Positions 1 through 37,059 of a DNA stretch of 37,059 nt are shown here, in pieces (the stretch's first letter is position 1; each line of letters opens with the position of its first letter). Location of the stretch: NCBI GenBank assembly GCA_903960515.1, contig CAJCBL010000233.1:1-37059 (forward strand). Direction: 5' to 3'. The translations under genes were made by a program, and so were the position numbers. The notes beneath the pieces are model-generated. The model ran no database searches, was not told the DNA's origin, and saw only the letters and a list, made by a program, of their open reading frames with translations. Source of the DNA: an uncultured Verrucomicrobiota bacterium. Lineage in GTDB: Bacteria > Verrucomicrobiota > Verrucomicrobiia > Opitutales > Opitutaceae.

Positions 1-670
1 AAACCGCGTGGACGTTCTGCGCGTAGCGAATCCTCTCCTTGAAGAACCGGATGCGTGAATTGCGCTAGTCCGGGTCTGTGGGGGTGTCGGCGGGCAACCG
101 CCGGCACTACCCGGAAAGAGCGCAGAGATCGAACCGGAAACCTGAAACCTATAACCCCAAACCAGGATCCGTCACAGAGAACACAGAGGGGGAGGAGGGC
201 ACGGAGGGAAGAGAAGGCTGAACGAGAAGGCTGAAGGCTGAATACTGAAGGCTGAGCAGGAAGGCTGAAGGGCTGAAAACTGAAGGCTGAAACCAGATAG
301 TATTTACCGCAAAGAACGCAAAGAGCGCAGAGATCGAACCGGAAACCGGAAACCTATAACCCCAAGCCCCGATCCGTAACAGAGATCACGGAGGGTGAGG
401 AGAACACAGAGGGAAGAAAAGGCTGAAGGCGGAATGGCCTGAAGAACTGAATGGCTGCGCCATTCAGCTACGCGAAAGCACTGAATCGGAAGTCTCCGAC
501 CAATCCGCAATCCGCATTCACCAATCCGCAATATTGCGGCGGCCTGAACGGCTGCGCCGCCCAGCTACGAAAGAAATGGCTAAAAGCTGAATTGCTGCAC
601 TACATCTGAAAGGCCACTTGGTAAGTGGCGCTCCGGGCCCGCCTTCCTGAACTTGCCTCATCCAATATAC

Positions 671-703
671 ATAAAAAGGGCGGCTCCGGTGGGGAGCCGC
701 CCT
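671..703 (-). terminator. Intrinsic terminator after hppA
   Basis: On the minus strand an 11-base perfect stem (arms at 677-687 and 693-703, five-base loop) is followed directly by a run of T (the A run at 673-677 on the plus strand). It lies 114 bases past the hppA stop codon and would end the long minus-strand transcription unit. Confidence 0.85.
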
Positions 704-733
704 GAGGTTGCTTGCGCAGCGCTATTGTTAGTT

Positions 734-808
734 CGCTTTCAAGATGAGGTCCTATCGCGTGCAAGCACGCTCCTACACGGACTCGGCCTTAGGGGCATCT
801 TGAAGGCG
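734..808. repeat. REP-like hairpin inside a 13-base inverted repeat
   Basis: The arms CGCTTTCAAGATG (734-746) and CATCTTGAAGGCG (796-808) are inverted copies with one mismatch. Enclosed at 754-776 is one copy of the GCGTGCAAGCACGCTCC hairpin repeat seen elsewhere in the window. The arrangement sits between the hppA stop and its terminator. It may be an older stem-loop with a repeat inserted in its loop, or a repeat with its own terminal inverted repeats. Confidence 0.6.
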
Positions 809-816
809 ACATAGAA

Positions 817-3414
<2,598 letters not shown>

Positions 3415-3471
3415 GATGGAGGAGGTGTGGGGACTTAACTGTATGGTTGGAAAAATGGATGGATACCGGGC

Positions 3472-4248
3472 TCAGGCGAGGTAGCTGGAGTTGGCCGAGC
3501 GCCACCAGGCGTAGAAGTGGGATTCGAGATCGGCGCGGCTGGGCATCGGGTAGTAGGCCATGCCGGTGCGGTCGGCCACGTAGAAGCCGCCCTGGACGGT
3601 GCGATACAGGATCGAGGCGGAGGTGTCGCGGGCCACGACCTTGGAGGGCTTGGCGAAGCGGTTGGTGAGCTCCTTCAAGCAGTCGCGCAGATGGTCGAGG
3701 TTGGCGTAGGGCAGGTTGGCGGCGGAGCCCTTCTCGGGGTCGGCGGCGAGCGCGTCGAGGCGCAGTTCGGTGAAGACGATCTTTTCGACGGAGACGGGGT
3801 TGGCGCGGTCGGTGATATGGGCGGCGAACTCGTGCGGGGCTAGCTTGCTGGCCACGCGCGGGGTTACCGGGCAGATCTCCTGATAGAGGTGGAGGCCGGC
3901 GGTGGCGGTGGGCTGGTAGTCGGCGCGGTCGAGGGCGAGCACATGGCCGTCGTCGGTGGTCAGGTAGAGCTTGCCCAGGGCGGAGAGCGGGACGTGCTCG
4001 AGGGCGCGGTAGATGGACAGGTAGGTGGAGCGGCGGGGGCTGCCGTCCTCATGGGGGACGCAGCGTTTCTCGATCTCGCTGGTGCGCAGGAACTCGCCCT
4101 TGATGGTGGGATCGACGTCGAAGAACACGGCCTGGCCGCGGGAGCGCTTCTGGGAGCCCACGGCGTAGTAGTTGCCAAACTCCTCGGGGGCGAGATGGGA
4201 GGCGATGAGTGCCTCGGGGATGACTGACAGGTAGAGGTTAACTTTCAT
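3472..4248 (-). CDS. Conserved-looking protein of unknown function
   Basis: I do not recognise this 258-residue protein. It has no signal peptide, membrane segment or obvious nucleotide-binding motif and looks cytoplasmic. Visible features: an N-terminal YLSVIPEALIASHLAPEEF segment, the charged stretch GSQKRSRGQAVFFDVD near residue 32 and a tyrosine/tryptophan-rich C-terminus (FYAWWRSANSSYLA). It reads cleanly with normal composition for the window, has no other start choice close by, and lies between the CoA-transferase and hppA. The 87-base spacer upstream holds a stem-loop; the 57-base spacer downstream leads to hppA. Its position suggests a job linked to propionate metabolism or its energy coupling, but that is inference from context only. 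Confidence 0.85.
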   Translation of the reverse strand: MKVNLYLSVIPEALIASHLAPEEFGNYYAVGSQKRSRGQAVFFDVDPTIKGEFLRTSEIEKRCVPHEDGSPRRSTYLSIYRALEHVPLSALGKLYLTTDDGHVLALDRADYQPTATAGLHLYQEICPVTPRVASKLAPHEFAAHITDRANPVSVEKIVFTELRLDALAADPEKGSAANLPYANLDHLRDCLKELTNRFAKPSKVVARDTSASILYRTVQGGFYVADRTGMAYYPMPSRADLESHFYAWWRSANSSYLA

Positions 4249-4299
4249 GGTGGTTCCGGGTTTGCTGGGGTATCGGGGGGGGCGTTACAGAGGGGGAGT

Positions 4300-4325
4300 G
4301 GGCGCGGCGCAGTTTCGCCGCGCCC
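4300..4325 (-). other. Stem-loop between CoA-transferase and next gene
   Basis: A perfect 10-base stem (4300-4309 with 4316-4325) encloses a six-base loop, 11 bases past the CoA-transferase stop codon. No T run follows on the minus strand, so it is not a canonical terminator. An mRNA processing or stability element is more likely. Confidence 0.5.
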
Positions 4326-4335
4326 GGGAGGGGCG

Positions 4336-5829
4336 TCAAGACTGCCAGGTGACACCGCGCATGTCCCCGGTCTTGAGGAACTGCTGGTGCATGAGGAAGG
4401 CGTTGCCGAGGGTCTGCGGGGTGTGTCCGTGTTCTGTGGACTCCACGTAGCGCAGGAGCTGGTCGCGGAAGGCGGGATCGGCGCACTTTTCCACGATGAG
4501 GTGGGCGCGCTGCGAGGGATCTTTGCCGCGCAGATCGGCCACGCCGTGCTCGGTGACGATGATCTGCACGGAGTGCTCGCTGTGGTCCATATGGGATACC
4601 AGCGGTACGATGGTGGAGATCTTGCCGCCCTTGGCCGAGGAGGGGCAGGTGAAGATGGAGATGTAGGCGTTACGGGTGAAATCGCCGGAGCCGCCGATGC
4701 CGTTCATGAGGTTGCTGCCCATGACGTGCGTGGAGTTCACGTTGCCGAAGATATCGACCTCGATGGCGGTATTTACGGTGATGATGCCCAGGCGGCGCAC
4801 CAGCTCGGGGTTGTTGGTGATCTCCTGCGGGCGCAGCAGGATGCGCGGGCGGAAAAACTCGAGGTCGCGGTAGAAGTCGGCGAGCACGTCCTTGGCGATG
4901 GTCAGGGAGGTGCCGGTGACAAACTTGATCTTGCCGGAACGCACCAGGGAGATGACGGAGTCCTGGATAACCTCCGAGAACATCTGGAACTGGGGGATGT
5001 CGGGGTTGGCCCCGAGGGCGCCCAGGACGGCGTTGGCGATGTTGCCCACGCCCGACTGCAGCGGGAGGAATTCGCGGGGCACGCGGCCGGCCACGATTTC
5101 GCCGGCGAGAAACTCGGCCACGTTCTGGCCGATCTTGTTGGTGACAGCGTCGGCGGGCTCGAAGCCGCTGACCTCGTCGGGGGCGTTGGTTTCGACGATG
5201 CCCACGATCTTGGACGGGTCGATCTTGACGGTGGGAGTGCCGATGCGGTCGGTGGGCCGTACGATCGGAATGGGCTGGCGGTGCGGGGGATCGAGCGGCT
5301 CGTAGATATCGTGGAAGCCGCAAAGGCGCGGGGAGTGGAAGCGGTTGAGCTCGATGATGACCTTCTTGGCGGTGCGCAGGAAGGTGGGGGCGGCGCCCAC
5401 GGAGGTGCTCAGCACGATCTGGCCGTCGGCGGTGATATCGCAGGCCTCCACGATGGCCCAGTCGAACTCGCCCAAGAAGCCGCAGCGCACCTGCTGGGCG
5501 AGGTGGGAGAGGTGCATGTCGAAGAACTTGGTCTTGCCTGCGTTGATACTATCGCGCAGCGACTTGTTGCTCTGGTAGGGGGTGCGCCAGGAGATGGCGT
5601 CGGCGCGGGCCAGCTCGCCGTCGAGGGAGTCGCCGGTGGAGGCGCCGGTGACGACGGCCACCTTGAAGGGGCGGCCGGCGGCGTGTTCGGCGCGGGCGCG
5701 GGCTGCGATGGCCTTGGGCACGACCTTGGCGGCGCCGGCGGGAGTGAAGCCGGAGAAGCCGATGGTCTCGCCATTTTGGATAAGCGACGCCGCTTCCTCG
5801 GGCGTCAGAATGGGGAAGGATTTGTGCAT
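4336..5829 (-). CDS. scpC: Acetyl-CoA hydrolase/transferase family, succinate CoA-transferase
   Basis: A 497-residue cytoplasmic family I CoA-transferase, full length for the family. The proposed reaction is propionyl-CoA + succinate to propionate + succinyl-CoA, which closes the succinate-propionate cycle; acetyl-CoA could also be a donor. The catalytic glutamate is visible as Glu286 in FSEVIQDSVI, the same setting as the active-site Glu of acetic-acid-bacterial AarC. The CoA/oxyanion-loop motif GIGGSGDF and an N-terminal GFSGFTPAG block are also present. The gene lies 12 bases after birA within the methylmalonyl-CoA decarboxylase cluster, which favours propionyl-CoA over acetyl-CoA as the physiological partner. 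The sequence alone cannot settle donor specificity. Confidence 0.9.
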   Translation of the reverse strand: MHKSFPILTPEEAASLIQNGETIGFSGFTPAGAAKVVPKAIAARARAEHAAGRPFKVAVVTGASTGDSLDGELARADAISWRTPYQSNKSLRDSINAGKTKFFDMHLSHLAQQVRCGFLGEFDWAIVEACDITADGQIVLSTSVGAAPTFLRTAKKVIIELNRFHSPRLCGFHDIYEPLDPPHRQPIPIVRPTDRIGTPTVKIDPSKIVGIVETNAPDEVSGFEPADAVTNKIGQNVAEFLAGEIVAGRVPREFLPLQSGVGNIANAVLGALGANPDIPQFQMFSEVIQDSVISLVRSGKIKFVTGTSLTIAKDVLADFYRDLEFFRPRILLRPQEITNNPELVRRLGIITVNTAIEVDIFGNVNSTHVMGSNLMNGIGGSGDFTRNAYISIFTCPSSAKGGKISTIVPLVSHMDHSEHSVQIIVTEHGVADLRGKDPSQRAHLIVEKCADPAFRDQLLRYVESTEHGHTPQTLGNAFLMHQQFLKTGDMRGVTWQS

Positions 5830-5841
5830 GATAGGTGGGTG

Positions 5842-6627
5842 TCAGTCGGTATCGGTCGGAGAGAGTTCGCGCAGCAGCTCCACATCGTGGGGAGCGAAGG
5901 AGCGGGCGGGGCCGGTGGAGGAGGCCAGGAGCAGGCGGCCGGCGGGGTCCACGCCGGTGAAACAGCCGTCGATCTGGGCGGCGGCGGGGCGCAGGGTGAG
6001 GCGCACGGGGACGCGGCGCCAGTAGGGGGAAAGCTGGTCCACGAGGGCGCCGGACTGGCCGCAGGCGAGCAGGGCGTGGGCTTGTCGCAGGGAGTCGAGT
6101 ACTGCTTGGCGCAGCGCTGCGCGGGAGGGAGGGGCGGGCAGCAGACCGGCCAGGCGGGCCACGGCGCCGGCGAGTGCGGGGTCGGTATCCTCCGGGCGGT
6201 TATCGAAATTGATCCCTATGCCGACGATGGCCGTGGTGGGGCGGAAACGCTCCACGAGGATGCCGGCGAGTTTGGCGGGACCGATCATGATGTCGTTGGG
6301 CCAGCGCAGGCGATGCCCGGCCAAGCCAAAAGAGGTAAGAGCGTGGCAAACCGCCAGGCCGGCGGCGAGCGGCAAGAGGCTCCATCGCTCAAATTCTCCG
6401 GGGGCGGGGACGACGGCGGAAAGCCAGAGCCCGCCGGCGTCGGATACCCAGCGGCGATCGTGGCGGCCGCGGCCGGCGGTCTGGGTGAGGGCGGTGACTG
6501 CGGACCACTCCGGCAGGGAGGCGGAGTGGCGGTTGGTGGAGTCGACCTCGTCGAGCTCGTGCAGTGCCCAAGCATCCGCGCTGGAAGCGGGGAGGTTGGG
6601 CACTGGAGCGTCGCCGTTGGCGGGCAT
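5842..6627 (-). CDS. birA: Biotin-[carboxylase/decarboxylase] ligase, no HTH domain
   Basis: Joins biotin to the acceptor lysine of a carrier protein through biotinyl-AMP. The 261-residue protein lacks the N-terminal DNA-binding domain of E. coli BirA, so it is a pure ligase rather than a repressor. Visible motifs are GRGRHDRRW (the adenylate-binding loop, with HD in place of the usual single residue or Gly), RWPNDI, KLAGILVE and IVGIGINF. The open frame continues upstream into mmdB, but the start at 6627 gives an ordinary N-terminus and begins 8 bases after the mmdB stop. The neighbouring mmdC provides an obvious substrate. Confidence 0.92.
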   Translation of the reverse strand: MPANGDAPVPNLPASSADAWALHELDEVDSTNRHSASLPEWSAVTALTQTAGRGRHDRRWVSDAGGLWLSAVVPAPGEFERWSLLPLAAGLAVCHALTSFGLAGHRLRWPNDIMIGPAKLAGILVERFRPTTAIVGIGINFDNRPEDTDPALAGAVARLAGLLPAPPSRAALRQAVLDSLRQAHALLACGQSGALVDQLSPYWRRVPVRLTLRPAAAQIDGCFTGVDPAGRLLLASSTGPARSFAPHDVELLRELSPTDTD

Positions 6628-6635
6628 GGGGCGGG

Positions 6636-7832
6636 TCAGGGGATGATGGCCAGGCCCTTGAGTACGGAGAGCATGATGGCCGCTGCCATTACCGAGCCTA
6701 CCTGGCCACCGGTGTTGGCGCCCATGGCGTGCATGAGCAGGAAGTTTTGCTTGTTCCAGCGCTGGCCCTCGTTTTGCACCAGGCGGGCTGCCATCGGGTA
6801 CGCGGAGATGCCGGCGGCCCCGATGAGGGGGTTCATTTTGCCACCGGAGAGCCAATACCATAGCTTGCCCAGCAGGAGGCCTCCTACGGTGTCGATGACG
6901 ATGGCGAACAGGCCCAGTCCGAAGACGAGCAGGGTTTGCAGCTTGAGGAACTCGGCGCCGGCCATGGTGCCGCCGATGGCCAGGCCCAGGAAGAGCGTGG
7001 CGATGTTGGCGATCTCGTTCTCGCTGGCCTTGGCCAGGCGGGGCACCGCGCCGGTGACCTTCATGAAATTGCCCAGCATGATCATGCCCATGAGCGGCAG
7101 GCCCTTGGGGGCGATGAGGCCGGTGATGAGGGTGACCACCAGCGGGAAGGCGATGAGGGCGGTTTTGGATACCTTGCCCTTCACGGTGGGCATCTTCACT
7201 GCGCGCTCCTTCTGGGTGGTGAGCAGGCGCATGATCGGGGGCTGGATGATGGGCACCAGCGCCATGTAGGAATAGGCGGCCACGGCGAGGGCGCCCACCA
7301 TGGCGGGGTCGATCTTCCCGAGACCGGCGAACATATTGGAAACGTAGATGACGGTGGGGCCGTCGCAGGCGCCGATGGAGGCGATGGATACGGCGGTCGC
7401 CTTGATCTGGTCGGGATTGATGCCGGGTACGAACGGCAGGATGAAGAGGGCGAGCAGCAGGGTGGCGAAGATGCCCAACTGGCCGGCGGCCCCGAAGAGC
7501 AGCAGCTTGGGTTCGGCCAGCAGCGGGGTGAAGTCGGTCATCGAGCCGATGCCCACGAAGATGAGCAGGGGGAAGAGCTCGTTGCCGATGCCGAAGTCGT
7601 ACATCGTCTTGAGCACGCCGCCGGTATCCATGACCTCGCTGAGCGGGAGATTGACCAGGAAGCAGCCGAAGGCGATGGGCAGCAGCAGCAGGGGCTCCAC
7701 ATCCTTGGCGATGGCCAGGTAGAACATGACCGCGGCGATGGTGAGCATCACCAGGTTGGGGCCGCCAGCGGAGGCGAGGTGGTGGACTCCGGAGCTGAGG
7801 GCGCCGAGGCCGGCGAGGATGGCGTCAAGCAT
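6636..7832 (-). CDS. mmdB: Na+-translocating methylmalonyl-CoA decarboxylase beta subunit
   Basis: A 398-residue multi-span membrane protein of the OadB/GcdB/MmdB family. It decarboxylates carboxybiotin and moves Na+ outward. Visible hallmarks: GIGSMTDFTPLLAEP, the GACDGPT motif with Asp157 (matching the Na+-binding Asp203 of Klebsiella OadB) and the C-terminal GANTGGQVGS motif that carries the conserved Asn, Gly and Ser of that family. Length matches MmdB rather than the slightly longer OadB. It follows the OadG-like peptide by 7 bases, and AAGGAG 10 bases before the ATG is the clearest Shine-Dalgarno-like sequence in the window. Family motifs do not separate substrates; assignment to methylmalonyl-CoA rests on mmdA, mce and mutAB nearby. 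Confidence 0.95.
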   Translation of the reverse strand: MLDAILAGLGALSSGVHHLASAGGPNLVMLTIAAVMFYLAIAKDVEPLLLLPIAFGCFLVNLPLSEVMDTGGVLKTMYDFGIGNELFPLLIFVGIGSMTDFTPLLAEPKLLLFGAAGQLGIFATLLLALFILPFVPGINPDQIKATAVSIASIGACDGPTVIYVSNMFAGLGKIDPAMVGALAVAAYSYMALVPIIQPPIMRLLTTQKERAVKMPTVKGKVSKTALIAFPLVVTLITGLIAPKGLPLMGMIMLGNFMKVTGAVPRLAKASENEIANIATLFLGLAIGGTMAGAEFLKLQTLLVFGLGLFAIVIDTVGGLLLGKLWYWLSGGKMNPLIGAAGISAYPMAARLVQNEGQRWNKQNFLLMHAMGANTGGQVGSVMAAAIMLSVLKGLAIIP

Positions 7833-7839
7833 GGCGGGG

Positions 7840-7983
7840 CTACTCCTTGGAGTCGGTTTCCTCGGTGACGGGGGGGAAGGCGGTGGTGAGGGTGCGGATG
7901 CACACCGTCACGATGAAGAGGGTGAGCAGGGTGCCGCCCATGCCGACGAGGAGCATGGTGAGGCCGAAGGTGAGGTTGTCCAT
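7840..7983 (-). CDS. Small OadG/gamma-like membrane subunit (47 aa)
   Basis: A short gene encoding 47 residues: a hydrophilic start (MDNLTFGL), one transmembrane helix (about residues 8-29, TMLLVGMGGTLLTLFIVTV) and an acidic tail ending EETDSKE. This is the architecture of OadG-type gamma/delta subunits, which anchor or assemble Na+-pumping decarboxylases, but it lacks the long Pro/Ala linker and C-terminal domain of the other two anchors in this cluster. It sits 15 bases after terC and 7 bases before mmdB, the usual place for OadG. The reading frame is complete from ATG to TAG. Function is inferred from topology and position. Confidence 0.8.
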   Translation of the reverse strand: MDNLTFGLTMLLVGMGGTLLTLFIVTVCIRTLTTAFPPVTEETDSKE

Positions 7984-7998
7984 TGGGGGGAAGGCGGG

Positions 7999-9015
7999 CT
8001 AGTGTTGAGTGGGTGAGCCGGGGTGGACGTCGCGTTCGTACCAGACCGACATGATGATCGAGGTCGCCAGGACCAGGGCGATGACCAGCAGGGAGGCGGA
8101 GGTGTGGGCCTTGAACCAGAGCTCGGTGCCCTCCAGCTTGGCACCCACGGTGGCCGCTCCGGCGAGGGTGAGCGCCTTGCCCAGGCCGGGCAGGATCATC
8201 TTCACTCCGATGAAGAGCAGGATGACGCTCACTCCGTGTTTGAGGAATTTGAACATGTCCATGACCCCACGGATGGCGAAGAAGAGGGAGTTGAGGCCGA
8301 GCACTGCAAAGACGTTGGAGGTGAGCACCACAAAGGGGTCCTGGCTGATGCCCATGATCGCCGGGATGGAGTCCACCGCGAAGAGCACATCGGTGCTGCC
8401 GATGACGACGAAGACCAGGAAGAAGGGGGTGATGAACAGCCGGCCTTCGTAGCGGGCAAAGAGGCGCTTGTTCTCCTGCGGGTCGGGGTGGACGGGAAAA
8501 AGCTTGGCGGCGGCGCGGTAGAGCAGGTTCTTGTCGGGATGGACGCTCTCGTCGGACTCGGTGGCGATCATCTTCCACGCGGTCCAGATGAGGATGGCAC
8601 CGAAGACGTAGAGCAACCAAGAGAAGCGGTGGATGAGCGCGATGCCGAATAGGATGAATACAATGCGCAGCGCTATCGAAAGGTAGATGCCCAGCTTGAT
8701 GAGCTTGGGCTGGGCGACGTCCTTCACTCCCATCATCGAGAAGATCAGGATGAAGACGAAGAGGTTGTCCACCGATAGTGAGTACTCGGTGATGTAGCCG
8801 GAGAGGTACTCAAGGAAGAGGATCTTGCCGTTGGGATGCAGCACGTAGATCGCCCCCGAAAACGCCAGAGCCACCGCGATCCACAGCGAGGTCCAGCGCA
8901 GGGCGGACTTTACTCCGATGGTCGTCTTGCGGTGGGTGACCACGAAGTAGTCGATGGCGGAGACGAGCACGAAAGTGGACCAAAAGATGACCCACAGCAG
9001 TTTGGTATTATCCAT
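7999..9015 (-). CDS. TerC/Alx family integral membrane protein
   Basis: A 338-residue polytopic membrane protein of the TerC family, members of which export Mn2+ or are linked to metal and tellurite stress. Visible family marks are the acidic intramembrane motif EYLSGYITEYSLSVDNLFVF near residue 69 and the second motif DVLFAVDSIPAI, both with the conserved aspartates thought to bind metal. About eight or nine hydrophobic helices can be seen. It is embedded in the decarboxylase cluster, 15 bases after the second delta-like gene and 15 bases before the OadG-like gene. TerC is not a known decarboxylase subunit; it may supply metal homeostasis or simply share transcription. Confidence 0.92.
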   Translation of the reverse strand: MDNTKLLWVIFWSTFVLVSAIDYFVVTHRKTTIGVKSALRWTSLWIAVALAFSGAIYVLHPNGKILFLEYLSGYITEYSLSVDNLFVFILIFSMMGVKDVAQPKLIKLGIYLSIALRIVFILFGIALIHRFSWLLYVFGAILIWTAWKMIATESDESVHPDKNLLYRAAAKLFPVHPDPQENKRLFARYEGRLFITPFFLVFVVIGSTDVLFAVDSIPAIMGISQDPFVVLTSNVFAVLGLNSLFFAIRGVMDMFKFLKHGVSVILLFIGVKMILPGLGKALTLAGAATVGAKLEGTELWFKAHTSASLLVIALVLATSIIMSVWYERDVHPGSPTQH

Positions 9016-9030
9016 GGGATCGTGACCGGA

Positions 9031-9408
9031 CTAGCGGACCTTGCGGGAATTGAAGATCTGGCGCCGGCCTTCATGCGACCAACTCGGGTTGTCCTGGGTG
9101 TCGGCGTTGATGGAGACGATGCGGTGTTCGGAACCCAGAGTCTCGACTACGGCGGCGGTGATCACCGCTATGATCTCGGGCGGAGGGGAACCATCGGTGG
9201 CCTCGCTGGCTGGGGCGGCCTTGGCTTGCTTGGGCTGGGCAGCGGCGGAGAGGGCGTCGACGCGCCGGTGTAGGCTGGCCAGGGATTTCGCGGCGAGCAG
9301 CAATATGATGCCCAGGATGATGAGCAGGGCGGTCTGCACCGAGATGGGCTGGGTGGCCGGTGCGGCTGCGGCGGCGAAGAAGGCCGGGGAGGCGAGGGCT
9401 GCGGGCAT
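9031..9408 (-). CDS. mmdD: Delta/gamma-like decarboxylase anchor, copy 2
   Basis: A 125-residue protein with one transmembrane helix (about 23-40, SVQTALLIILGIILLLAA), an Ala/Pro/Lys linker (55-75) and a conserved C-terminal domain ending WSHEGRRQIFNSRKVR. The tail matches that of the protein at 9930-10337 (PEVLAVLAAAV...EGRRAIYATRKVR against PEIIAVITAAV...EGRRQIFNSRKVR), so the two are paralogues. This layout is typical of MmdD/OadG subunits that connect the carboxyltransferase and biotin carrier to the membrane beta subunit. The gene follows a terminator after mmdC and leads into terC, so it may be expressed at a different level from copy 1. Confidence 0.82.
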   Translation of the reverse strand: MPAALASPAFFAAAAAPATQPISVQTALLIILGIILLLAAKSLASLHRRVDALSAAAQPKQAKAAPASEATDGSPPPEIIAVITAAVVETLGSEHRIVSINADTQDNPSWSHEGRRQIFNSRKVR

Positions 9409-9480
9409 GAGGGAAAAGGGGGGAAGGAGGCCTGCGCGCTTGTATCGGGAAAACAGCCCTGCGGCGGAGCGCCGCGAGGC

Positions 9481-9516
9481 ACAAAACAGGCGAGGAGGCC
9501 TTGAGACCTCCTCGCC
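9481..9516 (-). terminator. Internal intrinsic terminator after mmdC
   Basis: On the minus strand, a 12-base stem (arms 9505-9516 and 9489-9500, one G-U pair, four-base loop) is followed by TGTTTTGT. It lies 19 bases past the mmdC stop. It would partly or fully separate mce-mmdA-anchor-mmdC from the downstream genes. A second, weaker GC hairpin at 9461-9475 followed by GGGCTGTTTTCC is also present in this 126-base gap. Confidence 0.8.
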
Positions 9517-9534
9517 CGGTACTCAGAAACCTGA

Positions 9535-9909
9535 TCAGCCGAGGCGGACCAGCACGGCCCCTTCCTCTACGGAGTCGCCGGCCTTGGCGAGCAACTCGGT
9601 GACCTTGCCGCCCTGGGGGGCGTAGATGTAGGTATTCATCTTCATCGCCTCGATCGTCATCAGGGGCTGTTCGGAGGTGACGGTGTCGCCCACCTTCACA
9701 TCCACAGTGACCACTTTGCCGGAGAGCGGGCAGGTGACCACGCCGGGGCCCGAGGGGGCGCTGGCGCTCCTGGCCGCCGGGGCGGGGGGAGTGAAGACAG
9801 GAGTTGCGGCCGGCAGGCGCGCGCTGGTGGCGGTGGCCGCGGAAGTCTCGAGTGTTTCAACGAGGACTTCGTAGGACTTTCCTTCGACTGTGATACGGAG
9901 CTTTTTCAT
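9535..9909 (-). CDS. mmdC: Biotin carboxyl carrier subunit of methylmalonyl-CoA decarboxylase
   Basis: A 124-residue biotin carrier. It accepts CO2 from MmdA on its biotin and passes it to MmdB. The biotinylation motif EAMKM places the acceptor at Lys90, 34 residues before the C-terminus, as expected for biotinyl domains. The N-terminus (MKKLRITVEGKSYEV) resembles that of gamma subunits of Na+ decarboxylases, and a flexible Ala/Pro/Ser linker spans about residues 22-55. The gene follows the first anchor gene by 20 bases and ends at a terminator. BirA, encoded downstream, is the probable modifying enzyme. Confidence 0.95.
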   Translation of the reverse strand: MKKLRITVEGKSYEVLVETLETSAATATSARLPAATPVFTPPAPAARSASAPSGPGVVTCPLSGKVVTVDVKVGDTVTSEQPLMTIEAMKMNTYIYAPQGGKVTELLAKAGDSVEEGAVLVRLG

Positions 9910-9929
9910 TCGGAGAATTGGTGCAGGTG

Positions 9930-10337
9930 TTAGCGGACTTTGCGGGTGGCGTAGATGGCGCGACGGCCTTCTGCGGCCCAGGACTGGGTGTCGTCATCGA
10001 CGCCGGAGATGGCTACGATGCGCGAGTTGGCTCCCATGGTGCAGTGTACGGCTGCGGCGAGCACGGCGAGCACCTCAGGGGAGGGGCGCTCGTCGACGGC
10101 CGACGCCGCAGGAGCGGCGCAAGCTACCGGAGCGGCGGTTGCGGGGAGGGGGGCCGGCAGCGGGGCTGCGGCACCACCGTAGGTGGCGGTGAGGTTGCGC
10201 CGGATGTCGACGAACAACCACACTGCCCCGATGGCGAGGAAGATGATCAGCAGCACGTTTTTGACGGTCTGCAGAGAGCCAGCGTCGCCGGTGGCGGCCA
10301 CCACGGCCCCCGAGGCGAGGAAGCAGCGGGAGATCAT
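9930..10337 (-). CDS. mmdD: Delta/gamma-like decarboxylase anchor, copy 1
   Basis: A 135-residue protein with a transmembrane helix at about 25-45 (VKNVLLIIFLAIGAVWLFVDI region), an Ala/Pro linker at 55-80 and a C-terminal domain ending SWAAEGRRAIYATRKVR. It is a paralogue of the protein at 9031-9408. The long open frame extends far upstream into mmdA in another phase, but the start at 10337 overlaps the mmdA stop as ATGA, a typical translational-coupling arrangement, and gives a normal N-terminus. It probably anchors MmdA and MmdC to MmdB. Confidence 0.85.
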   Translation of the reverse strand: MISRCFLASGAVVAATGDAGSLQTVKNVLLIIFLAIGAVWLFVDIRRNLTATYGGAAAPLPAPLPATAAPVACAAPAASAVDERPSPEVLAVLAAAVHCTMGANSRIVAISGVDDDTQSWAAEGRRAIYATRKVR

Positions 10338-11887
10338 AGCGGGATGTTGCCGTGCTTCTTGGGCGGGCGGGTCTCGCGCTTGGTGAGCGAGTTGCGCAAC
10401 GCCATGGCGAGGATACCTCGGGTTTGGGCGGGGCTGATCACATCGGTGACCAAGCCGGCTCCGGCGGCCTGATACGGCGAGGCGAACTTCTCGCGGTAGT
10501 CGGCGACCAACTCGGCCTCCTTGGCCTTCGGGTCGGCGGCGGCTGTGATCTCTCGCTTGAAGAGGATCTTGGCCGCGCCTTCGGCACCCATGACGGCGAT
10601 CTCGGCGCTGGGCCAAGCGTAGACGGCATCAGCTCCGAGGTCGTGGCAGCACATGGCGATGAAGGCACCGCCGTAGGCCTTACGCATGATCAAAGTGATC
10701 TTGGGCACGGTGGCCGCCGAGTAGGCGAAGAGCATCTTGGCGCCGTGGCGGATGATGCCGCCGCGCTCCTGCTGGAGGCCGGGGAGGAAGCCGCCGGTAT
10801 CCACCAAGGTGACCAGCGGGATGTTGAAGCAGTTGCAGAAACGGATGAAGCGGGCGGCCTTGTCGGCGGCGTCGATGTCGATGGTGCCGGCCTTCTGGGT
10901 GGACTGGCTGCCGATGATGCCGATGACGATGCCCTGGATGCGGGCGAAGCCCACGATGATGTTCTTGGCGAAGTCGCGCTGGACTTCGACGAACTCGCCG
11001 CCGTCGACGATGCGCTCGATGACCTTGGCGGTGTCCAGCGGCTGTTTGGGATCCTCGGGGATGAGGTCGTTGATCTTGGGGTCCTCGGTCATGTCGATCG
11101 TCGCGGGCAGATGGTGCGGCGGATCGCTGATGTTGTTGGCCGGGAGGAAGGAGAGGACCTTGCGGGCGATCTGGATGGCGTGCTTGTCGTCCTCGGCTAC
11201 GAAATGGATGTTGCCGCTGACGGTGGCGTGGGCCTCGGCGGTGGCGAACTGGTCTACGGTGGCCGACTGGCCGGTGGCCGCCTTGATGACCTCAGGGCCG
11301 CAGATAAACATCTGGGCGTTCTTGCGGGTCATGATGATGAAGTCGGTGAGGGCCGGCGAGTAGGCCGCCCCGCCGGCGCAGGGGCCCGCGATGATCGAGA
11401 ACTGCGGCACCAGGCCGGAGAGCACTACATTGCGGTAGAACACCTGGGCGTATCCGGAGAGGGCCATGACGCCTTCCTGAATGCGGGCGCCGCCGGAGTC
11501 GTTGATGCCGATGAGCGGGATGCCCGCCTTGGCAGCGTAGTCCTGCAGATCGCAGATCTTCTTGGCGTGCTTGGCGCCCAGCGAGCCGCCGAAGACCAGG
11601 AAGTCCTGGCTGAAGGCGGCTACGGGGCGGCCGTCGATGTAGCCGACACCCGCGATCACACCATCGGCGGGCAGTACCTTGCCCTTCATGCCGAAGTGCT
11701 CGCCGGAGTGCTCCACATGCATGCCGGCCTCCTGGAAGGTGCCGGGCTGGAACAACTCGAGCAGACGCTGGCGGGCCGTGAGCAGGCCCTTCGCGTTGCG
11801 CTCCTTGATCTTGTCCTCGCCGCCGCTGGCCAGAACTGTCTTCCGGCGGCGATCGAGGGTTTCGAGCATTTTCGCTGAGATAGGCAT
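10334..11887 (-). CDS. mmdA: Methylmalonyl-CoA decarboxylase alpha (carboxyltransferase)
   Basis: A 517-residue carboxyltransferase of the crotonase-like MmdA/PccB family. It transfers the carboxyl group of (S)-methylmalonyl-CoA to biotin on MmdC, giving propionyl-CoA. Visible motifs: FGGSLGAKHAKKI, DSGGARIQEGV, AGPCAGGAAYSPALTDF in the N-terminal half, and DTGGFLPGLQQERGGIIRHG and RKAYGGAFIAM in the C-terminal half, together forming the two oxyanion holes. Length is as expected. On sequence alone it could be propionyl-CoA carboxylase beta, but the biotin carrier, membrane beta subunit and anchors in the same unit, with no biotin carboxylase, point to the decarboxylase. It overlaps the next gene by 4 bases. 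Confidence 0.95.
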   Translation of the reverse strand: MPISAKMLETLDRRRKTVLASGGEDKIKERNAKGLLTARQRLLELFQPGTFQEAGMHVEHSGEHFGMKGKVLPADGVIAGVGYIDGRPVAAFSQDFLVFGGSLGAKHAKKICDLQDYAAKAGIPLIGINDSGGARIQEGVMALSGYAQVFYRNVVLSGLVPQFSIIAGPCAGGAAYSPALTDFIIMTRKNAQMFICGPEVIKAATGQSATVDQFATAEAHATVSGNIHFVAEDDKHAIQIARKVLSFLPANNISDPPHHLPATIDMTEDPKINDLIPEDPKQPLDTAKVIERIVDGGEFVEVQRDFAKNIIVGFARIQGIVIGIIGSQSTQKAGTIDIDAADKAARFIRFCNCFNIPLVTLVDTGGFLPGLQQERGGIIRHGAKMLFAYSAATVPKITLIMRKAYGGAFIAMCCHDLGADAVYAWPSAEIAVMGAEGAAKILFKREITAAADPKAKEAELVADYREKFASPYQAAGAGLVTDVISPAQTRGILAMALRNSLTKRETRPPKKHGNIPL

Positions 11888-11929
11888 GGAGTGGAGATCT
11901 GCGATGTTACTGGGAGAGTAGGGGGGAAC

Positions 11930-12349
11930 TCAGTGCGCCGCGGCGCCGGGGGCCGGGCTGCAGAATTCGGTGAGCACTCCGAAGGTGGCCTTCGGATGCA
12001 GGAAGGCCACGAGCTTGTCGTGGGCCCCGGTGAAGGGCACCTCGTGGATGAGGCGCACGCCCGCGGCCTTGGCGCCGGCGAGTTGGGCGGTGATGTCGTC
12101 GCTGGCGAAGGCCACGTGGTGGATGCCCTCGCCCTTTTCGGCGAGGAACTTGGCCACGGGGCTGTCGGGTGAAGTGGGTTCGAGCAGCTCGATGGCCGTC
12201 TCGCCGACCTGGTAAAAGGCCGTCTTGACCTTCTGCGAGGGAACTTCCTCGCGGCCGGTGCACTTCAGGCCGAGGGCGCCTTCATAATACTTTGCCGCTT
12301 CGTCGATGGACTTAACGGCAATGCCTAGGTGATCGATCTTGGTAATCAT
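11930..12349 (-). CDS. mce: Methylmalonyl-CoA epimerase
   Basis: A 139-residue glyoxalase/VOC-fold enzyme that interconverts (R)- and (S)-methylmalonyl-CoA, linking the mutase product to the decarboxylase. The probable metal ligands are visible: His7 in KIDHLGIAV, His77/His78 in GEGIHHVAF and Glu128 in VLTEF, with IELLEP between them. Size is normal for the family. It is the first gene of the minus-strand cluster, 42 bases before mmdA, and is divergent from mutA, so both halves of the pathway start from the same 202-base control region. Confidence 0.95.
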   Translation of the reverse strand: MITKIDHLGIAVKSIDEAAKYYEGALGLKCTGREEVPSQKVKTAFYQVGETAIELLEPTSPDSPVAKFLAEKGEGIHHVAFASDDITAQLAGAKAAGVRLIHEVPFTGAHDKLVAFLHPKATFGVLTEFCSPAPGAAAH

Positions 12350-12551
12350 GGAAACTTATCTTGCCAACTGGTTTGATAAGGGGGTGTTATTTTGGGCGTG
12401 ATCGTCAACATCCATTCCACGGCTTTGGTGGCGGCAGTATGCTCGAAGCCGGGCTGGGTGGGTGCGCATGGTTTGTCCAAAATCGCCCGGACTCTGGCAA
12501 CTGCTTGCCGTTGATCAATCACTCATCCTTACTGCCGAGCTTTATTTTCTC
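12350..12551. promoter_or_regulatory. Divergent control region between mce and mutA
   Basis: This 202-base spacer must hold promoters for both the minus-strand cluster and mutAB. A TTGACG hexamer lies on the minus strand at 12403-12408, 53 bases before mce, but no well-spaced -10 partner was found. The sequence before mutA is AT-rich (CTTTATTTTCTC). I looked for a cobalamin riboswitch B12 box, relevant because the mutase uses B12, and saw none. An open frame in phase with mutA extends back to 12462, so part of this could be coding if an earlier start is used. Confidence 0.4.
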
Positions 12552-14486
12552 ATGAGCGCAAAGTTGGATTCTCCTACCGCGTCGCCCGCTGGCGGCAACG
12601 CGAACCCAGATGTCGAGGCGCTTCGTCGCGCCTGGCGTGAAACTGTCGAGAAGGACCTCGCTGGTGTGCCTTTCGAGAAGAAGCTCGTCACGCGCACCGC
12701 CGAGGGCATCGACCTGCAGCCGCTGTATCATCGCGGCATGGTCGAGGCCGTTCCCAATCGCGAATCCCTGCCCGGGCAGGCTCCGTTCCTGCGCGGCAGC
12801 CACGCGCGAGGCGCCAAGGGCGAGATCGCCTGGCGCATCGCCCAGCCGATCCCGGCGGCCTCCCCGGCCGAGTTCAACAAGGCACTACTAGCTGCCCTCG
12901 CCCGCGGCCAGAACGCCGCCCTTGTGCCCTCGGCCTACCTGGCCGACGCAGCCGCGCTCACCGCGGCCCTCAGGGATATCCACTTCGCCGGTGCACCGGT
13001 CTACGCCTCCGTCTGCTCCTCCACTACCGCCGCCGCGCTCACCGCCTCCTTCTCCGCCCTGCTCAAGGCGCGCGGCGAGAGCTGGTCGGCGCTCCAAGGC
13101 GCCGTGACTCTTGACCCGCTCGCCGCTCTCGCCACCGAGGGCAAGCTGCCGGTCTCCCTCGAGGCCGCGACTGCCGAGCTCGCGTCGTGGACTTCCCACG
13201 CCGCCGCCCAGGCCCCCGTGCTCAAGACCATCGGCGTGGACGCCGGTTGGGTAATCGACGCCGGCGGCAACTCCGCCCAGGAGCTCGCCGTAGCCATCTC
13301 GATGGCCGTCGAATACCTGCGCCGCCTGGCCGCCGCCAAGGTCGATGTGAATACCGCCGCCCCGCGCTTCGCCTTCAGCTTCGCTGTGGGCTCGCAGTTC
13401 TTCCCCGAGCTGGCGAAGTTCCGCGCCTTCCGCCTGCTGTGGGCCCGAGTGCTCTCCGCGCACGGCGACGCCTCGCTGGCCGGTGGCGCCAGCCTTCACG
13501 CCCGCACCGCGCTCTTCAACAAGACCGTGCTCGATCCCTATGTGAACATGCTGCGCACCACCACTGAGGCCCTCTCCGCCGTGCTCGGCGGGGTGGACAG
13601 CCTGCAGGTGGGCGCCTTCGACGAGGTGGTGCGCACCCCCGACGAATTCTCCCAGCGTATCGCCCGCAACATCGCGCTCATGCTCTCCGAGGAGTTCAAC
13701 TTCGCCGAGGTGGCCGACGCCGCCGGCGGCTCCTGGCTGGTCGAGAAGCTCACCGACGACCTCGCCCGCAAGGCGTGGGGGCTCTTCCAGGACATCGAGA
13801 AGAAGGGCGGCTTCGCCGCCGCCCTCGCCGCCGGCGAGATCCAGAAGCCCATCGCCGCCTCGGCCTCCGAGAAGCGCAAGCAGTTGGATACCCGCCGACT
13901 CTCCGTGCTGGGCACCAACCTCTTCCCCAACCTCAAGGAGAAGCACCTCGCTCCCTCCGCCGTGGCCGCCGCCCCGGCCTGCGGTTGTGGTTGCGCCGCC
14001 GTGACCGTCACCCCGGTGAAGGCCTGGCGCGCTGCCGAGGGCTACGAAGCCCTCCGCGCCATCGCCGACCGCTTCGCCAAGACCTCGGGCAAACGCCCGC
14101 AGGTCTTCCTCGCCAAGATCGGCCCGGTGAAGCAGCACAAGCCCCGCGCCGACTTCGCCGCCGGCTTCTTCGCCGTGGGTGGTTTCGAGGCCATCGGTAA
14201 GGAGGCCTTCGAGACACCCGAGGCCGCCGCCCAGGCCGCAGCCGCTTCCGGCGCACCGGTGGTAGTCCTCTGCTCCACCGACGATACGTATCCGGTACTC
14301 GTGCCCGCCTTCGCCTCCGCGCTGAAGGCCGCCAAGCCCGGTGTAGTCGTCATCCTCGCCGGTCTCCCGGCCGAGCCCGCCACCGTCGAGGCCTACAAGC
14401 AGGCCGGTATCGACGATTTCATCCACATCCGCGCCAACGTGCGCGAACTGCTCGCCCAACTCCTCGCCAAAATCGGAGCCAAGTGA
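12552..14486 (+). CDS. mutA: Methylmalonyl-CoA mutase small (beta) subunit
   Basis: Non-catalytic partner of MutB in the heterodimeric, B12-dependent mutase that converts succinyl-CoA to (R)-methylmalonyl-CoA. The 644-residue protein has the N-terminal mutase barrel (for example [24 protein letters not shown] and [23 protein letters not shown]) and a degenerate C-terminal B12-domain fold in which the cobalt-ligating DxHxxG is replaced by QHKPRAD, as expected for the small subunit. The ATG at 12552 was preferred over one at 12462 because it gives a normal length. An unusual Cys-Gly-Cys-Gly-Cys run lies near residues 477-483, in the linker between domains. Confidence 0.95.
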
Positions 14487-14491
14487 ACACC

Positions 14492-16669
<2,178 letters not shown>

Positions 16670-16740
16670 GGGTAGGGGCGGCTCCGAGCCGTCCGTTTCC
16701 CGTGTAGCGGGACCGCGCAGCGGTTGCGCATTCCTCCTTC

Positions 16741-16776
16741 AAGGCCCGGCGCGAAAGCGCCGGGCCTTTTTGTTTC
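16741..16776 (+). terminator. Intrinsic terminator after mutAB
   Basis: A perfect 12-base GC-rich stem (16741-16752 with 16757-16768) has a GAAA tetraloop and is followed by TTTTTGTTT. It lies 72 bases past the mutB stop and is one of the strongest terminators in the window. Confidence 0.92.
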
Positions 16777-17378
16777 CGGCCGGGCGGATTTTCACCACAG
16801 AGGACACGGAGCACGCGGAGGCGATTTCCCCGTAGCTGGATGGAGAAGTCATTCAGCCCGGCAGATTCGGCCGCAAGGAACGCAGAGAACTTAAAGAGAT
16901 CGATCTCCGCGGTCCCTGGATGATCTGTGCTTTGCGGTAAGTCCTCTCCGAACCTGTTACAGACGCCAGCCACCGAGAATTTCCATGTAACTGGATGGTG
17001 GAGGATGGTAGTCGGAAACGAAGGCAGGGCTGGCTCTCCGAGCCGTGCGCTCCGAATCTGCCCATTTAGAGGCCTGCCCCGAACCCTGAGCCGTGACCAT
17101 GCACTCGTACCGCTTTGCGCTCTGGCTGGGCCCCAACTCCGGTGCCCGCCTCAGGAGCGTGCTTGCACGCGATCTGCGCGCTGAATTGCGTGCAAGCACG
17201 CTCCTACCAATGATTGGTTACGGCTGAGAAGTGCTGGGTGAAGAGGTCCGGGGCATAGGTGTACTCAAACAATTGTTGAGTGCGCCCAAGGGGAGTTCCG
17301 TCATCGAGCTTGCGGTGCGCTCTTGTCTTTGCGGCCGCTGTATCCAGCCGCTTTAGCGGTGAACCCTTGGCTGGCGGG
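16777..17378. repeat. Gene-free spacer with several repeat families
   Basis: About 600 bases without a convincing gene. It contains a CCACAGAGGACACGGAG-type repeat (16795-16815), a copy of the GTAGCTGGATGG...CATTCAGC hairpin family (about 16832-16860), AACGCAGAG-type repeat (about 16878), an inverted pair of the main REP-like hairpin (17152-17207) and a near-perfect palindrome at 17263-17281 (ACTCAA, CAATTG, TTGAGT with one extra A), which lies about 100 bases downstream of the secreted-protein gene. Confidence 0.7.
17152..17207. repeat. Inverted REP doublet (REPIN-like)
   Basis: GGAGCGTGCTTGCACGC and its reverse complement lie head to head with a 10-to-12-base centre. Each arm is itself a hairpin (GCGTG-CTTG-CACGC type), so the whole can fold as one long cruciform. 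The same arm recurs at 754-776, 34045-34067, 34254-34277 and 37027-37049. Confidence 0.8.
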
Positions 17379-19925
17379 TCAACGGGGCCCGGGTTCGTCG
17401 GCGTACCAGCGGCTTTCGCGGCCTGCGGCGTCGACGGCGGTTACGAGGTAGGCGTCGTTCGCGCGGCCGGCCTCATCTGCATAGTCGGTCCCCGTAACCA
17501 GTTTCCCTGCGGGCTCGGTGTAGGGCGAGTTGATCCAGGTCCACGGTCCGCCAATCGTGGTGGCCCGGTAGATTCGGTAACCGGCTACGCCGGGCACGGC
17601 GGCCCAGCGCAGGTGGTTGGCTCCGTGCTCGTGGTCGACTCGCAGTCTTTGCGGTAGTGCCGGTGCGGTGGCCGGGGAGTATCCGGCGAGCGCGGTTTCG
17701 AGCAGCAGGTCGGCGTGGGCAAACCACAACAGTTCGTTCCACGTCTGTTTGCGGCGACTTTGCGCGTCGAGCCAGTAGGCGGCTTCGGTGCTGCCTATTT
17801 CGCCCCGGTCGGAGGCGCGGGCGAACATCCCGGCGAAGGGCGCGCAGGACCAGTTCTCCCAGCGATGGTCGTGCGCCTGTCCGCGGAAGAAATTGGCCCG
17901 GTCCCAGCGGTAGTCGCCGGCTTCCGGCACGGGGTGGTGTTGGAGGTCGGCGGTGACGTCTACACAGTCGAAGTAGCGGCTCAGCGCGGCCGGGTGCAGC
18001 CAGAGATCTTCGCCGCTGCTCAGTTCCATCGAACGTAGGTGGAAGTCGCTGATCGATTCGTAGAGAAAGTCGCTGGCCTCCGGTCGGCCGATCTCGCCGG
18101 CGTAGGGGCGCTGGCCGTGGCCGTAGATTCCGGTGACGCCGGGGGCGTGCAGGGCGTCGAGTGCCCAGGCGGCGAGGGCGGGGTCGCTTGCGCGGCGGCC
18201 ACCGTAGAGGGCGAGGCCGAGGGGCCCGATCTGCATGTTGAAGGCCGATACGAAGCAGTCCACATGGGGAAACCCGGCGGCGTTTACCCGGCCGAAAGCC
18301 TGCTTCGAGGCCTGGCCGATGGCGCGGCTCGCCGCGGGCAGTCTATCGCCCGGCACGAGGGCGGCGTAAAGGGGCAGGGTGCTGCTTCCGTAGGAGACAT
18401 GGTAGGGGTCGATGCGTCCTTGGTCCTTGGGGTTGCGCGGGCCGGGCGGGGTGGTGCGCGCCCAGCCTGGCAGGTGGAACGCGGGTTCGCACTCGGCGGC
18501 GCCTGGGTGGTTGGCGAACAGGGCGTCGAACTTGATCCGCTCGCGCCGAAGCCAGAGCAGAGCGGCGTCCTGCGCCCACGCGCGTCCCCAATATTTGATT
18601 TCAAGGAAGCGCTGGGCGATCTGCGGCATCGGCGCTCGGCAGTCGGCGGGCCCCAGGGTGGGTTCGTCGACGATGGCAACCAAGGGCTGGAGGTTGCGCC
18701 GCGCCTCGTGCCAGAGCGGCTCCTCGTCCACGGCGGAGGTGAAGACGAAGCGCACCTCTCCCCAGAAGGCGCGCAGCGTGGCGCTGTTGCCTTCGGGCGC
18801 ACGGTGGAAGGAGCTGGGGCCTGCGAACTCCACCGAGGCACCTCGACCAATCTCGATCTGGCCGGCACCGGTTTGTACGTACGGCACCGGCAGCAGGGTC
18901 AGGCCGGCTTCGTGGTTGACCAGGGCATCCAGGAAATGGCCGTTGGTGGAGCGGGTGAGCAGTCGCAGCCCGGCGGGCACGCGAAGGACATGCATCCCGG
19001 CTGCGGAGTCGCCCAGCACCAGGCGGCCCGAGAGCAGGCGGTGGTCGGCTGCACCGACCACTTCGGCCGTCGGCTCGCCCTCGGGGGCCAGGCGTTCGGT
19101 TTGCACAAGCACCGTGCCTCGGCGTGGAATGCGGTAGGTGTATTGGGCGCTGTCGGGCACACCGGGCGGGCCGGTTCGCACCATGAATTTGGAGAACAGG
19201 GGGCCACTACCCCAGAGCACCTCGCGCACTTCGAGTGAGTCGGGGGTTTCGTAGGAGAGCGGCGTGCGCCGTAAAGTGGTGCAGTCGCCGGCCTGCCGGA
19301 CGAGCGTGAGTGCCGGGGCGATCCAGCCTTCTGGCAGTGCGACGGCGCCGGTGCGCGGTGCTATGGCGGCTATGGCCCCGGTACGAGGTCCACGAGCCAA
19401 GAAGGTGACGGAGAGATCGTCGCCGGCGAGAGTCACTCGATCGCCGGTTACGGAGGCGGCTGCGGGTATCGACGAAGCGGGGATGCGGCCGCGAACGAGC
19501 ACGAAGCTCCTGCGCTCCCATGCCGCAAGCGTAAGGGGAAAGTAGAGGTGGAAGCGGGTGATCCGGCCGGAGGCGTCGCGGCGGATGTCGTCGGCCTGGT
19601 GGGGAATGGGGGAGCGGCGAGCGGTGTCGGCATCCGAGTACAGAGCCCAGTCGTCCGGGTCCGCCGGCTCATCCTCGTGGAGAAATACAGGCACCCGGAC
19701 GAGTTCGTCGGTACGAGCTTCTCCGACACGTTCTTCGACGGTGAGGCGGCGCAGTGGTGCGGCTTGGTCGGGGGCGGGGCGCAGCCGCGGGATGTAGGGG
19801 GCGGGCCAGGCCGGCGAGGCGTCGAAGACGGAGGATGTGGTGGCGCCCGCGAGAGCGATTCCGGGGAGCCCGGAGTTGGAGAGGAGAAGGGCGCCAGAGA
19901 GGAGTAGAGCGGTGCGCAGAAGCAT
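17379..19925 (-). CDS. Secreted protein of unknown function with FN3-like C-terminus
   Basis: An 848-residue protein with a clear signal peptide (hydrophobic residues about 5-25, likely cleaved after GIALA). I do not recognise the main body. Residues about 30-380 look beta-rich; about 400-740 look helical and contain many Trp, His and Tyr residues (for example YHVSYGSSTLPLYAAL, DHRWENWSCAPFAGMF). Residues about 745-845 form a fibronectin type III-like domain (NHLRWAAVPGVAGYRIYRA). This order, beta region, helical-toroid-like region and FN3, is common in secreted polysaccharide-active enzymes such as lyases and hydrolases, so a glycan role is plausible but unproven. The gene stands alone, with a palindrome and paired direct repeats upstream. 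Confidence 0.85.
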   Translation of the reverse strand: MLLRTALLLSGALLLSNSGLPGIALAGATTSSVFDASPAWPAPYIPRLRPAPDQAAPLRRLTVEERVGEARTDELVRVPVFLHEDEPADPDDWALYSDADTARRSPIPHQADDIRRDASGRITRFHLYFPLTLAAWERRSFVLVRGRIPASSIPAAASVTGDRVTLAGDDLSVTFLARGPRTGAIAAIAPRTGAVALPEGWIAPALTLVRQAGDCTTLRRTPLSYETPDSLEVREVLWGSGPLFSKFMVRTGPPGVPDSAQYTYRIPRRGTVLVQTERLAPEGEPTAEVVGAADHRLLSGRLVLGDSAAGMHVLRVPAGLRLLTRSTNGHFLDALVNHEAGLTLLPVPYVQTGAGQIEIGRGASVEFAGPSSFHRAPEGNSATLRAFWGEVRFVFTSAVDEEPLWHEARRNLQPLVAIVDEPTLGPADCRAPMPQIAQRFLEIKYWGRAWAQDAALLWLRRERIKFDALFANHPGAAECEPAFHLPGWARTTPPGPRNPKDQGRIDPYHVSYGSSTLPLYAALVPGDRLPAASRAIGQASKQAFGRVNAAGFPHVDCFVSAFNMQIGPLGLALYGGRRASDPALAAWALDALHAPGVTGIYGHGQRPYAGEIGRPEASDFLYESISDFHLRSMELSSGEDLWLHPAALSRYFDCVDVTADLQHHPVPEAGDYRWDRANFFRGQAHDHRWENWSCAPFAGMFARASDRGEIGSTEAAYWLDAQSRRKQTWNELLWFAHADLLLETALAGYSPATAPALPQRLRVDHEHGANHLRWAAVPGVAGYRIYRATTIGGPWTWINSPYTEPAGKLVTGTDYADEAGRANDAYLVTAVDAAGRESRWYADEPGPR

Positions 19926-19985
19926 GGCGGTGCGCAGGCTAGTGGTGCTTTTGCGCTACGCGACTGCGGAAGCGAGCTGGGGAGC

Positions 19986-20016
19986 GCATGCGTATGAGGC
20001 GGCCGCATGCGTATGA
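19986..20016. promoter_or_regulatory. Two 12-base direct repeats upstream of the secreted-protein gene
   Basis: GCATGCGTATGA occurs at 19986-19997 and again at 20005-20016, a 19-base period close to two helical turns. The copies lie 61-91 bases before the minus-strand start at 19925. This resembles a tandem activator or repressor site, although no regulator is encoded nearby. Confidence 0.45.
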
Positions 20017-20041
20017 AGCGTACTAATCAGCGGCCCGAGCG

Positions 20042-20077
20042 AACCGTTTGGGTTCACGGTCGTGAACCCAAACGGTT
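20042..20077. promoter_or_regulatory. Perfect 17+17-base palindrome
   Basis: The arms AACCGTTTGGGTTCACG (20042-20058) and CGTGAACCCAAACGGTT (20061-20077) are exact reverse complements around a two-base centre. It lies about 117 bases upstream of the secreted-protein gene and downstream of the ppx-like gene. No T run follows on either strand. It could be an operator, the 3' hairpin of the ppx-like mRNA, or a mobile palindromic element. Confidence 0.6.
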
Positions 20078-20155
20078 GGGAGGTATTCTGGCGGGGCTGG
20101 GGCCCAGTGTTCCCAGAGAGGGAGAGCCGCGCCTTGCCTCAGCCGTGAGCATACA

Positions 20156-20319
20156 GTCCGATTGAGGGGGGCGGACCCTGCGCCCTGTATCAGTTCGAGC
20201 GCAGCCGGTGCGTCGCGCCAGCGCGCTTCGCTGCGAAGGAGACGAGGGCGACGGCCCTACACCAACGCTGGAGAACAGGTCAGCGCGATAATGCCGGCGC
20301 ACTGCACGGTGGCCGCTCA
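20156..20319. repeat. 160-base dispersed repeat, copy A
   Basis: Similar to 25089-25250 along its whole length. The best blocks are CGGTGCGTCG.GCCAGCG followed by GCTTCGCTGCGAAGGA (33 of 35 bases equal) and ACACCA.CGCTGGAGAAC. It ends at the stop codon of the ppx-like gene. It contains GGGCGACGGCCCTAC, the reverse of a GTAGGGCCGTCGCCC-type hairpin. An apparent minus-strand frame across it (20054-20824) is not considered a gene. Confidence 0.75.
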
Positions 20320-21255
20320 GAGCCCAAGCTGCTCGGCGGCGATGCCGTAACGCAGGTTGTGGTACGAGTGGGTGAACTTTTCCACGCCGGCGAGCCTCGC
20401 CACCTCCAGCATCGTGGTCAGCGCGGTTGGGAAGACGTCGGCCCGGGCTGCCGGCAGGCCGGGCAGTTGGCGACGCTCGGCAAGGGGCAGGGCGGCCGAG
20501 AGGTCCAGGAGGTGTTCGAGCTCGGCGGTGTTCACCGTGGGGCTGGCTTCGCTTAGTGGATGCCCGGCGGAAGCGGCAAGCATCGCGCGCACGGTCGTCA
20601 CAGTGCCCCCGGTGGCTACAGCGGCGGCGGGCGAGGGGAGGGTGAAGTGAAAGCCCGAGGACGCCTCGGCGGCGAACTCGTGCAACACGGCGGCGGCGAC
20701 GGCGGACCGGTCGGTGGCGGTGAACGGTGCTGCGGGGTCGGTTACGCAGCGCTCGGTGAGGCGCACGCATCCCAAGCGGAGGCTGGCCGACTGCGCGGCG
20801 CGGCGCTCGCGGAATTCGAGGCACTCGAGGCTGCCTCCGCCCAGGTCGAAAAGGTAGAAGTTGCGTGCGCCGGCGAGCGCGGGGTCTGTGGCCAGCCCGC
20901 GGCCGATGGCGTCGGCCTCTTCGGTGCCGGTGAGGATGCGCACGGCGAGCCCGGTCTCGCGGTGAATACGGCGGGCGAAGTCCTGGCCGTTGGTTGCCTC
21001 ACGTACGGCGCTGGTGGCGACCAGGACAATCTGGACGGGGTTGAAGGTGCGCGCTCGCTCGACCAGTGTTGCCACTGCGGCGACACCGCGCTGCATGCTC
21101 TCCTCGGTGAGGGCCGGGCGGTCGCTGCCGATGCCCCGGCCGATGCGCGCCTCCTCCACGGCGTAGTGCACGGTGTCGATTCCTCCGCGCGTCGAGCGGG
21201 CGGCGACGAGGAGCTTGATGGTGTTGCTGCCGATATCGATGACGCCGATGCGCAT
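20317..21255 (-). CDS. Ppx/GppA-family phosphatase
   Basis: A 312-residue member of the exopolyphosphatase/guanosine pentaphosphate phosphatase family (actin-like ATPase fold). Visible motifs: DIGSNTIKLLV near the N-terminus, TGTEEA with Glu112/Glu113 in the catalytic position, and the phosphate-binding loop DLGGGS at 137-142. It lacks the C-terminal HD-like domain of long Ppx, so it is the short form. The longer open frame upstream runs through repeats; the ATG at 21255 gives the canonical N-terminus. Substrate (polyphosphate or pppGpp) cannot be decided from sequence. It is divergent from uvrB. Confidence 0.92.
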   Translation of the reverse strand: MRIGVIDIGSNTIKLLVAARSTRGGIDTVHYAVEEARIGRGIGSDRPALTEESMQRGVAAVATLVERARTFNPVQIVLVATSAVREATNGQDFARRIHRETGLAVRILTGTEEADAIGRGLATDPALAGARNFYLFDLGGGSLECLEFRERRAAQSASLRLGCVRLTERCVTDPAAPFTATDRSAVAAAVLHEFAAEASSGFHFTLPSPAAAVATGGTVTTVRAMLAASAGHPLSEASPTVNTAELEHLLDLSAALPLAERRQLPGLPAARADVFPTALTTMLEVARLAGVEKFTHSYHNLRYGIAAEQLGL

Positions 21256-21601
21256 GCTGAGGCGAGGTTTGGCGGAGGGCAGGCGAAAGGCAAAGCCGGG
21301 TTTGGCGGGCGCTAGAACCGGCCCGGACGGATCCTCGGGCACCGGGCGGAAAGGAACTGAGCAGGGCTTATCATACCTGTCCCATATTCGTTCGTCCCTG
21401 TCCCTTATTCGTTCGATTCCGGCCCGGGCGGAGCCGGGCCCTCCGTTCGGGAAGGTCCCCCAACGATGTGGGCCAGCCTCCCAGGGCTTATCATACCTGT
21501 CCCTTATTCGATTTTCGGCCCGGGGCCGGAATCCTCGTGGGGGCGGGCGAAACGAATTACCTTCCGCGCGAGCGCCCTTCGCTGTTTCCTCCATCTCCGC
21601 C
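21256..21601. promoter_or_regulatory. Divergent ppx-uvrB spacer with direct repeats
   Basis: This 346-base region holds GGGCTTATCATACCTGTCCC twice (starting at 21364 and 21484), exactly 120 bases apart, each followed by TATTCG. A shorter partial copy, CCTGTCCCTTATTCG, lies at 21397-21411. An inverted GGGCCC-rich element (CCCGGGCGGAGCCGGG) lies near 21422-21442. I found no LexA box upstream of uvrB. The promoters were not located with confidence. Confidence 0.6.
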
Positions 21602-23650
21602 GTGCCGCTGTTCAAGCTCAAGTCCGACTACCCGCCGCTGGGCGACCAGCCCGAGGCCATCGCCGCGCTCGTAGCCTCGTTGCGCGCCGGCAACCGCAAC
21701 CAGAGCCTGCTCGGGGTGACCGGCTCCGGAAAGACCTTCACGATGGCCAACGTGATCGCCCAACTCGACCGGCCGGTGCTGGTGATCTCGCACAACAAGA
21801 CGCTGGCGGCGCAGCTCTTCTCCGAGTTCAAAAACTTCTTCCCGGAAAACGCAGTCGAGTACTTCGTAAGCTTCTACGACTACTATCAGCCGGAGGCCTA
21901 CATCCCATCGAGCGACACCTTCATCGAGAAGGATTCCGCCATCAACGACGAGATCGAGCGCCTGCGCATCTCGGCGGCCAGCGCGCTGGTGAGCCGGCGC
22001 GATGTGATCGTCGTGGCCAGCGTCTCCTGCATCTACGGGTTGGGTTCACCCGAGGATTTCGCCGAGCTGCGCATCCAGCTCAAGGTCGGGGCCACGCTCG
22101 CGCGTCAGGTGTTTCTGGAGCGGCTGGTCGACAATCTCTACGAGCGCAACGACTACGAGCTGGCCCGAGGGCGTTTCCGGGCGCGGGGCGATGTGGTCGA
22201 TGTGATGCCCGCCTACCTCGAGCACGGCCTGCGGGTGGAGTTTTTCGGTGACGAGGTGGAGGCGATCGCGGAGTTCGACCCTCTCACCGGTGCGGTGATG
22301 CGCAAGCTCACGCAGTTCGACCTCTATCCGGCCAATCAGTACGTGACCACCAAGGACAAGCTGGAAGGCGCCGTGGGCTCGATCCGCGCCGAGTTGGATG
22401 CCCGCGTGGCCGAGTTCGAGAAGAAGGGCCAGTTGCTGGAGGCCCAACGCATCAAGATGCGTTGTGAGTACGATTTGGAGATGCTGCGCGAGATGGGCTT
22501 TTGCAACGGCATCGAGAACTACTCGCGCCACCTCTCCGGCCGAAAACCCGGGGACCGCCCGTTCTGCCTGCTGGACTTTTTCCCTAAGGATTTTCTCACC
22601 TTCATCGACGAGAGCCACGTAACCGTGCCGCAGATCGGCGGCATGTACGCCGGCGACCGCTCCCGCAAGGAGACGCTGGTGAACTTCGGTTTCCGCCTGC
22701 CCTCCGCCCTCGACAACCGCCCTCTCAATACCGAGGAGTTTCGCCAGGTGACGGGGCAGACGCTCTTCGTATCCGCCACACCCTCGAAGTATGAGATGGA
22801 GTGCTCCGCCGTAGTGGCCGAGCAGGTGATCCGCCCCACCGGGCTGCTCGACCCCGAGATTACCCTGCGCACCACGAAGGGACAGGTGGAGGACCTCATC
22901 GGGGAGATCCGCAAGACCACCGCCACCGGTGAGCGGGTTCTGGTGACTACGCTCACCAAGCGCCTCTCCGAGGACATCACCGCCTACCTGCGCGAGGCGA
23001 AGATCCGCGTGGAGTATCTGCACTCCGACATCGACACGATCGAACGCGTCGAAATCCTGCGCAATCTGCGGCTGGGCAACTTCGATGTGCTCGTCGGCAT
23101 CAATCTCCTACGCGAGGGCCTCGACCTGCCCGAGGTGGCCCTGGTGGCCATCCTCGACGCCGACAAGGAGGGTTTCCTGCGCAGCGAAACCAGCCTCATC
23201 CAGACGGCCGGGCGCGCCGCACGCCACGAGAAGGGCCGGGTGATTTTCTATGCCGACGTGATGACGGAATCGATTCGTCGCACGATCGAGGTTACTACCC
23301 GGCGCCGCGAGAAACAGCAGGCCTACAACGTGGCCCACGGGATAGTGCCCCGCAGTGTGTCGCGCTCGGCGCAGTCGAGCCTTCGTGTATACGACGGCAG
23401 CGGCAAAGCCGAGGAGCCCGCGCCGCTGGCCGTGGGCGAGGCCGACGATGTGGCCGCCGTGATCGCCGAGATCGAGGAGGAGATGCAGGAGGCGGCCGAA
23501 CGCCTGGACTTCGAGCGCGCTGCTCTGCTGCGCGACCAGGTCAAGGCCCTCAGGACGGGCGAGTACCGCAAGCCCTCCGTGGGTGGCAAGCCGGCCAAAC
23601 TCTACGCCGAGCAGAAATCGAGCGGCAAGCCGCGGGCACGCCGGAAGTGA
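21602..23650 (+). CDS. uvrB: Excinuclease ABC subunit B
   Basis: A 682-residue helicase-fold damage-verification subunit of nucleotide excision repair. It loads from UvrA onto damaged DNA and recruits UvrC. Walker A is GVTGSGKT (residues 38-45); the beta-hairpin region is YYQPEAYIPSSDTFIEK; the DEAD-like motif is DESHVT; motifs V and VI appear as LREGLDLPEVALVAILDADK and QTAGRAAR; and a C-terminal UVR domain (EEEMQEAAERLDFERAALLRDQ) is present. A GTG start at 21602 was chosen because the frame upstream is repeat sequence and PLFKLKSDYPPLGDQPEAI is the usual UvrB beginning. Confidence 0.97.
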   Translation: MPLFKLKSDYPPLGDQPEAIAALVASLRAGNRNQSLLGVTGSGKTFTMANVIAQLDRPVLVISHNKTLAAQLFSEFKNFFPENAVEYFVSFYDYYQPEAYIPSSDTFIEKDSAINDEIERLRISAASALVSRRDVIVVASVSCIYGLGSPEDFAELRIQLKVGATLARQVFLERLVDNLYERNDYELARGRFRARGDVVDVMPAYLEHGLRVEFFGDEVEAIAEFDPLTGAVMRKLTQFDLYPANQYVTTKDKLEGAVGSIRAELDARVAEFEKKGQLLEAQRIKMRCEYDLEMLREMGFCNGIENYSRHLSGRKPGDRPFCLLDFFPKDFLTFIDESHVTVPQIGGMYAGDRSRKETLVNFGFRLPSALDNRPLNTEEFRQVTGQTLFVSATPSKYEMECSAVVAEQVIRPTGLLDPEITLRTTKGQVEDLIGEIRKTTATGERVLVTTLTKRLSEDITAYLREAKIRVEYLHSDIDTIERVEILRNLRLGNFDVLVGINLLREGLDLPEVALVAILDADKEGFLRSETSLIQTAGRAARHEKGRVIFYADVMTESIRRTIEVTTRRREKQQAYNVAHGIVPRSVSRSAQSSLRVYDGSGKAEEPAPLAVGEADDVAAVIAEIEEEMQEAAERLDFERAALLRDQVKALRTGEYRKPSVGGKPAKLYAEQKSSGKPRARRK

Positions 23651-24135
23651 CGTGGTATCGGGTGAGGGAGGCGTCACTTCGCTTATCTGTGCGGGCCCGC
23701 GCGGTCGAGGGTAGGGCGCAGTCCGGGGTATTCGCTCTGCTATCGCCCAGGCACTCGCGATCAGGGCCGGTATCGCAGTTTCTTTTGATACAGTGGAGCC
23801 GCTACCGGCTGGGCCGGCCATTGCAGGGCGCAACCGTGGCCCAGTTATGCAAGAGCCCCATTTCGACGGAATGCGGTTTCCCAACTACAGATCTACGACA
23901 GGACTATCTTCAGGCGGGCTCACCCTGAATCCTCAAAATGGGTGGGAGGTCAGTACATCGGCTCCGCCCAAGCCGAAAGGGAGTGCTTGGGCTGAGCCGG
24001 TGGGCGGAGGCGCATGCGCATCACCGGGTTGATGACAAAACGAGCCGTCCGTTGTCGTTGGCCTGGGCCCCGAGCGCATGGCCGGCCGGGCCCGGGGCGC
24101 CATTCAACTGCTAGCGCCCGGCCCGATACCAAGAC
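23651..24135. other. Gene-free spacer with a large imperfect hairpin
   Basis: About 485 bases between the convergent uvrB and hypothetical gene. A 14-base inverted repeat (23960-23973 with 23985-23998, one mismatch, 11-base loop; GCCCAAGC core) could serve as a two-way terminator, though it has no T run. I see no convincing gene in the rest. Confidence 0.6.
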
Positions 24136-24810
24136 TCAATCCTCCTCGTCGTCGAGGGGGCGCTGCAGTTCCTCGCGGCATTCGCGCACGACGCGCAGGC
24201 AGATCTCGCGCAAATCGAAGAGGCGCGGCAGCGCGTATTCGCCCAGGCTGGGTGCCGGGGAGTTGCCGGAGGGTCCGACTGCGGCACCCTCGGTCTCGGG
24301 CAGCAAACCCATGGCACTGTTGAGCAGGCCCAGTGCGCGCTTGAGCTGCGCGATGCCCAGTGCGGAGTCGCCCAGATCCAGCGACTGAACACCGAGGACC
24401 ACGGCCATCTCGGCCTGCTGGAGCGCGCGCAGCAGCGGGAAGGCGGTGGAAGGAGCGAGATCAGCGGCGACGGCGTGCGCCTCGACCGTGCTCACCAGTC
24501 CGGAGAAGAGTGCTCGAGTGGCGACGTAGACCGGGTTGCGGTGCAGCGTGTACGGATCGAGATCGTCGTCGTCGAAATCGTCCTCGTCGGCTCCGGGGGC
24601 CTCGCCGTCGAGCGTGGGTTCCCAGCCCAAGCGCCGGGCGACTTCGTCGAGGCGGTCGGGAAATTCGGTTACCTGGTCGTAGCAGCGCGAGTACTCGGTA
24701 AGAGCCTCGTCGCGCTGCCGCAGGTAGCGCTCCCAGTCGAACTCGTTCCATACGAGTTCACCATGCTCCTCCCCATCGTCGGGACTGCCGTTGTTGCTGG
24801 CGTTGTTCAT
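24136..24810 (-). CDS. Acidic hypothetical protein
   Basis: A 224-residue protein I do not recognise. It is strongly acidic, with an Asp-rich linker (DEDDFDDDDLDP, about residues 76-87) between an N-terminal helical part (WNEFDWERYLRQRDEALTEY) and a C-terminal helical part (PVYVATRALFSGLVSTVEAHAVAADLAPS onward), and a DDEED C-terminus. There is no signal peptide or membrane helix. The leucine/alanine pattern after residue 95 suggests a helical bundle. It is monocistronic, facing uvrB, with a long repeat-bearing spacer upstream. The open frame is clean and normal in composition, which supports a real gene. Confidence 0.75.
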   Translation of the reverse strand: MNNASNNGSPDDGEEHGELVWNEFDWERYLRQRDEALTEYSRCYDQVTEFPDRLDEVARRLGWEPTLDGEAPGADEDDFDDDDLDPYTLHRNPVYVATRALFSGLVSTVEAHAVAADLAPSTAFPLLRALQQAEMAVVLGVQSLDLGDSALGIAQLKRALGLLNSAMGLLPETEGAAVGPSGNSPAPSLGEYALPRLFDLREICLRVVRECREELQRPLDDEED

Positions 24811-25322
24811 GGCATGTAGGGCCGTGAGGCCTTGGGTGGCAGTGTGGGTTTGGAGGGGGGCAAGGAAAGGGAAATCGTGGGCTGTTTGGCGGCGCGGGTG
24901 TAACTGGAAGTGGAGTCTCCGCGGGGAACGCTTGCGGTATCCGAGTTTTGGTGCCGCCGGTAGGGATTGCGCCTTAATAAGTTATTGATGGATAGCTGGA
25001 TGCCGTTGGGTGTCCTTTATGGCAACGGGTGCAAAGGCCTGCGAGCGCCCCATACCAGTTCGCGTTCCCCCCTAAGCGGTGCCCATGCAATCCGATTGTA
25101 GGGTCGGACTCTGTGTCCGTACCGGTGCAGTACAGACGGTGCGTCGTGCCAGCGTGCTTCGCTGCGAAGGATGCGAGGACGACGACCATACACCACCGCT
25201 GGAGAACCGATCAGAGCGATAAGGCCATCGCTCTGGATGGTCGCGGCTAAGGGGGCGGTTGCCCACCGGCGCTGCGCGAAGCGGCGTGGCAATTCCCGCC
25301 CCTTGCACTGCCGGGGCCTTCC
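24811..25322. repeat. Spacer with 160-base dispersed repeat, copy B
   Basis: A 512-base gap. Copy B of the dispersed repeat occupies 25089-25250, about 70 bases past the hisD stop codon. It opens with GTAGGGTCGGACTCTGTGTC (25098-25117), a hairpin repeat related to elements at 28895-28922 and 35123-35189. The rest has no recognisable feature. Confidence 0.7.
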
Positions 25323-26624
25323 TCAGTGCTTCTCCAGTCGGCGGGTACACGAGCGGCCGTGGGCGTCGAGCTTCTCCATCGCCGCAAACGCCGCCACCAC
25401 CGGGGCGGCCTTGGGCAGGCTGCGCGCATCGTAGCGGACGACGCTGGTGCGTCGCAGGAAATCGGCCACGCGCAGGCCGCTGAAAAATCGTCCCGTGCGG
25501 CCGGTGGGCAGCGTGTGGCTGGGCCCGGCGATGAAGTCGCCCAGCGCGGTGGGGGTTTCGCCGCCCACCAGCACCGCTCCGGCGGTGGTGATCTTTTTGA
25601 GCAGCGAGAGCACCGACTTGGCGACCACCTCGAGTTCGAGATGCTCGGGGGCGATGAAGTTGGCGATGGCAGCCGCCTCATCCAGCGATTTGACCACCAG
25701 CGCGAGCGCACCGGTGTCGAGTACCCGGCGGATCAAGTCCGCGCGGCCCACCTCGGGGAGTTGGCGCTCGATCTCGGCCTCGACTTGTTTGAGCACCTTC
25801 TCGGAGGTGGTAACGAAATAGACTTTCTCTCGCCCTGTGCCGTGCTCGGCCTGCGCGAGCAGGTCGGCGGCCACATAGGCCGGATTCGCCGAGGCGTCGG
25901 CGATCACGCACACCTCGCTCGGGCCGGGCAGCAGCGCCACGCCCACCGTGCCGAATACCTGCCGCTGGGCCTCCACAGTGTAGGCGTTTCCTGGACCGAA
26001 TACCTTGTCCACCGCAGGAATGGTCTCGGTGCCGAAGGCCATCGCCGCCACCGCCTGCACTCCGCCGATGCGGTATACCTCCGTGACGCCGATCATGTGC
26101 AGGGCGCCCAGCATCGCCGGCGACACCTTGCCGTCGGGACCCGAGGGGGTGAATACCGCGATCTCCGGGCATTTCGCGATCTGGGCGAGCAGCACCGTCA
26201 TCAGAACTGTGGATACGAGTGGCACCTGGCCGCCCGGCACATAGAGACCCACCCGGCGGATCGGATAGAAACGCTCGCCCACCTGTGCACCGTCGGGGTT
26301 GCGCGCGGTCCAGTCGCGGGGAAGTCCACGCCGGTTGAAGTCCACGATGTTGCGACGCGCGGCGCGGATGGCGGCGCGCTCCTTGCCGGTGAGCGATTTG
26401 GCGCCGGCGGCCAGGTCCTCGGCGCTCACCCGGAACTGGGCGGGGGCGAGCTCGGCCTTGTCGAATTTGCGGACACACTCCGCCACGGCCGCATCCCCCC
26501 GCTCGCGCACGGAGGCGAGGATGGCGGCCACCGCTTCGCGCAGCTCGGCCGGAGCGGCGGCGGAGGCGCAGAATTGCGCGAGTTCGGAGCGGAAGGTGGG
26601 TTCGGAGGACCGCAGGAGACGCAT
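25323..26624 (-). CDS. hisD: Histidinol dehydrogenase
   Basis: Catalyses the last two steps of histidine synthesis, oxidising L-histidinol to histidine with NAD+ and a zinc ion. The 433-residue product matches the family length. Visible motifs: YVPGGQVPLVSTVLM, VFGPGNAYTVEAQRQVFG, GPSEVCVIAD, the catalytic Glu327-His328 in APEHLEL, and GPSHTLPTGRTGRFFSGL near the C-terminus. The frame is open for another 103 codons upstream, but that segment is low-quality and overlaps the divergent gene at 26758; the ATG at 26624 gives the expected start. No other his gene is adjacent. Confidence 0.96.
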   Translation of the reverse strand: MRLLRSSEPTFRSELAQFCASAAAPAELREAVAAILASVRERGDAAVAECVRKFDKAELAPAQFRVSAEDLAAGAKSLTGKERAAIRAARRNIVDFNRRGLPRDWTARNPDGAQVGERFYPIRRVGLYVPGGQVPLVSTVLMTVLLAQIAKCPEIAVFTPSGPDGKVSPAMLGALHMIGVTEVYRIGGVQAVAAMAFGTETIPAVDKVFGPGNAYTVEAQRQVFGTVGVALLPGPSEVCVIADASANPAYVAADLLAQAEHGTGREKVYFVTTSEKVLKQVEAEIERQLPEVGRADLIRRVLDTGALALVVKSLDEAAAIANFIAPEHLELEVVAKSVLSLLKKITTAGAVLVGGETPTALGDFIAGPSHTLPTGRTGRFFSGLRVADFLRRTSVVRYDARSLPKAAPVVAAFAAMEKLDAHGRSCTRRLEKH

Positions 26625-26635
26625 GGCGCATCGAC

Positions 26636-26653
26636 CAAAAGCCCCGTCGGGGC
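26636..26653 (-). promoter_or_regulatory. Small hairpin with T run in the hisD leader
   Basis: On the minus strand GCCCC-GAC-GGGGC is followed by TTTTGG, only about 11 bases before the hisD start codon. It resembles a tiny terminator or attenuator, or a structure masking the start. The stem is only five bases. Confidence 0.3.
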
Positions 26654-26757
26654 GCTTGGCAACCGGACAGTGAGGGCGAGGCGATTTGGCGACAATCCAC
26701 CGTTGCAACACTTCTGGATCGCGCCCGGCCGCTTGGGCGGCTGTGGTAACCAGTCCA

Positions 26758-27291
26758 ATGAACTCGGTTGCCCGAACTTTCGCTCTCCTGTTCCTGCTCA
26801 CCAGCTCCGCCTGCCTCGCTGCGCCCGAGCCGGCCGTCGCCCCTGCTGTGGCCGGCGCTCCTGCCACTGCGGCCACGCCAGTGCCCACCCTCTCTGCTGC
26901 GCCGGCCCGGGCGACAAGTGGCCCCCAGCCCACGGCCTACGTGCACAAGGCCAGCTTCGGCAGGGCTCCGGCCGCCCCCGACCGGCCGGCCCAACCGGCC
27001 ATGAAGTATCCGCCGCAGTACCCCGCCAAATGGACGGGATGGGGGCAGCCCGCCTACGCCACCGTCATGCTGGTGGTCAACCAGTACGGAAAACCCGAAG
27101 ACGCCCAGTGCATCGAGGCCACGGACCGCGCCTTTGCCCGCGAAGCCGAGAAGGCCACCGAGCGCTGGCTCTTCATGCCCGCGCTCAAAGACCAGCAGGG
27201 GGTGCGCAGCTTGCTCACCCTGCGCTTTGATTTCCTAAGTCCCTCCTCTTGCACCGTCGGAGTGTTGGCCACGCCCGCACCGGCCCGCTAG
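26758..27291 (+). CDS. Exported protein with TonB-C-like domain
   Basis: A 177-residue protein with an N-terminal signal peptide (RTFALLFLLTSSACLAAP; a Cys at the cleavage region could make it a lipoprotein, although the lipobox is weak). An Ala/Pro-rich linker follows to about residue 80. The C-terminal 90 residues resemble the TonB C-terminal fold (YPAKWTGWGQPAYATVMLVVNQYGKPEDAQC and AFAREAEKATERWLFMPALKDQQGV), in which a periplasmic domain contacts partner proteins. It lacks the usual TonB transmembrane anchor, so it is probably not an energy transducer. It is divergent from hisD. Confidence 0.8.
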   Translation: MNSVARTFALLFLLTSSACLAAPEPAVAPAVAGAPATAATPVPTLSAAPARATSGPQPTAYVHKASFGRAPAAPDRPAQPAMKYPPQYPAKWTGWGQPAYATVMLVVNQYGKPEDAQCIEATDRAFAREAEKATERWLFMPALKDQQGVRSLLTLRFDFLSPSSCTVGVLATPAPAR

Positions 27292-27438
27292 TCTCCCGCC
27301 ATTGCGCTTCCACCCACAATCCTCCCCGCAAGACCGCCCGCGCGGCGGAGGGCTGAATCCGATTTCCGCTCACTTCATCCGCCCCACCACGCCCGGTATG
27401 CATGCCGCCGGGAGCGGAAATCCAGCCCTTCCAGCCCA

Positions 27439-28593
27439 ATGAGAATCCTGATTGCCGACGACGAGCCCACCGCCCGCTCGATCCTCTCGTCCCTCTTCAA
27501 GCGCTTGGGCCACGAGCCGACCGCAGTCGAGGACGGACTGAAGGCCGTCGAGGCCGCCCTCACTGAGCCCCATCCCGAGATCATCCTGCTCGACTGGATG
27601 ATGCCCGGGCTCAGCGGACCTGAAGTTGCCAAGAAGATACGGGAGCAGCACAAGCAGATCCCCTTCCGTCCCTACATCCTCATCCTCAGCTCCAAGAACA
27701 ATCGCAAGGAAGTCGCCCAGGCGCTCAACGACGGAGCCGACGACTTCCTCTCCAAGCCACCGGACGGCTCGGAACTTCTCGCCCGGCTGCGCGTAGCCGA
27801 GCGCATGGTCACCCACGAGATAGAGCTGCGCAAAACCATCGCCGAGCTCTCCAAGATGATCGAGCGACACGAACTCCTGGGGGAACTGGTCGTGAGCCAC
27901 CAGCCGAAGACGGTGAATTCCGATACCCAGATGGTCCACCGCGATGAGATCCAAGGGTTCGTTACTGCGGCGTTCAGGGAGTTCAACACCGCGTTGACGC
28001 CCATCGACCAGGGCAACGGGGTGCGCTTTCCCAACCCGCTGTGCGTATGGGAGGCCATCGTGCTGCCCCAGCAGCAGGCGTGGATCGACATCATCCTGGA
28101 AATGGGGGAAGGCACCGCCGCCCACTGCTTTGAACAGGCCCTCCACCGGCCGCCCACCACCAAGGAGAAGGAAACCCTCATACTTGAACTCCACACCCTG
28201 ATCCGGCGGATGTTCCAGGCCAGCATTCAGAGCCACGGAATCGCCACCGTCACACCCTATGGGGCGAGGCTCAAGAAGACCGAATACACCGAGCTTCTCA
28301 AGACGGGCGAGGCGAACATCCTCTATTCCACCACCAACGGAGGGCCGCTGCGCGTGACAATCATCCGCTCGCTCACTCCGAAAATCGAGAAGGAGCCCAA
28401 GTTGGTCAATACGCTGGAGTTTCTCCCTCTCGGCTTCCCCCACAACAGCAGCACTCCGATGATCAACCAGAACACGGTGATCGACAAAACTATCCGCCAT
28501 AAGATCAACCATCTCACCGACGATTCGATTTCCACCCAGACCGTCGTCGTGATGGAACCCACTGAAACCACCAAGTGGTTTCAGCAGAGCTGA
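27439..28593 (+). CDS. Response regulator with unassigned output domain
   Basis: A 384-residue two-component regulator. Residues 1-120 are a canonical receiver domain with acidic pair Asp7/Asp8, phospho-acceptor Asp52 (LLDWMMPG), switch Ser84/Ser85 and Lys106. A helical linker follows (about 115-150, LRVAERMVTHEIELRKTIAELSK). The remainder (about 165-384) is not a DNA-binding, GGDEF or HD domain that I can recognise. Its pattern (WEAIVLPQQQAWIDIILEMGEGTAAHCFEQAL, then ELHTLIRRMFQASIQSHGI) is loosely reminiscent of CheX/CheC-like phosphatase folds, but that is a weak inference. No histidine kinase is adjacent, so its partner is elsewhere. Confidence 0.88.
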   Translation: MRILIADDEPTARSILSSLFKRLGHEPTAVEDGLKAVEAALTEPHPEIILLDWMMPGLSGPEVAKKIREQHKQIPFRPYILILSSKNNRKEVAQALNDGADDFLSKPPDGSELLARLRVAERMVTHEIELRKTIAELSKMIERHELLGELVVSHQPKTVNSDTQMVHRDEIQGFVTAAFREFNTALTPIDQGNGVRFPNPLCVWEAIVLPQQQAWIDIILEMGEGTAAHCFEQALHRPPTTKEKETLILELHTLIRRMFQASIQSHGIATVTPYGARLKKTEYTELLKTGEANILYSTTNGGPLRVTIIRSLTPKIEKEPKLVNTLEFLPLGFPHNSSTPMINQNTVIDKTIRHKINHLTDDSISTQTVVVMEPTETTKWFQQS

Positions 28594-29183
28594 GGCATGG
28601 CGGGCGATCGAGGAGGGGCACCGCTCCGAGGCCGCCGGCGATCCAGCCCGATTGAGGGGAGGCTCTTGTGGCGGCACCGGCTCTGCGTGTGTAGTGGCTG
28701 CGGGCCTGTGGTTCACCGATTCCATATCGGAGCGGTAGGTCGACAAGCGACGAACCTACAGGGTGAGGCTGCCGGTCTGCGCGCGCGGGATTGCACTGGC
28801 AGGGGGCATCATTTCGCTCTCCGCCTGCCCGTTCCCGGGTATCTACTGGTCTGCATTCTTCGTTAGGTCTGCCGCAAAGGGCACATGTCGCAACGGTACG
28901 GACACAAGGTCCGATGCTACAACCGTGCTGATTCTTCACGATTGAGCGGTATGCAGGCTTCGGTTCGGCCGGTCAGCGATGCGGAATGTATAGAGCGAGC
29001 CCCGGTCGCCGTCCGAGCAACCAGAGAATCCGGCATGCGATATGATGCAGTGGGGGCCCGGTTGCATAGCGGGCCATCCCTGGCGTAGGGCCGCGCACCA
29101 AGGCGCTGAGCCCACAGTTGGAGGGCCGCGCCACGATAGAACGGGCGCGGCGCTCCTCGCGGGCCCGGAGGGGCCCTGCACGG
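28594..29183. repeat. Gene-free convergent spacer with hairpin repeats
   Basis: About 590 bases between the response regulator and tex. It contains GTAGGTCGACAAGCGACGAA ending ACCTAC (28736-28760), an imperfect palindrome, and a reverse copy of the GTAGCATCGGACCTTGTGTC element at 28895-28922. No gene is supported. Confidence 0.65.
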
Positions 29184-31535
29184 TCACTTCTTCTTGCTCA
29201 TCGCCGCACTAAACCAGTCGCCGCCGAGCGACTGCGGCGCGGCGGGCTTGGCGGGAGCGGCAGACGGACGCGGGCCGCCGAAACCACCGGGGCGACCGCT
29301 GCCGGGGCTGGTGCGGGGAGCACCCTGAGCGCCAGAAGGATCGCGCGGGCCGATCTGCGGATTGGCGCGCATCGAAAGGGCGATGCGGTTACGCGGCAGA
29401 TCGATCTCGGTGACGGTGACCATCACCTTCTGCTGCGGCTTCACCACCTCGGCCGGGTCCTTCACAAAACTGTCGGCCAATTGCGATACGTGCACGAGGC
29501 CGTCCTGGTGCACGCCGATGTCCACGAAGGCGCCAAAGGCGGTGACGTTGGTCACGATGCCGGGCAGCTTCATCCCGGGGCGCAGATCCTCGGGCTTGTG
29601 CACGCCTTCGGAGAAGCTGAACGCCTCGAACTGCTTGCGCGGGTCGCGGCCGGGCTTGGCCAGCTCGGTCATGATGTCCTTGAGCGTGGGCAGGCCCACC
29701 TTTTCGGTTACATAGCCCTCCAGCTTGATCTTGGAGCGCAGCGCGCCGTCGCGCACCAGGTCGGCCACGGTCTTGCCGAGGTCGGCGGCCATCTTCTCTA
29801 CGATGGCGTAGCTCTCCGGATGCACGGCGGAGGCGTCCAGCGGGTTGACGGCGTCGCGGATACGCAGGAAGCCGGCCGCCTGCTCGAAGGCCTTCGGGCC
29901 CAGGCGCGGCACCTCCAGCAGCTCGGCGCGCGACTTGAAGGCGCCATGCTCGTTGCGGCGGGCGACGATGGCCGCGGCGGTGGCGCTGTTGAGGCCGGAT
30001 ACGTAGCTGAGAAGTTGTTTGGAGGCGGTGTTCACCTCCACGCCCACGCCGTTCACGCTGGAGATCACGGTGTCGTCGAGCGAGCGCTTGAGCGCGGGCT
30101 GGTCTACGTCGTGCTGATACTGGCCCACGCCGATCGACTTCGGGTCGAGCTTCACCAGCTCGGCCAGTGGATCCATCAAACGGCGACCGATGGACACGGC
30201 GCCGCGCACGGTGAGATCGTGGTCGGGAAACTCCTCGCGGGCCACGTCGCTGGCCGAGTAGATCGAGGCGCCGGATTCGTTGACCATGACCACGGCGATC
30301 TGGGGCGGCAGGCCGCAGGCGCGCACGAAGGACTCGGTCTCGCGGCCGGCGGTGCCGTTGCCGATGGCGATGGCCTCGATGTTGAAGAGCTTGATGAAGC
30401 CCAGCAGCTTCTCCTTCGCCTCGAGTGTGTGGCGATCTGGGTACACAACGTCGTTGTGCAGGAGCTTCCCCTGGCGATCGAGCATCACGACCTTGCAACC
30501 GGTGCGGAAGCCCGGGTCGATGGCGAGCACGGCCTTCTGGCCCAGAGGGGAGGAGAGGAGCAGCTCGCGCAAGTTGTCGGCGAATACCTTGATGCCCGCC
30601 TCGTCGGCGCGCTTCTTGGACTCCATGCGCATCTCGCCCTCCATGGCGGGGGAAAGCAGGCGCTTGAAGGTGTCGGCCACGGCAAGGCGCACCTGGGCGG
30701 TGCAGGAGCCGGTGCCGGTGGCGAAGAGTTTTTCCAAGTCGGCTACGGCGACCAGCTCATCGGCGATCTGGATGCGCATGATGAGGAACCCTTCCTTCTC
30801 GCCGCGGCGCATGGCCAGCACGCGGTGCGAGGGCGCCTTGGCCAGCGACTCGCTCCAGTCGAAGTAGTCCTTGAACTTCGCGGCCTCGACCTCCTTGCCG
30901 ATGATGACCTTGGAGGAAATCGTCGCCTGGGCGCGGTAGAGCCCGCGCAGCTTCTCTCGCGAGGCGGCGTCGTCGCTCATGCGCTCGGCGAGGATGTCGC
31001 GGGCGCCGGCGAGGGCCTCGGCGGCGGACTCGATCTTGGACTTGAGGTTCTTGCCGTCGTCGGCGGTGTACTCGCGGCCCACATATTCGAGAGCGGCGGC
31101 GTTGGCGTCGGTGGCGGCGGCCTGAGCCCAGATCAGCTCGGAGAGCGGCTCCAGGCCCTTCTCCTTGGCGATGGTGGCGCGGGTACGTTTCTTGGGCCGG
31201 TACGGGAGATAGAGATCCTCGAGCTTGGTGAGCGTCTCGGCAACGGCCAGGGCCTTGTCGAGCTCGGGGGTGAGGAGGTTGCGCTCCTTGAGCGAGGAGA
31301 CGATGGCGGCGCGGCGCTCGTCCACGGCCTGCATTTGCTCCATGCGGTCGCGCACGGCGGTGACCTGGACTTCGTCCATCGTACCGGTGGCCTCCTTACG
31401 GTAGCGGGCGATAAACGGCACGGTGGCCCCCTCCGCGAATAGCTGCGCCGTGGCGGCGACCTGGAAGACTTTGAGGTTAAGCTCCTGCGCGATGCGGAGC
31501 ACGTGGTCGGGGTTGGGCTGGGCCGCGGTGGACAT
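29184..31535 (-). CDS. tex: Transcription accessory protein Tex, RNA-binding
   Basis: A 783-residue Tex protein, a nucleic-acid-binding factor of transcription homologous to Spt6. Domains in order: an N-terminal helical Tex domain (VPFIARYRKEATGTMDEVQ), a YqgF/RNase H-like domain (VLAIDPGFRTGCKVV), helix-hairpin-helix (FKSRAELLEVPRLGPKAFEQ) and an S1 RNA-binding domain (GIVTNVTAFGAFVDIGVHQDG). It ends in a Gly/Pro/Ala-rich tail of about 55 residues finishing with MSKKK, longer than in many homologues. The frame is open for 40 more codons upstream; the ATG at 31535 (MSTAAQPNPDHVLRIAQELN) gives a typical start. Confidence 0.96.
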   Translation of the reverse strand: MSTAAQPNPDHVLRIAQELNLKVFQVAATAQLFAEGATVPFIARYRKEATGTMDEVQVTAVRDRMEQMQAVDERRAAIVSSLKERNLLTPELDKALAVAETLTKLEDLYLPYRPKKRTRATIAKEKGLEPLSELIWAQAAATDANAAALEYVGREYTADDGKNLKSKIESAAEALAGARDILAERMSDDAASREKLRGLYRAQATISSKVIIGKEVEAAKFKDYFDWSESLAKAPSHRVLAMRRGEKEGFLIMRIQIADELVAVADLEKLFATGTGSCTAQVRLAVADTFKRLLSPAMEGEMRMESKKRADEAGIKVFADNLRELLLSSPLGQKAVLAIDPGFRTGCKVVMLDRQGKLLHNDVVYPDRHTLEAKEKLLGFIKLFNIEAIAIGNGTAGRETESFVRACGLPPQIAVVMVNESGASIYSASDVAREEFPDHDLTVRGAVSIGRRLMDPLAELVKLDPKSIGVGQYQHDVDQPALKRSLDDTVISSVNGVGVEVNTASKQLLSYVSGLNSATAAAIVARRNEHGAFKSRAELLEVPRLGPKAFEQAAGFLRIRDAVNPLDASAVHPESYAIVEKMAADLGKTVADLVRDGALRSKIKLEGYVTEKVGLPTLKDIMTELAKPGRDPRKQFEAFSFSEGVHKPEDLRPGMKLPGIVTNVTAFGAFVDIGVHQDGLVHVSQLADSFVKDPAEVVKPQQKVMVTVTEIDLPRNRIALSMRANPQIGPRDPSGAQGAPRTSPGSGRPGGFGGPRPSAAPAKPAAPQSLGGDWFSAAMSKKK

Positions 31536-31823
31536 GCGTTGAGAAGGCGGGAGTGCAACGGCGCCGGGCGGGCGTGCAAGGGCTATTTCGGCCCCACCGG
31601 CGAGAGGGAAGGATTGACGTTTTTTTCGGCTTCGGCTCGGGGCGGCGGCGGCCAAGTGCGCAAGAATCGGATTTCCCTGCCCCCCGCCTTAGACAAACCT
31701 CCGGCACCGAGCTGCGCCCGCCATCGCTCCCGCTCTTCAACTACGGCGCAGCCCGCAACCAGCCGACCCCTCAACCGCCGCCTCGTCCCCCGACCCTGCT
31801 AATCCCACCGCCCTTTCTCGACC

Positions 31824-32213
31824 ATGCCAACGCCCATCCCGTACCAGGAAGCCCAACTACGCCAGGCCGAGGAACGCCTCACCGCCGCCGAGCGCACCTG
31901 CGACTCCCCCGCGCTGCGGGACTTGCTCGCACCCGATTTCGCCGGACACAACTTGTCCGGGCGGCCCACCACCCGCGACTCTTTCATCGCCGCGTTCAGC
32001 GCACCCGGTCTGCGCTTCGAACAACTGGAAATCGACGAGGTGACCTACCGTATCGAAGGTCTCACCGGGATAGTGTGCGGGCGCTCGCAGTGGCGCGGAC
32101 GCATGGGCGAGCGGGAGTTCACGGGCAACGGCCGCTATCTCGACGTCTGGTGCTGGCGCGACAACCGCTGGCAGCTCATCGCCGCCGCCGTGACTCCGCA
32201 GCCGGCCGGATAG
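31824..32213 (+). CDS. NTF2-like (SnoaL/DUF4440) small protein
   Basis: A 129-residue cytoplasmic protein with the cone-shaped NTF2-like pattern: an N-terminal helix (EAQLRQAEERLTAAER), a DLLAPDFAGHNLSGRPTTRDSF segment and beta strands with GRSQWRGRM and YLDVWCWRDNRWQLIAA. Family members bind small ligands or act as simple isomerases or dehydratases, so no specific reaction can be named. It lies 10 bases upstream of the HDOD gene in the same direction and may be cotranscribed with it. Confidence 0.85.
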   Translation: MPTPIPYQEAQLRQAEERLTAAERTCDSPALRDLLAPDFAGHNLSGRPTTRDSFIAAFSAPGLRFEQLEIDEVTYRIEGLTGIVCGRSQWRGRMGEREFTGNGRYLDVWCWRDNRWQLIAAAVTPQPAG

Positions 32214-32223
32214 ACCGGCGAAC

Positions 32224-33993
32224 ATGGGCGAAGCCAGCGCCTTTTCCTTAATCTCGTCGGATTTGGACCGTTACACAGGGACGCCGACCGCCCCCGCCGT
32301 GCCCTCAACCCTCGCCAGCCAGACCATCACCCGCGTGCAACACGCGCTTCGCTCCCGCGAAGCGGCGAGCCTGCCTGAGGTCATCAAGCTCATCGAGGAG
32401 CTCTCCTGCCGCGCCTTCTCCATCCCTGTGCAGGAGCTGGCCGACCTCATCAGTCGCGACACCATGGTTACCGCCAAGGTGATCCAATCGGCAAATACCT
32501 TCGGCTACAATCCCTTCGGCCATGTCGTAACCACTGTTACGCAGGCCATCCAGGTGGTCGGCTTCAACAAGATCCGCAACCTCGCCCTCTCGATGCTGCT
32601 CATCGAAAAGGCGCTGCACGGCACCCAGCCCGAGGCCCTGAGGGAATCCGCCGCCCTGGCGCTGTGCAGCGGGCTCTTCGCCCAGGCGCTCACCACCATC
32701 CATCCCGAGCAGGATTCCGAGCAGGCCTTCGTCTTTGCCTGCCTACGCCACTACGGCCGCCTCCTGCTCACCACCTTCATGCCGGAGCAGTTCCAGCAGG
32801 TCCACGAGCGGCCCTCGCAGGAGAGCGAGGCCGACGCCTGCCGACGCATCTTCGGGCTCACCCCGCTTGAGCTCACCAACCATCTTTTCGAGGAATCACG
32901 GCTGCCGCGCGTCATCCTGCGCTGCCTGCAAAACGTGCCGCCCCACCTGCTCGACCAGGCTGCCGCCTCGTCCGAGGAGCGCCTCACCGCCATCACCCAT
33001 TTCGCCGCCGAGCTGGGGGAACTCGTTGTCTCGCCCCGAGTGGGCGCCGCCACTTTTGCCGACGATGCGGAGCGGCTGCGCGCGAAATTCAGCATCAAGC
33101 TCGACCTCACCAAGGATGCCATCTCCATCCTGGTGAAGGTGGTCGATCAGAACCTGCGCGCCTTCAGCCGCACCTACGGAGCGAAAGCGACGGCGTCCGG
33201 GGTGTTCCAACGCATCGCCGAACGCACCAACCAAACCGAGCCCCTGCCGGTGCTGCCCGAGGGCATGCTGCTTACCTTCGCTCCAACGGCCGCAGCTCCG
33301 TCGCTGTCGCAGTCTCCTGAATCCACTTGTAGCGCTGCGCCTGCCCAACCTCGGGCTTCTGCGCTCGCAAGCGAGGGCGGCGCATCTGCCCCCGCTCTTT
33401 CTTCGTCTCCCGCGGGTCCGCCGGCTTCGTCCCCGGTTCCGGAACCGCCCCCAGTGGCGCCGCCCGCGCCCGACGCCGTCGCGCTCCTCACCGAGTGCCT
33501 GATACAACTGGCCGAATTGACCTCTCCCGCCGTCATCGACCTGCGGGCGCTGGATACCACCGCGCTGGCCGCCCTTCGGCGTGCGTTGGACCTGCAGGAC
33601 TGTGTGCTTTTCCATCGCGATTCTGGAGCGCACACCTACACGGCGACCTGCGGGCTGGGCGCTCTATTCGATCTGGTGCGCGGCCGGCCGCTGATCAGCT
33701 CGGATCGGCGCGACGTCTTCAGCATCAGCCTGAACCGGCGTGAGGACGTCCTCATCCGCGACACCTCCGATCCGAAGATACGCCCGTTCCTGCCCGAGTG
33801 GTTGCTGGCGGCCGGGAGCGCAAGCGGGTTCATCCTTCTGCCACTGCTCAACAGCACCGGCTCCATCGCTCTCATCGTAGGCACGCGGACGGGGCCGGGC
33901 CCGCTGCAGCCCACCGCCCGTGAGTTGCAGTTGATCAAAGCCATCCGCCAGCACCTGGTATCCGCGCGCCGCTTGGCGGCGGTGGGGCTCTGA
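32224..33993 (+). CDS. HDOD-domain signalling protein with C-terminal GAF-like region
   Basis: A 589-residue protein. Residues about 40-240 match the HDOD domain (LPEVIKLIEELSCRAFSIPVQELADLISRD, then VTTVTQAIQVVGFNKIRNLALS), a degenerate HD fold used in bacterial signalling and found in regulators of motility, adhesion and cell cycle. A Pro/Ala/Ser linker spans about 350-420. The C-terminal part (about 430-589, LFDLVRGRPLISSDRRDVFSI and GFILLPLLNSTGSIALIVG) has GAF-like strand patterns and may sense a small molecule. It has no membrane segment. It follows the NTF2-like gene by 10 bases and converges with plsY across a repeat array. Confidence 0.85.
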   Translation: MGEASAFSLISSDLDRYTGTPTAPAVPSTLASQTITRVQHALRSREAASLPEVIKLIEELSCRAFSIPVQELADLISRDTMVTAKVIQSANTFGYNPFGHVVTTVTQAIQVVGFNKIRNLALSMLLIEKALHGTQPEALRESAALALCSGLFAQALTTIHPEQDSEQAFVFACLRHYGRLLLTTFMPEQFQQVHERPSQESEADACRRIFGLTPLELTNHLFEESRLPRVILRCLQNVPPHLLDQAAASSEERLTAITHFAAELGELVVSPRVGAATFADDAERLRAKFSIKLDLTKDAISILVKVVDQNLRAFSRTYGAKATASGVFQRIAERTNQTEPLPVLPEGMLLTFAPTAAAPSLSQSPESTCSAAPAQPRASALASEGGASAPALSSSPAGPPASSPVPEPPPVAPPAPDAVALLTECLIQLAELTSPAVIDLRALDTTALAALRRALDLQDCVLFHRDSGAHTYTATCGLGALFDLVRGRPLISSDRRDVFSISLNRREDVLIRDTSDPKIRPFLPEWLLAAGSASGFILLPLLNSTGSIALIVGTRTGPGPLQPTARELQLIKAIRQHLVSARRLAAVGL

Positions 33994-34298
33994 GCGGTGA
34001 CAATGCTGTTACAGATTCGTGCAAACACGCGATCCCGAGCTCAAATCGCGTGCAAGCACGCTCCTACAACGGGGAATCTGTTCGGCCCGTAGGAGCGAGC
34101 TTGCTCGCTATGGTACAGGGCGAAGAGACCGGCCCCTGCAGATCGCGTGCAAGCAAGCATCTACAACGGGGAATTTGTTCGGGCCGTAGGCAGCGAGCTG
34201 GCTCGCGATGGCTCGGGGCGAGGGAATCAGTGGCGTGGGGGCTGGCCGACGGGGATCGCGTGCGAGCACGCTCCTACCAGGTACCGCCCTTCGCCCGT
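33994..34298. repeat. Tandem REPIN-like array
   Basis: Between the convergent HDOD and plsY genes lie alternating REP-like hairpins. ATCGCGTGCAAGCACG at 34045 is followed by GGAGCGAGCTTGCTCGC at 34091. A diverged second unit starts at 34142 (period 97, sharing CTACAACGGGGAAT and TTGTTCGG) with GCAGCGAGCTGGCTCGC near 34190. A third arm, ATCGCGTGCGAGCACGCTCC, starts at 34254. A degraded half-copy lies near 34018-34032. The order is head-to-head, as in REPINs. Confidence 0.85.
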
Positions 34299-34961
34299 TC
34301 ACTTGGCCACGGAGGGCTCAGGCTTCTTCTTCGAAAACTTGCTCTCCGTGCCGTTGAAGAGCCGTTGGATGTTCGTGCTGTGGCGCACAATGATGAACAC
34401 ACCGAGCAAGCCGAAGAACATCGTCAGGAACGCGGTGCGGTGCAGCAGCCAGGCCGATACCGGCAGGCTTGCCGCCAGCAGAATCGAAGCGAGCGACACA
34501 TAGCGCGTGGCATAGAAAACGACGAGCCACACCGCCACACCGAGCAGGGCCACCGGCCAGCACAGCGCCAGCAGGCCGCCGATACTCGTAGCCACGCCCT
34601 TGCCACCGCGAAAGCCGATGAAGCACGAATACGAGTGCCCGACGATCGCCCCGACCATGCCGGCCACAGCCATGCGCTCAACCTGCTCGGCATCGCATGC
34701 GCACCCGGGGCCGACGAACCTCGCGACGATCACCGGCCAGATCGTGGCGAGCACCCCCTTCAGGAAATCGAGCAGGAAGACCAGGTTGCCCGCCTTCTTG
34801 CCCACCGAACGCTTCACGTTGGTCGCCCCGGGATTGCCCGAACCGGCTTTGAAGATGTCCACCCCGTGGGCACGCGCTACCCACACACCAAACGGCAGCG
34901 AACCGAGCAGATAGCCTACGGCAAGGGCGACGACCAGGGCGATGACGAGAGAGGTGATCAT
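34299..34961 (-). CDS. plsY: Acyl-phosphate:glycerol-3-phosphate acyltransferase
   Basis: Integral membrane enzyme that makes lysophosphatidic acid from acyl-phosphate and glycerol-3-phosphate, the first acylation of phospholipid synthesis. The 220-residue protein has about five to seven hydrophobic helices and all three family motifs: SGNPGATNVKR (residues about 41-51), GHSYSCFIGFRGGKGVATSIG and RHSTNIQRLFNGTE. A Gly-Pro-Gly-Cys-Ala-Cys insertion near residue 84 is unusual. The C-terminus is Lys-rich (FSKKKPEPSVAK). It is monocistronic and points toward the repeat array. Confidence 0.96.
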   Translation of the reverse strand: MITSLVIALVVALAVGYLLGSLPFGVWVARAHGVDIFKAGSGNPGATNVKRSVGKKAGNLVFLLDFLKGVLATIWPVIVARFVGPGCACDAEQVERMAVAGMVGAIVGHSYSCFIGFRGGKGVATSIGGLLALCWPVALLGVAVWLVVFYATRYVSLASILLAASLPVSAWLLHRTAFLTMFFGLLGVFIIVRHSTNIQRLFNGTESKFSKKKPEPSVAK

Positions 34962-35206
34962 GGGAGGAAGGGGAAACTGTTGAACAATCCGTAGCCGAAG
35001 TGCGAAGCCATTCAGTCTTCAATACTCGTAGCTGGATGGCGAAGCCATTCAGCCCAGGCTGAGAGCTGAACCGCTTCTCGATCCAGCTACCCGGAATAGG
35101 AACAGTCTAGACGCAGCCCGAGACGGTCCGGGCGCAAGGTCCGATCCCGCATGCAGACTAGACGGGCCGGGCACAAGGTCCGACCCGTCAAGCGAAGGAC
35201 CGAGCC
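34962..35206. repeat. Spacer with hairpin repeats between serA and plsY
   Basis: The spacer carries GTAGCTGGATGGCGAAGCC (from 35028) followed by ATTCAGC, with a partial related copy at 34989-35013 and a reverse half near 35085-35096. It also carries two GTCCGGGCGCAAGGTCCGA-type elements at 35123-35150 and 35159-35189. The last forms a 10-base stem (35161-35170 with 35180-35189) 17 bases past the serA stop and may act as its terminator, although no T run follows. Confidence 0.65.
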
Positions 35207-36796
35207 TTAGAGCTGGACGAACTTTGCCAGCTTGATGGCGGGGTTGTTCTTGATCTCGCGGCGGGCGATCTCGCTGGGCTCACTGTCGACAAGCACCACC
35301 ATGTAAGCGGTACCGCCGGGGGTGATGCGCGAGAGCGACATGTCCGCGATGTTCACACCGTCCCTGCCGAGCAGGGTGCCGATCAGGCCCACCATGCCGG
35401 GCTGGTCCACGTTTTCGAGGACGAGCAGCTTGCCCACCGCGGGGACTTCGACGTCGCGGCCGTTGATGGTGATGATGCGCGGCTGGGCCGATTTACCCAT
35501 GAGCGTGCCCTGCGCCGAGTGGGACTTGCCCTGGGCGTCGATCGCCTCCACGGCGATGAGCTCGGTGTAGTCGCAGTCGACGTTGGACTTCACCACCTCC
35601 ACCTGCACGCCCAGGCGCTGCAACAGCATCGGGGCGTTCACGTAGTTGACCTCCTCGCCGCTGATACGGCGCAGGAATCCGCGCTCGATCGCACGGGTGA
35701 TGGCGTTGGAGTCGATCTCGCAGACCTTGCCAAAGTAGGTGAAGCGCAGCGACGCGATCTGCTCCGGGGCGATCTGCTGCACAAGGGTGCCCAGCTTGGT
35801 GCCGAGATCGAGATAGGGCCCGAGGATCTTGAGGGCGGCGGCGTCGATGGAGGGCATGTTGACGGCGTTCTGAATGACGCCGCCGGCAAGCACGCCGACA
35901 ATCTGCTCGGCAATCTCGATACCGACCGACTCCTGGGCCTCGGCTGTGGAGGCGCCCAAGTGGGGGGTGAGTACGAGGGTGGGGAGCTGGCGGAAGGGAT
36001 GGTCGGCGGGGAGCGGCTCTTCCTCGTAGACGTCGAGGCCGGCAGCGGCGACCTTGCCACTCTTGAGCGCCTCGATCAGGGCGGTCTCCTTGATGATGCC
36101 GCCGCGGGCGCAGTTGAAGATGCGTACGCCCTTCTTGCACTTCTCGAAGGCGGCCTCGTCGATCATGTCCTTGGTCGCGTCGGTAAGCGGCATGTGGACG
36201 GTGATGTAGTCGGCCTGGCGGAGCAGTTCGTCGAGGGTCACTCCCTCCACCTGCATGGCCTTGGCGCGGCTGGGCGCGAGGTAGGGATCGTAGGCGAGCA
36301 CGCGCATGCCGAAGGCCTGGGCGCGTTTGGCCACCTCGCCGCCGATACGGCCGAGGCCTACCACGCCGAGGGTTTTGCGGAAGAGTTCAATACCGCCGTA
36401 GCTCTTGCGGTCCCATTTGCCGGCCTTCATCGAGGCGGCGGCCTGGGGCACCGGGCGGGCGCCGCAGAGCATGTGGGTGAAGGTGAGTTCGGCGGTGGCG
36501 ATGGTATTGCCCGAAGGGGTATTCATCACCACGACACCGCGAGCGGTGGCCGCTTCTACGTCGATGTTGTCCACGCCCACGCCGGCGCGGCCCACGACCT
36601 TGAGCAAGGGCGCAGCGGCGATGACCTCGGCGGTGATCTGCGTTTCGGAGCGCACGGCGATCGCATGAACATCCTTCACCAGAGAGAGGATCTTCTCCGG
36701 GGTGGAATTATAGGCTTCGATGACTTCGAAACCGGGCTGTTTGCGGAGCAGTTCCACGCCCTTGGGCGAGATCTTGTCGGCGACGAGGATTTTCAT
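35207..36796 (-). CDS. serA: D-3-phosphoglycerate dehydrogenase
   Basis: First enzyme of serine synthesis, oxidising 3-phosphoglycerate with NAD+. The 529-residue product is the long form: substrate and NAD domains (VVGLGRIGGEVAKR), catalytic Arg in NCARGGII, Glu in AGLDVYEEEP and His in LTPHLGAST, then an intervening allosteric-substrate-binding-like domain (about 320-450) and a C-terminal ACT domain (LLVLENVDQPGMVGLIGTLL) that usually binds serine for feedback control. The frame opens 26 codons earlier, but the ATG at 36796 (MKILVADKISPKGVELL) is the standard start. Confidence 0.97.
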   Translation of the reverse strand: MKILVADKISPKGVELLRKQPGFEVIEAYNSTPEKILSLVKDVHAIAVRSETQITAEVIAAAPLLKVVGRAGVGVDNIDVEAATARGVVVMNTPSGNTIATAELTFTHMLCGARPVPQAAASMKAGKWDRKSYGGIELFRKTLGVVGLGRIGGEVAKRAQAFGMRVLAYDPYLAPSRAKAMQVEGVTLDELLRQADYITVHMPLTDATKDMIDEAAFEKCKKGVRIFNCARGGIIKETALIEALKSGKVAAAGLDVYEEEPLPADHPFRQLPTLVLTPHLGASTAEAQESVGIEIAEQIVGVLAGGVIQNAVNMPSIDAAALKILGPYLDLGTKLGTLVQQIAPEQIASLRFTYFGKVCEIDSNAITRAIERGFLRRISGEEVNYVNAPMLLQRLGVQVEVVKSNVDCDYTELIAVEAIDAQGKSHSAQGTLMGKSAQPRIITINGRDVEVPAVGKLLVLENVDQPGMVGLIGTLLGRDGVNIADMSLSRITPGGTAYMVVLVDSEPSEIARREIKNNPAIKLAKFVQL

Positions 36797-36871
36797 GGTT
36801 TGCGAACGAGCAGCGAACCCGCCCCGCTCCCCGCCGGCAAGGAAAAGGTTCGGCCGCTCAGTGCCGCCGGT

Positions 36872-37049
36872 CATTTTCGATTTCGGATTGCCGATTTTCG
36901 ATTGCCGATTGCCGGAGAGCGGGGCGCGGGAGGGCCCCCGTGGGGTTCTCGTACTCGTTCTCGTCCCCGCCCCATGTCGAAGCGCTCAAGAGCATCGGGG
37001 GCCAGCTGTAGCTGAAACATCCAGTCGTAGGAGCGTGCTTGCACGCGAT
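36872..37049. repeat. Short tandem and REP-like repeats at the right edge
   Basis: GATTTTCGATTGCC-type units repeat imperfectly about three times at 36872-36912 upstream of serA. A full REP-like hairpin (GGAGCGTGCTTGCACGC, 37029-37045) lies near the window end. No gene is visible here. Confidence 0.7.
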
Positions 37050-37059
37050 TCAGAGCGCG

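Follow-up and report, generated by a model that had tools for sequence, protein, structure and literature searches.

The repeat array and its neighbours

The window, that is, the whole stretch of 37,059 nucleotides analysed here from an uncultured member of the Opitutaceae, contains an array of six REP hairpins at 34008-34277, which lies between two converging genes. To its left is the gene of an HDOD-domain protein (32224-33993, plus strand; PF08668, E 3.1e-25) and to its right is plsY, encoding glycerol-3-phosphate acyltransferase (34299-34961, minus strand; PF02660, E 1.6e-52). The first-pass annotation had described the flanking genes as convergent and had counted at least five alternating hairpins, and both statements hold. 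The six hairpins alternate in orientation and make up three inverted pairs with their heads outwards, a-b, c-d and e-f; such a pair of REPs (GTAG ... CTAC) is the REPIN unit. The layout of the REP is GTAG-GA-GCGTGC-TT-GCACGC-GAT, with a GTAG head, the bases GA, a 6-bp stem, a TT loop and a GAT tail.

The left partner of the first pair is REP a (34008-34034, plus strand), which is degenerate and was recognised from inverted repeats (I1/I4) that are 74-84% complementary to the later REPs; its partner, REP b (34045-34067), is an exact GTAGGAGCGTGCTTGCACGCGAT on the minus strand. In the second pair, REP c (34089-34111, plus strand; GTAGGAGCGAGCTTGCTCGCTAT) has a GA stem, and its partner REP d (34142-34164, minus strand) is a decayed GT-stem REP. 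The third pair consists of REP e (34186-34209, plus strand), a GA-stem REP in which one inserted base is seen after GTAG, and REP f (34255-34277), which reads GTAGGAGCGTGCTCGCACGCGAT on the minus strand. The decayed members of the array are a, d and e.

The spacer between pairs a-b and c-d is 21 nt long (34068-34088) and is repeated at 34165-34185. The two copies, AACGGGGAATCTGTTCGGCCC and AACGGGGAATTTGTTCGGGCC, are nearly identical, and it was therefore concluded that the REPIN and its flank were duplicated together. The first repeat distance in the array is 97 bases (52 nt at 88% identity) and takes in the spacer as well as the REPIN, whereas the next spacing is 113; the unit of about 97 bases given earlier thus describes the first repeat but not the second. 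Elsewhere in the window, single REPs of the exact GT type are found on the minus strand at 757-776 and at 17188-17207, the latter between genes 14483-16669 and 17379-19925, and a REP with the start of a REPIN occupies 37027-37059 on the plus strand, where the contig ends inside the REPIN.

REPs and REPINs in the genome and the family

A count of the core GTAGGAGCGWGCTTGCWCGC in the 5.5-Mb draft genome, which had been proposed in the first-pass annotation as a check against very few copies, gave 795 matches (398 + 397) at no more than 2 mismatches, while the reversed-pattern control in the same genome gave 0 + 0. In the window, 6 matches at no more than 3 mismatches were found, compared with none in random windows of the same composition. 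Chance is therefore excluded by the empty random windows and the empty reversed control, and the probability that the hairpins are chance palindromes or an unrelated simple repeat is practically nil; such an explanation is refuted by the genome count, by the window shuffles and by the survey of the family described below, in which the controls were near zero.

Pair and gene-context statistics were obtained from a 585-kb sample of the genome, chosen partly near REPs, which holds 130 REPs, 69 of which share the commonest sequence identically. In the same sample, the REPs of neighbouring head-out pairs are separated by exactly 17 nt in 22 of 35 cases. The commonest REPIN form in the genome is accordingly 57 bp long, GTAGGAGCGTGCTTGCACGC-N17-GCGTGCAAGCACGCTCCTAC (full unit GTAGGAGCGTGCTTGCACGCGATCTGCGCTCTGAATCGCGTGCAAGCACGCTCCTAC), and this 57-mer is predicted to fold into a single long single-strand hairpin at -30.9 kcal/mol, shuffled versions giving -10.1 (z -10.8). 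A second, longer REPIN form in the genome combines a GA stem with a GT stem, and it is this form (GA...GT), with some members decayed, that makes up the window array. The earlier description of the array as REPIN-like is borne out both by the three head-out pairs in the window and by the 57-bp form across the genome. The spacers of tandem clusters are nearly identical within an array and unlike between unrelated arrays, which is the pattern of the ordered REPIN clusters in P. fluorescens (PMC3116915). On contig C185 (L079), two REPIN arrays (2626-3075 and 12212-12434) lie 9.6 kb apart and have nearly the same 21-nt spacer, suggesting that an array was copied within that contig.

According to a home-made codon-usage gene finder, 129 of the 130 REPs in the 585-kb sample lie outside predicted genes. 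Their gene context is convergent in 12 cases, co-directional in 27 and divergent in 1 (p 0.003 against intergenic length), so that REPs are enriched between convergent genes and depleted between divergent ones, with 1 divergent site where 8 were expected. This depletion, together with the convergent position of the array itself, would suit hairpins whose main role is that of a functional 3'-end element maintained where two genes converge, ending transcription in both directions or stabilising mRNA, and REPs elsewhere are thought to act at the RNA level, according to the survey of GTAG repeats (PMC3733652). The decay of REPs a, d and e and the copy numbers of 0 to 698 in the family fit an essential role poorly, however; a search of the window against Rfam matched no known structured RNA, and the RNA fold of the array is only modestly better than that of shuffles (z -1.9). 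A primarily functional element of this kind is unlikely, if not extremely so, and an effect on the two convergent genes, for example through hairpins that protect or end their mRNAs, would be secondary. The HDOD orthologues in two genomes of the same genus (G001 and G002) have no REP nearby; the gene order differs there, which makes the HDOD-plsY junction of these genomes uninformative as an empty site.

A wider pattern, GTAGGAGCNNGCTTGCNNGC, was searched in 252 genomes of the host's family, and at least one copy was found in 127 of them. Copy numbers range from 0 to 698, the host genome having the highest and the next genome 452, and for two congeners of the host the counts are only 23 and 36. 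In sampled genomes of the phylum beyond the family, there were 0 to 2 matches. The stems of the REPs vary in the family, with both arms changing together (GT/AC, GA/TC, CT/AG, CC/GG and TC/GA). The second-largest population, with 452 copies of the REP pattern, belongs to a genome of another genus (G223) and is apparently an independent expansion.

RAYTs of the family and of the host genome

In other Opitutaceae, small RAYT genes (about 175-200 amino acids) have GTAGGAGC-headed REPs on both sides, usually within a few tens of bases. Such RAYTs were found in the genomes G017, G027, G031, G079, G093, G128, G131, G174, G235, G246, G260 and G261, and the Y1/HUH transposase domain of these REP-flanked RAYTs is of the TnpAREP kin; the RAYT profile hits the solved structure of E. 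coli TnpArep (4er8) at E 7.5e-12. In one of them, the REP-flanked RAYT of G027 (L164, contig C102, 1501-2026), a Ser is aligned at the catalytic Tyr115 of E. coli TnpAREP, and the genome has about 50 REPs. Other RAYT subclades occur with other REPs, including GTGGGAGC, GTRGGTCG and GTAGGGGC. The REP type follows the RAYT subclade: the GTAGGAGC label changes 3 times on the RAYT tree, compared with 11.1 times after shuffling, and none of 500 shuffles was as low. A single origin of this label on the tree is not rejected (p-AU 0.42). A strong RAYT match was found in 35 of the 57 REP-rich genomes (at least 20 copies) and in 37 of the 195 others, giving an odds ratio of 6.8 (p 2.7e-9); these counts were transcribed by hand from the survey, and the test ignores kinship among the genomes, the related ones of which are not independent. 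The REPIN/RAYT reading is thus supported at the family level by sequence comparison.

In the host genome, a RAYT query gave 0 matches to the REP-bearing subclade at E <= 1e-3 in the 379-contig assembly, and the RAYT profile picked up only a divergent RAYT accompanied by different REPs and, with a weak match, a third one. The first-pass annotation had raised a shared RAYT-type mobiliser and had proposed a search for a hairpin-flanked RAYT gene in the genome or its relatives. The relatives do have RAYTs flanked on both sides by the hairpin, with the REP type following the subclade, but no RAYT of the cognate subclade was found in the host assembly.

This absence is what would be expected if the REPINs were orphans, in which case the description of the array stands, but the genome lost the cognate RAYT not long ago, leaving a population that undergoes only decay and local duplication. 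Likewise, 22 of the 57 REP-rich Opitutaceae are without a strong RAYT match, and REP/RAYT units are missing by deletion in some strains, as noted by Di Nocera et al. (PMC3733652). On the other hand, the population looks young, since the commonest sequence is identical in 69 of the 130 sampled REPs. Moreover, REPs are found at 5 of 36 contig ends, where about 0.9 were expected; contigs break at REPs, and therefore a RAYT between two REPINs could easily be lost in assembly. A REPIN-flanked RAYT would be a fragment of roughly 0.7 kb, shorter than any contig examined, so that an assembly gap accounts for the absence as well as loss does. Recent loss of the RAYT is plausible, if somewhat less probable than its opposite. 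It leaves the identification as REPINs untouched and differs only on whether they are active at present, and the confidence placed in it overlaps on purpose with that in the best explanation.

Other Y1 proteins of the host genome were considered as movers of the REPINs, namely a multi-copy family of 327 amino acids and a 388-amino-acid relative encoded on contig C185. The C185 gene is followed, about 0.25-0.6 kb beyond its 3' end, by six REPs, and the genome contains about ten complete copies of the 327-amino-acid family besides many fragments. Against this, relatives of the C185 protein were compared at 49 loci, and at no locus does a REP stand beside the gene, one having a single poor match 2 kb away; the second array on C185, 9.6 kb off, shares the spacer as local duplication predicts; and the 327-amino-acid family is marked by a conserved 5' end of its own (AGAAGGGACAGGTCGG) and is not regularly flanked by REPs. 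It is therefore quite improbable that either of them moved the REPINs. Both were rejected as the cognate, the C185 protein on the 49 loci and the family on its own 5' end and lack of a regular REP flank, and the position of the C185 protein next to an array is, judging from these loci, probably coincidental. The C185 protein scored 56.7 bits against the NCBIfam model REP_Tyr_transpos, below the cut-off of 80. The named relatives of a Y1 protein from the host genome are mostly from Opitutaceae and other Verrucomicrobiota, and on this basis the host would belong to Opitutaceae or close to it, the name used here for the surveyed family.

The 327-amino-acid Y1/HUH protein (MRLGRIKVSPEEGPAAYHCMTRVV...) has copies on contigs C2, C90, C107, C122, C125, C164, C186, C323, C346 and others of the host genome G000 (L025-L040). 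The copies have in common a 5' end, AGAAGGGACAGGTCGGAAATYTTAGAC, that precedes the ATG by about 57 bases, and their 3' sides mostly differ, as if the left end alone were fixed. On contig C280 (L223), a divergent RAYT with an open frame of 231 amino acids (about 1340-1917, plus strand) lies inside tandem copies of the REP GTAGCTGAAGCGCGAAGCGATTCAGC. It was rejected as the cognate because it is surrounded by these REPs of its own, and RAYT and REP (76 copies in the genome) are read as a second REP/RAYT system of the host. A 203-amino-acid RAYT of another group is found on contig C111 (L024, 1-800) after tandem units holding GGGGTCAAACCCTAATTTCTGTGG on the minus strand.

Taken together, the feature in the window is very probably a genuine tandem cluster of REPINs of the GTAG-1 class, its RAYT-driven spread and local tandem growth being read from its anatomy and from the relatives. 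A RAYT, as a Y1/HUH single-strand transposase, would recognise GTAG and the hairpin on single-stranded DNA and would then cut, spreading REPINs over the genome; the window array would then have been enlarged by local duplication of the REPIN with its 21-nt flank. There is a slim chance that this REPIN population, the largest in the family, persists without a cognate RAYT, either moved in trans by a non-cognate Y1 transposase, such as the 327-amino-acid family, or amplified by host replication and recombination.

Relation to known systems

The GTAG-1 class of the published survey (PMC3733652), Pseudomonas REPs among its members, is defined by GTAG with two extra bases (GW), by a stem and loop that are both short, and by a tail of 3 bp; the REP of the window, whose core was seen from the first to resemble the Pseudomonas REP, is built in this way. 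Opitutus terrae is described in the same survey as highly enriched in GTAG repeats, with families 17, 19 and 20 named (Di Nocera et al. 2013). This kind of array is already known in principle in this bacterial group; the host has the largest such population among 252 relatives. The well-sampled pairing of REPINs and RAYTs is extended to a whole family of Verrucomicrobiota, in which there are several types of REP and each goes with a RAYT subclade of its own. The spread of copy numbers, 0 to about 700, provides a natural series for testing the growth, persistence and orphaning of REPIN populations, and REPINs explain why some contigs of the host genome end where they do.

A Pseudomonas plasmid RAYT, the one RAYT compared, is homologous to the Opitutaceae one, with 34% identity, and a REP core of similar sequence closely follows its 3' end. 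Its branch on the tree is long and falls outside the GTAGGAGC group, that is, the REP-bearing Opitutaceae clade, though a joint clade is not rejected (p-AU 0.09). Convergence and a shared mobiliser had been offered as alternatives. Pseudomonas and Opitutaceae thus share the REP class and the RAYT family, but the near-identical core may be either inherited or convergent.

The REPINs of Pseudomonas fluorescens SBW25 (Bertels and Rainey 2011, PMC3116915), in which tandem clusters repeating the REPIN with its flanks are known, are alike in the unit of a head-out REP pair, in lying mostly outside genes, in their tandem clusters of REPIN and flank, and in the association with RAYTs, which is seen here in the relatives. 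They differ in that the present host belongs to another phylum, the commonest unit here is 57 bp, and the cognate RAYT was not found in the host assembly. The GTAG-1 repeats of the survey (PMC3733652) have in common with the present REPs the GTAG head, the GA extra bases, the 6-bp stem, the TT loop and the GAT tail, and likewise lie between convergent and co-directional genes; that survey was made without the host genome. As for the E. coli TnpAREP/RAYT system (PDB 4er8; PMC8266576), the REP-flanked RAYTs of the relatives have the PDHxH motif in common with it, and most of them also the catalytic Tyr in the alignment, whereas the stems of the Opitutaceae REPs are perfect and lack the bulge of the E. 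coli ones, resembling group 3 systems in this.
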